Program-made: the position numbers and the translations under genes
Shown here: positions 1 to 64,000 of the stretch, one piece after another
How positions within the stretch are numbered: position 1 is the first letter of the stretch
Layout: each line of letters opens with the position of its first letter
Assembly (NCBI GenBank): GCA_903902915.1
Contig: CAIUWR010000045.1
Location: 186,001 to 250,000 of the forward strand
DNA length: 64,000 bases
Reading direction: 5' to 3'
Source: an uncultured Hyphomicrobiales bacterium
GTDB lineage: Bacteria > Pseudomonadota > Alphaproteobacteria > Rhizobiales > Beijerinckiaceae
Notes under the pieces: generated by a model
Told to the model about the DNA's origin: nothing
The model's database searches: none
Seen by the model: only the letters and a program-made list of their open reading frames with translations

Positions 1-1018
1 TGTAGACCGGACGATATTTCGCCGAACGGACCCGCGAGGTGTCGAGCCAGGGCAGGAAGCAGAGCACGAGGATGGCGGAGAACATCGCCATCACGCCGCC
101 AAGCTTCGAAGGCACGGCGCGCAGGATCGCGTAGAAGGGCAGATAATACCATTCCGGCACGATGTGCGAGGGCGTCGAAAGCGGGTTCGCCTCGATATAG
201 TTGTCCGCATGACCGAGATAATTCGGCACGTAGAAGACCCACCAGGCGAAGAAAATCATGAAGCAGACCATCGCGAAACCATCCTTGATGGTCGCGTAGG
301 GGGTGAAGGGGAGCGTGTCGCGCGCCACATTCTTCACTTCGACGCCATCAGGATTGTTCTGGCCGACCACATGCAGCGCCCACACATGCAGGACGACGAC
401 GCCCGCGATCATGAAGGGGAGCAGATAGTGGAGCGAGAAGAAGCGGTTCAGGGTCGGATTGTCGACCGAGTAGCCGCCCCACAGCCAGGTGGTGATCGAC
501 TCGCCCACGAGGGGGATCGCCGAGAACAGATTGGTGATCACGGTGGCGCCCCAGAAGCTCATCTGGCCCCAGGGAAGCACATAGCCCATGAAGCCGGTGG
601 CCATCATCAGCAGGTAAATGATCACGCCGAGGATCCAGAGCACCTCGCGGGGCGCCTTGTAGGAGCCGTAATAGAGGCCGCGCAGCATATGGATATAGAC
701 GGCCACGAAGAACATCGAGGCGCCGTTGGCGTGGGTGTAGCGCAGCATCCAGCCCCAGTTCACGTCGCGCATGATGTGCTCGACGGAGTTGAAGGCGTAA
801 TCCACATGCGGCGTGTAGTGCATGACGAGCACGATGCCGGTGAGGATCTGCACCACCAGCATTACGCTGAGGATGCCGCCGAAGGTCCACCAGTAGTTGA
901 GGTTTCGCGGCGTCGGATAGGCCACGAACGACGAATGGATGAGCCCCATGATGGGCAGGCGGCTCTCGAACCAGCGGCCGATGGCGCTTTTGGGAACGTA
1001 AGTGGAATGTCCGCTCAT
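1..1018 (-). CDS. petB: Cytochrome b of the bc1 complex (5' part; gene continues beyond window start)
   Basis: This is the membrane-embedded, di-heme subunit of ubiquinol:cytochrome c reductase, which oxidises quinol and returns electrons to the Qi site in the inner membrane. The ATG at 1018 begins [18 protein letters not shown] and about 339 codons lie in the window. Helix B carries paired histidines (THANGA and YIHMLRG) and helix D another pair (SLHYLL and VLHVWALH), as expected for the two b hemes. The Qo-site [13 protein letters not shown] motif is present. It lies 66 bases downstream of the Rieske subunit gene on the same strand, the normal petA-petB order. Whether the gene is separate or a cytochrome b/c1 fusion (as in some Hyphomicrobiales) cannot be seen because its 3' end is outside. 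Confidence 0.97.
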
Positions 1019-1084
1019 GTGATGATCTCTTGCAAAAAGCTGGAAGGCTGGGTGGCGCGCGGGGCGGATCCCCGCTCGCGGCGC

Positions 1085-1606
1085 TTAGCCGATGGTCAGC
1101 TTGGTGTCGGAGGCGAAGACGTAATTCGGCACTTCGAGGTTTTTCGGCGCAGGGCCCTTACGAATGCGGCCGGAGGTGTCATAGACCGAGCCGTGGCACG
1201 GGCAGAACCAACCCTCGTATTCGCCCTGATGGCCGAGCGGAATGCAGCCCAGATGGGTGCAGACGCCGATCACAACGAGCCATTCCGGCTTCTTGACGCG
1301 CTGGGCGTCCGTCTGAGGATCAGGCAACTGGGCCAGCGGCGCATCGGCCGCCTCCTCGATTTCCTTCTTCGTGCGATGGCGCACGAAGATCGGCTTGCCG
1401 CGCCACTTCACAGTGACGATGACGCCTTCGCCGATGGCCGAAAGATCGACGTCGATCGGCGCGCCCGCCGCGATGGTCGAGGCGTCCGGGTTCATCTGGC
1501 TGATCAGCGGCCAGGCGACCGAGCCGACGGCGACAGCGCCAGCGGCGCCCGTCGCGATGAAGAGCATATCCCTGCGAGTCGGTTCGACCGACGATGCATT
1601 TGCCAC
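1085..1606 (-). CDS. petA: Ubiquinol-cytochrome c reductase iron-sulfur (Rieske) subunit
   Basis: This 173-residue protein is the Rieske subunit that passes electrons from quinol to cytochrome c1 on the periplasmic side. The cluster-binding motifs are CTHLGC at residues 116-121 and CPCHGS at 135-140, followed by the usual Pro-rich loop GPAP. The N-terminus has a twin-arginine-like TRRDMLF followed by one hydrophobic membrane anchor (about residues 14-37). The ORF track extends to 1933, but there is no ATG between that start and the Rieske N-terminus. I chose the GTG at 1606, preceded by a G-rich stretch (GGTTTTGGGGG), because the protein then has the normal family length. It is the first gene of the leftward bc1 operon. 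Confidence 0.95.
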   Translation of the reverse strand: MANASSVEPTRRDMLFIATGAAGAVAVGSVAWPLISQMNPDASTIAAGAPIDVDLSAIGEGVIVTVKWRGKPIFVRHRTKKEIEEAADAPLAQLPDPQTDAQRVKKPEWLVVIGVCTHLGCIPLGHQGEYEGWFCPCHGSVYDTSGRIRKGPAPKNLEVPNYVFASDTKLTIG

Positions 1607-1931
1607 GATGGACCCCCAAAACCTGGTTCGTCCGCCAGAACCGGCGAACCGGGCGTGGCGGTGGGCTTTCTGACTTTGCCGGACAACCCGGCATCGTGTG
1701 TGCCTATTTGCAGCGCTCGCGCGCCGCAATGCGACCCATCGCCGCTTGTGCGACAGCCCGAGGCCAGACGCGCGAGGCGGCCCGGCTTTCGCGGACGTGA
1801 AATGAGCGCGCGGTATTTCGCACCCTTCGCCCCGCTTGTCCATAGCGGCGACGCTGCGGCGAGGCCCCGGCGCAAAGGCTCGCCCCTCTCTTTGGTCGAC
1901 CTTGCGGCGCCTCGATGATACGACGCATTCC
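1607..1931. other. Divergent intergenic region between petA and trmL
   Basis: These 325 bases separate two divergent genes and should hold both promoters. Open frames run through it on both strands (extensions of petA and trmL), but neither extension resembles its family and both lack a good start. I see a small hairpin, TGCCGG-acaa-CCCGGCA, near 1678-1694, and no clear promoter or RNA gene. Confidence 0.5.
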
Positions 1932-2414
1932 ATGTCGCTCGCTCTCGCCCTCTACCAGCCAGATATTCCCCAGAATTGCGGGACCATGTTGCGCCTTTGC
2001 GCCTGCCTTGGCGTGGAGGCGTCCATCATAGAGCCGGCCGGCTTCCCGGTCAGCGACCGGCATTTCCGCCGCTCGGGGATGGATTATCTTGATGCGGTCA
2101 ATGTGACCCGCCACGTTTCCTGGCGCGCTTTTGAGGCGTGGCGCGCGCCCACGGGCCGCAGGCTTGTCCTTTTATCCACAAGCGCCGCCCTGCCCTTCAC
2201 CGATTTCGCCTTCGCGCCGGACGACATTCTCATGGTGGGCCGCGAATCGGCAGGCGCGCCGGAGGACGTTCATGCGGTCGCCGACGCCCGCATCCTGATC
2301 CCCATCCGCCCGGGCATGCGCTCGCTCAATGTGGCGGTCTGCGCGGCCATGGCGCTGGGGGAGGCGCTGCGCCAGACCGGCCTCTATCCAGCGATGGCGA
2401 CCGGCGGCGAATAA
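1932..2414 (+). CDS. trmL: tRNA (cytidine(34)-2'-O)-methyltransferase, SPOUT family
   Basis: TrmL methylates the ribose of the wobble nucleotide in leucine tRNAs using S-adenosylmethionine. The 160-residue product matches the family length. It starts with the typical core LALYQPDIPQNCGTMLRLCA, and the C-terminal knot motifs appear as MVGRESAGAP and RSLNVAVCAAMALGEAL. The track start at 1836 adds 32 residues unlike the family, so I use the ATG at 1932, where the conserved N-terminal strand begins. It is divergent from petA, and a small DUF2158-like gene follows 90 bases later. It seems constitutive housekeeping; no regulatory signal is visible. Confidence 0.93.
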   Translation: MSLALALYQPDIPQNCGTMLRLCACLGVEASIIEPAGFPVSDRHFRRSGMDYLDAVNVTRHVSWRAFEAWRAPTGRRLVLLSTSAALPFTDFAFAPDDILMVGRESAGAPEDVHAVADARILIPIRPGMRSLNVAVCAAMALGEALRQTGLYPAMATGGE

Positions 2415-2504
2415 AGCCGTCCGGCCCGCTGGCCCTGATGCGCGATTATGCTAACATTTTGGCTGATTCTTCACCCCACGCTCGGCAAAAGCGGAGAAAG
2501 CATC

Positions 2505-2699
2505 ATGGCGTTGGTACCTGGCGATGTCGTGCAACTGAAGTCCGGCGGTCCCCTGATGACCGTCGTCGCATTGGAAAAGACCGATGTGCGCTGCATCTGG
2601 CACAGCCAGTCCGCCGAAGCTCTCTGCTCCGCTCTGATCCCCGCCGCCGCGCTCGACCATATCGACCTCGCCGATGACGAGGATGAGGACGAGGATTAG
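2505..2699 (+). CDS. Small DUF2158 (YodC)-like protein
   Basis: This 64-residue protein has the look of the DUF2158/YodC family: an N-terminal GDVVQLKSGGPLMTV segment, a middle CIWH..., and a small all-beta size. The function of the family is unknown. A good ribosome-binding site (GGAGAAAG, about 2493-2500) precedes the ATG at 2505, which decides the start against the track start at 2448. The C-terminus is strikingly acidic (alternating Asp and Glu over the last ten residues), which may be a strain-specific tail. It lies between trmL and the convergent higBA pair and may be co-transcribed with trmL. Confidence 0.75.
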   Translation: MALVPGDVVQLKSGGPLMTVVALEKTDVRCIWHSQSAEALCSALIPAAALDHIDLADDEDEDED

Positions 2700-2772
2700 G
2701 GAGCGTCGCGACGCAAGGCCGCAAGAGCCGCCTTTACGTCGGCCGCGCCGCGTCATCAATTTATGAATCGGA

Positions 2773-3219
2773 TCAAAACCTGCCGCTTTGGCTGATGCGA
2801 CCGGGCAAACCGACCTCAGCTTGATGGGCCCGTTGATCGGCAAGCGTGCGCGGTGGAGTGGCGGCGGCGCCGATCAGAATTTCGGCAGGAATGCCCAGAT
2901 GCTTGTGGAGCGCCCGGATCATGGCGGGGGTCAGCGGCCGCTTGCCCGAGAGCACCTCTGAGACCCTGCTCCGGTCGCCAATGTAAGGCTCGAGATCGCG
3001 CGGCGCGAGCCCGGCCTGTTCCATGCGAAAGCGGATCGCTTCCAATGGGGTTGGCAGCTCGATGGGAAACTGTCTAGCCTCGTAGGCTCCCACCAGATCG
3101 GCAAGCACGGAAAGTTCGTCGATTTCAGGAGAACCCGCCTGCGCATCCATGAGCGCGTCGATCCGCGCAAGCGCCGCCTGGTGGTCTGCTTCCGTCCGGA
3201 TCGGGGTGATGCGCGCCAT
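2773..3219 (-). CDS. higA: HigA-type antitoxin with helix-turn-helix domain
   Basis: This 148-residue protein is the probable antitoxin of a type II pair. The N-terminal half (ITPIRTEADHQAALARIDALM...) and the C-terminal XRE-like helix-turn-helix (AGLAPRDLEPYIGDRSRVSEVLSGKRPLT) match the HigA/YgjM group, in which the antitoxin binds the toxin and represses its own promoter. It begins 2 bases after the toxin stop codon, so translation is probably coupled. The gene order toxin-antitoxin is the one typical of higBA. A 14-base palindrome upstream of the toxin gene is a candidate operator. The last 30 residues beyond the HTH look poorly ordered. Confidence 0.9.
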   Translation of the reverse strand: MARITPIRTEADHQAALARIDALMDAQAGSPEIDELSVLADLVGAYEARQFPIELPTPLEAIRFRMEQAGLAPRDLEPYIGDRSRVSEVLSGKRPLTPAMIRALHKHLGIPAEILIGAAATPPRTLADQRAHQAEVGLPGRISQSGRF

Positions 3220-3221
3220 GT

Positions 3222-3518
3222 CTAGACCTTCTCCACATCGATCTTGTCATATTCGGAATGAGTGCCGAACCATCGAACAGCGACAATGCCAGCCGGGAAA
3301 TTGATCTTCGCGATCAACCGGAACCGGTTGCCGTCAATGTCAAAGACATATCTGTCGCCGACCTTGTCAGCTGCGGGATAGGATTTTCGGACATCCTGAA
3401 AGGAGGACCAGACCGTCGCTTGCGACCCAACCACAACGATCCACGCCGCCAGCCGCCGGGCGACAGGGGAATGCCGCTTCTGCGCCTCCACAATGAGGTC
3501 CAAGCCGACTAACTTCAT
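3222..3518 (-). CDS. higB: HigB-type toxin (mRNA interferase family)
   Basis: The 98-residue product resembles the HigB_toxin family: the C-terminal core reads GNRFRLIAKINFPAGIVAVR followed by WFGTHSEYDKIDV, the hallmark of this RelE-like fold. Family members cleave mRNA at the ribosome. It is the first gene of a leftward two-gene operon with higA directly downstream (stop at 3222, antitoxin ATG at 3219). The gene appears intact. Activity is inferred from family resemblance only; catalytic residues in this branch are not obvious by eye. Confidence 0.9.
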   Translation of the reverse strand: MKLVGLDLIVEAQKRHSPVARRLAAWIVVVGSQATVWSSFQDVRKSYPAADKVGDRYVFDIDGNRFRLIAKINFPAGIVAVRWFGTHSEYDKIDVEKV

Positions 3519-3593
3519 ATAAAGCGTTCCCCGGCAAGGAGCAATGCGGCGCTACATGAAACAGGTTCGTTGCGCTGGATTTTTGCAAATCGT

Positions 3594-3607
3594 TACATTT
3601 ATGTAAT
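3594..3607. promoter_or_regulatory. Palindrome TTACATTTATGTAA upstream of higBA
   Basis: A perfect 6-2-6 inverted repeat lies about 76 bases upstream of the higB start codon, in an AT-rich stretch inside otherwise GC-rich sequence. HigA proteins autoregulate by binding such palindromes, so this is the best operator candidate. Binding itself is an inference. Confidence 0.5.
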
Positions 3608-3671
3608 GAACAGCTGAAGCCTATCAATTGTCAATCGGAGCAGCCCGACAGGCCTCAACGCCCGGCTCCGC

Positions 3672-4064
3672 CTAGCCGCCCGCTCCCCGCTCCCCGAAGG
3701 TCCACAACTTGTGGGCGGCGAAGTTCCAGAAGAAGACGATGCCTGTCGTGGCGACCCGGGCGATAAGAAAGGGAATCCCGATCTGCTCGGCGAAAACCCA
3801 CATGAACAATCCGGTCAGCGAGAACCCGACCGCCATCACGCCCGCGAAGCGCAGGCCAGCTTGCACATGGTCGCGCTCGGTCGCGAAGGTGTGGGCGCGG
3901 TTGAGCAGGTAATTGACCAGTCCCCCCACCAGGTAACCCACCAGCGCGCCAATGACCGGGTTGACCCCGAAGACTTCGCTCGCCAGCGCGAACACCCCGT
4001 AATCCGCCACAAGCGAAACGAGGCCGACGCCGAAAAAAGTTGAGATCTGGCGAGGAAGCGACAT
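3672..4064 (-). CDS. GtrA-like family membrane protein
   Basis: This 130-residue protein has four predicted membrane helices and the GtrA family pattern: FFGVGLVSLVADYGVFAL near the N-terminus, VGYLVGGLVNYLLNRAHTF in the middle, and VFFWNFAAHKLWTFGE at the end. GtrA-like proteins are thought to help move lipid-linked sugars or anchor polysaccharide enzymes at the inner membrane. No glycosyltransferase lies beside it, so its partner is not visible. It stands alone, leftward, and diverges from carB. Confidence 0.88.
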   Translation of the reverse strand: MSLPRQISTFFGVGLVSLVADYGVFALASEVFGVNPVIGALVGYLVGGLVNYLLNRAHTFATERDHVQAGLRFAGVMAVGFSLTGLFMWVFAEQIGIPFLIARVATTGIVFFWNFAAHKLWTFGERGAGG

Positions 4065-4225
4065 GCGCCTGCTCTAGACTCGGGCGCGGCGCTTGTCACC
4101 CCGGCGATTCAACGCGGGCTTGGCGCTCCAGGCTGTTGGCAACCTGCGGCGGGGCTTCCCAAGGGCTCGATTCTCGTCTAGGTAGCGTGGACATTTCGGG
4201 CCGGGGCGCCTCCCGCTCGAATTCC

Positions 4226-4256
4226 CCATCAGGGTTTCCGCCCACCAGGGTTTTCG
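4226..4256 (+). repeat. Imperfect tandem repeat, two 15-base copies
   Basis: CCATCAGGGTTTCCG (4226-4240) is followed after one base by CCACCAGGGTTTTCG (4242-4256), 13 of 15 bases alike. It lies just upstream of the hairpin before carB and may be part of the same transcript. Confidence 0.6.
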
Positions 4257-4282
4257 TAAAAGGACGCGCTCGGGCCCGACGG

Positions 4283-4308
4283 AAGGGCCGATAGCGCGGC
4301 CTTTTTTT
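4283..4308 (+). terminator. Terminator-like hairpin upstream of carB
   Basis: GGCCG (4286-4290), loop ATAGCG, CGGCC (4297-4301), then seven T. Preceding A and G bases can extend the stem by pairing with the T run. It ends 62 bases before the carB ATG and no ORF precedes it on the same strand, so it may act as an attenuator of carB or end a small RNA. Confidence 0.6.
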
Positions 4309-4370
4309 GTGTGCCCAGCATCGCCGGAGCAGCCGGCTCGCCGGACCCCGGCGCTCCAGAACGAGTGACC

Positions 4371-7856
<3,486 letters not shown>

Positions 7857-7970
7857 TCAGGCAGAACCGGACCTGTTCGCGGGATCGCCTCCCGCGAGCG
7901 TCGGCATTGTGGCGCTTCCGGAAGGTGGAGCTCCCGAACGCCGCATGCGAGATTGGAAAGAGATTCGAAG

Positions 7971-8444
7971 ATGGACAAAGTCCCTATGACCGTCCCCGGC
8001 TTTGCGGCACTTGAGGCGGAGCTGAAGCGCCGCCAGCAAGAGGAGCGGCCACGCATCATTCAGGCGATCTCGGAAGCGCGCTCCCATGGCGACCTCTCGG
8101 AGAACGCCGAATATCACGCGGCCAAGGAGTCCCAATCGCTCAACGAGGGGCGGATCGCCGAGCTCGAGGACAAATTGTCCCGCGCCGAAGTGATCGACGT
8201 GACCAAGCTCTCAGGCGCCACCGTGAAATTTGGCGCCACCCTCACCCTCATCGACGAGGACACCGAGGAGGAGAAGATCTACCAGATCGTCGGCGAGGCC
8301 GAGGCGGATGTGAAGAGCGGCAAGGTCTCCATCACCTCCCCCATCGCCCGTGCCCTCATCGGCAAAAAAGTTGGCGACACCGTCGAGGTGAACACACCGG
8401 GCGGCGGCAAGAGCTATGAAGTGCTGAAGGTCGTTTTCGTCTGA
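7971..8444 (+). CDS. greA: Transcription elongation factor GreA
   Basis: GreA rescues backtracked RNA polymerase by stimulating cleavage of the nascent transcript. The 157-residue product has the N-terminal coiled coil with the acidic tip motif [20 protein letters not shown] (about residues 35-55), whose Asp and Glu reach the polymerase active site. The C-terminal FKBP-like domain ends in [16 protein letters not shown]. The ATG at 7971 is preceded by GGAAAGAG and gives the usual [11 protein letters not shown] start. Upstream lies a 7-bp hairpin (CGCGGGA/TCCCGCG, 7878-7896) between carB and greA without a T run; downstream is a strong terminator. Confidence 0.97.
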
Positions 8445-8492
8445 GGCTGAGGGCGCGCGCAGGCGTCCTCGCCCGTCCTTGGGACGTCATTT

Positions 8493-8520
8493 CGGCCCGC
8501 ATTCGCGGGCCGATTTTATT
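8493..8520 (+). terminator. Rho-independent terminator after greA
   Basis: A perfect 8-bp stem, CGGCCCGC-attc-GCGGGCCG (8493-8512), is followed by ATTTTATT. It stops greA and, lying between convergent genes, its last bases overlap the stop codon (8516-8518) of the leftward KGG gene. Confidence 0.85.
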
Positions 8521-8773
8521 CGGGCTTCTTGGCCCGGCTCACCACGGAAGCCTGCGCGGCGCGACGCGCCAGATCCTTGTCCTGATGAAACATCCGGTGC
8601 TCAGGCGGGACCGCCGATCCGCCGATGCGCCCGGCCTCCGCAGCAAGCGTCGCATCGCGCGAGAAAGCGCGCTTTTCAGGCGGGACGGATTTGCCGCCCA
8701 TGCGGGCGATTTCGCTCCGGCGTTCGGGCGACAGGCAAGCGAGGCCGCGTTTGCGCTTTTCGATCTTCTCCAT
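8516..8773 (-). CDS. KGG-repeat general stress protein
   Basis: This 85-residue, very basic and hydrophilic protein has repeated units of the stress-induced KGG type: LACLSPERRSEIARMGGKSV, then a unit with RIGGSAVPPEHRMF. Such proteins (for example YciG-like) are small, often stationary-phase-induced, and of unclear mechanism. The ATG at 8773 is preceded at six bases by GGAG, which decides this start over the upstream TTG at 8788 used by the track. It converges with greA and is divergent from the ELM1-like gene across an AT-rich 287-base gap that probably holds both promoters. Confidence 0.8.
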   Translation of the reverse strand: MEKIEKRKRGLACLSPERRSEIARMGGKSVPPEKRAFSRDATLAAEAGRIGGSAVPPEHRMFHQDKDLARRAAQASVVSRAKKPE

Positions 8774-9060
8774 GCGAACTCCACGCAATCGATCAAGCCC
8801 CGGAGGGCTGGAAAACGAGTGGGAACACTCGTTGGACGGGTCGGATCGGCGATGGACGCGAGATCAAATAGCTTTTCTTTTTCTGAGCGCACTTGACGCT
8901 TAAACAAGGCCTTCGGCAAGACTTAAAAATAGAAAAATCATTTTAAAACAATGTATTAATTGTCATCCGAATGCTTCGCCCGCGTGTCGTTCGACCATCG
9001 CGGCGGCTTTCGTTGAACCCGCCCCTTGGCTTCGGCGTCGTCTGGCGCTACAGCCCGGAC

Positions 9061-10077
9061 ATGACTTCCCCCCTCTCTGAAAGCTCCACTCCGACCTTGC
9101 CGCAGGGAACCACCGCCTGGGTGCTCGCCTCCGGCAAGGTGGGCCACGAGGTGCATTGCATCGGCATCGCCCGCGAGCTGGGGCTGGAGCCAGTGCTGAA
9201 GCAGGTGCGGCCCCGCGCCCTCTTCGCGGCGCTCTCGCCCTTTGGTCCCATCGACCCGCGCGATTCCGCCCACAGGCCCGGCAGCCTGCTGGCGGCGCCC
9301 CCCTTTCCCGACCTGGTGTTCGCCGCCGGGCGCGTCACCGTGCCCTATCTGCGCCATCTGCGCCGGGCCTCGGGCGGACGCAGCTTCACCATTTTCCTGC
9401 AAGACCCGCGCACGGGCGCGGGCACGGCGGATCTGCTATGGGCGCCCGAGCACGACAAATTGCGCGGCGAAAACGTGGTGGTGACGCTCACCTCCCCCCA
9501 TCCGCTGCGGCCCCATGTGCTGGCGGCCGCTCGGGCCGCTCCCGATCCGCGCCTCGCCAGCCTGCCCCACCCGCGCGTCGCCATGGTGCTGGGCGGGCCG
9601 AGCGCCCATCATCGCTTCGAGGACAAGGATGTGGCCGCGCTGGTGGGCATCGCGACGGATCTCGCGGCCTCAGGGTGCGGCGTCATGGTCACCCCCTCGC
9701 GCCGCACGCCCGAGCGCCTCACCACGGCGCTGGCGGAGGCGCTGGCGGGCAAGGCCGCCTTCGTCTGGGACGGGGCGGGCGACAATCCCTATGCCGCCAT
9801 GATCGCGCTGGCGGACGCCATCGTGGTGACCGGCGACAGCGTCAACATGGTGGGCGAGGCGCTGGCGGCGGGCGTGCCCGTGCAAGTCTATGAGCCCAGC
9901 GGCGGCCATCCCAAGATCGCGGGTTTCGTCGAGAAGCTGGCGCAGGCGGGCCATGTGCGGCGCTGGGCGGGCCAGCTGGAGCGCTGGGACAATCCCCCTC
10001 TCGACGCCACCTCCCGCATCGCAGGCGAAATCGCCCGGCGCTACGGCGCCTTCCGGGCCGCATCACCAAACCGCTGA
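9061..10077 (+). CDS. Mitochondrial fission ELM1-like family protein (DUF1022)
   Basis: The 338-residue protein belongs to the bacterial branch of the ELM1 family, named after a plant protein but with a glycosyltransferase-B-like fold. Seen here are an N-terminal WVLASGKVGHEVHCIGIARE, a central FLQDPRTGAGTADLLWAPEHD, the turn VAMVLGGPSAHHRF, and a C-terminal DAIVVTGDSVNMVGEALAAG that resembles a nucleotide-sugar binding loop. The bacterial role is unknown; envelope glycan work is a reasonable guess only. The ATG at 9061 is used because the preceding 30 codons in the track look non-conserved. Its last 15 bases overlap the 3' end of the convergent NUDIX gene. Confidence 0.85.
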   Translation: MTSPLSESSTPTLPQGTTAWVLASGKVGHEVHCIGIARELGLEPVLKQVRPRALFAALSPFGPIDPRDSAHRPGSLLAAPPFPDLVFAAGRVTVPYLRHLRRASGGRSFTIFLQDPRTGAGTADLLWAPEHDKLRGENVVVTLTSPHPLRPHVLAAARAAPDPRLASLPHPRVAMVLGGPSAHHRFEDKDVAALVGIATDLAASGCGVMVTPSRRTPERLTTALAEALAGKAAFVWDGAGDNPYAAMIALADAIVVTGDSVNMVGEALAAGVPVQVYEPSGGHPKIAGFVEKLAQAGHVRRWAGQLERWDNPPLDATSRIAGEIARRYGAFRAASPNR

Positions 10078-10542
10078 GACGGGCGCCCCTTCCAGAACCT
10101 CCTTGAGGCGCGCGCGGCTCGCCCGCGCGGTTCCCTCGGGCAAATGGTCCACAGGGAAAAAGCCGCTCTCGGCGATTTCCCAATCCGCCCCGCGCGGATG
10201 GGTCTGCGCGACGTCGCGCGCCACATAGACCAGCACATGGTCGCGCTTCGTCACGAATGTGTTGAGATAGACCCCATGCAGCACGGGCGCGCCGGTCAGC
10301 TCGATATGACCCTCTTCCCGCAGCTCCCGCGCCAGAGCTTCCAGCGCCGTCTCCCCAACCTCCACGCCCCCGCCCGGCAAATGCCAGCCGGGCAGGTAGG
10401 AATGGCGCACAAGAAACACGCAGCCCTGCTTATCCAGCGCCACCGCGCGCACGCCCATGGTCAGCGGCCGGGCGAGCCGGAACCACAGATGCGAGGCGTG
10501 CTGGAGGGCGCGCAGGAGCGGACGGGGGAGATGGCCGAGCAT
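10063..10542 (-). CDS. NUDIX hydrolase
   Basis: This 159-residue hydrolase has a NUDIX box beginning GGVEVGETALEALARELREE, with the catalytic Glu pair intact. The Gly expected near the end of the box is replaced by His (EEGHI), a tolerated but unusual change. NUDIX enzymes cleave nucleoside diphosphates linked to another group; the substrate cannot be told. An N-terminal amphipathic segment (LPRPLLRALQHASHLWFRLA) precedes the domain, as in a subgroup common in alphaproteobacteria. It converges on and overlaps the ELM1-like gene by 15 bases and is divergent from mbfA. Confidence 0.9.
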   Translation of the reverse strand: MLGHLPRPLLRALQHASHLWFRLARPLTMGVRAVALDKQGCVFLVRHSYLPGWHLPGGGVEVGETALEALARELREEGHIELTGAPVLHGVYLNTFVTKRDHVLVYVARDVAQTHPRGADWEIAESGFFPVDHLPEGTARASRARLKEVLEGAPVSAVW

Positions 10543-10637
10543 GGACCGAACCTACGCCCCGCCGTCCGCCTTGCACAGGTCTTTGGGGCCATTTGACGCG
10601 GCGGCGGCTTGGCTGGTTGACTCAGGAAACCTGAAGA

Positions 10638-10652
10638 TTAGAAGAATTCTAA
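10638..10652. promoter_or_regulatory. Iron-control element (Irr box) candidate upstream of mbfA
   Basis: TTAGAAGAATTCTAA is a perfect inverted repeat of TTAGAA around three bases and matches the iron-control element bound by Irr in Hyphomicrobiales. It lies 18 bases upstream of the mbfA start, where binding would block transcription. Irr is known to repress mbfA under iron limitation in related bacteria, so the match of site and gene supports the call. Confidence 0.8.
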
Positions 10653-10670
10653 GATGCCCTGGAGCCGCCG

Positions 10671-11642
10671 GTGAAAAGCTTTTCCGAACTGACCCCGCGC
10701 GAAATTCTCGCCCTCGCCATTTCGTCCGAGGAAGAGGACTCGCGCATCTATATGGCCTTCGCCGAAGATCTGCGCGAGCGTTATCCCACCTCCGCCAAGG
10801 TCTTCGAGGAGATGGCCGAGGAGGAGACCAGCCATAGGCACATGCTGCTCGGAATCTACGAGACGCGCTTTGGCAAGGTGTTGCCGCCCATCCGCCGCGA
10901 GGACGTGAAGGGCTTTCTGCGCCGCCGCCCGATCTGGCTGACCGCGAATCTGCCGCTGGAGACCATCCGCAAGGAAGCGGAGAACATGGAATTTCAGGCC
11001 GCCCGCTTCTATGAGCGCGCCGCCGAACGCACCACCGATGTGGAGGTGCGCAAGCTGCTGGGCGATCTGGCGGAAGTCGAGAAGGGCCACAAGACCCACG
11101 CCCACAAGCTGGAACAGGCCCTGCTCACCGAAGAGGCGCTGGAGGAAGAGGACAAGACGCGCCACCGCATGTTCGTGCTGCAATATGTGCAGCCGGGCCT
11201 CGCGGGCCTGATGGATGGATCGGTCTCCACCCTGGCGCCGCTCTTCGCCGCCGCTTTCGCCACCCACAGCAACTGGCAGACTTTTCTGGTGGGTCTCGCA
11301 GCCTCCATCGGCGCGGGCATCAGCATGGGCTTCGCCGAGGCCCTGTCGGATGATGGCTCGCTCACCGGGCGCGGCTCGCCCTGGCTGCGTGGCGGCATCT
11401 GCGGCTTGATGACCACCGTGGGCGGCATCGGCCACACCATGCCCTATCTGGTGCCCGACGGCTGGAACAACGCCTTCTGGATCGCCACCGCGATTGCGGG
11501 CGTCATCGTCTTCATCGAATTGTGGGCCATCGCCTGGGTGCGCGCCCGCTACATGGACACGCCTTTCCTGCAAGCGGTCTTCCAGATCGTGCTGGGCGGC
11601 GCCATCGTGCTGGCGGCGGGGATCCTGATCGGCGGGGCTTAG
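10671..11642 (+). CDS. mbfA: Membrane-bound ferritin-like iron exporter MbfA (rubrerythrin/VIT1 fusion)
   Basis: The 323-residue protein joins an N-terminal ferritin-like di-iron domain (about residues 8-150) to a C-terminal VIT1-type membrane domain (about 165-323). Di-iron ligand motifs are visible: SSEEEDSRIY, EEMAEEETSHRHML, EAENMEFQAARFYE and EKGHKTHAHK. The VIT1 part has several membrane helices, including GISMGFAEALSDDGSLTG. In relatives MbfA exports iron and protects against peroxide and acid stress. The GTG at 10671 is preceded by GGAG at the right distance, and a perfect Irr-box-like element lies just upstream, so iron-dependent repression by Irr is likely. No neighbouring gene is obviously linked. 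Confidence 0.93.
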   Translation: MKSFSELTPREILALAISSEEEDSRIYMAFAEDLRERYPTSAKVFEEMAEEETSHRHMLLGIYETRFGKVLPPIRREDVKGFLRRRPIWLTANLPLETIRKEAENMEFQAARFYERAAERTTDVEVRKLLGDLAEVEKGHKTHAHKLEQALLTEEALEEEDKTRHRMFVLQYVQPGLAGLMDGSVSTLAPLFAAAFATHSNWQTFLVGLAASIGAGISMGFAEALSDDGSLTGRGSPWLRGGICGLMTTVGGIGHTMPYLVPDGWNNAFWIATAIAGVIVFIELWAIAWVRARYMDTPFLQAVFQIVLGGAIVLAAGILIGGA

Positions 11643-11677
11643 GGCGCGCTGAACAACGCCAGCGATAAGAAGCGCGC

Positions 11678-11814
11678 GACCCCCACCCCGTCTCGCTGAC
11701 GCGAGCCGACCCTCCCCACAGGGGGGAGGGTGAAGGCGCCAACGATCTGAATTATCTATATGAAACGCCTGCCGATCCCATCCCCCTTGTGGGGAGGGGT
11801 GCGGGGTGGGGGTC
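11678..11814. repeat. Intergenic inverted-repeat element
   Basis: The left arm reads GACCCCCACCCCGTCTCG... with CCCTCCCCACAGGGGGGAGG; the right arm is its near reverse complement (CCCCCTTGTGGGGAGGGG ... GGTGGGGGTC). The unit of about 137 bases fills most of the gap between convergent mbfA and the amino-acid ABC operon. It looks like a dispersed palindromic intergenic repeat and may also terminate both transcripts. No second copy is in this window. Confidence 0.6.
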
Positions 11815-11868
11815 CAGGCGGCTCCGGCGTTAGCGTGGACCAGATCAGTCGAGCTCTGAAGTTAAAAA

Positions 11869-12600
11869 CTACTTGAAACTCGCCCCGATGAACTGCTGCA
11901 ACTCCGCCGTCTGAGGCGCCGCAAAGAGCGCCTTGGGCGCCCCCTGTTCATGCACCCGGCCCTGATGCATGAAGACCAGCTTTGTGCCGACATCGCGCGC
12001 GAAGCGCATTTCGTGGGTGACGAGGATCAGCGTCATGTCCTCGCCCGCCAGTTTCTCCACCACGCGCAAAACTTCGTTGACGAGTTCGGGATCCAGCGCC
12101 GAGGTGATCTCGTCGCAGAGCAGCGCCTTGGGCCGCATGGCCAGCGCGCGGGCGATGGCGACCCGTTGTTGCTGGCCCCCCGAGAGCTGGCTGGGATAGG
12201 CGTCGCGCTTCTCCGCGAGCCCCACCTTGGCGAGCATTTCAAGACCCAGTTCGCGCGCCCGCCCCTCGCCCATCTTTTCCACCACGCGCGGCGCCAGCGT
12301 CACATTGCCCAGCGCAGTCAGATGGGGAAACAGATTGAACTGCTGAAACACCATGCCAACATGACGGCGCAGGGCGCGCATGTCGGTCTTCGCGCCGCCG
12401 ACCTCCAACCCATCGACCATGATGGAGCCCGCGTCATGGGTCTCCAGCCCGTTGACGCAGCGCAGCAGCGTGCTCTTGCCCGACCCCGAACGCCCGATGA
12501 TGGCGACGACGTCGCCCTTTTCCACGGGGAGCGAAACGCCTTTCAGCACCTCGTTGGCGCCGAAGCTCTTGCGGACATCGACGATGCTAACCAGCGGCAT
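11869..12600 (-). CDS. Polar amino-acid ABC transporter, ATP-binding protein
   Basis: This 243-residue ATPase drives the importer encoded upstream. It has Walker [10 protein letters not shown] (residues 36-44), Q-loop [12 protein letters not shown], signature [15 protein letters not shown] and Walker [13 protein letters not shown], in which the usual Phe before Asp-Glu is Cys. The H-loop is [11 protein letters not shown]. The family (GlnQ/HisP type) serves polar amino acids. The ATG at 12600 starts the typical [14 protein letters not shown]; the track start at 12615 is a TTG. It overlaps the end of the preceding permease by 14 bases, so it is the last gene of a four-gene leftward operon. Confidence 0.94.
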
Positions 12601-13237
12601 TGAGGCGTCTTTCAAGTGATTTCGCCAGAAGCGAAAGCGGATAGCAAAGCGCGAAATAGATCAGGCCCGTGATCGAATACACGAGAAAGGGGCGAAAGGT
12701 GGCGTTGTTGATCATCGCGCCCGCGCGCGACAATTCCACAAAGCCGATGATGGAGGCCAGCGCCGTGCCCTTGATGACCTGCACCGAAAAACCCACCGTC
12801 GGCGGCACGGCGATGCGCAGGGCTTGCGGCAGGATCACGTAGCGCATCTGCTCAACATAGGTCAGCGCCACGCTGGAGCCCGCCTCCCACTGTCCCTTCG
12901 GCACGGACTCCACACAGCCGCGCCAGATCTCCGTGAGGAAGGCGCTGGTCCAGAAAGTGAGCGCCAGAGAAGCCGCCATCCACGGGCTGATCTCGACGCC
13001 GAACAAGGCGGCGCCGAAGCACAGCATGAAGAGCTGCATCAACAGAGGCGTGCCCTGAAAGAACTCGACGTAAAGCGACACGAAGCGTCGAAGCGCCCCG
13101 CTGGCGGACATGCGGGCCAGCAGCAGCAGCAGCCCCACCGCACCGCCCGACACGAAAGCCACCAAGGACAGCGCGATGGTCCAGCGAGTCGCCAGCAGGA
13201 GATTGGAGGTGATGACCCAGAGGGAGAAATCCGCCAC
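12587..13237 (-). CDS. Polar amino-acid ABC transporter, permease
   Basis: This 216-residue inner-membrane protein has five or six hydrophobic helices and the HisMQ-type pattern: YVEFFQGTPLLMQLFMLCFG (the FxxGTPLL motif) and the cytoplasmic EAA loop GQWEAGSSVALTYVEQMRYV that docks onto the ATPase. It pairs with the next permease to form a heterodimeric channel. It ends 14 bases inside the ATPase gene and starts 3 bases after the other permease, so translation is probably coupled. Confidence 0.94.
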   Translation of the reverse strand: MADFSLWVITSNLLLATRWTIALSLVAFVSGGAVGLLLLLARMSASGALRRFVSLYVEFFQGTPLLMQLFMLCFGAALFGVEISPWMAASLALTFWTSAFLTEIWRGCVESVPKGQWEAGSSVALTYVEQMRYVILPQALRIAVPPTVGFSVQVIKGTALASIIGFVELSRAGAMINNATFRPFLVYSITGLIYFALCYPLSLLAKSLERRLNAAG

Positions 13238-13240
13238 GCG

Positions 13241-13903
13241 TCAGGCCTTCGGAAACAGGCGCGAGCCCAGCGCGCGCAGGATGGCGCGGGTGAGCACGGC
13301 GAGCAGGAGATAGGCCAGCGCCACGACGAAATAGGATTCGAAGGCGCGGAAATTGCGCGACTGGATGAAATTCGCCGCATAGGTCAGATCCTCCGCCGAG
13401 ATCTGCGAGACCACGGAGGAGCCCAGCATCACGATGATGATCTGCGAGGCGAGCGCAGGCCAGACCTTCTGGAAGGCTGGTTTCAAGACGACGTGACGCA
13501 GCACCTGCAAGCGCGTCATCGCAAGGCTCACCCCCGCCTCTATCACGCCCTTGGGCGTCGCCTCGCTTCCAGCGCGGATGATTTCGGTGGAATAGGCGCC
13601 AAGGTTGATCGTCATGGCGATGAAGGCCGCCTGCGTTTCGGTAAGTTTCAACCCCGCCGCAGGCAGGCCGAAATAGACGAAGAACAATTGCACCAGAAAC
13701 GGCGTGTTGCGGATCAGCTCCACATAGGCGCCCAGAAGCCCCGCGAGCCAACGCGGCCCGAAGGTGCGCGCGCAGGCGCCCAGCGTCCCCACCAGCACGC
13801 CCGCCATCGTCGAGACGACGGTGAGCGCGACGGTGAAGACGAAACCGCGGGCCAGCACGTCCCAATAGGGCAGCAAGTCCGCAAATTGCAGTTTGTAGAT
13901 CAT
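13241..13903 (-). CDS. Polar amino-acid ABC transporter, permease
   Basis: The 220-residue second permease of the importer carries the same signatures: AYVELIRNTPFLVQLFFVYF near residue 60-80 and the EAA loop TPKGVIEAGVSLAMTRLQVL. It has about five membrane helices. Its start lies 8 bases after the binding-protein stop. Together with the ATPase and binding protein it makes a complete importer; the amino acid carried is not revealed by sequence. Confidence 0.94.
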   Translation of the reverse strand: MIYKLQFADLLPYWDVLARGFVFTVALTVVSTMAGVLVGTLGACARTFGPRWLAGLLGAYVELIRNTPFLVQLFFVYFGLPAAGLKLTETQAAFIAMTINLGAYSTEIIRAGSEATPKGVIEAGVSLAMTRLQVLRHVVLKPAFQKVWPALASQIIIVMLGSSVVSQISAEDLTYAANFIQSRNFRAFESYFVVALAYLLLAVLTRAILRALGSRLFPKA

Positions 13904-13911
13904 GCGCGGCT

Positions 13912-14700
13912 TCAGAAGCCGGGCGGCAGGGGCGCCCTCAGCCAGGTCTGCGAGAGCTTCTCGGACTCGCCGTCGGCGCGCGCCTTGGCGATGATCTCAT
14001 TGACTTTGGCGAGCAGCTTCGGCTCATCCTTGTTCAGGCCGATGAAACAGGGACTGTTCTTCATGACGAACTTCAGTTCAGGCGCGCGCGCCGCGTCACG
14101 GTCCGCGATGACGGCGGCGACCGCATTGCCGGAGGCGAAAATATCAATCTGCCCGGAGACAAAGGCGGTGATGGTGGCGTTATTGTCGTCATAGCGTTTG
14201 ATGGTGGCGTCGGCGGGGGCGAGCTTTGAGAGTTCCTGCTCTTCCAGCGCGCCGCGCGTGGCGCCGATCGTCTTGCCCGCAAGGTCTTCGGGCTTGGCGA
14301 CCGCAGCGGACTTCACACCAAACACGCCCATGAAGAACGGCGCATAGGCGGTGGAAAAATCAATCACCTTTTCGCGATCGGCGTTCTTGCCCAGCGTCGA
14401 GATGACCAGATCGACTTTCTTCGATTGCAGATAGGGAATCCGGTTGGCGCTGGAGACCGCCACCAGCTCGGTGCGCACGCCAAGCTCCTTGCCGATCAGC
14501 CTGGCCATGTCGATGTCGAGACCCTGGGGCTGCATGTCGGCGCCGATGGCGCCGAAAGGCGGATAGTCGGTCGGCACCGCGATGCGAATGACCTTGGCGG
14601 AAAGGATGTCATCGAGCGCCTCGGCGCGGGCGGCGCCTGTGAAGCACGTGAGCGCGAGGGCGCTGGCGAACAAGGCTTGAACAACGCGACGGCGGATCAT
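13912..14700 (-). CDS. Polar amino-acid ABC transporter, periplasmic binding protein
   Basis: This 262-residue solute-binding protein (SBP_bac_3 family) has a signal peptide ending ...CFTGAARA and the typical start of the mature domain, IRIAVPTDYPPFGAIGADMQ. The ligand-binding region DLVISTLGKNADREKVIDFS is standard for polar amino-acid binders. It is the first gene of the leftward operon and is divergent from an ArgE-like deacetylase across 188 bases that hold two TGCATGCA palindromes. The shared control region suggests that the transported compound could be an acylated amino acid or ornithine-like compound, but this is inference. Confidence 0.93.
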   Translation of the reverse strand: MIRRRVVQALFASALALTCFTGAARAEALDDILSAKVIRIAVPTDYPPFGAIGADMQPQGLDIDMARLIGKELGVRTELVAVSSANRIPYLQSKKVDLVISTLGKNADREKVIDFSTAYAPFFMGVFGVKSAAVAKPEDLAGKTIGATRGALEEQELSKLAPADATIKRYDDNNATITAFVSGQIDIFASGNAVAAVIADRDAARAPELKFVMKNSPCFIGLNKDEPKLLAKVNEIIAKARADGESEKLSQTWLRAPLPPGF

Positions 14701-14748
14701 GAGGCGGGCTCCTGTCAGGCTCTAAGACGCCATTTGCTGGCTCCAAGC

Positions 14749-14774
14749 TTGCATGCAAAATTTGTGCATGCAAA
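14749..14774. promoter_or_regulatory. Twin TGCATGCA palindromes, candidate operator
   Basis: TTGCATGCAA (14749-14758) is a perfect palindrome, and a second TGCATGCA core follows exactly 15 bases later within TTTGTGCATGCAAA (14761-14774). They lie between the divergent binding-protein gene and the argE-like gene, so one regulator could control both. The short palindromic form resembles operators of GntR-family regulators, but no regulator gene is nearby. Confidence 0.5.
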
Positions 14775-14888
14775 TGCTAAATAGCGACTGCAAAGCCTAT
14801 CATCCGATTGCGCAGACCTTATGCAGCGTGGCCCATGATTGTGCAGAAGGGCCACGGGGTCGCCCTCAACGTGTGAAAGTTAAAGCGC

Positions 14889-16064
14889 ATGCCTCTCGCG
14901 CCCATGACGGATCGCATCACGCGCATCCTGACCGACCTCGTCGCCTTCGACACGGTGAGCCACAAGTCCAATCTGCCGCTGATCGCTTACATCGAGCGTT
15001 ATCTGGCGGATCTGGGCGTGGCCAGCGAGCGCATCCTCGACAAGACCGGCCAGAAGGCCTCGCTCTTCGCCACCATTGGACCCGGCGACACAAGCGGCTA
15101 CATCCTGTCGGGCCACACGGACGTCGTGCCGGTGGAGGGACAGGCCTGGACCAACGATCCCTTCACCCTCACACAACGCGACGGACGGCTGCATGGGCGC
15201 GGCGCTTGCGACATGAAAGGCTTTGTCGCCGCCTGCCTCGCGCTTGCGCCTGAAATGGCGGCGGCGCGGTTGCGCCTGCCGATACACCTCGCCTTTTCCT
15301 ATGACGAGGAGACCGGCTGCACCGGCGTGCGGCCCATGATCGAACGGCTGGCGCAAAACCCGATACTGCCGCTGGGTTGCTTTGTCGGCGAGCCCACCTC
15401 GATGAATGTCGTCGTCGGCCACAAGGCCAAACACGCCGTGCGCGCCAGCCTGCGCGGCAAGACTTGCCATTCCGCGCTCGCGCCGCACGGCGTCAACGCG
15501 GTGGAATATGCCGCCGATCTGATCATGCTGATGCGGGAGACCGCGCGCGACCTCGCCGCTGACGGCCCGCGCGATCCGCTTCATGAAATTCCCTACACGA
15601 CCGGGCTGACCAGCGTGGCCCACGGCGGGCGGGCGCTGAACATCGTGCCCGATCTATGCGAACTGGAGATGGAGATTCGCGCCATCGGCGCCCATGATCC
15701 AAAAATCATCATGGCCGGCGTCATGCAACGCGCCGAGACCGAAATCGCTGCGGCCATGCGCGCCGCCGACCCCGCCTGCGGCATCGACTTCGCCGAGATA
15801 CAATCTTATCCGGGCCTCGACACCGACCCACAGGCGCCGCTCATAACCCTGACCAAGCAGCTGGCGGGCCGCAACGGCCACGGCAAGGTCGCCTATGGCA
15901 CGGAAGCGGGGCTATTCATGGCCATGGCGGGGATTCCGGCGGTCGTCATCGGGCCGGGCTCCATCGAACAGGCGCACAAGGCGGACGAATTCATCGCCAT
16001 CAGCGAGCTGACCGCCTGCGGCCAGTTCCTGACCCGCCTCATCGCCCATTGCTCCAGCGATTGA
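14889..16064 (+). CDS. argE: Acetylornithine deacetylase (M20 peptidase family)
   Basis: The 391-residue enzyme belongs to the ArgE/DapE group of zinc amidohydrolases and probably removes the acetyl group from N-acetylornithine or a similar N-acyl amino acid. Metal and catalytic motifs are present: SGHTDVVPVEG (about residue 75), GRGACDMKGF, the general-base region SYDEETGCTG, and the C-terminal GPGSIEQAHKADEF. The start is uncertain between 14889 (MPLAPMTDR) and 14904. It sits next to, and divergent from, an amino-acid importer, which may mean a catabolic role rather than arginine synthesis. A phosphoesterase gene follows after 39 bases. Confidence 0.9.
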   Translation: MPLAPMTDRITRILTDLVAFDTVSHKSNLPLIAYIERYLADLGVASERILDKTGQKASLFATIGPGDTSGYILSGHTDVVPVEGQAWTNDPFTLTQRDGRLHGRGACDMKGFVAACLALAPEMAAARLRLPIHLAFSYDEETGCTGVRPMIERLAQNPILPLGCFVGEPTSMNVVVGHKAKHAVRASLRGKTCHSALAPHGVNAVEYAADLIMLMRETARDLAADGPRDPLHEIPYTTGLTSVAHGGRALNIVPDLCELEMEIRAIGAHDPKIIMAGVMQRAETEIAAAMRAADPACGIDFAEIQSYPGLDTDPQAPLITLTKQLAGRNGHGKVAYGTEAGLFMAMAGIPAVVIGPGSIEQAHKADEFIAISELTACGQFLTRLIAHCSSD

Positions 16065-16103
16065 GCCCTTGACGCGCAGGCCGCGACCGGCGACAGAGCC
16101 CGC

Positions 16104-17009
16104 GTGACCAGCTTCCTCATCGCCCACCTGTCCGACGCCCATATCGGCCCCCTGCCCGAGCCGCGCGCGCGCGAGCTGATCGGCAAGCGGCTGACCGGCT
16201 ATCTCAACTGGAAGCGCCGCGACCGCATCCACGACATGGACGTGCTGACCCGTCTGGTGGCCGACATGCGGGCGCACAAGCCCGATCACATCATGATGAC
16301 CGGCGATGTGCTCAATATCGGCCTGCCCGCCGAGTTTCCGCTCGCCGCCGCCTGGCTGCACACATTGGGCGAGCCCCATGACGTGAGCTTCGTGCCGGGC
16401 AATCACGACGCCTATGTGCGCAGCTCGATGCCCTATCTGCTGCGCACCTTCGCGCCCTGGACCTCGCCGGACGGCGGTCACGAGACCGCTTATCCTTATC
16501 TGCGCGTGCGCGGAAACATCGCCTTCATCGGCCTGTCGTCGGGCGTGCCCACGCCTTTCTTCATCGCCTCGGGCAAGCTGGGCCGGACGCAGCGCAAGGC
16601 CTTCAAGACCGTGCTCGACGAGACCAGGGCGCGAGGGCTGATGCGCGTGGTGATGATCCACCACCCGCCGTTCCGCACCGGCGCCAGCGCCGGGCGCGGC
16701 CTGTCGGATGTGGGCGCCTTCGAGCGGATCATCTCGCGCCACGGGGCGGAGCTGATCGTGCATGGCCACAACCACCGGGCCTCCCTGACCCATCTGCCCA
16801 CACCAGAGGGGCGCGCCCCCGTGGTGGGTGTCGCCTCAGCCTCCGCCGTGCCCGGCACACCCCGCCACAGGGCCGCCTATCACCTGTTCAAGGTGACGCA
16901 GACGCAGGCTGGCTGGGCCCTTGAGGCCCGCGCGCGCGGCCTTCTGCCGGGAACCCGCGAGATCGGCGATCTCGGCCCGATGAACCTGGCCTGGCCGGGC
17001 TACGGCTAG
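16104..17009 (+). CDS. Calcineurin-like metallophosphoesterase
   Basis: The 301-residue protein has all five metal-site blocks of the family: HLSDAHIGPL (residues 8-17), MMTGDVLNIG, FVPGNHDAYV, MIHHPPF and IVHGHNHRA. Members hydrolyse phosphomonoesters or diesters; this cytosolic group is often annotated as cAMP phosphodiesterase-like but the substrate cannot be told. The GTG at 16104 starts directly at the first strand. It may be co-transcribed with argE (39-base gap) and converges on the orphan binding-protein gene, whose stop is 4 bases away. Confidence 0.92.
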   Translation: MTSFLIAHLSDAHIGPLPEPRARELIGKRLTGYLNWKRRDRIHDMDVLTRLVADMRAHKPDHIMMTGDVLNIGLPAEFPLAAAWLHTLGEPHDVSFVPGNHDAYVRSSMPYLLRTFAPWTSPDGGHETAYPYLRVRGNIAFIGLSSGVPTPFFIASGKLGRTQRKAFKTVLDETRARGLMRVVMIHHPPFRTGASAGRGLSDVGAFERIISRHGAELIVHGHNHRASLTHLPTPEGRAPVVGVASASAVPGTPRHRAAYHLFKVTQTQAGWALEARARGLLPGTREIGDLGPMNLAWPGYG

Positions 17010-17013
17010 GGCG

Positions 17014-17976
17014 CTATTTCACGATCTGGATCAGCGTCGACAACTGGTCCCTGGTCAGCGGCGCGGCGAGGAACTTCTGCCGCACGGCGCCGTCCATCAG
17101 CTTGTCGAGGCCGGTGATCACGTCGAAATCGCGCGCGGCCCTGGGCTGAAAGTCGAACGCCGCCTTGCGGGCATATTCCACGGGCGCATTGATATTTGCG
17201 GCCCACATCTCGATGGCTTTGGGATCCGCATACATCCAGTCGAGCGTCTCGCGATAGGCTGTCACATAGCGCGCCAACGCCTCCTTGCGCTCGGTCATCA
17301 CTTTCACGCTGGCGATATCCACGCGCACGGTCTGGTCGCGCAGCGAGGGCGCGTCGTCGCCGGTGGCGATGATGCGGATCTTGCCCTCGGCGATCTCCTT
17401 GAGGCCGAAGGGCGGGGCCGCCCAGCCCATGTCGATCTGGCCGGACATGACCTGCGCGAAGGTGCTCGCCTGATCGCCCGCGGCCAGCAGCTTCATCTTG
17501 GCCCCGGTCTCCTGCGCCAAAGCCACCGCGACCGTGTTGCTGCTCGACCCATTCGACGAGAAGCCCAGAACGGTCTTGTCTGTGGCGTCTTTCAGGCTCT
17601 TGAGCGGCGAATCCGCGCGCGCATACCAGTAGAGGTCGCCTGCGCCTGTGAAATTCGCGCCGATGATGCGCACCGGCGCGCCCTTGGCGAAGGCGCCCAT
17701 GACGCCCGTCGTGCCGACAGCGATGCTGAGATCGGCGGAGCCGGAAATAACGGCCTGCAAGGATTCGCCAGCCCCTGCGGTGGCGTAATATTCGACGTTG
17801 ACGCCGTGTTTCCTGAATATGCCCGCCTGCTGGCCAAGGCGCGGCGCCTCTGTAGCCCAGAGGCCGAAGCCGCCGATGGCGATGCGGAATGTGTCGAGGC
17901 TTTGCTGGGCCTGAGCGCCCGCTGAAACGGCCAAAAGGCCGAAGGCGCCCGCAAGCGCGCCGTAAATGGCTCTCAT
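17014..17976 (-). CDS. NMT1/THI5-like ABC substrate-binding protein (orphan)
   Basis: This 320-residue secreted binding protein has a signal peptide ending SAGAQAQ and the SsuA/ThiY/NMT1 pattern: LGQQAGIFRKHGVNVEYYAT, SGSADLSIAVGTTGVMGAF and QVMSGQIDMGWAAPPFGL. Relatives bind nitrate, taurine, sulfonates, pyrimidines or aromatic acids. There is no permease or ATPase beside it, so it either serves a distant transporter or is a regulator-type binder. A strong ribosome-binding site (GGGAGG) lies seven bases before the ATG. A perfect hairpin separates it from the Tim44-like gene. Confidence 0.88.
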   Translation of the reverse strand: MRAIYGALAGAFGLLAVSAGAQAQQSLDTFRIAIGGFGLWATEAPRLGQQAGIFRKHGVNVEYYATAGAGESLQAVISGSADLSIAVGTTGVMGAFAKGAPVRIIGANFTGAGDLYWYARADSPLKSLKDATDKTVLGFSSNGSSSNTVAVALAQETGAKMKLLAAGDQASTFAQVMSGQIDMGWAAPPFGLKEIAEGKIRIIATGDDAPSLRDQTVRVDIASVKVMTERKEALARYVTAYRETLDWMYADPKAIEMWAANINAPVEYARKAAFDFQPRAARDFDVITGLDKLMDGAVRQKFLAAPLTRDQLSTLIQIVK

Positions 17977-18027
17977 GTCATCCTCCCGAACGCCGACTTG
18001 ATGCCGGTCCTGACGGGATGATGCAGC

Positions 18028-18059
18028 AGAGCGGCGAGGTTGAAAAGCCTCGCCGCTCT
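18028..18059 (-). terminator. Perfect 12-bp hairpin downstream of the Tim44-like gene
   Basis: AGAGCGGCGAGG (18028-18039) and CCTCGCCGCTCT (18048-18059) form a perfect stem with an 8-base loop, 9 bases after the stop codon of the leftward Tim44-like gene. There is no T run on the leftward side, so it may stabilise the 3' end or act as a weak terminator. Confidence 0.55.
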
Positions 18060-18068
18060 GGTTCAGGT

Positions 18069-19055
18069 TCAGGAGGCCTGTTGAATGGCCGAAAGCTTCC
18101 AGCCCAGCGCGCTCGCCCCGGCGATGCGCTGGAAGGTCCAGACCTCGGTGGCCTGCTCCGCGACGGACGGATTGCCCGACACGATGCGGCCGGTGGCGCG
18201 ATCCTGCATCACGTCGATGAGCGAGAACCGCATGGCCAAGGTGGCGTAATCGTCATTGTCCTCGCGCCAGGCCTCGGACAGGTCGCCCTGCAGCAGCTTC
18301 ACGCCGGAGATCTTGTTGATCACGCCACTGCGGACATGTTCGGCGATCTCCTGCGAGAAGTAGGAGACCATTTCCGAGGTGGCCAGCGCGCGCAGGCGTT
18401 CAAGATTTTCGTCGCTATAGGCGCTCTGGGTGTCGCCGAGCAGGCGTTCGAAAGCGCTGAAGTCGGCGTCCTGCAGCTGGATCGGCGTCACCACGGGCGG
18501 CTGGGGCTGCGGCGCGCCGCCAAAACCGCCCATCGGCCCGGACGAAGCCCCATAGGCGGAACGCTCGCTCGACCCGGCCATCGAGGGTTGGTTGCGGTTG
18601 GCGAACCAGCTCAAGACGAACCGGGCGACGAAGAAGAGCAGCGCAAGCTGGAACAGGAGGCCAAGGATCGAGCCGATTCCGCCATGGCCCATCATGCCAT
18701 GCCCGAACAGCATGCCGACCAGACCGGCGCCCAGAAAGCCCGCCATCAAGCCGCCGCCAAAACCGCTGAACATGCCGCCGAACAACCCGCGCGAGGGCGT
18801 CGGCTGGCTGTAGGACGGCTGGCTATAAGAGGGCTGCGGCGTCATGGAACGCTCCATGGGCGCGACCGTATGGGGCGCAGTCGCCGTTGGCGGCGGCGCG
18901 GAAAAGGTTTTGGCGCCACGGCTGCCGAAGCTGGAACCGCCGCCAAGGCGCGCCTCCGCGACGGCGGGCGCAAAGGCCAGCGCTGCGGCCAGACCCAGCG
19001 CGAGAGCGGCGTTGCGAGAGACTATGCCACGCAAGAAATAGAAGAAGGAGGACAT
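18069..19055 (-). CDS. Tim44-like domain membrane protein
   Basis: The 328-residue protein has an N-terminal hydrophobic signal (ALALGLAAALAFAPAVAEA), a Ser/Pro/Gln-rich stretch with repeated SYSQP, a Gly-rich hydrophobic region (GGGLMAGFLGAGLVGMLFGHG), a second membrane helix (ILGLLFQLALLFFVARFVLS) and a C-terminal Tim44-like domain (about residues 190-328, starting DFSAFERLLGDTQSAY). Tim44-like domains bind membranes; in alphaproteobacteria these proteins are envelope proteins of unknown job. The ATG at 19055 follows GAGGG and gives a clear signal sequence; the track start at 19100 does not. A strong terminator sits 167 bases upstream on the same strand. Confidence 0.88.
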   Translation of the reverse strand: MSSFFYFLRGIVSRNAALALGLAAALAFAPAVAEARLGGGSSFGSRGAKTFSAPPPTATAPHTVAPMERSMTPQPSYSQPSYSQPTPSRGLFGGMFSGFGGGLMAGFLGAGLVGMLFGHGMMGHGGIGSILGLLFQLALLFFVARFVLSWFANRNQPSMAGSSERSAYGASSGPMGGFGGAPQPQPPVVTPIQLQDADFSAFERLLGDTQSAYSDENLERLRALATSEMVSYFSQEIAEHVRSGVINKISGVKLLQGDLSEAWREDNDDYATLAMRFSLIDVMQDRATGRIVSGNPSVAEQATEVWTFQRIAGASALGWKLSAIQQAS

Positions 19056-19499
19056 GGAAGACCCTCGTAGTAGCCGAACGAAGCGCTTGGCCAAGATCAT
19101 ATGGGAGCAACGCTGGGGAATTAAACAGGCGCCCGACCATATCAGACAACCGGTTTCGCGGAAACGTGAACCTCATTCGCGGCCCCGGGGGACAACGAAG
19201 ACCCGACGCCGCCAAACCCATAAAAAAAAACCGACCCGACGAGAGAACGCATCGGGTCGGCCGCCGGTGAGCTGGAACTGATAAGTCAAAGCCAAAAGCA
19301 AATCGGCTCCGCGACAAAAACTTAACCTTAACAACATCTTACGGCGCCCGCAAGCGTTTTTGCATAGGTGAGCCAATCATTGCCTTTTTTAAGGACGCTC
19401 GACGTCCCGGACGATTATTTCGCCCCCCTCTGGACAAGCCCGGCGCCCCCTACCCACATGGAGGCAGGTGGGGGACGCTAACGCCCGGTGGAGACGCCC
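19056..19499. other. Long intergenic region with a leftward terminator
   Basis: These 444 bases lie between the divergent Tim44-like and DUF2852 genes. The notable element is a strong leftward terminator at 19222-19260 with no gene upstream of it on that strand, which suggests a short leftward RNA starting somewhere in about 19270-19490, or premature termination of the Tim44-like leader. The frame at 19173-19376 reads straight through the terminator and is not credible as a gene. Confidence 0.5.
19222..19260 (-). terminator. Strong rho-independent terminator, leftward, upstream of the Tim44-like gene
   Basis: On the minus strand CCGACCCGA (19260-19252), a 12-base loop, TCGGGTCGG (19239-19231), then nine T (19230-19222). 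The stem is a perfect 9 bp. It ends a leftward transcript that is not an annotated gene. Confidence 0.85.
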
Positions 19500-20030
19500 A
19501 TGACCTGCTGTTCAAACAATTCCTCTCAAGGCTCCGATCATGGTGGCGCGCGATCGGTGCGCCCGGACCACGTCTGGCGTCCCTTCGAATTGCTGGCGTT
19601 GGTACTGGGCTTCATCGTCTTCTGGCCGATTGGGCTGGCGGTGATCGGCTTCAAGATCTGGCAACGCCGCAGCGGCTATCAGGGCGACCTGCACAGCTTC
19701 CTGCACGAACGGGCGGACATTCTGCGAAGCGCTTGCAGCGGCTGGCGAAACGCCACATGGGAGTCCTCCGCCTGGCGAAGCCCGTGGGAGGCGCCCACGC
19801 GGGGCGGCGGCTGGTCGCCCTTCGGCGGCATGCGGCCCACCGGCAACAGAGCTTTCGACGAATGGCGGGACTCCGAACTCGCCCGCCTCGAGGAGGAGCG
19901 CCGCAAGCTCGAAGAGGCGGAGCGCGAATTCGCAGCCCATATCGAGGAACTGCGCCGCGCACGCGACCGCGAGGAGTTCGAGCGCTTCATGAACGCCCGC
20001 CACAATCGACAATCGGGCGAGGCTTCGTAA
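19500..20030 (+). CDS. DUF2852 family membrane protein
   Basis: This 176-residue protein has one strong membrane helix (about residues 32-52, ELLALVLGFIVFWPIGLAVI), a middle W-rich segment, and a C-terminal charged coiled coil (LARLEEERRKLEEAEREFAA). That arrangement is typical of DUF2852 proteins of alphaproteobacteria, whose function is unknown. GGAG at 19490 lies six bases before the ATG at 19500, deciding that start over the GTG at 19488 used in the track. It is divergent from the Tim44-like gene, another envelope protein. Confidence 0.82.
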   Translation: MTCCSNNSSQGSDHGGARSVRPDHVWRPFELLALVLGFIVFWPIGLAVIGFKIWQRRSGYQGDLHSFLHERADILRSACSGWRNATWESSAWRSPWEAPTRGGGWSPFGGMRPTGNRAFDEWRDSELARLEEERRKLEEAEREFAAHIEELRRARDREEFERFMNARHNRQSGEAS

Positions 20031-20133
20031 GCCTTCGCGCACAGGCGGCGCAGGATCGTCCCAGCGCCGTCTGTCCCGCTCGCTAACCCTTCATTAACCC
20101 TGAAACTTGAGCGGGATTTAAGTATTTTCGCGC

Positions 20134-21162
20134 ATGACCTTGGGGATGGCGCGACGTCTACTCTCCCTGGCTCTCATCACGGGTCTGGCCCTGCTTCTGG
20201 CGGGATGCGGCCTGTTCCGGCGCCCTGAACGCCCGGCCTGGCGCGCCCAGGCGGAGAAGGCCTGTTTCGCGCAGAAACGCGTGACCCTGTCTCCCTATGT
20301 GCAGCCTGCCGCGGCCATCGACGGCCCCAGCATCTGCGGCCTTGAACAACCCCTCAAAGTGACGGCTCTGGCTGACGCGACCGTGACCCTGAACTCGACG
20401 CTGACGCTGGACTGCCCCATGACGGCGGCGCTGGACGATTGGATGCGCGATGTGGTGCAGCCCATCGCCTTGGCCCGCTTCGGTCAACCCGTGACGCAGA
20501 TCGACTCCATGGGCGCCTATTCCTGCCGCCCCATCGACGGCCAGCGCGGCAACCGCCTGTCGGAACACGCCTTCGGCAATGCGGTCGATGTGGGCGGCTT
20601 TCGTCTGGCCGATGGCCACAGCATCACCTTTGTGAAGGGCTGGACGCGCGGCGACGAACAGGAGAAGGCCTTCTTGCGCGAGGTGCAGGCCGGCGCCTGC
20701 AACATCTTCACCACGGTCCTCGCGCCCGGTTCGGATCCCTTCCACTACAATCACCTGCATCTGGATCTGGCGATGCATGGGCAGACCTCCACCGGGCCGC
20801 GCCGCATCTGCAAGCCGCTGCCCTCGCCGCAACTGCTGCCCGCTCCGCAGCGCCATGACGATCTGCCCGACGCGCCCGACATCGACGACGATATCGACGT
20901 GTCGCAGGCCGGAAGCGCGGGCCTGCCCTCCCGCACCGCCATGACCCTCGACGCCGCCCTGCCAGCGCCGGCGCCCGTGACAAGGCCGCAGGCGCCGACG
21001 ATGCGCAGCGCGGCCCTGACGCCGCCCCCGCTTTTGCCTCCCATGTCCCTGCCCGACGCGCCCGTGCCGCCAAGCCGGCCGATCACACGCGGCTATCTGC
21101 GCGCCGATGGCGTCTTCGTGCCGGACGACATGACCGCCACGGTCAGGCCGACCCGGCGCTGA
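20134..21162 (+). CDS. Extensin-family lipoprotein with LAS-type zinc motif
   Basis: The 342-residue product starts with a lipoprotein signal: a hydrophobic stretch ending LLLAGC, so Cys near residue 25 is probably lipidated. The extensin-like C-terminal domain (about residues 35-230) contains SEHAFGNAVDVGGF and HYNHLHLDL, the arrangement of zinc ligands (SxHxxGxxxD and HxH) of LAS peptidases such as D,D-carboxypeptidases. A role in trimming peptidoglycan is therefore likely. The last 110 residues are Pro-rich and unstructured. It stands alone downstream of the DUF2852 gene. Confidence 0.87.
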   Translation: MTLGMARRLLSLALITGLALLLAGCGLFRRPERPAWRAQAEKACFAQKRVTLSPYVQPAAAIDGPSICGLEQPLKVTALADATVTLNSTLTLDCPMTAALDDWMRDVVQPIALARFGQPVTQIDSMGAYSCRPIDGQRGNRLSEHAFGNAVDVGGFRLADGHSITFVKGWTRGDEQEKAFLREVQAGACNIFTTVLAPGSDPFHYNHLHLDLAMHGQTSTGPRRICKPLPSPQLLPAPQRHDDLPDAPDIDDDIDVSQAGSAGLPSRTAMTLDAALPAPAPVTRPQAPTMRSAALTPPPLLPPMSLPDAPVPPSRPITRGYLRADGVFVPDDMTATVRPTRR

Positions 21163-21290
21163 TCCGGTTTGCGCGTGGCGTCGCCCATGCTAAAGGGGGT
21201 TCATGATGACCCGCCAGCGACGATAAACCCTTTGATCGAAGCGCTCCCCAGCGCCGCCCGACCCTGCGCGTCCCGCCTGCCGGAAGATTC

Positions 21291-21788
21291 ATGACCGACC
21301 TTTCCCTGAGCCTGAGCCCCCTCACTCCCGCCGATCTGCCCGCCATCGAGAAACTCGACGAGCGCGCCTTCGGCCCCGGACGCTTCGCGCTCAGCGCCTA
21401 TCGGCTGCGCGAGGGCGTGCGCCCGGACGAGAACTTGTCTTTCGTCGCCCATGTAGGCACGTTGCTGGTCGGCGCCAACCGCATGACGGCGATCACGGCA
21501 GGCGGCGCCCCGGCCCTGTTGCTCGGCCCGCTGACCGTGGATCCGCCCTTCCGCTCGCGCGGCATCGGCGAGGCGCTGATGGGCAAATCCATGGACGCCG
21601 CCCGCGCCGGGGGCCACCGTCTGGTGATTCTGGTCGGCGACGAACCCTATTACAATCGCGTCGGCTTCAAACGCGTCCCCCACGGCCGCCTGACCATGCC
21701 CGGCCCGGTCGATCCCGCTCGCCTGCTCTATTGCGAATTGGTGGAAGGGGCGTTCGAGGGGCTGAAGGGCGCGATCACGCGGGCGTGA
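21291..21788 (+). CDS. GNAT-family N-acetyltransferase
   Basis: The 165-residue enzyme has the GNAT acetyl-CoA loop PPFRSRGIGEALMGKSMDAA and the preceding beta strand LLGPLTVD. The later GDEPYYNRVGFKRV is the signature of the YhbS-like subgroup. The acceptor is unknown. The ATG at 21291 fits the family N-terminus (LSPLTPADLPAIEKLDERAF). It abuts the 3' end of the convergent large membrane-protein gene (stop codons at 21786-21788 and 21789-21791). Confidence 0.9.
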   Translation: MTDLSLSLSPLTPADLPAIEKLDERAFGPGRFALSAYRLREGVRPDENLSFVAHVGTLLVGANRMTAITAGGAPALLLGPLTVDPPFRSRGIGEALMGKSMDAARAGGHRLVILVGDEPYYNRVGFKRVPHGRLTMPGPVDPARLLYCELVEGAFEGLKGAITRA

Positions 21789-23876
21789 TCACCCCCTCCG
21801 CCGCCGCCCTTCCCACAACCAGCCCGCGAGCACGCTGCCCAGCAGCGCGATCAGGCCCAGAAATCCGATCGCCAACGGCGCCACGCCCACGCCCGTCACC
21901 ACGCTGGCGCCGGTGCGCTTGATCCCGACATAATCGGGGCCGCCATAAAGCGGGCTGTCGCGCATGGCGACGAAGCGCGGCAGGGCGATGGCGTCGCCTT
22001 CCCCGGCGCTGATGCGCCGCACCGTGCCGCCCGTGGCTTGCGCCAGCGGGTTCAGCAGATCGGGGGTCGAGACCACGTCCTGAAATTCGCGGGGGTTCTC
22101 GGGGCCGACATTGACCAGCGTCGAGAGGTCGCCGTCGCTCAATTTGTAGAGGCCGAATTCCTCCACGCTCACTTGCGCGCGCGACAGGCCGGGCTCGGCG
22201 GCCGTCAGCGTCACCATCTGCGTCTTGCCGGTCGGCGAGGTGATGGTGACCGCAGGCGTCGCAGGTTTGAGGCTCTGGCGCTCGATGGAGAGTTCGTGGC
22301 CGCGCGCGCTGGCGCGCAGGGCCTCCTCCTCCAGCTCCGGCTCCTTCATCAACCAATGGGCGAGGCGGCGCATGAGGTCGAGATGCGGCCCGCCGCCCTG
22401 ATAGCCGCGCGCCCAGAGCCAGATCTGATCGGACAGCAGCAGGCCCACGCGGCCCTTTTCCTCGCGCGAAAGAAGCAGCAGCGGCTTGTCGTCGGCGCCT
22501 GAGAGCACCGACGCTCCGCGCAGCTTTTCAGCCGACACCTGCCGAAACCATTCGCCCCAGGCGGGCGGGTTCTGTTGCGAGCCGGGCAGCCCGCGCGTCA
22601 CGGGATGTTTCGCGCCGTCGTCGCTGATTTGCGGCAGGAAGGGGCGCTCCACAAGGGCGCCTGACGGCCGCGCGGGCGCGATCTTGCCCAACGGCGAATA
22701 ATAGAGCCCGTCGCGTCCGGCATAATCGGGGCCGGTCGCCATCAACAGCGCGCCGCCCTCGCGCACATAGCGCACGATATTCTCGAAATAGACCGGAGGC
22801 AGAACGGTCTGATTCGAATAGCGGTCGAAGATGATGAGGTCGAATTCCTTGATCTTGCGCCCGAACAGATCGGCGGTCGGGAATGCGATCAGCGAGAGTT
22901 CATTGATGGGCGTGCCATCCTGCTTTTCCGGCGGACGCAAGATGGTGAAATGCACCAATTCCACATTGGCGTCGGACTTCAGCAGATTGCGCCAGGTGCG
23001 CTCCCCGGCATGGGGCTCGCCCGACACCAGCAACACTTTCAATTTATCGCGCACGCCCTCGATGGTGACGACGGCTTTATTGTTCAGCGTGGTCAACTCG
23101 TCGGGCAGCGCCGCGATCTCCAGCTCCACCACATTCGGCCCGCCATGTTCGATCATGACCGGCGCGCGCACGATCTGGCCGGGCGCGGCGCGGATATTGG
23201 CGATGACGACGCCATCGCGCCGCAGAGCGATCGCCACGCGCTCGCCCTTGTCGGCGGTGTCGAGCACGCGCACCGCAATCGTCTGCTCCTTGCCGACGAT
23301 GCCGAAACGCGGCGCCTCGACAAGTTCGATGCGCCGGTCGCGCTCGCCCGCATGGCCGGTGACGAAAACATGCAGCGGCGCCTTGAAGCCCAAAGCGCCA
23401 GCCGACGCGGGGATGTCATGCACCACGCCGTCGGTGACGAGAATGGCGGCGCCGATGCGCTCGGGCGGCACATCGGCCAGCGCGGCGTTGAGCGAGGAAA
23501 ACAGCTTCGTGCCGTCATTGCCTGTATCTGTCGCGCCGCCGTCGATGAAGCGCGGCTCGATGTCGCCCAGGCCCTCGAGCGCCTTTTCAATCTGCACGCG
23601 CGCCGCATCGGTCTGCGCCTTGCGCTCGCCTATGGTCTGGCTCGCGCTGCGGTCGAGCACCACGGCGACCACATCTTTCAGGGGATTGCGATCCTCGCGC
23701 ACCAATGAGGGATCGGTCAGGGCGAAGAGAACGAGGCAAAGGCCCAGAGCCCGCAGCCAGGCGCCGCGCCGCCGCGCCCAAAGGCCAAGGCCCACCACGA
23801 GCAAGGCGCCGAAGGCCAGCGCGATCAGGAGCGGGATCGGGATCAGAGGGGCGATCTGGAGGTTGAAGGAGGTCAA
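21789..23876 (-). CDS. Large membrane protein with vWA-like and glutamine-amidotransferase-like domains
   Basis: The 695-residue protein has two N-terminal membrane helices (about residues 12-58), a vWA-like region with a MIDAS-type VVLDRSASQTIG (DxSxS) and LVTDGVVHD, a middle part resembling class I glutamine-amidotransferase folds (LLVSGEPHAGERTWRNLL to LMATGPDYAGRDGLYY), and one C-terminal helix (GFLGLIALLGSVLAGWLW). It is the last gene of the moxR-DUF58-DUF4159 operon, overlapping the preceding gene by 4 bases (ATGA). By analogy with Bat proteins the cluster may chaperone or assemble envelope proteins; the precise job is unknown. Confidence 0.85.
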   Translation of the reverse strand: MTSFNLQIAPLIPIPLLIALAFGALLVVGLGLWARRRGAWLRALGLCLVLFALTDPSLVREDRNPLKDVVAVVLDRSASQTIGERKAQTDAARVQIEKALEGLGDIEPRFIDGGATDTGNDGTKLFSSLNAALADVPPERIGAAILVTDGVVHDIPASAGALGFKAPLHVFVTGHAGERDRRIELVEAPRFGIVGKEQTIAVRVLDTADKGERVAIALRRDGVVIANIRAAPGQIVRAPVMIEHGGPNVVELEIAALPDELTTLNNKAVVTIEGVRDKLKVLLVSGEPHAGERTWRNLLKSDANVELVHFTILRPPEKQDGTPINELSLIAFPTADLFGRKIKEFDLIIFDRYSNQTVLPPVYFENIVRYVREGGALLMATGPDYAGRDGLYYSPLGKIAPARPSGALVERPFLPQISDDGAKHPVTRGLPGSQQNPPAWGEWFRQVSAEKLRGASVLSGADDKPLLLLSREEKGRVGLLLSDQIWLWARGYQGGGPHLDLMRRLAHWLMKEPELEEEALRASARGHELSIERQSLKPATPAVTITSPTGKTQMVTLTAAEPGLSRAQVSVEEFGLYKLSDGDLSTLVNVGPENPREFQDVVSTPDLLNPLAQATGGTVRRISAGEGDAIALPRFVAMRDSPLYGGPDYVGIKRTGASVVTGVGVAPLAIGFLGLIALLGSVLAGWLWEGRRRRG

Positions 23877-26674
23877 TGGGCCAGCCGCTCCAGAAGGTCA
23901 CGCACATGCACCTGATCGGCCTTGTAGTTGCCGGTGAGCGTGTAGATGACGATGTTGACGCCCGCGCGCAGGGCCATCTCCCTCTGCCGTTCCGTGCCCG
24001 GCGTCAGCGGAAACAGCGGCTCGCCATTGCGCGACACCGCCCAGGCGCTCGCCAGATCATTCGAGGTGATGAGGATGGGCGAGACGTCGTCGCCCGAGCG
24101 CACCGGCCGATTGGCGCGCTCTTCCGCATCGGGCGGCAAAGCCTCGATCCACATCTGACCGATGGTGGTGCGGCCCACGAAACTGTCGAGAAGATAGAAA
24201 GTCTTGGTCAACACATGGTCGCGCGGCACGGGCTCAAGCTCTGGCACGTCCACATTGGCGAGCAATTTGCGCAGCCATAATTGCTCGGGCGAAGACTCGC
24301 CGCCCGAGCGCGCGGTGAGCGCGTCGCGCGTGTCGAAAAGCACCGTGCCGCCCTGCTTCATATAGTTGGAAATGCGGGTCACAGCCTCGGCTGACGGCAA
24401 GGGCCGGTCGGCCACGATGGGCCAATAGATCAGCGGATAGAAGGCCAACTCATCGCGCGCAGGATCCACGCCCATGGGCTCGCCCGGGGACAGCGACGTG
24501 CGAGCGGCCAAGGCGCGCGAGAGCGCCGCCAGGCCGAGCTGACTCGCCTCGTCCACACGTGCGTCGCCGGTCGCCACATAAGCGAGCCGCGTCTGCAAGG
24601 CGGCCTCACGGTCGCGTGGGGTGACTGTGGTCTGCGCTTGCGCCGGTTGCGGCGCCAGTTGCGCAAAGCCGCCAAGCATCAGCACCAGCGCGCCCGCTGC
24701 GGCGGGCCTGCGCCAGCCACGCTTGAAAGCGCCCGCCAGCCAGAGCGAGACCAGCGCGTCGGCGATCAGCAGAGCCAGCGCCAAAGTCACCAGCGTGGGA
24801 CGCAGATCCAGCGGCTCGGTCGTCTGCAACGGGTCCACCTTGAGCTTTAGTCCCGTGAGATCGACCGCGTTGAGTTGCGCGTCGGGCGCCAGCGCGTTGA
24901 CCGCCGTCAACGCATCGGGCGGGCCGTAGAAACCGGGCGGGTGTTCCGCGCTGGCGCCGCCCGCATAATTCACCGGAATGGCCCGCGCGGAGAGCGGCGG
25001 CGCGCCCAGCACGCCAAACCCATCCAGCGTGCGGGTGGGAACGACGCTCTCCGCCTTTTGCGCGGCGGCGTTGGAGCCATCGCCAGCGCTCGCCCCCGCG
25101 CCGCCTTCGGAGGCGATGGCGACCGTGCGGCGCAGCAGATCGACGAAGAGGCCGGACAGCGGCAGATTGGACCAGGTCGTGTCAGCCGTCACATGCACCA
25201 GCACGATCATGCCCTTGCCGCGCCGGTCGGCCGTGATCAGCGGCGTGCCATCGGCCAGCGCCGCCCAGGTCTTGGCGGGCAGCCCCGCTTCGGGCTCCGC
25301 CAGAACTTGCCGCGTCACAGTGATTTCGTCGGATATGTTCAGCCCATGGAAGGGGCTCTCGCGTTCAAAGGGCGCGAGACGCTTGGGCGTATCCCATGAG
25401 AGCGAACCGCCCAGCACGCGCCCGCCGCGCCGCAGCCGCACGGGGGTCAGATCATCTGAAGAGGCCGCCAGCCTCGTGCCTGCGAAGCGCAGCAACACGC
25501 CGCCCTCTTCCACAAATTTGATGAGCCGATCCCGCGCGGGGCCGGTGATGACGCCCACATCCGCCAGCGCCAGAACGGATACGCTGTCGTCCAGCATGGC
25601 GAGGATGGGATCGCCCTTGCCAGCGCGCGGCTCGCGCACTTGCGCGAAGGGCGTCAGCGCGCGCACCAGATAGTAGGAGGGTGAGAGCAGCGGTTGGGAC
25701 GTGTCAGCGCTAGCGCCCGACACGACGCCAACGCGACGACGCTTCCAGCGTTCGTCGAGCAGCGTCACCGCCCCCGCCGAATGTTCGTCCACGATCTCGA
25801 CCCGCGCAATCTCGTTGCGCAACTCGATGGGCAGATCGAAGCGCGCCTTGGCCTCACGCGCCGCGCCAAGATCGAACGGCGCATCGCCAATCGCGACGCC
25901 CTTCATGTCGAACGCGCGCAACAGACCCTGCGGATGCCCATCGCTACGCGCGCGCAACACGCGCACCTCCAGCGCGCCAGCGCCATTGTCAGCCCCTGCG
26001 AGGGCCGATGCGGGCTTGTCCTGCGTCAGCACGCGCACGTCATGATCGCCCGCAGCCTGACGCAACCCTTGAGCGAAGGCGCGGCCGTCGCCATTCTCCA
26101 GACCATCGGAGAGCCAGACGATCTCGGCCTCTTGATTGACGCTCAGGAACAGTTGCAGCGCGGGGAGAGCCGCGAGGCGATCCGGAATGAAAGGCGCGGG
26201 CTTGAGGGCGCGCAGGCGTTCGATGGTCTTGCCCGCATCCGCCAGCAAAACGTCGCGTCCGCCTTCCGAGGCAAGCAGCAGGCCCATGGTGCGTCCATCG
26301 CGGCCCGCCGTCTGCGCCCGCTCGCTCGCCGCCTGAATGCGCTGCGGCCAGGTGGGCGCGGCTGGCCAACCGTCGTCGACGATCAGCAGCAGCGGCCCGC
26401 GTCCACCCTCGCCCGGCGGCAGGGGATTCCAGATGGGGCCCGCCATCGCCAGGATGACGAAAGCCGCGATGGCGAGGCGCAGCAGCAGCAGCCACCAGGG
26501 CGTGCGGGCGGGCGTCTCCTCGCGCGGCGGCAGATCGAGGATCAGCCGCAGGGGCGGAAAGGCGATCTGGCGCGGGCGCGGCGGCGTGATGCGCAGCAGC
26601 AGATAGAGCGCGGGCAACAGCGCCAGAGCGCCAAGCACGAGGGGAGCGGCGAAAGCGAGCGGGAGACCGAACAT
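23873..26674 (-). CDS. BatA-like N-terminal / DUF4159 membrane protein
   Basis: The 933-residue protein begins with the aerotolerance-regulator (BatA) N-terminal helix motif (LALLPALYLLLRITPPRPRQ) and a second helix near residues 60-80. A vWA-like region follows (LLIVDDGWPAAP), in which the DxSxS metal motif is missing. The middle contains a GATase-like region, then two helices around residues 640-695. The C-terminal 220 residues form a DUF4159 domain (RLAYVATGDARVDEAS ... DELAFYPLIYWPI ... GGTVLFDTRD). It overlaps both neighbours by 1-4 bases, so it belongs to one translationally coupled operon. The function of DUF4159 is unknown. Confidence 0.87.
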   Translation of the reverse strand: MFGLPLAFAAPLVLGALALLPALYLLLRITPPRPRQIAFPPLRLILDLPPREETPARTPWWLLLLRLAIAAFVILAMAGPIWNPLPPGEGGRGPLLLIVDDGWPAAPTWPQRIQAASERAQTAGRDGRTMGLLLASEGGRDVLLADAGKTIERLRALKPAPFIPDRLAALPALQLFLSVNQEAEIVWLSDGLENGDGRAFAQGLRQAAGDHDVRVLTQDKPASALAGADNGAGALEVRVLRARSDGHPQGLLRAFDMKGVAIGDAPFDLGAAREAKARFDLPIELRNEIARVEIVDEHSAGAVTLLDERWKRRRVGVVSGASADTSQPLLSPSYYLVRALTPFAQVREPRAGKGDPILAMLDDSVSVLALADVGVITGPARDRLIKFVEEGGVLLRFAGTRLAASSDDLTPVRLRRGGRVLGGSLSWDTPKRLAPFERESPFHGLNISDEITVTRQVLAEPEAGLPAKTWAALADGTPLITADRRGKGMIVLVHVTADTTWSNLPLSGLFVDLLRRTVAIASEGGAGASAGDGSNAAAQKAESVVPTRTLDGFGVLGAPPLSARAIPVNYAGGASAEHPPGFYGPPDALTAVNALAPDAQLNAVDLTGLKLKVDPLQTTEPLDLRPTLVTLALALLIADALVSLWLAGAFKRGWRRPAAAGALVLMLGGFAQLAPQPAQAQTTVTPRDREAALQTRLAYVATGDARVDEASQLGLAALSRALAARTSLSPGEPMGVDPARDELAFYPLIYWPIVADRPLPSAEAVTRISNYMKQGGTVLFDTRDALTARSGGESSPEQLWLRKLLANVDVPELEPVPRDHVLTKTFYLLDSFVGRTTIGQMWIEALPPDAEERANRPVRSGDDVSPILITSNDLASAWAVSRNGEPLFPLTPGTERQREMALRAGVNIVIYTLTGNYKADQVHVRDLLERLAH

Positions 26675-27597
26675 CAGGCGGCCCCCTGTCCGGCTTCGAG
26701 CCGCATCCGCAGGGCCAGCAGCGCCTGCGCGGCGGGCTTGTCGGTGCGATGCAGCGTGAAGCTCCAGCCACGCGACAGGCAGATTTCGCGCACGGCGTCC
26801 CGATGGGCGGCGAGACGCGCGATATAATCGGCGCGAAAGCTCTGCGCTTCGCCCACGCGCAGGGTGGCGCTGGAATCCACGTCGAGAAATTCGGTGTGGC
26901 CGGTGAAGGGGAACGTCTCTTCCACCGGATCGGCGATCATCACCACATGACCCCGCGCGCCGCGCGAGGCCATGCCATGGATCGCGGCGCGGATGTCGTT
27001 AAGCGCAGACAGAAAATCGCCGATCAGCACCGCTTGGGTGCGCGGGGGCAGCGCATCGGCGGGGGGCAGTTCGGCGGGGTTTGCTCCAGTGGTGCGCTCG
27101 TCCTCGATCAGCACCTGCGCGAAACGCTCCACGATGCCGCGCGTCGCCAGCGCCCGCGTCAGGCCCGGCAGGCCCACCCGCTCGCCGCCGCGCACCAGAA
27201 GGTCGGCCAGAGCCAGGCCCAGCACCAGCGCGCGGTCGAGTTTGGGCTGCATGGCGAGGGTCGAGGCATAGGCCATGGACGCCGAGCGATCCATCCAGAT
27301 CCAGACCGTATGGGCGGCCTCCCACTCGCGCTCGCGCACATAGATCCGGTCATCGCGGGCGGAGCGGCGCCAGTCGATTCGGGTGGTCGATTCGCCCCAG
27401 ACGAAGGGGCGGAACTGCCAGAAGGTCTCGCCCACGCCAGCGCGCTTGCGACCATGCACGCCATGCATCACGGTCGCCGCCACGTCCTTGGCCGCGACGA
27501 GCAAGGCGGGCAGGCGCCGCGCCAGATCCAGCGCGCCGCGCTGGTGGCGGGCGTCCGCCGCTCGTTCGCTGGGGTCAAGCAGGCGGGCGTCCACCAT
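26674..27597 (-). CDS. DUF58 protein (Bat-associated vWA-like)
   Basis: The 307-residue protein is a DUF58 member: it has GVGETFWQFRPFVWGESTTR, then DWRRSARDDRIYVREREWE and the vWA-like WIWMDRSASMAY with the DxSxS motif. DUF58 proteins are always found with MoxR ATPases and are thought to be their adaptor or substrate. The start is placed at ATG 27597 (MVDARLLDPSE), four bases after the moxR stop; the track start at 27660 would run inside moxR. Its stop overlaps the next ATG as TGATG. Confidence 0.9.
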   Translation of the reverse strand: MVDARLLDPSERAADARHQRGALDLARRLPALLVAAKDVAATVMHGVHGRKRAGVGETFWQFRPFVWGESTTRIDWRRSARDDRIYVREREWEAAHTVWIWMDRSASMAYASTLAMQPKLDRALVLGLALADLLVRGGERVGLPGLTRALATRGIVERFAQVLIEDERTTGANPAELPPADALPPRTQAVLIGDFLSALNDIRAAIHGMASRGARGHVVMIADPVEETFPFTGHTEFLDVDSSATLRVGEAQSFRADYIARLAAHRDAVREICLSRGWSFTLHRTDKPAAQALLALRMRLEAGQGAA

Positions 27598-27601
27598 CGG
27601 C

Positions 27602-28612
27602 TCAGCCAAGCCGCGCGGCGAGGCGCGCGATGACGCCGGAGATGGTCTCCCCCTCCGCACGCGCCGCGAAGGTCAGGGCCATGCGGTGCTTCAGGATCGG
27701 CTCGGCCAGCGCGCGCACATCGTCGATGGAGGGGGCGAGACGTCCGTCCACCAGCGCCCTCGCGCGGGTGGCGAGCATCAGCGACTGCGCCGCGCGTGGC
27801 CCCGGACCCCAGGAAATATGCTTGGTGACGGCGGGCTCGCCCTCGCCGGGACGGGCGGAGCGCACGAGATCGAGGATGGCGTCCACCACGCTGTCGCCCA
27901 CCGGCAGGCGGCGCACGAGGCGCTGGATGGTCATCAGCTCTTCGGCGGTCATGGCGGAGCGGGCGCGGGCGTCATTCTCGCCTGTCGTTTCGATGAGGAT
28001 GCGCCGCTCCGCCGCGCGGTCGGGATAGGTCACGTCGATCTGCATCAGGAAGCGGTCGAGCTGGGCTTCGGGAAGCGGATAGGTGCCTTCCTGCTCCAGC
28101 GGATTTTGCGTCGCCAGCACATGGAAGGGGCGCGGCAGGTCATGGCGCTCGCCAGCCACCGTCACATGATATTCCTGCATGGACTGCAAAAGCGCCGACT
28201 GGGTGCGCGGGCTGGCGCGGTTGATCTCGTCCGCCATCAGCAATTGCGCGAAGATCGGGCCGCGCACGAAGCGGAAGGCGCGACGGCCGCCCTCGCCCTC
28301 CTCCATGATTTCCGAGCCCAGAATATCGGCGGGCATGAGGTCGGGCGTGAACTGCACGCGCCGGGCGTCAAGACCCAGCACGATCCCCAGCGTATCCACC
28401 AGCTTGGTCTTGGCGAGGCCGGGCACGCCCACCAGCAGACCGTGGCCGCCCGCCATCAATGTGACCAGCACCTCTTCGACGACCTTCTCCTGCCCGAAGA
28501 TGACCGCGCCAATGGCCTCGCGCGCCGCATGGACACGCTCCAGCGCGCGCTCGGCGGTCTGGGCGATGGCGCTTTCCAGCGATGCGGCTGATATGTCCAG
28601 GGTCGCGCTCAT
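27602..28612 (-). CDS. moxR: MoxR-family AAA+ ATPase
   Basis: The 336-residue ATPase has Walker A GVPGLAKTKL, Walker B LLMADEINRASPRTQSALLQ, sensor 1 LATQNPLEQEGTYPLPEAQL and the arginine-finger segment QLDRFLMQ. MoxR ATPases work with vWA proteins to mature or insert metal-cofactor or envelope complexes. An excellent ribosome-binding site (GAGGAG) precedes the ATG at 28612, deciding it over the track start 28636. It is the first gene of a four-gene leftward operon and diverges from the DUF1285 gene over 152 bases. Confidence 0.95.
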   Translation of the reverse strand: MSATLDISAASLESAIAQTAERALERVHAAREAIGAVIFGQEKVVEEVLVTLMAGGHGLLVGVPGLAKTKLVDTLGIVLGLDARRVQFTPDLMPADILGSEIMEEGEGGRRAFRFVRGPIFAQLLMADEINRASPRTQSALLQSMQEYHVTVAGERHDLPRPFHVLATQNPLEQEGTYPLPEAQLDRFLMQIDVTYPDRAAERRILIETTGENDARARSAMTAEELMTIQRLVRRLPVGDSVVDAILDLVRSARPGEGEPAVTKHISWGPGPRAAQSLMLATRARALVDGRLAPSIDDVRALAEPILKHRMALTFAARAEGETISGVIARLAARLG

Positions 28613-28764
28613 CACATCTCCTCGCGGGCGTTCCAAAATCTCGGGCCACTGTAGGCGCAGACCATGAACAGGACTAGTTTAGGCCGCGCAGGACGCTTGT
28701 CGATCCATGCGCGGATCAAAACAGGATAGACCTTTCCATTACGCAATCCCATTGGCGCCAGAAT

Positions 28765-29370
28765 ATGACCGATGACACAGTCCCGTCTCCTTCGATCAGC
28801 CCCGGCCTTGACGGTCTGGCGAAGGCCGCCGCGCGCGTCAAAACAGCGGGGTTTCCGCCCGTTCATCAATGGAATCCGCCCCATTGCGGCGATATCGGCC
28901 TGAAGATCGGGCGGGACGGGACATGGTTCCATCAAGGCTCGCCCATCGGGCGACCCGCCATGGTGCGGCTGTTTTCCTCCATCCTGCGCAAGGATCCGCA
29001 GGGCCATGTGCTCGTGACGCCGGTGGAAAAAGTTTCCGTGGAGGTCGAAGACGCGCCTTTTGTCGCAGTGGAGATGCAGGTGGAGGGCGAAGGCGAGGCG
29101 CGGGCGCTGCGGCTGCGCACCCATGTGGACGATTGGGTGCATGTGGACGCCGCCCATCCGCTGCGCTTCGAGCCTGGCCCCTCCGGCGGGCTGAAGCCTT
29201 ATGTGCTGGTGCGCGATGCGCTGTGGGCGCTGGTGGCCCGGCCTGTCTTTTATGAACTGGCGGCGTTGGGCGAGGTGCGACAGGTCGAGGGGCGGGAGCT
29301 ATTCGGCGTGGCCTCCGGCGGCGCCTTCTTCCCCATGTGCCCGGCGGACGCGCTGGAGGGCCTCGCCTGA
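28765..29370 (+). CDS. DUF1285 domain protein
   Basis: This 201-residue protein fits DUF1285: HCGDIGLKIGRDGTWFHQGS near residue 40 and PAMVRLFSSILRKDPQGHV, followed by TPVEKVSVEVEDAPFVAVEM. Its role is not known. It starts a rightward operon of three tightly packed genes: its TGA overlaps the ATG of the NUDIX gene (TGATG at 29368-29372). Confidence 0.88.
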   Translation: MTDDTVPSPSISPGLDGLAKAAARVKTAGFPPVHQWNPPHCGDIGLKIGRDGTWFHQGSPIGRPAMVRLFSSILRKDPQGHVLVTPVEKVSVEVEDAPFVAVEMQVEGEGEARALRLRTHVDDWVHVDAAHPLRFEPGPSGGLKPYVLVRDALWALVARPVFYELAALGEVRQVEGRELFGVASGGAFFPMCPADALEGLA

Positions 29371-30020
29371 TGTCGCCTTCCCCGCCCTTCTCAGCCGAAG
29401 ACGTGCGCGAGCGCGCCCTGAAGAGCCTGCGCCTCGACATTGCGCCAGACGCCCTGCTGGCCCCGGTGAGCGCAGGCGACCATGTGCTGTCGCCAGAGGC
29501 CTTCCCCCCCGATGTGGGCAAGCCGGGCCGTCCCGCCGCCGTGCTGGTGCCCATTGTGGCGCGGGCGGAAGGCGCCACCGTCCTGCTCACCAAACGCGCC
29601 GCGCGGCTGCGCCAGCATTCGGGCCAGATCGCCTTTCCCGGCGGCAAGATCGACCCGCAGGACGAAAGCCCCATCGCAGCGGCGCTGCGCGAGGCGTGGG
29701 AGGAGATCGGCCTGCACGCCAGCCATGTGGATCCGCTGGGCTATCTCGACATTTACGCCACGGGGACGGGCTTCCGCATCTTCCCGCTGGTCGCCATCGT
29801 GCAGCCGCCCTTCGAGCTGACGCTCAACCCCGACGAGGTCGACGATGTCTTCGAAGTGCCCGTGCGCTTCCTGATGGATCCCGCCAACCACCAGCTTCAC
29901 ACCCGCGAGGCCGCAGGGGTCGCGCGCCATTTCCACGCCATGCCCTGGGAAGGGCGCTTCATCTGGGGCGCCACCGCAGGCATGTTGAAGAACCTTCACG
30001 CGAGGCTCTATTGCGATTGA
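29370..30020 (+). CDS. NUDIX hydrolase, CoA pyrophosphatase type
   Basis: The 216-residue protein has the UPF0035 motif found in CoA pyrophosphatases, LLTKRAARLRQHSGQIAFPG, immediately followed by the NUDIX box GGKIDPQDESPIAAALREAW then EEIGL. Relatives (NudL/PCD1) cleave coenzyme A to phosphopantetheine and 3',5'-ADP. The ATG at 29370 overlaps the DUF1285 stop; the track start at 29337 lies inside that gene. The CCA-adding enzyme begins 4 bases before its stop. Confidence 0.92.
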   Translation: MSPSPPFSAEDVRERALKSLRLDIAPDALLAPVSAGDHVLSPEAFPPDVGKPGRPAAVLVPIVARAEGATVLLTKRAARLRQHSGQIAFPGGKIDPQDESPIAAALREAWEEIGLHASHVDPLGYLDIYATGTGFRIFPLVAIVQPPFELTLNPDEVDDVFEVPVRFLMDPANHQLHTREAAGVARHFHAMPWEGRFIWGATAGMLKNLHARLYCD

Positions 30021-31267
30021 ACCCCGCCCGGATCGAAGCCCTCTCCTTCCTCGACGAGCCGAAGGTGCGCCGTATCTTCGAGGTGTTCGATTGCGCGGGC
30101 GAGGAGACGCGCGCGGTCGGCGGCGCCTTGCGCAACGCTTTGCTGGGCGCGCCCGTCAGCGACGTCGATTTCGCCACCACCGCCCCGCCACAGGTGACGA
30201 TGGACCGCGCGAGGGCCGCAAAGCTGCGCGCCATTCCCACAGGCTTCGAACATGGCACGGTGACGGTGATCGTGGAGGGCCAGCCTTTCGAGATCACGAC
30301 CCTTCGCGAAGATGTGGAGACCGACGGCCGCCGCGCCAAAGTGCTGTTTGGCCGCAATTTCGAACAGGACGCGCTACGCCGCGACTTCACCATCAACGCG
30401 CTGTCCTGCGACCGCGAGGGGCGCATCTTCGATTACGCCGGTGGGCTTGCGGATATGGACGCCCGGCGGGTGCGCTTCATCGGCGACGCTCGGCAAAGGG
30501 TGCGCGAAGATTTTCTGCGCATCCTGCGTTTCTTCCGTTTTCATGCGGCCTATGGCGAAGGGCCGCTGGATGAAGAGGCCTTTCACGCGGCGGTGAATGA
30601 GCGTGAAGGCATGCACAATCTGTCGCGCGAGCGCATCCGTGCGGAGCTGCTCAAGCTGCTCGCCGCCCGCCGCTGCGCGCCCACCATCGCCATCATGTGC
30701 GGCGCGGGCCTGTTGCTGCCGGTGCTGGCGGGCGTCGCCGTTCCCGCAAGGCTGGCGCGGGTGATCGGCATCGAGACCACGCGCGGGGCGAGCGCCGATC
30801 CCGTGCTGCGGCTGATCGCGCTCTGCGTGCTGGTGCGCGAAGACGCCGAGCGGCTGCGCGCGGAGCTGCGCCTCTCCAACGCCGAGGCCCAGCGCGCCCT
30901 TGGCGCCGCACGGGCGCTGGAGACATTGCACGGCCGCACGGCCCCGCCAGACGCGAAGGCCCTGCGCGCCTTTCTCCATATGCATGGCCGGGAGGCGGCG
31001 CGCGACGCCCTTCTGCTGGCGCAGGCGGAGGCGGGCGTCAGCGCGGACGACCCCCGCTGGGCGGGCGCCGACGCGCTTCTGGCGCAAACGCCAAAGCCGC
31101 GCCCGCCCTTCAGCGGCGCGGACCTGCTGGCGCGGGGCCTCTCGCCGGGGCGCGACATGGGCGAGGCGCTGAAAGCGATCGAGGCGCTATGGGTCCGCGC
31201 CGACTTCCCGACCGATCCGGCGGCGCTCGCGCAGCTGCTCGACGAAGCGCTGACGCGGCGGCCCTGA
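30017..31267 (+). CDS. cca: CCA tRNA nucleotidyltransferase (class II)
   Basis: The 416-residue enzyme adds or repairs the 3' CCA end of tRNA. The nucleotidyltransferase core shows RAVGGALRNALLG, the metal-binding DVDFATTAPP (DxD), RNFEQDALRRDFTINALSCD and DARQRVREDFLRILRFFRFH, followed by the helical C-terminal body. The long track ORF starts at 29201 but its N-terminal part is a shadow of the two preceding genes. No ATG exists between those genes and the nucleotidyltransferase core, so the start is the TTG at 30017, overlapping the NUDIX TGA (TTGA). GAGG at 30002 is a possible ribosome-binding site. Confidence 0.92.
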   Translation: MNPARIEALSFLDEPKVRRIFEVFDCAGEETRAVGGALRNALLGAPVSDVDFATTAPPQVTMDRARAAKLRAIPTGFEHGTVTVIVEGQPFEITTLREDVETDGRRAKVLFGRNFEQDALRRDFTINALSCDREGRIFDYAGGLADMDARRVRFIGDARQRVREDFLRILRFFRFHAAYGEGPLDEEAFHAAVNEREGMHNLSRERIRAELLKLLAARRCAPTIAIMCGAGLLLPVLAGVAVPARLARVIGIETTRGASADPVLRLIALCVLVREDAERLRAELRLSNAEAQRALGAARALETLHGRTAPPDAKALRAFLHMHGREAARDALLLAQAEAGVSADDPRWAGADALLAQTPKPRPPFSGADLLARGLSPGRDMGEALKAIEALWVRADFPTDPAALAQLLDEALTRRP

Positions 31268-31338
31268 GCTTTTTTCACAAATGGACTCCTCGCGGAGGCA
31301 AAGGCGCCCTAAAGTCATCGCTGTGTCTGGAGCAGCGT

Positions 31339-31599
31339 ATGAGTTTCGAGCGCAAGAGTCCCCGCGATGTCGCCCGCTCCCTTGCGGAGCGCAGCCGCAA
31401 CCATGCGCGCGCCAAGATGCAGGCGGGAACGTGGCGTCGCGAAACCTTCACCCTGCCCCGCCCCGACGCCCGCGCCAAAGCGCGTGAATGGTTCGAGCTT
31501 TATCCCAAGGCGGCCTATATGACGGAAATCGAATCCTGGCGCGAACTCTCCGGCGACCAGATCGAATTCACCATGCGGCGTCTGTCCACCGCTGATTAA
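31339..31599 (+). CDS. Small conserved-looking hypothetical protein (86 aa)
   Basis: I do not recognise this 86-residue, basic, cytosolic protein. It has an N-terminal helix rich in Arg and Ala (SPRDVARSLAERSRNHARAK) and a tryptophan-containing second half ending MTEIESWRELSGDQ. It has a good ribosome-binding site (GGAG at 31328, eight bases before ATG) and a proper stop, so it is a real gene rather than a shadow. It lies 71 bases after the CCA gene, perhaps in its operon, and overlaps the convergent SDR gene by 4 bases. Confidence 0.7.
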   Translation: MSFERKSPRDVARSLAERSRNHARAKMQAGTWRRETFTLPRPDARAKAREWFELYPKAAYMTEIESWRELSGDQIEFTMRRLSTAD

Positions 31600-32360
31600 T
31601 GCTCTACATCCGGCGTCTTCCACGCCAGATGCTGCCCGCCGTCCACCGCGATCATCTGCCCGGTGACGCTGCGCGCCTCCGCCAGAAACAGCACAGCCGC
31701 TGCGATTTCGCGCGGATCTATGGCGCGCTGCAAGGGAATGGCGCCCGCCTCGCGCAGGAAATCCGCATTTTGCTGCATGTGGTTGGCCAAGGTCGGTCCC
31801 GGCCCGATCCCGTTGACGCGAATGCGCGGCGCGAAAGCCTGCGCCATGGTCTGCGTCGCCGTCCAGAGGGCGGATTTCGAGAGCGTATAGGAGAAGAAAA
31901 GCGGGTTGAGGCGCCAGACCCGCTGGTCCAGCAGATTGACGATCAGCCCCTCGCCCCCCTGCGGCGACTGCGCGGCGAAATCGCTCGCGAGCTGCAAGGG
32001 CGCCCGCAAATTGATCGCCATATGTCGATCAAAGAGCGCGGGATCGAAGGCGCCCGCGCTGTCGGCTTCGAACAGGGAGGCGTTGTTGACGAGCAGGGTC
32101 ACCGGCCCCAGCGCCGCCCGCGCGCCCGCCATGAGACCGGCGACCGCGACCGGGTCCGCCAGATCGGCGCTCAGCACGCAGGCGCGCCCGCCAGCGACGC
32201 CGATGTCGGCGCAGGCCGCCTCCGCCTCGGCGCTGGAGCGCGCGCTCGCATGAAGCGCCACCGCATAGCCTTTTTGCGCCAGCGCCCGCGCGATCGCCAG
32301 CCCGAGGCGCCGCGAAGCCCCCGTCACCAGCGCCGTACCAAGATGCAATGCCTCGTTCAT
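31596..32360 (-). CDS. Short-chain dehydrogenase/reductase, pteridine-reductase-like
   Basis: The 254-residue enzyme has the dinucleotide-binding motif TGASRRLGLAIA (TGxxxRxG, as in pteridine reductases rather than the commoner TGxxxGxG), LLVNNASLF, and the catalytic YTLSKSAL (YxxxK). The C-terminal IRVNGIGPGPTL is standard. The Arg in the glycine motif suggests NADPH preference and a FolM/PTR1-like pterin substrate, but other SDR roles are possible. It is convergent with the 86-residue protein (4-base overlap) and faces an AT-rich control region shared with the porin gene. Confidence 0.87.
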   Translation of the reverse strand: MNEALHLGTALVTGASRRLGLAIARALAQKGYAVALHASARSSAEAEAACADIGVAGGRACVLSADLADPVAVAGLMAGARAALGPVTLLVNNASLFEADSAGAFDPALFDRHMAINLRAPLQLASDFAAQSPQGGEGLIVNLLDQRVWRLNPLFFSYTLSKSALWTATQTMAQAFAPRIRVNGIGPGPTLANHMQQNADFLREAGAIPLQRAIDPREIAAAVLFLAEARSVTGQMIAVDGGQHLAWKTPDVEH

Positions 32361-32714
32361 ATCGCCCTCACTGTGCTTTATTTGCCGCTATGGGCGAAAG
32401 GATCAAGAGCGAAAGCGCAGCGGCGACTTTTACAGCCCCCGATTGACGTAAAGTCGCCATTATTAATTCCCTTTTAATCACGTTATTCGCCGCAATCGTG
32501 CCATATTTCAAAATGTAGTTTCAATAATTCAAGCACTTAACGCACTGTTAACCGCAAAATTCCCTATGATCACTTGAATATATATCGCCCAACTGACGCC
32601 ATATTTAGAAAAGATACTAACTCATCAAAGCGGATGACCTTAAGTCTTCTTAAACCTTTTCCGCCGAGAACAGCTACATGTTGGCCCGGAACGTGGCCCT
32701 TAGGAGTAGATCTG
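32361..32714. other. AT-rich intergenic region upstream of the porin gene
   Basis: These 354 bases separate the divergent SDR and porin genes and are markedly AT-rich compared with the coding DNA. They hold a long hairpin (32422-32458), poly-A/T tracts, and weak promoter-like hexamers (CTGACG near 32593 with GATACT downstream) that I cannot assign firmly. A long untranslated leader for the porin is likely. The porin ribosome-binding site is AGGAG at 32702. Confidence 0.5.
32422..32458. repeat. Hairpin-forming inverted repeat
   Basis: GGCGACTTTTAC (32422-32433) and GTAAAGTCGCC (32448-32458) are reverse complements except for one extra T. ATTATTAATT follows. It could be a regulator site or part of a leader RNA. 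Confidence 0.5.
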
Positions 32715-33344
32715 ATGAACGCCAAGCTTTCCCTCGCCGCCGCCCTGTCGGTTCTCGCTCTCGGCAGCGCCGTCGCCGCCGATCTGCCGCGCCGGGCCAC
32801 GGCGCCCGCTCCCTATGTGGCGCCAGTTCCGGTCTTCACCTGGACCGGTTTCTACGCGGGCGTGAACGCCGGCTACGGCTGGGGTCAGCAGAAGTCCACG
32901 GCAAACGCGGCCTTCGGCTCGCTTGACGGCGCGCAGGTCGGCGGCACCGCTGGCTACAACCAGCAGGTTGGCGCGCTGGTGTTCGGCGTGGAAGGCGACT
33001 GGGACTGGAGCAACGCCAAGCACACCAATGGCGCCAACGTCTCCAAGCTGACCAATGAGATGACCGCACGCGGCCGCGTGGGCTATGCGGTTGATCGCGT
33101 CTTGCTCTTCACGACCGGCGGCTATGCGGGCGGTACGGTCGACCGCACCGATGGCGTGAATGCGGCGAACGACTGGCACAACGGCTACGTGCTGGGCGGC
33201 GGCATGGAATACGCCATCACCAACAACGTCTCCGCGAAGGCCGAATATCTCTATACGGACCTCTCCTCGAAGACCGACACGGCGATCTCGCACGCCGGCG
33301 TGACCCAGAACACCGTCCGCATGGGCGTGAACTACCGCTTCTGA
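32715..33344 (+). CDS. Outer-membrane beta-barrel protein, Omp25/Omp31 type
   Basis: The 209-residue protein has a signal peptide (MNAKLSLAAALSVLALGSAV, cleaved after AAA-like VAA) followed by a Pro-rich linker and the family motif FTWTGFYAGVNAGYGWG. The rest is alternating beta strands ending in the aromatic C-terminus VRMGVNYRF needed for BAM recognition. It is an eight-stranded barrel typical of Hyphomicrobiales outer membranes. AGGAG at 32702 precedes the ATG at 32715; the longer track start is within the leader. It ends at a clear terminator. Confidence 0.94.
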   Translation: MNAKLSLAAALSVLALGSAVAADLPRRATAPAPYVAPVPVFTWTGFYAGVNAGYGWGQQKSTANAAFGSLDGAQVGGTAGYNQQVGALVFGVEGDWDWSNAKHTNGANVSKLTNEMTARGRVGYAVDRVLLFTTGGYAGGTVDRTDGVNAANDWHNGYVLGGGMEYAITNNVSAKAEYLYTDLSSKTDTAISHAGVTQNTVRMGVNYRF

Positions 33345-33366
33345 TCGCCCTCCAGCGAGAAGACCC

Positions 33367-33403
33367 GAGGCCCGGCGGCAACCCCGTCGGGCCTCACCTT
33401 TTT
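33367..33403 (+). terminator. Terminator between the porin and cold-shock genes
   Basis: GAGGCCCG and CGGGCCTC form an 8-bp stem around a 13-base loop that may itself pair (GCGG/CCCCGT), followed by CACCTTTTT. It terminates the porin gene and faces the convergent cold-shock gene. Confidence 0.8.
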
Positions 33404-33416
33404 AGAGGCGCCGCTG

Positions 33417-33629
33417 TCATTCGAGGCGCAAATTGACCGCCTTCGGCCCTTTGCCCTTCTTGTCCGGCTCGATTTCATAAGCGACCTTCTGCCCCTCGTT
33501 GAGAGAGCGCAGTCCGGCATGTTCTATGGCTGTGATGTGGACGAAAATATCGCTGCTCCCGTCCTCGGGCTTGATGAAACCGTAGCCCTTTTCCGCGTTG
33601 AAGAACTTCACCACACCCTTCTGCGTCAT
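33417..33629 (-). CDS. Cold-shock protein (CspA family)
   Basis: The 70-residue protein is a single cold-shock domain: GVVKFFNAEKGYGFIKPEDG holds RNP1, and DIFVHITAIEHAG holds RNP2. It binds single-stranded RNA and DNA as an RNA chaperone. The ATG at 33629 follows a purine-rich GGAAAGG; the track start at 33953 lies inside rlmJ. It lies 79 bases downstream of rlmJ on the same strand. Confidence 0.96.
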   Translation of the reverse strand: MTQKGVVKFFNAEKGYGFIKPEDGSSDIFVHITAIEHAGLRSLNEGQKVAYEIEPDKKGKGPKAVNLRLE

Positions 33630-33708
33630 GGCTGGTTTCCTTTCCAGTCCTCGCTCCGGTTGTGGAATATGGGGCGCGCCGACGCGCCGGACAGGGCTTT
33701 GCGCCGCC

Positions 33709-34551
33709 TTACTCGCCGGTGAGCCAGGAAATCCGATAGGCGGCGCCGGGGCCTTGGGCGAGGCGAGCCGCAAGGGCGGGCAGCAGTTCGCGGGCCTCCT
33801 CCTCCAGCACGAAGGGCGGGTTGACGACGACCAATCCGCACCCCTTGAGCGCGCCCACCTCACGCAGATGATCGACGTCGAGTTCCAGACACAGAACCTT
33901 GCGGATCGGCCCATCGGCAAGATATTGGCGGAAATCGTCCACCCCGCCAGCAACCTTCAGCGGATACCAGAGCGCATAGGTTCCTGTCGGCCATTTCTCC
34001 CAGGCGTTTTCGAGGGCGCGGGCCATGCGCTCGAACTCGTCGCGCTCCTCGAAGGGCGGATCCATGAGCACGAGGCCCCGGCGCTCAACGGGCGGCACGC
34101 CCGCCCTGAGGGCCTGATAGCCATCCATCGTCAGGATCTTGCAGCGTTTTTCCAGGCCGAGCGAGCGCACGAGGCGACGCGAGTCATGTTCGTGCAGCTC
34201 GCTGAAGGTCATCCGATCCTGCGGCCGCAACAGCCGCTGGGCGATCAGCGGCGACCCTGGATAGGCCCCCGGCGCCTGCGCCGTGCCCGGCACAAGCCGC
34301 AGATAGGGCTCCAGAAGAGCGGCTGTGGCGGGCGGCAGGTCGGCGCCAAGCAGGCGGCCGATCCCATCACGCCATTCCCCGGTGCGCAGCGCCTCCTCGG
34401 AGGACAGATCATAGCGCCCGACGCCGCTATGGGTGTCGAGATAGCGCAGCGGCGCATCCTTGCGCATCAGGTAGAGCAGGATGCGGGTCAACAACGCATG
34501 TTTGAAAACATCTGCGAAATTGCCGGCGTGGAAGGCGTGCCTGTAATTCAT
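33709..34551 (-). CDS. rlmJ: 23S rRNA (adenine(2030)-N6)-methyltransferase
   Basis: The 280-residue enzyme methylates A2030 of 23S rRNA. The N-terminus MNYRHAFHAGNFADVFKHAL is diagnostic of RlmJ, and LVLMDPPFEERDEF is the catalytic DPPF motif. YLDTHSGVGRYDL is the S-adenosylmethionine-binding region. Start and length agree with the family. The RNase T2 gene ends 18 bases upstream, so it may share that operon. Confidence 0.95.
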   Translation of the reverse strand: MNYRHAFHAGNFADVFKHALLTRILLYLMRKDAPLRYLDTHSGVGRYDLSSEEALRTGEWRDGIGRLLGADLPPATAALLEPYLRLVPGTAQAPGAYPGSPLIAQRLLRPQDRMTFSELHEHDSRRLVRSLGLEKRCKILTMDGYQALRAGVPPVERRGLVLMDPPFEERDEFERMARALENAWEKWPTGTYALWYPLKVAGGVDDFRQYLADGPIRKVLCLELDVDHLREVGALKGCGLVVVNPPFVLEEEARELLPALAARLAQGPGAAYRISWLTGE

Positions 34552-34569
34552 GTGCGAAGGCTTACCCCC

Positions 34570-35331
34570 TCAGAGGCTCGGCGTCACCTTGATCGCCTGC
34601 CCCCGACACGAATTTCGCGTCACTTCAGGACAGGCCCGAAACTCGCGCAAATCCTTGGTCAGGCAAATGCGCACGTCCTGAAGATAACCCTTGGCGCAGC
34701 CAACCGAGGCCATGCCCGCCCGCAGCCGTGGATTGGCCCGGCCAAAAGCGCGCAAAATCTCGGCCGGCGCAACCTCCTCTTCATGCCGCAGGCGCTCGAA
34801 CTCGGGGGGCACGCGCACCAGGTCGCGCGCCGCCCGCACGTCGGCGAAGTAATCCTGGGGCGAACGGCCAGAACAGCTGCCATGCTTGCGCCATTCATAG
34901 CGGGCGAGCCCCTCGTTCGGAAACAGATCCTTGGCGGCGTCCAGCGCAACGCGCGAAACCGTGCGGCCCGCCGCGTCGCAATCGCTGGGGAAGCCCCGCT
35001 CGAACTGAGGCCACAGACCATGGACGACAAAACCAAGCCCGATGCCCGCCTGGCATTGGTCCGGCGACTTCTGCGCCCCTCCGGCGGCGCAAAAGCCGGG
35101 CGACCAGGACAGGGACAGCACGTAGAAATCGAATTCGCCGCCGGGCGTGGGGCGACGGAACGCCCGTTCCATGGCGCCATCGCCACCGGCGGGAGAGGCC
35201 CGATCCTCGCAATGGTCCAGAACGCAATCTGGCGCGCCCTGGGCGACGGAAGGCGTGGAAAAGCCCCAAAGGGCGGCGAGAAGGGCGACGGCGGCCCAGC
35301 AACGCCTTGAAATCAAAGGAAGAGAAGTCAC
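34570..35331 (-). CDS. Secreted ribonuclease T2 family protein
   Basis: The 253-residue enzyme has a signal peptide (ISRRCWAAVALLAALWGFST) and the two catalytic blocks of RNase T2: GFVVHGLWPQF and YEWRKHGSC. Both catalytic histidines are present. It would degrade RNA in the periplasm or outside. The start is the GTG at 35331, because AGGAGG lies exactly six bases upstream; the GTG at 35337 would abut it and the track start lies in the previous gene. The secreted unknown protein upstream ends 20 bases before. Confidence 0.93.
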   Translation of the reverse strand: MTSLPLISRRCWAAVALLAALWGFSTPSVAQGAPDCVLDHCEDRASPAGGDGAMERAFRRPTPGGEFDFYVLSLSWSPGFCAAGGAQKSPDQCQAGIGLGFVVHGLWPQFERGFPSDCDAAGRTVSRVALDAAKDLFPNEGLARYEWRKHGSCSGRSPQDYFADVRAARDLVRVPPEFERLRHEEEVAPAEILRAFGRANPRLRAGMASVGCAKGYLQDVRICLTKDLREFRACPEVTRNSCRGQAIKVTPSL

Positions 35332-35337
35332 GCACAC

Positions 35338-35343
35338 CCTCCT
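35338..35343 (-). promoter_or_regulatory. Ribosome-binding site AGGAGG of the RNase T2 gene
   Basis: A perfect AGGAGG, six bases before the GTG at 35331, decides the start of the RNase T2 gene. It lies within the short gap after the upstream gene, whose stop codon is at 35352-35354. Confidence 0.75.
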
Positions 35344-35351
35344 GAAACCAC

Positions 35352-35849
35352 TCAGGGGCGCGCGGCCATGCACCCCTGACCATAGGCGTAGTTACGATCC
35401 AGGCCGTTGACGCAATAGGTCACGCCCCAGTTATTGAACAGATTGGTGCGGCCGGTGAGCGGAAGCAAGCCAAAAAAATCGCCCCCGGCGAAACCGAGCT
35501 CCTCGCCGATCCAATAGGTGACTTGCCGCACCTTGCCGTCATTGAAATAGACGCGCGCCGTGCAATAGCGGCGCGGGATATAATCGGCGCCATTGGTGCG
35601 GTAGCCGATCTCGTGGAACCGATCAAAACCCGCCATCTCCAGCCCGGACTTCCAGTATTCGCTTTCCGTATCGGAAAAGCGGGTCTGGATGTTGAAAAGC
35701 ACCTCGGGCGTGTCGCAAGCGGGAACCTCGCCGGTCCAGGGCAGGTAGCGATGCTCGGCGGGCGTCAGCGGGCGGGTCTCGGCGGCCGCCGCAAGCGGGA
35801 GAGACGCCCCAAAGAGGGCGAGCAGGATGGCAACGATTACGCGATTCAT
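35352..35849 (-). CDS. Secreted protein of unknown function (165 aa)
   Basis: I do not recognise a named family. The protein has a clear signal peptide (VIVAILLALFGASLPLAAAA, cleaved before ETRPLT) and four cysteines at positions 45, 96, 146 and 160, probably as two disulfides in the periplasm. Aromatic-rich segments (TYWIGEELGFAGGDFFGL) suggest a compact beta fold. It precedes the secreted RNase T2 gene with a 20-base gap, so they may act together, but no function can be derived. The ATG at 35849 gives the signal peptide; the track start does not. Confidence 0.78.
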   Translation of the reverse strand: MNRVIVAILLALFGASLPLAAAAETRPLTPAEHRYLPWTGEVPACDTPEVLFNIQTRFSDTESEYWKSGLEMAGFDRFHEIGYRTNGADYIPRRYCTARVYFNDGKVRQVTYWIGEELGFAGGDFFGLLPLTGRTNLFNNWGVTYCVNGLDRNYAYGQGCMAARP

Positions 35850-35937
35850 GTCGGGCCTCTCCACCTTGAGAGGCCACGATGCGTCGAGCGACAACCAGGG
35901 TCAACGTACAGCTTGACCATTGCAGCCTTGAAATCGG

Positions 35938-37521
35938 CTATTGCGCCTTCTTCTGATAATCCTTCACGTCATTAAACTGAATCTGCGGCCACTTTTCCTG
36001 CTCGTAACGCAGGGCCCAGGCCGATTGCGCCAAATAGACCGGCGCATGATCGAGATCCTCGGCGATGGAGGCCGGGAATGCGCGCTGGAATTTGTCGAGA
36101 TCGAGCGGATCATCCGCGCTGATCCAGCGGCAGACCTCGAAGCGGCTCTGCTCGAAGCTCACGGGCAGGCCGTATTCCGCCTGTAACCGCTCGGCCAGCA
36201 CGTCGAGCTGCAAGGCGCCGACCACGCCCACGATGGCGCCTGAGCCGTCATTGGGCACGAAAACCTGCACCACGCCCTCTTCGGCCAGTTGCTGCAAGGA
36301 TTCGCGCAGCTTCTTGGCCTTCATGGCGTCGCCCAGTTTCACGCGGCGCAAAATCTCGGGCGCGAAGCTGGGCACGCCGCGAAAAATGATATCCTCGCCC
36401 TCGGTCAGCGTGTCGCCGATGCGCAGGGTGCCGTGGTTGGGAATGCCCACCACATCGCCCGCATAGGCCTCTTCGGCGATCTGGCGATCCTGGGCGAAAA
36501 AGAACTGCGGCGCGTTGATGGGAAGCGGCTTGCCGGTGCGCACCAACTTGGCCTTCATGCCGCGCGTCAGCTTGCCGGAGCAGATCCGGGTGAAGGCGAT
36601 GCGGTCCCGGTGGTTGGGATCCATGTTCGCCTGAATCTTGAACACGAAGCCGGTCATCTTCGCCTCGCGCGGCTCGACGCGCCGGCTGGCGGAATCCTGC
36701 CCGCGCGGCGGCGGCGCGAATTCGCCAAGGCCATCAATGAGATCCTGCACGCCGAAGGTGCGCAGCGCGCTGCCCCAGAACACCGGCGTCAGGTGACCTT
36801 CGCGGAAACTGTCGAGATCGAACGGCTTGCAGGCTTCGACCGCCAGCCCCAGCTCTTCGCGGAAAGCCTCGCGCTGATGCTCGGGCAGAAGGTCCGCCAC
36901 CGCCGGATCGTCGGGACCATTCACCTTCTGCATGGGCGCGTCGGAATCCACGTGGCGGATGGCGCTGGCGCGCAAATCATAGGTGCCGGCGAAATCGCGG
37001 CCGCGGCCGATGGGCCAGGTGAGGGGCGCGGTGTCGAGCGCCAACGTCTTCTCGATCTCGTCGAGCAGATCGAAAGGATCGCGCGTGTCGCGGTCGAGCT
37101 TGTTGATGAAGGTGACGATGGGAATGTCGCGCAGGCGGCAGACCTCGAACAGCTTGCGCGTGCGCGCCTCGATGCCCTTGGCCGCGTCGATCACCATGAT
37201 CGCCGAATCGACGGCGGTCAGCGTGCGATAGGTGTCTTCGGAAAAGTCTTCATGGCCCGGCGTGTCCAGCAGGTTGAAGACGCGCCCGTCATATTCGAAG
37301 GTCATGACCGAGGTGACGACCGAAATGCCGCGCTCGCGCTCGATGCCCATCCAGTCGGACCGGGTCTGGCGACGGTTGGCCTTGGCGCGCACCTCGCCCG
37401 CCAGCTGAATCGCGCCGCCGAACAGCAGCAGCTTTTCGGTCAGCGTGGTCTTGCCCGCGTCCGGATGGGAGATGATGGCGAAGGTGCGCCGCTTGGAAAC
37501 GGGGTCTGTGTCTGCGGTCAT
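35938..37521 (-). CDS. prfC: Peptide chain release factor 3
   Basis: The 527-residue GTPase recycles class I release factors after termination. The G domain shows G1 SHPDAGKTTLTEKLLLFGG, G2/G3 region RERGISVVTSVMTFEY and DTPGHEDFSEDTYR, and G4 INKLDRDTRDPFDLLDEIE. The rest matches RF3 domains II and III (IVGVVGALQLDVLAERLQ). The ATG at 37521 gives the family length; the track start at 37536 is a GTG. It follows an RND pump gene by 104 bases with a hairpin in between. Confidence 0.97.
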   Translation of the reverse strand: MTADTDPVSKRRTFAIISHPDAGKTTLTEKLLLFGGAIQLAGEVRAKANRRQTRSDWMGIERERGISVVTSVMTFEYDGRVFNLLDTPGHEDFSEDTYRTLTAVDSAIMVIDAAKGIEARTRKLFEVCRLRDIPIVTFINKLDRDTRDPFDLLDEIEKTLALDTAPLTWPIGRGRDFAGTYDLRASAIRHVDSDAPMQKVNGPDDPAVADLLPEHQREAFREELGLAVEACKPFDLDSFREGHLTPVFWGSALRTFGVQDLIDGLGEFAPPPRGQDSASRRVEPREAKMTGFVFKIQANMDPNHRDRIAFTRICSGKLTRGMKAKLVRTGKPLPINAPQFFFAQDRQIAEEAYAGDVVGIPNHGTLRIGDTLTEGEDIIFRGVPSFAPEILRRVKLGDAMKAKKLRESLQQLAEEGVVQVFVPNDGSGAIVGVVGALQLDVLAERLQAEYGLPVSFEQSRFEVCRWISADDPLDLDKFQRAFPASIAEDLDHAPVYLAQSAWALRYEQEKWPQIQFNDVKDYQKKAQ

Positions 37522-37536
37522 GGTCCTGAAATCCAC

Positions 37537-37557
37537 GGCCCGCCGGAGGGGCGGGCC
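37537..37557 (-). terminator. Hairpin between the RND pump gene and prfC
   Basis: GGCCCGCC (37537-37544), five-base loop, GGCGGGCC (37550-37557): a perfect 8-bp stem without a T run. It lies between two leftward genes, 69 bases after the pump stop, and may separate the two transcripts. Confidence 0.4.
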
Positions 37558-37625
37558 GCTAGGGGCTTAACAAATGCGAGGGGGCTTGTGCAAACAATCC
37601 CCGAAGGCGCCCGGCGGCGGCCCGG

Positions 37626-40600
37626 CTATTCGGCGGCCTTGGCCTCGGTCACCTGCATCAGCGCCGCCCGATCCGCCGCCTCGCGCGCATGGTCGCGCGC
37701 GAGGAACGTGTAGATCGCGGGGGTGATGAAAATGGTGAAGAGCGTGCCGATGGCCATGCCGAAGCCGATCACGAGACCGATGTCGAAGCGGCTGCGCGCG
37801 CCAGCGCCATGGGCCAGCATGAGCGGCAACATGCCCGCAACCATGGCGGCCGTGGTCATCAGGATGGGGCGCAAACGAACGCCCGCCGCATGTTCGATCG
37901 CCTCACGGCGGGTCATGCCTTGCTCCTCCTGCATCCGGTTGGCGAATTCCACCATCAGGATGCCATGTTTGGAGATGAGGCCGATGAGCGTCACCAGTCC
38001 GATCTGCGTGTAGATATTGATCGAGGCTGCGCCGATGACCCCCAAGACGTTCAGGGGCAACAGCGCGCCGAACATGGAGGTCGGCAGGGCGATCAGGATG
38101 ATCAGCGGATCGCGGAAGCTTTCGAACTGCGCCGCCAGCACGAGGAAGATGACGATCAACGCGAAGATGAAAGTCACCGCGAGCGAATTGCCTTCCTGCA
38201 CATATTGGCGCGCATCGCCCTGGAAGTCATAGGTGTAACCCTCGGGGAAGATCTCCTTCGACTTGGCGGTCAGAAAGTCGATGGCCTCGCCGATGGTGCG
38301 GCCGGGGAAGGGCACGCCCGAAAGCGTGGCCGAGCTGAGCTGCTGAAAATTCGTCAGCGCATTGGGCTGCACGGACTGGCTCACCGCCGCGATGGCCGAG
38401 AGCGGCACCAATTCGCCTGAAGCCGTGCGCACCTGATAGCGCAGCAGCCAGTCGCCCGTGATGCGGAACTCACGCGGCGCCTGCGGAATCACTTCATAGC
38501 TGCGGCCATAGAGGCTGAAGCGGTTCACATAGTTGCCGCCCAGGAAGGTGGCGAGCGAGGAGCCCACATCCTGCATGCTGACGCCAAGGCGATTGGCCTT
38601 CGCGGCGTCAATCTTCATTTCGATCTGGGGCGTATCGAATTTCAGATCCGAGTCGGTGAAGATGAACATGCCGCTCTTCTGCGCCGCCGTCTGCATCTCC
38701 GCCAGAACCCCGGCGAGCTGCTGGTAGTCGCCTGTCGTGCGGATGACGAATTGCACGGGCGGGCCGCCAGCAGAGCCCGGCAAGGCGGGGGGCGCGAAGG
38801 CGAAGGCCTGCGCGCCGGGGATGAGGGTGAGCTTGGATTGCAGATCCTGCAACACCTGCTTTTGCGTGCGCTCGCGCTCGTCCCAGGGCTTCAGGATGAG
38901 GCCCGCAAAAGCCTGCCGGACGCCGGCTGAGCCATTGATCGCGAACACATGGGCGTTTTCGGGAATTTTCGCGATTTCCGTCTGAAGCTTGCCCGTCATG
39001 TCCTCGAGATAGTCGAGGTTGGCGTATTGCGGCGTCTTCACGATGCTGACGATGAAGCCCTGATCCTCCTCCGGCGCCAGTTCGCGCGGAGTGGTCAGAT
39101 ACATGATGGCGGTGAGCGCCAGCACGCCCACCAGCACCAGCACGCTCATGGCGCGGAAATCGAGCGTGCGATGCAGTCTGCGCTCATAGCGCTTGCGCAG
39201 CCCATCGAACATGCGGTCAAGGAAAAGCGCGAAACGCCCCGGACCCTGCGCGCTTTGCGGCTTCAACAGCTTCGAGCACATCATGGGCGAGAGCGTGAGC
39301 GCGACGAAGCCCGACACGAAAACCGAGCCCGCGAGCGTGAAGGCGAATTCGCGGAACAGCGCCCCCGTGACGCCCGATACGAAGCCGATGGGCGCATAGA
39401 CCGCGATGAGCGTGATCGTCATCGCGATCACCGGCCCCGCGATTTCCCGCGCGCCTTTGATCGAAGCCTCGAAAGGGGTCATTCCATCTTCGATATGCCG
39501 GTAGATGTTCTCGACCACCACGATGGCGTCATCGACGACAAGGCCGATGGCGAGCACCAGCGCCAGCAGGGTGAGCAGATTGATGGAATAGCCCAGCGCC
39601 AGCAGCATGATCATCACGCCCACCAGCGACAGCGGAATCGTGACGATGGGAATCAGCGTGGAGCGCATGTTCCCCAGGAACAGGAAGATCACCACCACGA
39701 CGATCAGCGCGGCCTCTCCGAGCGTCTTGGCGACCTCGGAGATGGACGCACGGATGAAGGCGGTGGCGTCATAAGCGATCGCCGCGTCAAGGCCCGGCGG
39801 CAGATTGGCCTGCAACTGCGGAAAAGCCTCGCGCACATTGTTGATCACGGTCAACGGATTGGCGGTCGGCGTCGAGTAGACGCCGATGAACACGGCTTTC
39901 AGACCGTCGAAGACGGAGGAAGCGTCGACGCTTTCGGGGCCGAGCTCCACGCGGGCGATGTTGCCGAGGCGAATGAGCGAATCCCCGCGCGCCGCGATGA
40001 CGAGCTGGGAAAAAGCCTGGGCGGTGTCGAGCGAGGTCTGGGCGTTGATGCTGGTCTGCACCCAGTCGCCCTTGATCTGGCCGGCGGCGGAGGTGAAGTT
40101 GTTGGCGGCGAGCGCATTGCGCACATCGGCGGGAGTCACGCCGCGCGCCGCCATGCGTTCGGGATCAAGCCAGATGCGCATGGCGAAGGTCTGACCGCCC
40201 AGAATCTGCGCCTCGCCGACGCCATCGAGCGTTTGCAGGCCTGGCTGCACCACGCGGGTGATATAATCGGTGATCTGTGAGGCCGTCATGGTGGCGGAGT
40301 TGAACGACAGATACATCAGCGCGATGCCCTGCCCCGTCTTCTTCACCACGACAGGATCGTTGGCCTCGCGCGGCAGCGTGCTCTTCACCTGATTGATCTT
40401 CGACAGAACGTCCGTGACCGCCCGGTCCGCGCTGGCGTTGAGGCGCAGGTTCAGGGTGATGGTCGAGACATTCTGCTGGGAGCTCGACACAAGCGTGTCG
40501 ACCCCTTCCGTGCTGGCCACCGCCTGCTCGAGCGGCGTGGTGATGAAGCCACGGATCAGATCCGCATTGGCGCCCGGATAATTGGTGGTGATCGTCAGCG

Positions 40601-40733
40601 TGGTCTGCTGCAATTCCGGATATTGCCGGATCTGCAGCTTGAGCCCGGCCTGAATGCCGACCAGAAGAAGCATGAGGCTGACGACGCTGGAAAGCACCGG
40701 CCGCTTGATGAAGAGATCTGTGAAGGTGCTCAT
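37626..40733 (-). CDS. RND efflux pump, inner-membrane transporter (HAE1 family)
   Basis: The 1035-residue protein is a full-length RND pump with 12 membrane helices and two large periplasmic loops. The proton-relay aspartates are in LALVLAIGLVVDDAIVVVEN in helix 4. The N-terminus FTDLFIKRPVLSSVVSLMLL and the second half (GLVTLIGLISKHGILMVEFA) are standard. It takes substrates from the periplasm or membrane and needs a periplasmic adaptor, encoded just upstream, and an outer-membrane channel. No channel gene lies in this operon. Which compounds are exported is unknown. Confidence 0.93.
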   Translation of the reverse strand: MSTFTDLFIKRPVLSSVVSLMLLLVGIQAGLKLQIRQYPELQQTTLTITTNYPGANADLIRGFITTPLEQAVASTEGVDTLVSSSQQNVSTITLNLRLNASADRAVTDVLSKINQVKSTLPREANDPVVVKKTGQGIALMYLSFNSATMTASQITDYITRVVQPGLQTLDGVGEAQILGGQTFAMRIWLDPERMAARGVTPADVRNALAANNFTSAAGQIKGDWVQTSINAQTSLDTAQAFSQLVIAARGDSLIRLGNIARVELGPESVDASSVFDGLKAVFIGVYSTPTANPLTVINNVREAFPQLQANLPPGLDAAIAYDATAFIRASISEVAKTLGEAALIVVVVIFLFLGNMRSTLIPIVTIPLSLVGVMIMLLALGYSINLLTLLALVLAIGLVVDDAIVVVENIYRHIEDGMTPFEASIKGAREIAGPVIAMTITLIAVYAPIGFVSGVTGALFREFAFTLAGSVFVSGFVALTLSPMMCSKLLKPQSAQGPGRFALFLDRMFDGLRKRYERRLHRTLDFRAMSVLVLVGVLALTAIMYLTTPRELAPEEDQGFIVSIVKTPQYANLDYLEDMTGKLQTEIAKIPENAHVFAINGSAGVRQAFAGLILKPWDERERTQKQVLQDLQSKLTLIPGAQAFAFAPPALPGSAGGPPVQFVIRTTGDYQQLAGVLAEMQTAAQKSGMFIFTDSDLKFDTPQIEMKIDAAKANRLGVSMQDVGSSLATFLGGNYVNRFSLYGRSYEVIPQAPREFRITGDWLLRYQVRTASGELVPLSAIAAVSQSVQPNALTNFQQLSSATLSGVPFPGRTIGEAIDFLTAKSKEIFPEGYTYDFQGDARQYVQEGNSLAVTFIFALIVIFLVLAAQFESFRDPLIILIALPTSMFGALLPLNVLGVIGAASINIYTQIGLVTLIGLISKHGILMVEFANRMQEEQGMTRREAIEHAAGVRLRPILMTTAAMVAGMLPLMLAHGAGARSRFDIGLVIGFGMAIGTLFTIFITPAIYTFLARDHAREAADRAALMQVTEAKAAE

Positions 40734-40742
40734 GGCGCGCCC

Positions 40743-41903
40743 TTACTGCCGGGGCAAGGGATTGAGCGACGACGGCAGCGCCAGCGCATTGTCGACATGC
40801 ACCCGCGCGCCAGCCATGAGCTTCAGCTGGCCTTCGCTGACCACCAGTTCTCCGGCCTTGAGGCCGCTCAGGATGGCGATGCGGTCGCCACGGGCATCGC
40901 CCAGCGTCACCACCCGCCGCTCGACGACCATCTGTTGATCGGCTGGCGCGGGCGCCGCTTGCGCGGAGCCTTCGGGCGCAGGCGCGGGCTTCACCACATA
41001 GACGCTGTCGCCATAGAGCGAATAGGTGACGCCCGTGCGCGGCAGGGTGACCAGCGAACGGGACTTGCCCGCCAGCACCGCCACATTGGCGAACATGCCA
41101 GGCTTCAACTGCTTGCGGTCGTTCTTGATCTCGGCCCGCACGACCAGATTGCGCGTTTCCGCGCTCACCCGCGCGTCCAGCGAAACAAGCTTGCCCCGGA
41201 ATGGCTGACCGGGCCAGGCGTCGACGACGACCTCGACCACCTGGCCTGCGGCCAGATCGGTGATCGCCTGTTCCGGCACGGGGAAATCGACATAGATGGG
41301 GTCAAGCTGTTGCAGGCTCGCGATGCCCGTGCCCGCCGAAATATACTGCCCGATGTCCGCCCGGCGCAGGCCGATGCGGCCAGCGAAAGGCGCCACAAGC
41401 GCCTTCTGGGCGATCAAGGCGCGGGTGCGCTCCACGGCGGCGGACGCCTGATCGCGCGCCGCTTCGGCGGCGTCGAGGGTCGAGCGGGAGGTCGAGCCGC
41501 CAGTGATGAGCTGCCGCTGACGGTCAAGCGCCAGATCGGCGTTCTTGAGGGTCGCCAGATTGGACTTGAGGTCAGCCTGCTCGACCGCATCGTCAAGCTC
41601 GACCAGCAGGGTTCCCTTGGCCACATCCTGCCCGGAGTCAAAATTGAAGGCGCGAATCATGCCACCGATCTGCGGCGCCAGCTCCACGCCCTGCACGGCG
41701 CGGAAAGTGCCAACCGCCGGGATGCGGTCCACCCACTCCTCGGACCGCGTCTCCGTCACAGCCACGGTCGCCACCGGCTGCGGCGCTTTCGCGATAAAGC
41801 CCTTGATCATCTCAGGCTTGATGAAGAACTGGAAGTAGCCCAGTCCGCCAGCCAGGCCAGCCAGCACGATGAAAACAAAAGTGAACAGCACGAATCGACG
41901 CAT
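40743..41903 (-). CDS. RND efflux periplasmic adaptor (membrane fusion protein)
   Basis: The 386-residue adaptor has an N-terminal membrane anchor (VLFTFVFIVLAGLAGGLGYF), a lipoyl/barrel-sandwich segment (VELAPQIGGMIRAFNFDSGQ), an alpha-hairpin (residues about 110-175, ALDRQRQLITGGSTSRSTLD) and beta domains. It links the pump encoded 9 bases downstream to an outer-membrane channel. Both genes form one leftward operon. No regulator is visible. The channel is perhaps borrowed from the neighbouring Mdt-type operon. Confidence 0.92.
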   Translation of the reverse strand: MRRFVLFTFVFIVLAGLAGGLGYFQFFIKPEMIKGFIAKAPQPVATVAVTETRSEEWVDRIPAVGTFRAVQGVELAPQIGGMIRAFNFDSGQDVAKGTLLVELDDAVEQADLKSNLATLKNADLALDRQRQLITGGSTSRSTLDAAEAARDQASAAVERTRALIAQKALVAPFAGRIGLRRADIGQYISAGTGIASLQQLDPIYVDFPVPEQAITDLAAGQVVEVVVDAWPGQPFRGKLVSLDARVSAETRNLVVRAEIKNDRKQLKPGMFANVAVLAGKSRSLVTLPRTGVTYSLYGDSVYVVKPAPAPEGSAQAAPAPADQQMVVERRVVTLGDARGDRIAILSGLKAGELVVSEGQLKLMAGARVHVDNALALPSSLNPLPRQ

Positions 41904-42077
41904 AGGGGCACCAGAAAGCTTGTCTTCGCAACTGCGAAAAGTTCGGCCGCTCTAGCACAGAAACCGGAACAGAGCGACTGATATGGAACGCATGGGCGAT
42001 ATCGACAGCCGCGCGCTGTTTTGATACGCGCGATCCATCAAAATGGATGAAACCGTCAAGGCCGCAGCTTCGCCTGC

Positions 42078-45000
42078 CTATTCAGCAGGCAGGCCCATGG
42101 CGGCTTTTTGCAGGAGCGCCGGGGTTTTGCGGCGCGATAGACGGCTCATCAGCAGGTAAATCACCGGCGTCGTATAGAGGGTTAGCAGTTGCGAGAGCAC
42201 GAGCCCGCCCACGATGGCGACGCCCAGCGGTCGGCGCAGCTCAGAGCCCGCGCCCGAAGCGATGAGGATGGGAACGGCGCCGAAAATCGCCGCCATGGTC
42301 GTCATGAGAATCGGGCGGAAGCGCTCCAGGCAGGCGGCGCGCATGGCCTGCCTCGGGTCAAGCCCCCGTTCCCGCTCGGCCGCGATGGCGAAATCGACCA
42401 GCATGATTCCATTTTTCTTCACGATGCCGATCAACAAGATGATGCCGATGAAGGCCACGATGGTCAGCTCCATGCCGACAGCCTCCAGCGCGATCAACGC
42501 GCCGAGCCCAGCGGGCGGCAGAGTGGAGACGATGGTGAGCGGGTGAATGAGGCTCTCATAGAGCACCCCCAGAATGATATAGACGGCGAACAGCGCCGCG
42601 AGGATGAGCAAGGCGCCGTCGTTTGAAGAATCGGCGATGGCCTTGGCGTCGCCCGAAAAATCCGCGCGCACGCCCGGCGGCAGGCGAATGCCGGCGATGG
42701 CCGCCTGAAGCGCCGTATTGGCCTCCTCCGCCACCACGCCGGGCGCCGCCGCGTAGTTGATGGTGATGGAGGCGAATTGTCCCGTATGGTTGATCGTCAG
42801 GGGCGCCGAGCCGCGCTCGACCCGCGCCACCGCGCCCAGCGGAATCTGCACCCCGCCCGCGCCCGGCACAAAAAGCCCTGAAAAATCGCCCGGATCGCGC
42901 TGGCGGGCCTGCGCTACCTCCAGCACCACCTTGTACTGGTTGCGTTCGCCATAGATCGTCGAAATCTGACGTTGGCTGAAAGCGTCGGAAAGCACATTGT
43001 CGATGGCGGATATGTTCACGCCCATGCGCGCGGCGGCCGCCCGGTCGATCACCACCTTCGCCTGAAGGCCTTCCTTCTCGCGGTCGCTGGACACGTCGGC
43101 GAGTTGCGGCGTCGCCTTGGCCGCCTCCAGCGCCTTTGCGCCCCAGACGTCGAGTTCCTCAGCGTCAGAGCCCCAGAGCGTGAACTGATAATTCGATTTG
43201 CCCTGCCGCCCGCCCACGCGCACATCCTGCATGGCGATCAGATAGACGCGCAGCCCCGGCGACAGCGAGAGCCGTTCGCGCAGCCGCGCGATGACCGTCT
43301 TGGACGTGTCGTCGCGTTTCTGCTTCAACCCGACATACATGCGCCCGCTGTTGACCGACCCGCCGCCGCCAAGGAACGAGGCGGTCGATTCCACAGCCGG
43401 ATCGGCGGCGATGATGGCGGCCGCCTTGCCCTGCGCTTCCTCCATGGCGGGGAAAGAGATATCCGGCCCCGCCTCTGTGAAGGCGAACAGGAGGCCCAGA
43501 TCATCCTCCGGCAACATCCCCTTGGGCACGACGCGATAGAGTTGCACGGTCAGCCCGATGGTGAGCAGAAAGACCACAAGCACCACAAAGGGCCGCGCAA
43601 AGGCGATTTCCAGCGAACGACCATAGGCGTCGCGCAGCCGGTCGAGCGTGCGGTCGAACCAGCCGGACGAGCGCTCGCTGCGCGCCATGAAGCGCCCGCA
43701 GATCATGGGCGTGACCGTGAGGGAGACGAAGGCGGAGGCGAGGATGGCGAAGGTGAGGGTCAATGAGAATTCGCGAAACATGCGCCCCATGATCCCCGGC
43801 ATGAAGAGCAGCGGGATGAAAGCCGCGATCAGCGAAAGGCTGATGGAGATGACGGTGAAGCCAATCTGCCGCGCCCCCAGGAGGGCGGCCCGCATGGGGC
43901 TGACGCCCGCCGCGATATTGCGGTCGACGTTCTCCACCATGACGATGGCGTCATCGACCACAAAGCCCACGGAAATCACCACCGCCATGAGCGAGAGATT
44001 GTCGAGCGTATAGCCGCAGGCCCACATGCTGGCGAAGGCGACGCCGAGCGACAAAGGCACGGCGACGCCCGCCCCCAGAACAGGCGCCGCGCGACGCAAA
44101 AAGGCGAAGACCACCAGCATGACAAGCGCGATGGAGACGAGCAAGGTCTTCTCGAGATCCTCGATGGAGGCGCGGATCATCACCGTGCGATCCATCATGA
44201 CCTGAAAGTCCAGGCCGGGCGGAACCAGCTGCCTGAAATCCTGCAGCAGGCGCTTCACGCCATCAATGGTGGTGATCACATTTGCTTCCGGGAGCTTGGT
44301 GATCTGCACGATCACGGCGGGCTTGCCATTGAACCAACCGGCTGCGCGCGTATTGCGCACCCCAGGCTCGATCGTGGCCACGTCGCCCAACCGCACCACA
44401 GCGCCAGAGGCGCTGCGCAGGATGATCTTTCGATAGTCTTCGGGACTGCGGAGCTGACTGTTCGTCGCCAAGGTCTGGCTGACGCGCTCGCCCTCGAAAG
44501 CGCCTACAGGCGACAAGCTGTTGGCCGCCACGATCGCCGCATTCACATCTTCCAGCCCAACCCCCATGGCCGCGAGCCGCGCGGGATCGGCGCGCACGCG
44601 CAACGCGGGTTGTTCGGCGCCATTGACCTGCACCTCCGCGACGCCCTCCACTTGCGAGAGCCGCTGGGCGATGATGGAATCTGCAAGATCGAACACGGCG
44701 TCGGGCGCGAGCGTATCGGAGGTGAGCGCCAGGATCAGCACCGGCATGGCGTTGGGATTGGCCTTGCGGAACGTCGGCAAGCTGGGCATGTCGCCGGGCA
44801 GATCGGTCACGGCGGCGTTCAGCGCGGCCTGCACGTCGCGCGCGGCGGAATCGATGTTCCGTCCGAGATCGAATTGCAGGGTGATGTTTGTCGAGCCGAG
44901 CGAACTCCAGGAGGTGATTTCATTGACGCCCGAAATGGAGCCAAGCGCACGCTCCAGGGGCGCAGCCACGCTGGCGGCCATGGTCGATGGATCGGCGCCC

Positions 45001-45158
45001 GGCCTGTTGGCGGTGATGCGGATGACGGGAAATTCCACATTCGGCAAATTCGCCACCGGCAGAAAGCCGTAGCCAAGGCCGCCAAGCAGAAAGAGGGCGA
45101 AGGACAGCAGCGTGGTCGCCACCGGACGCAGGATGAAGGGCGCCGAAAGGCTCCTCAT
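42078..45158 (-). CDS. mdtC: RND efflux pump MdtC-like subunit
   Basis: The 1026-residue RND protein is the second pump of a two-pump system of the MdtABC type, in which MdtB and MdtC assemble as a heterotrimer. The N-terminus is FILRPVATTLLSFALFLLGG; the proton-relay motif is VISVGFVVDDAIVMVENVDR; the second-half motif is GIILLIGIVKKNGIMLVDFA. It overlaps the first pump gene by 4 bases (ATGA). Assigning this one as MdtC rather than MdtB follows gene order only. Confidence 0.88.
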   Translation of the reverse strand: MRSLSAPFILRPVATTLLSFALFLLGGLGYGFLPVANLPNVEFPVIRITANRPGADPSTMAASVAAPLERALGSISGVNEITSWSSLGSTNITLQFDLGRNIDSAARDVQAALNAAVTDLPGDMPSLPTFRKANPNAMPVLILALTSDTLAPDAVFDLADSIIAQRLSQVEGVAEVQVNGAEQPALRVRADPARLAAMGVGLEDVNAAIVAANSLSPVGAFEGERVSQTLATNSQLRSPEDYRKIILRSASGAVVRLGDVATIEPGVRNTRAAGWFNGKPAVIVQITKLPEANVITTIDGVKRLLQDFRQLVPPGLDFQVMMDRTVMIRASIEDLEKTLLVSIALVMLVVFAFLRRAAPVLGAGVAVPLSLGVAFASMWACGYTLDNLSLMAVVISVGFVVDDAIVMVENVDRNIAAGVSPMRAALLGARQIGFTVISISLSLIAAFIPLLFMPGIMGRMFREFSLTLTFAILASAFVSLTVTPMICGRFMARSERSSGWFDRTLDRLRDAYGRSLEIAFARPFVVLVVFLLTIGLTVQLYRVVPKGMLPEDDLGLLFAFTEAGPDISFPAMEEAQGKAAAIIAADPAVESTASFLGGGGSVNSGRMYVGLKQKRDDTSKTVIARLRERLSLSPGLRVYLIAMQDVRVGGRQGKSNYQFTLWGSDAEELDVWGAKALEAAKATPQLADVSSDREKEGLQAKVVIDRAAAARMGVNISAIDNVLSDAFSQRQISTIYGERNQYKVVLEVAQARQRDPGDFSGLFVPGAGGVQIPLGAVARVERGSAPLTINHTGQFASITINYAAAPGVVAEEANTALQAAIAGIRLPPGVRADFSGDAKAIADSSNDGALLILAALFAVYIILGVLYESLIHPLTIVSTLPPAGLGALIALEAVGMELTIVAFIGIILLIGIVKKNGIMLVDFAIAAERERGLDPRQAMRAACLERFRPILMTTMAAIFGAVPILIASGAGSELRRPLGVAIVGGLVLSQLLTLYTTPVIYLLMSRLSRRKTPALLQKAAMGLPAE

Positions 45159-48100
45159 TCCGCACCCTCCGCCATTTCATCGGTGGCCCGCGCGGGCTTG
45201 CGTCCGCGCCATCCAAAGCGCGCGCGCACGCGCTCCACGGCCAGATAGATCACAGGGGTCGTGTAAAGGGTCAGCAACTGACTGAGCAGCAAGCCGCCGA
45301 CGATGGACACGCCGAGCGGAATGCGCAATTCGCTGCCCGAACCGCTGGCGAAGGCGAGCGGAAGCGCGCCAAACAGCGCGGCCAGCGTGGTCATCATGAT
45401 GGGGCGGAAACGCAGATGGCAGGCGCGCAGGATCGCCTCCTGCGGCGATAGTCCCGAGCGCTCGGCCACCAGCGCAAAATCGATCATCATGATCGCGTTC
45501 TTCTTCACGATGCCCATCAAGAGCACAATGCCGATCAACGCGATGATGGACAGATCCTGCCCCGTGAGCATCAACGCCAGCAACGCGCCGACGCCTGCGG
45601 AGGGAAGCGTGGTGAGAATGGTGAAGGGATGGGCGAAGCTCTCGTAGAGCATGCCCAGCACGATATAGATGGCGATGATCGCGGCCAGGATCAGCCAGGG
45701 CTGCGTGGCGAGCGAGCGCTTGAACTCGGCCGCGTCCGCACGGAACGTTCCAATCACCGAAGCGGGCATGCCGATGTCGGCTTCCGCCCGCGCCACCGCC
45801 TGCACGGCGTCGCCTAGCGAGGCTTGCGGTTCGAGATCGAAACTGACGATGGCGGCGGGAAACTGATCCTGATGCATGACCGCGAGCGGCGCCGTGATGC
45901 GCCTGATGGTGGCTACAGTCTCCAGCGGGGTCTGCACCCCGCCAGCGCCTGGCACATAGAGTTTCGCGAGGGCTGCGGGGTCGAGCTGATATTGGGGAGC
46001 GGCCTCCAGGACGACGCGATACTGATTAGATTGCGCGTAAATGGTGGAGACCTGCCTCTGGCCGAAAGCGCTGTTCAGCGTATCGTCAATCGCCTGCATG
46101 CCGACGCCCAGACGCCCGGCCTTTTCGCGATCCACATCGACGAAGATGCGCAAGCCGCCATCATTGGTTTCGGCCGCCACATTGCGCACGACGCCGGAGC
46201 CGCGCAAGGCCTCCGCCAGCTTCTTGGCCCAGACCTCAAGCTGCGCCGCGTCAGCGCTGGAAAGCGTATATTGAAATTGCGAGCGGCTCGATTGCGTCGT
46301 GATCTGGATGTCTTGCGCGGGCTGGGCGTAAAGCTTCACGCCCGCGACGTCGGACGCCGCGACGCGCAGACGCTCGGCGATCACGCCAGCGTCGAAGCGG
46401 CGCAATTCGCGCGGCCTCAGCACCACCGTAAGACGCGCCGCGTTTTGCGTGACGTTGAGCGGACCGATGCCCACGACGCCCACAACCCCTGTGACGTCGG
46501 GATCACGGCTCATGATGGCGGCGACCTCCTCTTGCAAGCGCGACATCTCGCGGAAGGACACATCCGGCGCAGCCTCCACGCTGACGGTGATGAGGCCCGT
46601 GTCCTGCGTTGGCAGGAACCCCTTGGGGATCATGATATAAAGCCCGACCGTCAGCGCCAGCGTAGCGAGGGTGGCCAGCTGCATCAGCCCCTGGCGCGCG
46701 ATGGCCCAGCCAAGCGTCGCATCATAGAGGCGGGCCAGAGCGGCGAAGGGCCATTCGAGGATGCGCAGCAGGCGGGGCGCAGCGGCGCCTTCGGGAATGG
46801 CGCGCAGAAGCCGCCCGCACATCATCGGCGTCAAGGTGAGGGAAATCACCGCCGAGACCACGACCGCCAGCGTCAGCGTGATCGCGAATTCGCGGAACAT
46901 GCGTCCCACGATGCCGGTCATGAACAGCAGCGGAATGAACACGGCCACCAGAGAGGCGGTGAGCGAAATGACCGTGAAGCCGATCTCGCGGGCGCCGTCG
47001 AGCGCGGCTTGCAGGGGAGTCTTGCCGCTCTCCAGATTGCGCACGATGTTCTCGATCATGACGATGGCGTCATCGACCACAAAGCCCGTGCCGATGGTCA
47101 GCGCCATGAGCGAAAGATTGTCGAGACTGAACCCTGCGAGCCACATGGCGGCGAAACTGGCGAGGATGGAGAGCGGGAGCGTCACGCCCGCAATGATGGT
47201 GGCGCGCAAGGTGCGCAGGAACAGCAACACCACCAGCACCACCAGGCCGATGGCCAGCACGAGCGTGAATTGCACGTCGACGACGGAGGCGCGGATGGTC
47301 TGGGTGCGGTCATGCGCCACCACCAGCTCCGCGCCCGCGGGCAGCGAGCGTTGCAGGCGCGGCAGCTCGCGCTTCAGCCGGTCCACCGTGTCGATGATGT
47401 TGGCGCCGGGCTGTTTCTGCACATCGAGCACGATGGCCGTGCGCCCGTTGAACCAGCCGCCCACGCGGGTGTTCTCCAGCCCGTCCAGCACGTCCGCCAC
47501 ATCGCGCAGCATGACCGGCGCATTGTTGCGATAAGCGACGACGATGCCGCGATAGGCCTCGGCGGCGCTTATCTGATCGTTGGAGGCGATGGTGTAGGAT
47601 TGCTGGGCGCCATCCAGCGCGCCCTTCGCGCCCGCCACATTGGCGCCGACGATGGCGAGGCGCAGATCTTCCAGCCCAAGGCGATAGGACGCCAGGCGCG
47701 CGAGATCGGCCTGGATGCGCACGGCGGGCCGCACGCCGCCCTGAATCGACACGCGCCCCACGCCGCTGATCTCGGACAGGCGCGGGCCGATCAATGTATC
47801 GGCGAAATCGCTCAAGGCCCGCAGCGGCAGCGTGTCCGACATGACGGCCACGGTGACGATGGGCGCATCGGCCGGGTTCACTTTCGAATAGACCGGGGGA
47901 TAGGGCAAATTATGCGGCAGGGTGGACGAGGCCGCGTTGATCGCCGACTGCACGTCCTGCGCGGCGGCGTCGATGTCGCGGTCGAGCTCGAACTGCAACG
48001 TGATCTGGCTGAGGCCGAAAGAGGATTGCGACGACATGGAGACCAGCGCCGGAATCTGGCCAAATTGCCGCTCCAGCGGCGAGGTGACGATGGAGGCGAT

Positions 48101-48274
48101 GGTGTCGGGATTGGCGCCGGGCAACTGGGTCATGATCTGCATGGTCGGAAAATCGACCTGCGGCAAAGCCGAGACCGGCAGCCGCCAGAACCCGAGCAGA
48201 CCAAACAGAAGAATCGCGACCCCCAGCAGCGAAGTCGCCACCGGCCGCAGGATGAAGGGCGCCGAAACGCTCAT
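45155..48274 (-). CDS. mdtB: RND efflux pump MdtB-like subunit
   Basis: The 1039-residue RND protein is the first of two tandem pumps. It has FILRPVATSLLGVAILLFGL at the N-terminus, TIGTGFVVDDAIVMIENIVR in helix 4 and GIVLLMGIVKKNAIMMIDFA in the second half. It starts 4 bases inside the adaptor gene and overlaps the next pump by 4 bases. MdtABC-type pumps export bile salts, novobiocin and similar compounds in enterobacteria; the substrate here is not known. Confidence 0.88.
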   Translation of the reverse strand: MSVSAPFILRPVATSLLGVAILLFGLLGFWRLPVSALPQVDFPTMQIMTQLPGANPDTIASIVTSPLERQFGQIPALVSMSSQSSFGLSQITLQFELDRDIDAAAQDVQSAINAASSTLPHNLPYPPVYSKVNPADAPIVTVAVMSDTLPLRALSDFADTLIGPRLSEISGVGRVSIQGGVRPAVRIQADLARLASYRLGLEDLRLAIVGANVAGAKGALDGAQQSYTIASNDQISAAEAYRGIVVAYRNNAPVMLRDVADVLDGLENTRVGGWFNGRTAIVLDVQKQPGANIIDTVDRLKRELPRLQRSLPAGAELVVAHDRTQTIRASVVDVQFTLVLAIGLVVLVVLLFLRTLRATIIAGVTLPLSILASFAAMWLAGFSLDNLSLMALTIGTGFVVDDAIVMIENIVRNLESGKTPLQAALDGAREIGFTVISLTASLVAVFIPLLFMTGIVGRMFREFAITLTLAVVVSAVISLTLTPMMCGRLLRAIPEGAAAPRLLRILEWPFAALARLYDATLGWAIARQGLMQLATLATLALTVGLYIMIPKGFLPTQDTGLITVSVEAAPDVSFREMSRLQEEVAAIMSRDPDVTGVVGVVGIGPLNVTQNAARLTVVLRPRELRRFDAGVIAERLRVAASDVAGVKLYAQPAQDIQITTQSSRSQFQYTLSSADAAQLEVWAKKLAEALRGSGVVRNVAAETNDGGLRIFVDVDREKAGRLGVGMQAIDDTLNSAFGQRQVSTIYAQSNQYRVVLEAAPQYQLDPAALAKLYVPGAGGVQTPLETVATIRRITAPLAVMHQDQFPAAIVSFDLEPQASLGDAVQAVARAEADIGMPASVIGTFRADAAEFKRSLATQPWLILAAIIAIYIVLGMLYESFAHPFTILTTLPSAGVGALLALMLTGQDLSIIALIGIVLLMGIVKKNAIMMIDFALVAERSGLSPQEAILRACHLRFRPIMMTTLAALFGALPLAFASGSGSELRIPLGVSIVGGLLLSQLLTLYTTPVIYLAVERVRARFGWRGRKPARATDEMAEGAE

Positions 48275-49560
48275 CTGGTCACGGCCGCAGCGCCGCCCTG
48301 CGGTTGCGGCCGCGCCTGCCCTTCCGCACGGCGCCCCTGACCCTGCCCGCCTCGCGGGCGCGCCTCGGGTGTGGGCGCATCAGGCTGGGCGAGCGTTGGC
48401 GTCTGCGCCTGCGGCCGCACGGCGGAGCCATCGGTGAGCTGTCCGAAACCTGTGGTGATGACGGTCGCGCCGTCCTCGACCCCGCTCTGGATCACCGCGA
48501 TGTTTTCATCCTGGCGCCCCACAGCCACGCTCTTCATGGCCGCCTTGGACTCGGGCGTCAGCACATAGACGAAGGCGCCCTTCGGCCCACGCTGCACCGC
48601 GCCGGCGGGCGCCACCAGCGCCTGACGCAGCACATCCACGAAAACGCGCACGTTGATGAACTGGCCGGGCCAGAGCGCAAGGTCGGCGTTGGCGAAGATG
48701 GCCTTCACCCGCACGGTGCCCGTCGTTATGTCGACCTGATTGTCGATCACCTCCACCTCGCCCGTCTGGATCACGGTGGCGTTGTCGGCCTCCATGGCCT
48801 GCACCTTCAGACGCCCGCGCAACTGACCCGCCACCACCGCCCGCAGATATTGCTGTGGGAGGCTGAACACCGCAGCGACGGGCCTCACCTGCGTCAGGGT
48901 GACGATGCCGGCGGCGTCGGCTGCGTGAACGATATTGCCGGCGTCGATGGCGCGCAGGCCCGTGCGGCCGTCGATCGGCGCCGTGATGGTCGTGTAGTCG
49001 AGGATGGCTTTGGCGTTGTCGATCGCCGCCTGATCCAGCCGCACCAGGGCCTCCAGTTGGGCGACCGTGGCCTTCTGCGTATCGGCCTGCTGACGCGAGC
49101 CGAAATTGCCGACGGCGAGGCGCGTATAGCGGTCCAGATCAATGCGCGCATTCTCGAGCTGGGATTCATCCTGCGCCTTTTTGGCGACGACCTGATCATA
49201 GAGCGCCTGATAGGTGCGCGGGTCGATCCTGGCCAGAACATCGCCCTTCTTGACGTCCTGCCCATCGCGGAAGGTGAGCTCCATGAGCCTTCCGTCAACC
49301 TGCGCGCGCACCACCACCGTATTGAGCGCCTGCACTGTGCCGACGGCGTCGATCGTCACCGGCACGTCCTGGCGCGTCAGCGTGGCGGTGAGCACGGGCA
49401 CAACCTCGGATTTCTGCGCTCGCCTGCCGCCAAACAGGCGCGGCCGATCCTGCTCCTGAGCGCTATCCCGGCCCGGAAAGGGGATCGTGATGAGGCCCAG
49501 CCGGTCGGCCCCCCAGGCCCCGAGCCCGACCAGCACGAGAAGCGCGATCATTTTTCTCAT
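48271..49560 (-). CDS. mdtA: RND efflux adaptor, MdtA-like
   Basis: The 429-residue adaptor has an N-terminal membrane anchor, a conserved QDVPVTIDAVGTVQALNTVV and the biotinyl-lipoyl-like FRDGQDVKKGDVLARIDPRT. The alpha-hairpin is VGNFGSRQQADTQKATVAQL. The C-terminal 45 residues are a Pro/Gln/Arg-rich tail (PEARPRGGQGQGRRAEGQAR) not needed for the fold and unusual in length. It overlaps the channel gene upstream and the pump gene downstream by 4 bases each. Confidence 0.9.
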   Translation of the reverse strand: MRKMIALLVLVGLGAWGADRLGLITIPFPGRDSAQEQDRPRLFGGRRAQKSEVVPVLTATLTRQDVPVTIDAVGTVQALNTVVVRAQVDGRLMELTFRDGQDVKKGDVLARIDPRTYQALYDQVVAKKAQDESQLENARIDLDRYTRLAVGNFGSRQQADTQKATVAQLEALVRLDQAAIDNAKAILDYTTITAPIDGRTGLRAIDAGNIVHAADAAGIVTLTQVRPVAAVFSLPQQYLRAVVAGQLRGRLKVQAMEADNATVIQTGEVEVIDNQVDITTGTVRVKAIFANADLALWPGQFINVRVFVDVLRQALVAPAGAVQRGPKGAFVYVLTPESKAAMKSVAVGRQDENIAVIQSGVEDGATVITTGFGQLTDGSAVRPQAQTPTLAQPDAPTPEARPRGGQGQGRRAEGQARPQPQGGAAAVTR

Positions 49561-51020
49561 TGATCCGCCCCCCCGGTTCCAGCGGCGGGCCCCGCGAAGA
49601 CGGCGACGGCCCGCTCCTGCGTCCAGCCGCCGCCCAAAGCCTGATACAGCGAGACCGCAGCCTGGAAGCGCTCCAGACGCACCTGGGTCAGCTGATCCTG
49701 CGCCTGAAACAGCGTGAGTTGGATGTTCAAAAGCGTCACCACATCAACCGTGCCTTCCCGCAAGCGCACCTCCGTTATCTGGTAGGCCCGGCGCGCCGCC
49801 GCTACGGCGGCGAGCTGCAATCTTTCGTGTACAGCGCTCTGCTGGACCGCAATCAAAGCGTTCTCGACATCCGACAGCGCCTGAATGATGCTTTTGCGAT
49901 AGACTTCCAAGGCTTCGATCTGCAGGCCCTGCGCCGCCAGCAATTGCCCTTCAAGGCTGCCGCCGGTGAAGATCGGGGCGGTGAGGCCCTCAGCCAGCGA
50001 GGCGGCCAGCGCGTCCGGACGCAGCAGATTCTTGAGCGTGAGGCTGGCGACCCCGGCCGTGCCGGTCAGGCTGATGGTCGGCAGGAAGGCCGCGCGCGCG
50101 GCGCTCACGCTGGCGTTCTGGGCGACGAGTTTGGTCTCGGCGGAAACGATGTCCGGCCGCTGGAACAGCAGCTGGGACGGCAGGCCCGCGCGCACCGCAG
50201 GCGTCTTCAGCGCATCAAGGCTGCCGCCCCGCACGCTCATGCTCTCGGGCGTGCGGCCCACCAGCACGGCCAGCAGATTGCGCGTCTGCTGCACCGCCTG
50301 CTCCAAAGGCGGCACGGCGGCGCGCTGGTTGGCGACAACGCTGTCCTGCTGAGCCAGATCAAGCGCTGTGGCGGTGCCCACCTCCAGCCGCGCGCGGATG
50401 GCGCTCTGCACGCTCTCGGCGATGCGGATATCCTCCCGCGCCAGCCGCAGCCGGTCCTGGGCGGCGAGCATGAGGAAATAACTGTTGGCGACCGAGGCCA
50501 GCGTGGCGACCGCCACCACATCGCGGTCATAGATGCTGGAGGTGGCGGTTTCCCGGGCGGATTCGGCCAGCGAGCGGTTCCGGCCGAACAGGTCAAGCGC
50601 ATAGCTCGCGGTCAGACCAAGATCGAAGCGGTTGGAGACGCTGGAGGTGAAAGGCCCCACCTTGGAGCGCAACGTGCCCGGCGACAGACTGCGGCTGGCG
50701 TCCTCGGTTCCCTGGAGCTGTGGATAAAGCGCCGCGCCAGCCACCTCCGCCTGCCCCTGCGCCTGAATGATTCGGGCGCTGGCGAGGGCGATGTCAAGAT
50801 TTTGCTCCTGCGCCTGCTCCACCAGACGGGCGAGTTCCGGCGAGCCGAACTGCGCCGCCCAGAAGCCCGGCGGGCGCGTCGGCCCAGTGGCGGCGGCGCG
50901 GTAAGCCTCCGGAATTTCGGGCAAGGCGGCGACGAATGGCCGCTCGGGCCAGCAGCCGCCCAACAGCCCCGCGACGAGGCCCAAAGCGCAGGCGCGCGCG
51001 CCACGAAGGCCCCATTTCAT
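49557..51020 (-). CDS. Outer-membrane channel lipoprotein (NodT/TolC family)
   Basis: The 487-residue protein is the outer-membrane factor of the Mdt-type system. It has a lipoprotein signal ending LVAGLLGGC, so its N-terminal Cys is probably lipidated, and two repeats of the outer-membrane efflux domain. Visible family segments are QAQEQNLDIALASARIIQAQ and AGLPSQLLFQRPDIVSAETK. It is the first gene of the four-gene leftward operon. The ATG at 51020 gives the lipoprotein signal; a GTG at 51035 is an alternative. Repeated TTGCGAC motifs lie 130-210 bases upstream. Confidence 0.92.
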   Translation of the reverse strand: MKWGLRGARACALGLVAGLLGGCWPERPFVAALPEIPEAYRAAATGPTRPPGFWAAQFGSPELARLVEQAQEQNLDIALASARIIQAQGQAEVAGAALYPQLQGTEDASRSLSPGTLRSKVGPFTSSVSNRFDLGLTASYALDLFGRNRSLAESARETATSSIYDRDVVAVATLASVANSYFLMLAAQDRLRLAREDIRIAESVQSAIRARLEVGTATALDLAQQDSVVANQRAAVPPLEQAVQQTRNLLAVLVGRTPESMSVRGGSLDALKTPAVRAGLPSQLLFQRPDIVSAETKLVAQNASVSAARAAFLPTISLTGTAGVASLTLKNLLRPDALAASLAEGLTAPIFTGGSLEGQLLAAQGLQIEALEVYRKSIIQALSDVENALIAVQQSAVHERLQLAAVAAARRAYQITEVRLREGTVDVVTLLNIQLTLFQAQDQLTQVRLERFQAAVSLYQALGGGWTQERAVAVFAGPAAGTGGADQ

Positions 51021-51149
51021 CTGGCTCAGTCTCACCTGAATCCCTGTCTGGCCACGCCACTCGTCAACATAGCCACTTCTAGCCCGAACCCCGGAGCGAG
51101 GGAAACTCAGGCCTAGCAGCGGCACCCTTGCGCTCGCGATTGACAGGGA

Positions 51150-51232
51150 CTTGCGACCAAATTGCGACGATGACGCTGCTCAACTGGACGAAAGTACGCG
51201 TTTCAACAGGAAAAACAGCATCACGTCGCAAG
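51150..51232. promoter_or_regulatory. Repeated TTGCGAC motifs upstream of the efflux operon
   Basis: CTTGCGAC (51150-51157), TTGCGAC (51162-51168) and the inverted GTCGCAAG (51225-51232) lie in the 218-base gap between the zinc dehydrogenase gene and the leftward channel gene. The repeats suggest a regulator site for the efflux operon. No regulator gene is nearby. Confidence 0.4.
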
Positions 51233-51238
51233 CCGCGA

Positions 51239-52351
51239 TCACATCCAGGGATCCACCGCGCAATGGATGGCGTTGGGCTCGCCCTCGCCGCCCACCGTGC
51301 GCAGGGCGAGATCCACATCCTTGAGGCCGAACACATGGGTCGCCATTTCATGCAGCGGATAGCGCCCGCTGGCGATGATCTGCAACCCCAGCTCCACCGC
51401 CTCATAGGAATGGCCGCGCATGCCTTTCACCGTGAGGAAGCGGCGCACCAGGGTGTCGCTGGGAAAATTCGGCACATCCTTGAACTTCCAGCCGCCCAGA
51501 ATGATGCGGCCCGACTTGCGCGCCAGATTGATGGCGGTGACGATGGTCTGCGTGCCGCCCGCCGCACAATCAAGCACCAGATCGGCCATCTCGCCGCCGG
51601 TGATGTCGGCCACGGTCTCCAGCACATCCAGTTCGTCCACATTGATCGTGTGATGGGCGCCAAGACGCCGCGCCAGTTCAAGCCGCCGCGTGTCGGTGGG
51701 CGCGCCAAGGCCCGTCACGATGATGCAGCCCGCGCCCGCCTCCTTCGCCGCGACCACGCAGGCGAGGCCCTGCTGTCCCGGCCCCTGAATCACGACGGTT
51801 TCGCCAATGCGCAGCTTGCCTTGCAGATAGGCCCATTCGACCCCATTGCCGAGCGGCAGCGCCATGGCGGCCAGCACGGCGGGCATGGACTCGGGCACGC
51901 GATGGAAAACCGAATTGGGATGCAGATATTGATGGGTGGCGAAGCCGCCCCACAGGCCCGGACCGACCGACACAGCGGTTGAGCCATAGCGCACGGTGTC
52001 CGCGCGGTTGAGCGTGTCGGTCTCGTCGCAGAGGCGGAATTCCTGCCGTCGGCAATAACGGCAATGGCCGCAGGGAAGATATTCTTCCAGCGCGACGCGG
52101 TCGCCCTCCTTGAGGCCAAAGCGTCGGCCTGCGTCGCGCCCCAGCCGCTCGATGCGTCCCACCGATTCATGGCCCAGCACCAGCGCGCCCTTGGTCTTCG
52201 GATATTTCAGATAATAGGGCCAGTCGCTGCCGCACACGCCGGTCATCTCGATGCGCAGAAGCCCAGCATCCGCCGCGATCTCCGGCAGCGGCAGCTCACG
52301 CACTTCGGTCTTGCGAATATCGAAACTGACGGCGGCGGGAACGGCCTGCAT
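51239..52351 (-). CDS. Zinc-binding alcohol dehydrogenase-like protein (MDR family)
   Basis: The 370-residue MDR enzyme has the catalytic-zinc region EMTGVCGSDWPYY and LVLGHESVGRIERL, the structural-zinc cysteines in CGHCRYCRRQEFRLC, and the NAD(P)-binding segment VVIQGPGQQGLACVVAAKEA (the GxGxxG is GPGQQG). It would oxidise an alcohol or diol. It is the last gene of a leftward group with a Rieske oxygenase and a tripartite tricarboxylate-type binding protein, which suggests oxidation of a ring-derived diol or alcohol. The ATG at 52351 (MQAVPAAVSFDIRK) is the only Met near the family start; its ribosome-binding site is weak. Confidence 0.9.
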   Translation of the reverse strand: MQAVPAAVSFDIRKTEVRELPLPEIAADAGLLRIEMTGVCGSDWPYYLKYPKTKGALVLGHESVGRIERLGRDAGRRFGLKEGDRVALEEYLPCGHCRYCRRQEFRLCDETDTLNRADTVRYGSTAVSVGPGLWGGFATHQYLHPNSVFHRVPESMPAVLAAMALPLGNGVEWAYLQGKLRIGETVVIQGPGQQGLACVVAAKEAGAGCIIVTGLGAPTDTRRLELARRLGAHHTINVDELDVLETVADITGGEMADLVLDCAAGGTQTIVTAINLARKSGRIILGGWKFKDVPNFPSDTLVRRFLTVKGMRGHSYEAVELGLQIIASGRYPLHEMATHVFGLKDVDLALRTVGGEGEPNAIHCAVDPWM

Positions 52352-52392
52352 GAAACACCAATGCTGCAAGGGAAAGCGCGAGGCGACACGCC

Positions 52393-53670
52393 TCAGATCG
52401 AGATATGTCCGGCGCCTTTGCGCGCCACCAAAGCTTCGGGTCTGGCCGTATGGAACGGCTCGTTCTCCGGCAGCACGAAAGAGGCGGAGCGCACGGCGTG
52501 GCATTGCGGCGCAAGGGCTGGCGGCGCCACGCCCTTCTCAAGCGCCTGCGCGGCGCGCATCAGGCGGTGACGCGCCATGATGATGGCGTTGTCGGTGGTG
52601 CAGAGATTTTCGCGTGTGCGGTCGCTGATCGGCCCCATGCTTTCCTGCACGGAAGCGTCCTGCTGGGCGACGCCATGCACGCCGCTGAAAGTGACGCCCG
52701 CCTTCTGCCCCGCGCGGTCCATGCCGTAGTCGTTATCCTTGTTGAGCTTGGGCCGGAACGTGCCAGGCTCGAACTCCACATGGATGCCGTGGCCGCCCTG
52801 CATGGCGCCAAGCTCAGCCTCGCTCAGCGGACGCGCGGGATGATAGGTGAAGGTCCAGACGAAGCAGGTCTCGTCGTCGACGGGCGTCCAGGCGTGGCCG
52901 TTCAACGCATTGTCGCCATAGGGCGGAATCATCGTGTACCAGGGCATGATCCACTGGGTGACGCGCCAGTAATAATGGCCGGCTTCCGCATTGCGGCGCG
53001 CGCCGATGAGCAGCCCGCCGTCGGATTCCACGATCTCGAATTTCGGCGCGCGGTCGGCCTGATATTGCGCCCCCTTGGTGGCGCGATGCAGCGGGTCCGT
53101 CTGCAACTCGCCGCTATGCAGCCAGGACACATGCGAGGAATCGATGCCGCCTTCCATGGCTTGCAGAAAATTGCATTCCTGCAAACGTTTCGTCACGAAC
53201 AGATGGCCGGGCGGCAGATTGAGCCATTCAAAACCGGGCATGGGGGGCTGCAAGGCCGGATCGCCCATGTAGGTCCAAAGAACGCCGCCGCCCTCGACCA
53301 GCGGATAGGAGGTCAGCTTGATCTTCTTCGCATAGCCTGATTCCGCAGGCTCCGAAGGCACCTCGACGCATTGGCCTGTCACGTCGAATTTCCAGCCGTG
53401 ATAGGGGCAGCGCAGCCCGCAGTCCTCGTTACGCCCAAACCATAGCGAGACGCCGCGATGGGCGCAGAACTCGTCGATGAGGCCAAGTTTGCCTTCGCTG
53501 TCGCGGAACGCCAGAAGACGCTCGCAAAAGACCTTGACGCGCACGGGCGGACAATCATTTTCCGGCAATTCGCTCGCCAGCAAAACGGGCGTCCAGTAGC
53601 GGCGCAGAAGATCGCCCATGGGCTCACCGGAGCCCGTGCGGGTCAGGTAAAGGTTCTGCTCATGCTTCAT
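52393..53670 (-). CDS. Rieske non-heme iron oxygenase, large subunit (phthalate-4,5-dioxygenase-like)
   Basis: The 425-residue oxygenase has the Rieske motif CAHRGVSLWFGRNEDCGLRC then PYHGW (CxH...CxxH), and a catalytic domain with QECNFLQAMEGGIDSSHVSW, where the Asp and His belong to the mononuclear-iron region. The opening LTRTGSGEPMGDLLRRYWTP is characteristic of the phthalate-4,5-dioxygenase group. It would hydroxylate or demethylate an aromatic acid or ether, but the substrate is unknown. The ATG at 53670 follows GGAG. No ferredoxin or reductase gene is near. Confidence 0.92.
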   Translation of the reverse strand: MKHEQNLYLTRTGSGEPMGDLLRRYWTPVLLASELPENDCPPVRVKVFCERLLAFRDSEGKLGLIDEFCAHRGVSLWFGRNEDCGLRCPYHGWKFDVTGQCVEVPSEPAESGYAKKIKLTSYPLVEGGGVLWTYMGDPALQPPMPGFEWLNLPPGHLFVTKRLQECNFLQAMEGGIDSSHVSWLHSGELQTDPLHRATKGAQYQADRAPKFEIVESDGGLLIGARRNAEAGHYYWRVTQWIMPWYTMIPPYGDNALNGHAWTPVDDETCFVWTFTYHPARPLSEAELGAMQGGHGIHVEFEPGTFRPKLNKDNDYGMDRAGQKAGVTFSGVHGVAQQDASVQESMGPISDRTRENLCTTDNAIIMARHRLMRAAQALEKGVAPPALAPQCHAVRSASFVLPENEPFHTARPEALVARKGAGHISI

Positions 53671-53730
53671 GGTCGATCTCCGGACAGGGCGGGCGCCTTG
53701 AGCCACATTCTATAGACGACGGATCGAAAA

Positions 53731-54765
53731 TCACTTCGTCGGCGCCTCGATCAGCGCCTTGGCGCGCGCCAGAACGTCGGGCGGCGTATTGACGATGGAA
53801 TCGGCGATTGTCTGCGAGGCTTCCCCCGTGCCCGGACTGATGTCCATCGCAGCCTTCGCGGCCTCGGCGAGGAAGTCCGGATCCTTCACCATGGCGTCGA
53901 ACGCCCTGCGCAGCGCCGTCACCCGCTCGGGGGGCACATCCTGCGTCGTCACAAGCGAGCGGGACAGATCCGTGTCGGCGGAGAAGAATTCGAGCAATTT
54001 GCGATCGGAGACGTTGGCGGCGAGATCCATCAGAAGCGGAACGTCCGGCAGATCGGGATGGCGCACCAGGGCCACCTGCACGAGGATGTTGATCTTCTTG
54101 TCGCGCAGCCAGTCAGGCTTCGTCGATTTCCACGAGGCCCAGGAGTTGGAGCCCCGCCCCTCCACCTCGCCGCGCTCCATGGCCAGATTGACCTCGTTGC
54201 CGCCGGGATAGCCGGTCACGACGCGGAATTTCGTGCCCGCCACCGTGTTGATCAGCACCGGATAGAGCGCGCCAGCCGTGCCCATGGGCGCGCCCAGCAG
54301 GACTTCGCGCGTCTTGGCCTGCTCGACCGAGGTGACGCCGGTGGTGTGCCAGGTGTTCACCACATTTGGCGCGCTGGTCGTATTGCCAAGCCAGATGAAC
54401 TTGCGCGTGTCGAATTCCACGCCCGGCGCGCTCACCGCCTGCGCCGCCATCATGTTCTGCATGATCATGTGCAGGGTCGTGCCGTCGCGCGGGGCGAGTT
54501 TGGCGAGCCAGTTCGCCGCCTGGATGCCGCCGCCGCCGGGCATGTTGCGCGGCACGATGGCGGGTTCGCCGGGAATGTATTTGCCAAGGTAGCGGGCGAT
54601 GAGACGGCCGCGATAATCGTAGTCATTGCCAGCGGAGGTGCCGATCACGAGGCTGATCGTCTTGCCACGGTAGAAATCCGCCACGCCCTGCGCCCGGGCC
54701 TGCGGGGCCACGAGGCCCAGCGCGGCGCAAACAGCGCCCGCCATCGCGATCCTGCGACTGATCAT
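53731..54765 (-). CDS. Tripartite tricarboxylate transporter-type binding protein
   Basis: This 344-residue periplasmic binder has a signal peptide (ISRRIAMAGAVCAALGLVAP) and the TctC/BugT pattern near the start, DFYRGKTISLVIGTSAGNDY and PNMPGGGGIQAANWLA-like RNMPGGGGIQAANW. Relatives bind carboxylates, including aromatic acids. The membrane subunits TctA and TctB are not in the window, so this is an orphan binder. A strong GGGAGG precedes the ATG at 54765; the long track ORF upstream is a shadow. It heads the leftward group with the Rieske oxygenase and dehydrogenase and is divergent from the cupin gene. Confidence 0.9.
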   Translation of the reverse strand: MISRRIAMAGAVCAALGLVAPQARAQGVADFYRGKTISLVIGTSAGNDYDYRGRLIARYLGKYIPGEPAIVPRNMPGGGGIQAANWLAKLAPRDGTTLHMIMQNMMAAQAVSAPGVEFDTRKFIWLGNTTSAPNVVNTWHTTGVTSVEQAKTREVLLGAPMGTAGALYPVLINTVAGTKFRVVTGYPGGNEVNLAMERGEVEGRGSNSWASWKSTKPDWLRDKKINILVQVALVRHPDLPDVPLLMDLAANVSDRKLLEFFSADTDLSRSLVTTQDVPPERVTALRRAFDAMVKDPDFLAEAAKAAMDISPGTGEASQTIADSIVNTPPDVLARAKALIEAPTK

Positions 54766-54867
54766 TGCATCCTCCCTCGCCAGCGTGCCGGCCCTTTGCG
54801 CCGCGCCCTTTTGCACGGGGCCGCGCCAGTCTATGTTTTGGAATACCCATGTGGAGGAAATTGCGCA

Positions 54868-55842
54868 ATGAGGGCAGACAGTCAGGATCCCCACCTCTCC
54901 GCCCTCGCCAACGCCGTCGATCTGGACGATCTCCGCCGCCAGCTCGATCCGCTGGACTTCATGGCGGGCTGGAACAAGCAAGAGCCTTCCCTGTGGCGGG
55001 AGCCGCGCACGGATTTCAAACCTGTGGCGTGGCGCTGGGAGGCGGCCAAAGCGGGGCTCGACGCAGCCGGACGGCTGATCGACGCCGAGCAAGCGGAGCG
55101 GCGCAATCTGTTCATGGTGAACCCCATCGCGGGCAACCATTACGCGACCCTGCGCACGCTCGTCGCCGCCTATCAGATGCTGCTGCCGGGCGAGAAGGCG
55201 CGCACCCATCGCCATTCCCCCAACGCCCTGCGCCTCGTGCTCGATGTGGCGGATGATTGCTACACGGTGGTGGACGGCGTGCGCATCGACATGCAGCCGG
55301 GCGACGTATTGCTGACGCCGGGCATGAGCTGGCATGGCCATGGCAACGAGGGCTCGGCGCCCGGCTACTGGATCGACTTTCTCGACGTGCCGCTGGTGCA
55401 GCTGCTGGAGCCCATGTTCCTTGACCTGTGGGAGGGTTTGCAGCCCGTGGCCGACAATACCCGCGAGAGCCCCTATGTCTTCTCCATGGCCTCCATGCAG
55501 GCGCAATTGGCGCAGGCTTCGGCGGATGAGCATGGCCGCATGCGCATCAGGCTCGACGCGCCCTCCATCCCCACCACTGCTCTCTTCATGCAGACGCTGA
55601 CGGGCGGCGAGGCCACGACGCGCCTGCGCTCCACGGAAAACCAGATCTTCGCCGTGGTCAGCGGCGCGGGCGACAGTCAGATTGGCGAGCAAAGCCTGAG
55701 CTGGAGCCGGGGCGACGTGTTCGTGGCGCCGGGCTGGCATGCGGTCCAGCACCGCCCAACGAAGGACGCCCTGCTGTTTTGCGTGTCCGACCTGCCGGTG
55801 CATGAGAAACTGGGCTTCCACCGCTCGCGCGTGGAGGGTTAA
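54868..55842 (+). CDS. Cupin protein, gentisate 1,2-dioxygenase-like
   Basis: The 324-residue protein has two cupin domains. The first carries the metal-binding AYQMLLPGEKARTHRHSPNA and VDGVRIDMQPGDVLLTPGMS followed by WHGHG. The second begins ALFMQTLTGGEATTRLRSTE and has APGWHAVQHRP. This is the layout of gentisate and 1-hydroxy-2-naphthoate dioxygenases, which cleave an aromatic ring with iron(II). It is divergent from the binding protein/Rieske/dehydrogenase group across 102 bases and probably works in the same pathway. GGAGGAAA precedes the ATG at 54868. Confidence 0.9.
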   Translation: MRADSQDPHLSALANAVDLDDLRRQLDPLDFMAGWNKQEPSLWREPRTDFKPVAWRWEAAKAGLDAAGRLIDAEQAERRNLFMVNPIAGNHYATLRTLVAAYQMLLPGEKARTHRHSPNALRLVLDVADDCYTVVDGVRIDMQPGDVLLTPGMSWHGHGNEGSAPGYWIDFLDVPLVQLLEPMFLDLWEGLQPVADNTRESPYVFSMASMQAQLAQASADEHGRMRIRLDAPSIPTTALFMQTLTGGEATTRLRSTENQIFAVVSGAGDSQIGEQSLSWSRGDVFVAPGWHAVQHRPTKDALLFCVSDLPVHEKLGFHRSRVEG

Positions 55843-56378
55843 GCGCCCCCTGCGGGCGCCAGCCGGAACACCCCGCGCCAGCGGATCACCCCCCATGCCA
55901 GCGGATGCGCGCGGCGCCACACCTGCGCCACCTCGTCCACCAGCACGCCGCCGCGCACCTGCGGCGGGGCCGCGAAGACCTCGCCCATGCGCCCCGAAAG
56001 CGACTGATCGGCCAGCACATCCCAGCGCGAATGGCCGCCCATGAGCGGCGAATAGACGCCAAAGACCACCCGCGCCATTCGCGTCTCGCGCACGGCGAAG
56101 GAGCACATGGGACAGGGCTCGACCGTGGTGTAGAGCGTGCAGTCCCGCAACGCGCCCCGGCCCAGCCGACGCTGCGCCTCGCTGATGGCGACCATTTCCG
56201 CATGCCGGGTCACGTCGCCGTCGCGTTTGGTGCGATTGGCGCCGGTGCAGACGACCTCCTCGCCCCGGGCGATGACGCAGGCGAAGGGGAACTCCCCTGC
56301 GCTCACCCCCTCCCACGCGCAGGCGATGCAGCGACGCATCATGCTGTGGTCAAGGTCTTCGCCCAGATCGTCCCGCAT
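55839..56378 (-). CDS. Nucleoside deaminase (cytidine/deoxycytidylate deaminase family)
   Basis: The 179-residue enzyme has the zinc-binding motifs TRHAEMVAISEAQ (HAE) and TTVEPCPMCSFAVRET (PCxxC), with the catalytic Glu in HAE. The family includes guanine, cytosine and tRNA adenosine deaminases; the C-terminal half does not identify the substrate. The ATG at 56378 (MRDDLGEDLDHSMMRRCI) is the first sensible start; the track adds 37 residues. It overlaps the convergent cupin gene by 4 bases. Confidence 0.88.
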   Translation of the reverse strand: MRDDLGEDLDHSMMRRCIACAWEGVSAGEFPFACVIARGEEVVCTGANRTKRDGDVTRHAEMVAISEAQRRLGRGALRDCTLYTTVEPCPMCSFAVRETRMARVVFGVYSPLMGGHSRWDVLADQSLSGRMGEVFAAPPQVRGGVLVDEVAQVWRRAHPLAWGVIRWRGVFRLAPAGGA

Positions 56379-56483
56379 CGGCCGCTGCTCCCTATGGCCA
56401 GACTGCGGCGATGAAGCGTAGCTGGCGAAGTCCTGGGACAAGCGTTTTGCAGCGCAGTCGTTCCCGATTCGCGGCGACGAAGA

Positions 56484-56527
56484 GGTCAATTGACCGCAAT
56501 TGCGGCGCTTGCATCATTTTTATGCAA
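56484..56527. promoter_or_regulatory. Three stacked inverted repeats upstream of the ATP-grasp operon
   Basis: GGTCAATTGACC (56484-56495) and CCGCAATTGCGG (56494-56505) are perfect 12-base palindromes sharing two bases. TTGCAT-CATTTTT-ATGCAA (56509-56527) follows after three bases. They lie in the 284-base gap between the deaminase and the ATP-grasp gene. Such density is what a multi-site operator would show, but no regulator gene is adjacent. Confidence 0.5.
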
Positions 56528-56662
56528 ACCGCGCATTTTCCTGTCCAAGCTCGCGCTGGGGCAAGGCGTCACAGCGGCGGATTATCACAATGCCAGACTG
56601 GTATACGCTTTGCTTGGCGGTTACCATGTTCGCAAGGACAGATCTCCAACAGGAGTGAAGGC

Positions 56663-58099
56663 GTGACGCAGTCGGCGTTTTTTGATGAGATGACTGCCTC
56701 GGGCGGCGACGTCCGCGCCGTCTACGCCCGCATCAGCCGCTGGCTCAACGCATCGCCACCCGAACTCCTCGCCGCCCGCCGCGAACAGGCCGAGCTGATG
56801 TTCCGGCGCATCGGCATCACTTTCGCGGTCTATGGGGACAAGGAGGCGACCGAACGCCTGATCCCCTTCGACATCATCCCCCGCGTGCTCTCCCGCACGG
56901 AATGGAACCGTCTGGAAAAGGGTCTCGTGCAGCGGGTGAAGGCGCTGAACGCCTTCCTCGCGGATCTCTACGGCAAGGGCGAGATACTGAAGGCGGGCGT
57001 CGTTCCCTCCGACATCATCTATCGCAACCCCGCCTTCCGCCCCGAAATGGCCGGACGTCCGGTGCCGCATGACATCTATGTCCATATCGCGGGCATCGAC
57101 ATCGTGCGCGTGGACGCCGATGATTTCTACGTTCTCGAAGACAACGCCCGCACCCCCTCCGGGGTCTCCTACATGCTGGAGAACCGCGAGGTGATGATGC
57201 GCCTGCTGCCGGACCTCTTCGCCAGCTGCGGCGTGGCGCCGGTGGAGAATTATCCCGAACATCTGCGCGCGTCCCTGCGCTCCGTGGCGCCGCTGCGCGC
57301 GGGCGGCGACCCGACCATCGTCGTGCTGACGCCCGGCCAGTTCAATTCGGCTTACTACGAACATTCGTTCCTCGCCGACAAACTCGGCGTCGAGCTGGTG
57401 GAGGGCCGCGACCTGCTGGTGCGCGACGGCTTCGTCTATATGCGCACCACCCAAGGCCCCAAGCGCGTGGATGTCATCTATCGCCGCCTCGACGATGATT
57501 ACCTTGATCCCCTAGCCTTCCGTCCTGACAGCACGCTGGGCGTGCCGGGGCTGATGGGCGCCTATCAGGCGGGCAATGTGACGCTCGCCAACGCGGTCGG
57601 CACCGGCGTCGCGGACGACAAGGCCGTCTACACCTACATGCCCGAAATCATCCGCTTCTATACCGGCGAGGAGCCGCTGCTGAAGAATGTGCCGACCTGG
57701 CGCTGCCGCGAGGCCGATGCGCTGAAATATGTGCTGGAGCATCTGCCCGACCTCGTGGTGAAGGAAGTCAATGGTTCCGGCGGCTACGGCATGCTCGTCG
57801 GCCCGCACGCCACGCGCGCGGAGATCGAGACCTTCGGCAAGAAGCTCGCCGCCGATCCATCCAACTTCATCGCCCAGCCCACCCTGTCGCTCTCCACCTG
57901 CCCCACGTCCTTCAGTGGCGGCGTCGGTCCTCGTCATGTGGATCTGCGTCCCTTCGTGCTCAGCGGCGCGGATGGGGTGCGCGTGGTGCCCGGCGGATTG
58001 ACCCGCGTCGCCTTGAAGGAAGGGTCGCTCGTGGTGAATTCCAGCCAGGGCGGCGGCACCAAGGACACCTGGGTCGTCGACGACCCGCAATTGGCCTGA
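56663..58099 (+). CDS. Circularly permuted ATP-grasp protein (COG2308 type)
   Basis: The 478-residue protein belongs to the circularly permuted ATP-grasp group. Visible family blocks are NAFLADLYGKGEILKAGVVP, YVHIAGIDIVRVDADDFYVL, EDNARTPSGVSYMLENREVM and VVKEVNGSGGYGMLVGP, the last resembling the ATP-grasp glycine-rich loop. These enzymes are predicted to form amide bonds, but a substrate is not known. The GTG at 56663 follows AGGAG and starts MTQSAFFDEM. It is the first gene of the alpha-E/transglutaminase/Anbu cluster, the next gene starting 7 bases after its stop. Confidence 0.92.
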   Translation: MTQSAFFDEMTASGGDVRAVYARISRWLNASPPELLAARREQAELMFRRIGITFAVYGDKEATERLIPFDIIPRVLSRTEWNRLEKGLVQRVKALNAFLADLYGKGEILKAGVVPSDIIYRNPAFRPEMAGRPVPHDIYVHIAGIDIVRVDADDFYVLEDNARTPSGVSYMLENREVMMRLLPDLFASCGVAPVENYPEHLRASLRSVAPLRAGGDPTIVVLTPGQFNSAYYEHSFLADKLGVELVEGRDLLVRDGFVYMRTTQGPKRVDVIYRRLDDDYLDPLAFRPDSTLGVPGLMGAYQAGNVTLANAVGTGVADDKAVYTYMPEIIRFYTGEEPLLKNVPTWRCREADALKYVLEHLPDLVVKEVNGSGGYGMLVGPHATRAEIETFGKKLAADPSNFIAQPTLSLSTCPTSFSGGVGPRHVDLRPFVLSGADGVRVVPGGLTRVALKEGSLVVNSSQGGGTKDTWVVDDPQLA

Positions 58100-58106
58100 G
58101 AGTCCC

Positions 58107-59063
58107 ATGCTCGCTCGCACCGCCGACAGTCTCTTCTGGTTCGCCCGCTATATGGAGCGCGCCGATTTCGTCGCCCGCATCGTCCATACGACGCGGCGCC
58201 TCGCCTCCTTGCCCTCCCGCGAGAGCAGCGTGGCCAATGAATGGGAAGCCGCCCTTTCGGCGGCGGGCGCCCTCGAAGCCTATCAAGAGGCGCATGAGGA
58301 AGTGGAGGCCAACGCCGCCATTGAATTCCTGCTCTTCGACACGCGCAACACCTCCTCCATCGTCAGCTGCATCGAGAGCGGACGCATCAACGCCCGCGCG
58401 GTGCGCACGGCCCTGACCATCGAAACCTGGCAGACCATCAATGCGGGCTGGCAGGAAATGAAGAAGGTGCAGGCCAAGCATCAGGCCCGCAGCCTCGACA
58501 CCGAAGAGCTGGTGGCCTTTCTTGACCTCGCCATGAAGATCGCGCTGGATGTGGACGGCTCGGCCTATCGCACCATGTTGCGCAACGACGCCTACTGGTT
58601 CTCGCGCCTTGGCCTCTATGTGGAGCGCGCGGACAATACGGCGCGCATTCTGGACGTGAAATACAATATCCTGCTGCCCGAGAGCGAAAGCGTCGGCGGC
58701 TCGCTCGACTATTTCCAGTGGAACGCGATCCTGCGCGCCGTCTCCGCCGTCACCTCCTATCACTGGATCTATCGCGACGGCGTGAAGCCCTGGCTGATCG
58801 CCGATCTGTTGATCCTGCGCCCGGAAATGCCCCGCTCCCTGCTCGCCTGCTATGGCGAGATCGTGCGCTTCCTCGACGCCATCTCCAGCGCCTATGGTCG
58901 CCAGGGCGCCGCCCAGCGCCGCGCCCGCCAAATTCTGGGACGGCTGGAAAACACCACGATGAAAGACGTTTTCGGCGCCGGCCTTCACGAATTCTTGACG
59001 GATTTCATCGAGGACAACAACACGATCGGCGGAGCCATCGCCGAACAATATCTTCTCGACTGA
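58107..59063 (+). CDS. Alpha-E domain protein (COG2307 type)
   Basis: The 318-residue, almost fully helical protein fits the alpha-E domain family: its N-terminus MLARTADSLFWFARYMERAD is the family hallmark, and a conserved NDAYWFSRLGLYVERADNTA lies near residue 155. The function is unknown; it is nearly always encoded beside the circularly permuted ATP-grasp protein and probably acts as its partner. The gene starts 7 bases after the ATP-grasp stop and ends 7 bases before the transglutaminase-like gene, so all are one operon. Confidence 0.93.
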   Translation: MLARTADSLFWFARYMERADFVARIVHTTRRLASLPSRESSVANEWEAALSAAGALEAYQEAHEEVEANAAIEFLLFDTRNTSSIVSCIESGRINARAVRTALTIETWQTINAGWQEMKKVQAKHQARSLDTEELVAFLDLAMKIALDVDGSAYRTMLRNDAYWFSRLGLYVERADNTARILDVKYNILLPESESVGGSLDYFQWNAILRAVSAVTSYHWIYRDGVKPWLIADLLILRPEMPRSLLACYGEIVRFLDAISSAYGRQGAAQRRARQILGRLENTTMKDVFGAGLHEFLTDFIEDNNTIGGAIAEQYLLD

Positions 59064-59070
59064 GGCGGAC

Positions 59071-59886
59071 ATGCGCATCAAGGTCCACCACGAGACCCTG
59101 TTTCATTTTGATACGCCCCAGCGCGCCGTGCTTCAGGCCCTGCGCCTGACCCCGCGCGCCTTCGAGGCCCAGCATGTGGCGGCCTGGCGCATTGACGTGG
59201 ACATGGATTGCCATCTTGCGGCCAGCGAGGACTCCTTCGGCAACATCACCCACGCCTTCACCGCCGAGGGCGCCGTTGAGCATTTCAAGGTTCTGGTGGA
59301 AGGCGAGATCGAGACCATCGACATGGCGGGCGTGGTGCGCGGCGCGCGCGAGCCCTTCCCCGTCGAACTCTATCTGCGCCCGACCGACCTCACCCATGCG
59401 GGCGAGCACGTCGCCGCCTTTGCGCGCAAAGCCATCGGCGCAACAACCGAGCCTCTGGAACGGCTGCACAAGCTGATGCACGTCTGCAACGAGACCGTCG
59501 CCTTCGCGGCGGAGGGCGTGGAACTGAGCGCCAACCAGGCGCTGGCGGGCGGCCAAGGCGACGCGGCGAGCCTCGCCCACCTCTTCATCGCCAGCGCGCG
59601 GTTGATCGGCGCCCCCGCCCGCTGCATCAGCGGCTATTTGTTGCGCGAGGAGCCCGTGGGGCCAGAATCCCTGCACGTCTGGGCTGAAGCCCATGTGGAA
59701 GATCTGGGCTGGGTCGCCTTCGACCCCACCCATGCCGTTTGCCCAACCGACCACCATATTCGCGTGGCCTGCGCGCTGGATCATCTGGGCGCGCGTCCCG
59801 TTCGTAGTTCACATTCGGGCGCAGGCGCGCGCAAGAGCGACGTGCGCGTCGTGAAGGCGCAAGCCCAGCGCCAATGGCAAAGCTGA
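59071..59886 (+). CDS. Transglutaminase-like protein lacking the catalytic Cys
   Basis: The 271-residue protein has the bacterial transglutaminase N-terminal beta domain (IKVHHETLFHFDTPQRAVLQ) and a transglutaminase-like core. The core keeps the catalytic His in LHVWAEAHVEDLG (His202) and the Asp in WVAFDPTHA (Asp218). The segment that should contain the nucleophilic Cys reads GGQGDAASLAHLFIASARLI; Ala165 stands where Cys is expected. The codon is GCG, confirmed from the DNA. Enzymatic activity of the usual type is therefore doubtful, and it may bind a ligand or partner. It is the third gene of the Anbu operon. Confidence 0.9.
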   Translation: MRIKVHHETLFHFDTPQRAVLQALRLTPRAFEAQHVAAWRIDVDMDCHLAASEDSFGNITHAFTAEGAVEHFKVLVEGEIETIDMAGVVRGAREPFPVELYLRPTDLTHAGEHVAAFARKAIGATTEPLERLHKLMHVCNETVAFAAEGVELSANQALAGGQGDAASLAHLFIASARLIGAPARCISGYLLREEPVGPESLHVWAEAHVEDLGWVAFDPTHAVCPTDHHIRVACALDHLGARPVRSSHSGAGARKSDVRVVKAQAQRQWQS

Positions 59887-59943
59887 TTCAGCGATGATGG
59901 CGACGCTGGCCCGAACTGCGCGCCCATCCGGAGGATATTTGAA

Positions 59944-60696
59944 ATGACCTATTGCTGCGGCGTGCTCGTGCGCGATGGACTTGTCATGATCGCGGACACC
60001 CGCACCAATGCGGGCATCGACAATATTTCGACCTTCCGCAAATTGCATATGTTCAACGAGCCGGACCATCATGTGATGATGATCGCCTCTGCGGGCAATC
60101 TCTCGGCGACGCAAAGCATCCTGCATCTGGTGAGCGAGGGTTTCGAAAATCCCGAGACCAAGGAAAAGGAGCGCATCGCCGGTTGCAAGAGCATGTTTGA
60201 CGCCGCCCAGCTCATTGGCCGCGCCATCCGCCGGGTGCAGACCATCGAAGGCGATGCCTATCAGCAGGGCAGCGTCAAATTCGAAGTGTCTTTCCTGTTC
60301 GGCGGCCAGATCGCGGGCGACCGGATGCGCTTGTTCATGATCTATGCGGCTGGCAATTTCATCGAATGTTCGCAGGACGCGCCCTTCTTCCAGATTGGCG
60401 AATACAAATATGGCAAGCCCGTGCTCGACCGGGCTGTCAATTTCGAGACCAATCTCGACGACGCGCTGAAGGTGGCGCTCGTGTCGATGGATTCCACGAT
60501 GCGCTCGAATCTGGGCGTCGGCCTGCCCATCGACATGGCGACGAGCCGCCGCGATTCGCTGCGCCTTGAGGTGGACGAGCGCATCGACCACACGGAACCC
60601 TATTTCCACGACCTGCGCGACCGTTGGTCCACCGCCCTCAAGCTCGCCTATGCGGGCATTCCGGCCCCGCCCTATGGGAAGAACCGGAAGCGTTGA
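59944..60696 (+). CDS. Anbu-type proteasome-like peptidase
   Basis: The 250-residue protein is an Anbu (ancestral beta subunit) Ntn-hydrolase related to HslV and proteasome beta subunits. After Met removal Thr2 becomes the N-terminal nucleophile (MTYCCGVLV); Asp18 in IADTRTNAG and Lys33 in STFRKL fit the other active-site positions. The protein ends in a basic tail (YGKNRKR). It is the last gene of the four-gene cluster, with a 57-base gap after the transglutaminase-like gene. Anbu proteins form ring- or helix-shaped assemblies; their natural substrate and ATPase partner are not known. Confidence 0.93.
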   Translation: MTYCCGVLVRDGLVMIADTRTNAGIDNISTFRKLHMFNEPDHHVMMIASAGNLSATQSILHLVSEGFENPETKEKERIAGCKSMFDAAQLIGRAIRRVQTIEGDAYQQGSVKFEVSFLFGGQIAGDRMRLFMIYAAGNFIECSQDAPFFQIGEYKYGKPVLDRAVNFETNLDDALKVALVSMDSTMRSNLGVGLPIDMATSRRDSLRLEVDERIDHTEPYFHDLRDRWSTALKLAYAGIPAPPYGKNRKR

Positions 60697-60750
60697 GGAG
60701 CGTTTTTCCCGCTCTTGCGCCCCTCTCCAAAGCGGATTAGGTTCCTCCCA

Positions 60751-62766
<2,016 letters not shown>

Positions 62767-62775
62767 TTCAATAAA

Positions 62776-62815
62776 GGGCGGGCGCCGAGACTTTCGGCCC
62801 CGCCCATATTTTCCA
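62776..62815 (+). terminator. Terminator after thiC
   Basis: GGGCGGG-C-GCCGA and TTCGGC-C-CCGCCC form a long stem with a small loop, followed by ATATTTTCCATTTTTT. It lies 9 bases after the thiC stop codon. Confidence 0.75.
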
Positions 62816-62876
62816 TTTTTTCGTCGATCACGGGCCACGCGCGCCCGAACCCCCCACCATGTCTCAGGAGCCCCCC

Positions 62877-64000
62877 ATGACCCTGCTGACCGCACATCCC
62901 AGCCGCCGCACGCTCGCGCGCCTGCTTGGCGCCTCAGCGGGGGCGCTCGCCATGCCTTCGATCATCCGCGCGCAGGACAGCGTCATCCGCATCGGCGTGC
63001 TGGGCGACCTGTCGGGCTATTCCATGGAGATCGGCGGCCCCGGCGCGGTCATCGCCACGCGCATGGCGGTGGAGGACCATGGGAGCAAAGCGGCGGGCAT
63101 GGCGGTGGAAGTCTTGCAGGCGGATTTCCTCAACAAGCCCGACGTCGCCTCGCAGATCGCCCGGCGCTGGTTCGATGTGGATGACGTGGACGCCATCACC
63201 GATCTGCCCAACACCCCCTCCGCGCTGGCCGTGGCGCGGCTGGGCAAGGAGCGCGAGCGCATCATTCTGGTGGCGGAAGCCGCCACGCCCGAACTCACCA
63301 CCGGCCAATGCTCCCCCACCACCTTCCACCATGCCGACGACACGAACGCGCTTGCTGCGGGCACGGCGAAGGCGCTGCTGGAACAGGGGCTGAAGAGCTG
63401 GTTCTTCCTCACCGCCGATTTCGGTTTCGGCCACCAGATGCAGGCCTCCGCCGAGCGCGTGGTGCGCGAGGGCGGCGGCACGGTTGTGGGCGCGGTGCGC
63501 CATCCGCTCGCCGCCTCCGATTTCAGCTCGTTCCTGTTGCAGGCGCAGGCCTCCAAGGCGCAGGTCATCGCGCTGGCCAATGTGGGCGAGGACACCACCA
63601 CCGCCATCAAACAGGCGGCGGAATTTGGCATCGGCGCCGGGCCGCAGGTCATCGCGGGCTTGCTGATGGTGATCAGCGACATCAAGGCGCTGGGGCTCGA
63701 TGTGGCGAAGGGCCTCTATGTCACCGAGGGCTTCTATTGGGACGCCAACGACAAGGCGCGTGATTTCGCCAAGCGCTTCGCGGCGCGCAACGGCGGCAAG
63801 GTTCCCACCAAGGCCCATGCGGCCAATTATATCGGCGTGCGCCATTATCTCGACGCGGTGGAGGCGGCGGGCTCCAAAGCGCCGCAGGCCGTCATGGCGA
63901 AGATGCGCGAACTGCCCATCGACTATCTCGGCAAGCCCGCGCGGCTGCGCGAGGACGGGCGCGTGATCTATGATCTCGATCTCTTCCAGGTGAAGAGCCC
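62877..64000 (+). CDS. Branched-chain amino-acid-type ABC substrate-binding protein (3' end outside window)
   Basis: This frame is missing from the ORF track because it runs off the window. About 374 codons are visible. A twin-arginine-type signal (PSRRTLARLLGASAGALAMP) is followed by IRIGVLGDLSGYSMEIGGPG, the typical start of Leu/Ile/Val-family (Peripla_BP_6) binders. Further segments include FFLTADFGFGHQMQASAERV and GLYVTEGFYWDANDKARDFA. Relatives bind amino acids, amides or aromatic acids. The ATG at 62877 has AGGAG six bases before it; an in-frame ATG at 62859 is less well placed. Transport genes, if any, lie beyond the window. Confidence 0.9.
   Translation, partial: MTLLTAHPSRRTLARLLGASAGALAMPSIIRAQDSVIRIGVLGDLSGYSMEIGGPGAVIATRMAVEDHGSKAAGMAVEVLQADFLNKPDVASQIARRWFDVDDVDAITDLPNTPSALAVARLGKERERIILVAEAATPELTTGQCSPTTFHHADDTNALAAGTAKALLEQGLKSWFFLTADFGFGHQMQASAERVVREGGGTVVGAVRHPLAASDFSSFLLQAQASKAQVIALANVGEDTTTAIKQAAEFGIGAGPQVIAGLLMVISDIKALGLDVAKGLYVTEGFYWDANDKARDFAKRFAARNGGKVPTKAHAANYIGVRHYLDAVEAAGSKAPQAVMAKMRELPIDYLGKPARLREDGRVIYDLDLFQVKS

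Follow-up and report, generated by a model that had tools for sequence, protein, structure and literature searches.

The Anbu operon of an uncultured Hyphomicrobiales bacterium encodes a transglutaminase-like (TG) protein in which Ala stands where a catalytic Cys would be expected. The locus therefore raises the question of whether this is a single odd protein or a recurrent state, and of what a TG lacking its nucleophile could still contribute to the operon. The ATP-grasp/alpha-E/TG system to which the gene belongs is said to have been described by Iyer et al. in 2009. The window, meaning the whole stretch of 64,000 nucleotides that was analyzed, contains the following features.

56663-58099, + strand, circularly permuted ATP-grasp protein (Pfam CP_ATPgrasp_2, 8.3e-169)
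58107-59063, + strand, alpha-E protein, 318 aa (Pfam Alpha-E, 1.5e-86)
59071-59886, + strand, Cys-less transglutaminase-like protein, 271 aa (Bact_transglu_N and Transglut_core)
59563-59565, + strand, codon GCG for Ala165, at the nucleophile (Cys) position and first residue of the active-site helix (alignment and model)
59674-59676, + strand, His202 of the catalytic dyad, kept (alignment)
59722-59724, + strand, Asp218 of the catalytic dyad, kept (alignment)
59944-60696, + strand, Anbu proteasome-like subunit, 250 aa (Pfam Proteasome, 6.6e-9)

A transglutaminase-like protein without its nucleophile

The four genes lie on one strand in the order ATP-grasp, alpha-E, TG, and Anbu, the arrangement of an Anbu operon, with the TG gene between those for alpha-E and Anbu and the ATP-grasp gene further upstream. 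The mechanically called ATP-grasp open reading frame begins at 56411; a GTG at 56663 preceded by AGGAG is, judged from the sequence, the likelier start. The TG reading frame runs from ATG to TGA with no internal stops, and its product matches Transglut_core (PF01841; 5.1e-18, 65.8 bits against a cutoff of 23) and Bact_transglu_N (1e-16, 61.9 bits against a cutoff of 27), each over the full domain length. An AlphaFold2 model (71 relatives) had a pLDDT of 93.1 and an intact fold, and its best Foldseek match was PDB 3isr (E = 6.7e-19, TM = 0.79), a putative cysteine protease of Cytophaga hutchinsonii; weaker matches (E > 0.001) were to protein 4.2, Rad4, and menin, inactive proteins with the TG fold. 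Both the profiles and the TG/papain-like fold place the protein in the Transglut_core superfamily with Bact_transglu_N. The Anbu subunit retains its catalytic Thr (M-T-Y-C) and all 40 near-invariant Anbu columns. Downstream of Anbu, on the same strand, a long open reading frame (60844-62766) was named by eye as thiC-like (phosphomethylpyrimidine synthase).

Codons 164 to 167 of the TG gene read GAC GCG GCG AGC (59560-59571), placing Ala165 five residues before His170. The solved structure with the closest fold, 3isr, shares the architecture of the window TG but only 17% identity, and it possesses the Cys; the two align without gaps at this segment (GDAASLAH against GVCRDFAH), with Ala165 opposite the catalytic Cys of 3isr. 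In the model, the active-site helix spans residues 165 to 178 and starts at Ala165. The initial annotation had proposed that Ala replaces the catalytic Cys while the His and Asp are kept, and both points were borne out by this register and by an alignment of 152 operon TGs. Relative to an active transglutaminase or cysteine peptidase, the window TG thus has the His and Asp (H202 and D218) but not the nucleophile. Two other MAG assemblies, with 89 to 90% identity, also read GDAAS at the nucleophile segment, and a relative with 63% identity reads NAAG. As the same site is without Cys in three independent assemblies, a sequencing error at codon 165 was excluded.

The TG of the Anbu operon was treated as an enzyme in previous work (PMC5666114 and PMC6376114). 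The window TG resembles the protein described there in gene order, domains, fold, and His/Asp, but differs in the loop, which reads GVCQD in the published protein and GDAAS, with Ala, in the window. Among the open-access papers that made up the Anbu-operon literature surveyed, PMC6376114 contained no match for "inactive" or "catalytic cys."

Recurrent loss of the Cys and the positions that decay with it

To follow the Cys column, as the initial annotation had recommended, 152 operon-type TGs were taken from genomes at ranks running from genus through family, order, and class to phylum. Cys was present at column 165 in 103 of the 152 rows and missing from the remaining 49, which carried Ala (n = 25), Ser (n = 7), Pro (n = 7), Val (n = 3), Gly (n = 3), Thr (n = 2), Lys (n = 1), or Tyr (n = 1). 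The Cys-less TGs were spread over 27 genera and 13 families, and accounted for 45 of 110 loci within the order and 4 of 40 loci fetched from outside it. As the other 36 of these 40 outside loci have Cys at position 165, Ala165 is a derived state. By parsimony on quick trees, the Cys state changed at least 16 times on a TG tree from which columns 159 to 169 had been excluded (10 times when only branches with support of ≥90 were counted). Decaying TGs may attract each other, and the count was therefore repeated on the tree of the neighboring alpha-E protein, which required a minimum of 21 changes, of which 12 lay on branches with support of ≥95. Even close pairs differed at the site, as expected of a position that has been freed: L016 has Ala and L019 has Thr (97% identity), L091 has Ala and L116 has Pro, and L101 has Pro and L117 has Val. 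Loss of the Cys from the TG of the Anbu operon is thus recurrent and not a peculiarity of one protein.

Within the order, columns 163, 164, 166, and 167 lost their consensus along with the Cys, as did columns 9, 11, 13, 152, 185, 198, 200, 203, 221, 246, 254, and 258, positions that presumably line the cleft. R184, G188, W204, E206, W214, and D218 were retained in all 45 Cys-less TGs of the order, and H202 was retained in 43. Judged from the alignment, this is the pattern that would be expected if a catalytic cleft had been lost from a protein that still requires its fold. Purifying selection continues to act on Cys-less TGs, with a dN/dS of about 0.1: close Cys-less pairs in the window's own genus gave values of 0.08 to 0.18, similar to those of Cys-bearing pairs, while two more diverged Cys-less pairs elsewhere gave higher values (0.26 to 0.38) and some Cys-bearing pairs reached 0.26 to 0.28. 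The partner genes beside Cys-less TGs kept nearly all of their near-invariant columns, with 99.8% for Anbu (40 columns), 99.3% for alpha-E (29 columns), and 99.5% for the C-terminal part of the ATP-grasp protein to which that comparison was confined (107 columns); the window itself departs at none of them. That the same active site has been lost repeatedly and selectively, with the three partner genes left intact, suggests that the TG has a role beyond catalysis.

Two genomes had unusual arrangements. In G093 the Cys-less Anbu-type TG is duplicated (L163 and L174), the second copy having no adjoining alpha-E gene. In G057 a strongly degraded TG (L173/L182) with a rearranged nucleophile loop and Asp at the His column lies beside an Anbu gene with an intact start.

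A paralogous cluster in genomes with a Cys-less TG

The initial annotation had allowed for a second, active paralogue elsewhere in the genome. No second Anbu-type TG with Cys was found in the window's own genome, and this form of the suggestion was rejected; what the genome does carry is a pair of Cys-bearing TGs of another type. They belong to a cluster on contig 58 that encodes a TG-DUF2126 protein (1,100 aa), a circularly permuted ATP-grasp protein fused to alpha-E (849 aa), and a TG (294 aa), with the motifs GSCRDSAW and GVCQDFAH in its two TGs. The cluster shares its domain set with the Anbu operon, including a paralogous TG with Cys-His-Asp, but it lacks Anbu, its ATP-grasp and alpha-E parts are fused, and it contains the large DUF2126 protein.

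The genomes behind the tree were searched for the 294-aa paralogous TG, which was present in all 49 genomes with a Cys-less TG versus 39 of 101 with a Cys-bearing TG (Fisher, 1.7e-15). The same held within the order (45/45 versus 31/65) and within the family (32/32 versus 13/27; P = 1.5e-6). By genus, 27 had a Cys-less member together with the paralogue, and none had a Cys-less member without it. On the trees, all inferred Cys losses (12 to 29, depending on tree and model) fell on paralogue-bearing branches, which make up only 37 to 43% of the Cys-bearing branch length (P = 6e-6 to 3e-11). A conservative independent-pairs test agreed in direction for all informative pairs (3.1 versus 0.0 pairs), with too few of them for significance. 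In 30 extra genomes the paralogue was found in 17 of 17 with a Cys-less TG, 10 of which had been selected with their Cys-less state already established, versus 8 of 13 with Cys; all five genomes without the paralogue had Cys. The paralogous TG itself kept Cys, His, and Asp in all 41 rows checked and the Cys motif in 24 of 24 more. Cys loss was thus found only in genomes carrying the paralogous cluster with a Cys-bearing TG, a strict co-occurrence that points to this second ATP-grasp/TG cluster as a candidate functional partner.

A stand-alone TG with the motif GACRD was considered as the compensating copy and rejected, as clear members occurred in only 2 of 80 genomes; the query cross-hit other TGs and does not serve as a clean negative control. 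At locus L003, an open reading frame of about 241 codons (+ strand, frame 2) just downstream of the paralogous TG was named by eye as an AbiEii-like nucleotidyltransferase type.

Possible roles of the Cys-less protein

With the fold and the His-Asp pair kept and the nucleophile absent, the window TG should not form the thioester intermediate that transamidation or amide hydrolysis would need. It would instead be retained as a binding or structural component of the ATP-grasp/alpha-E/Anbu system, while the paralogous cluster, which keeps its Cys, could carry out the chemistry; the TG catalytic step would be dispensable because the genome also carries that cluster. We infer the lack of activity, the noncatalytic role, and the compensation by the paralogue jointly from these patterns, and regard a pseudo-transglutaminase of this kind as the probable state of the window protein. 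The pseudoenzyme reading of the initial annotation gains support from the loss of the Cys, the accompanying decay in the nucleophile loop and elsewhere, the intact fold, and purifying selection. From sequence conservation, a cryptic activity of Cys-less TGs is possible, as H202 persists more often than a purely dead site would need, and the link to the paralogue may reflect a shared lifestyle and not compensation. Also weighing against this reading, pull-downs with Yersinia Anbu gave no stable complex with the other operon proteins (PMC6376114).

The TG gene might instead be on its way to becoming a pseudogene, and L058, L076, L162, and L246 have lost H202 as well (to Tyr, Arg, Phe, and Phe, respectively). 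Against this, nearly all Cys-less TGs have a full-length open frame, their clades span many species, and both the dN/dS and the pLDDT noted above speak for a maintained protein; decay toward a pseudogene is largely refuted and very improbable. Equally improbable is that another residue acts as the nucleophile. Cys185 and Cys224 had been put forward for this part, Cys224 is kept in 40 of the 45 Cys-less TGs of the order, and some relatives have Ser or Thr at 165. The proposal is unconvincing, as Cys224 is also common in Cys-bearing relatives of the order (50/65), Cys185 is rare (6 of the 45 Cys-less TGs), Ala, Pro, Val, and Gly dominate at 165, and the surrounding positions decay. Another reading is drift, with TG catalysis being of little value in these alphaproteobacteria and the link to the paralogue being incidental (ecology or genome content). 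Most of the losses fall within a single order, the residue at the site varies freely once the Cys is gone, and Anbu has also been lost in seven genomes with a Cys-less TG. Drift would not readily account for a paralogue present in every Cys-less genome of both sets, for an association that also holds within a single family and along the tree, or for the absence of any Cys-less genome without the paralogue, and we consider it rather unlikely.

A further alternative is that the Cys-less TG pairs, as the inactive member, with the paralogous Cys-bearing TG in a mixed complex, the two ATP-grasp systems being one pathway. In its favor, the Cys is lost only where the paralogue exists, but simple redundancy predicts an identical genome pattern. 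In Burkholderia cenocepacia, a DUF404-DUF407/DUF403/TG/large-TG cluster is NtrC dependent and is reported to be upregulated in nitrogen limitation (PMC5491218), and Anbu is upregulated in nitrogen-limited Pseudomonas putida, as cited in PMC5666114. This common tie to nitrogen limitation makes it plausible that the two kinds of system share a pathway; no relevant sigma-54 site was found before the Anbu operon or the paralogous cluster. We hold the mixed complex to be a tentative proposal, on the unlikely side. The same doubtful standing is given to the broader idea that a single peptide modification pathway for nitrogen stress is divided between the Anbu operon and the TG-DUF2126 cluster, with the Cys-less TG of one system working together with the Cys-bearing TG of the other. 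If this were true, nucleophile loss would represent a repeated move to mixed active/inactive complexes, as in proteasome beta-subunits.

For the favored reading, a TG kept for a noncatalytic role, eukaryotes offer precedents. Protein 4.2 (EPB42), menin, Rad4/XPC, and FBXO21 have the TG fold without working catalysis and are kept for binding, and menin represents one family with members having and lacking the full triad (PMC10318531). The window TG is like them in having the fold without predicted catalysis, with its binding role presumed. These scaffolds are an unrelated system, whereas the loss described here has arisen many times in a single operon gene and goes with the presence of a paralogous cluster. 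Operons with and without the Cys constitute a natural series in which activity and assembly can be compared.

Anbu was found nowhere in 10 genomes that have the ATP-grasp, alpha-E, and TG genes (G008, G020, G022, G076, G083, G093, G103, G145, G192, and G864), showing that these three genes can occur together in the absence of the proteasome-like subunit. Seven of these genomes have a Cys-less TG and three have a Cys-bearing TG (Fisher, 0.013); the link had no direction on the tree, and Anbu loss was rejected as an explanation of Cys loss. In 15 other genomes, Anbu was located away from the TG gene.
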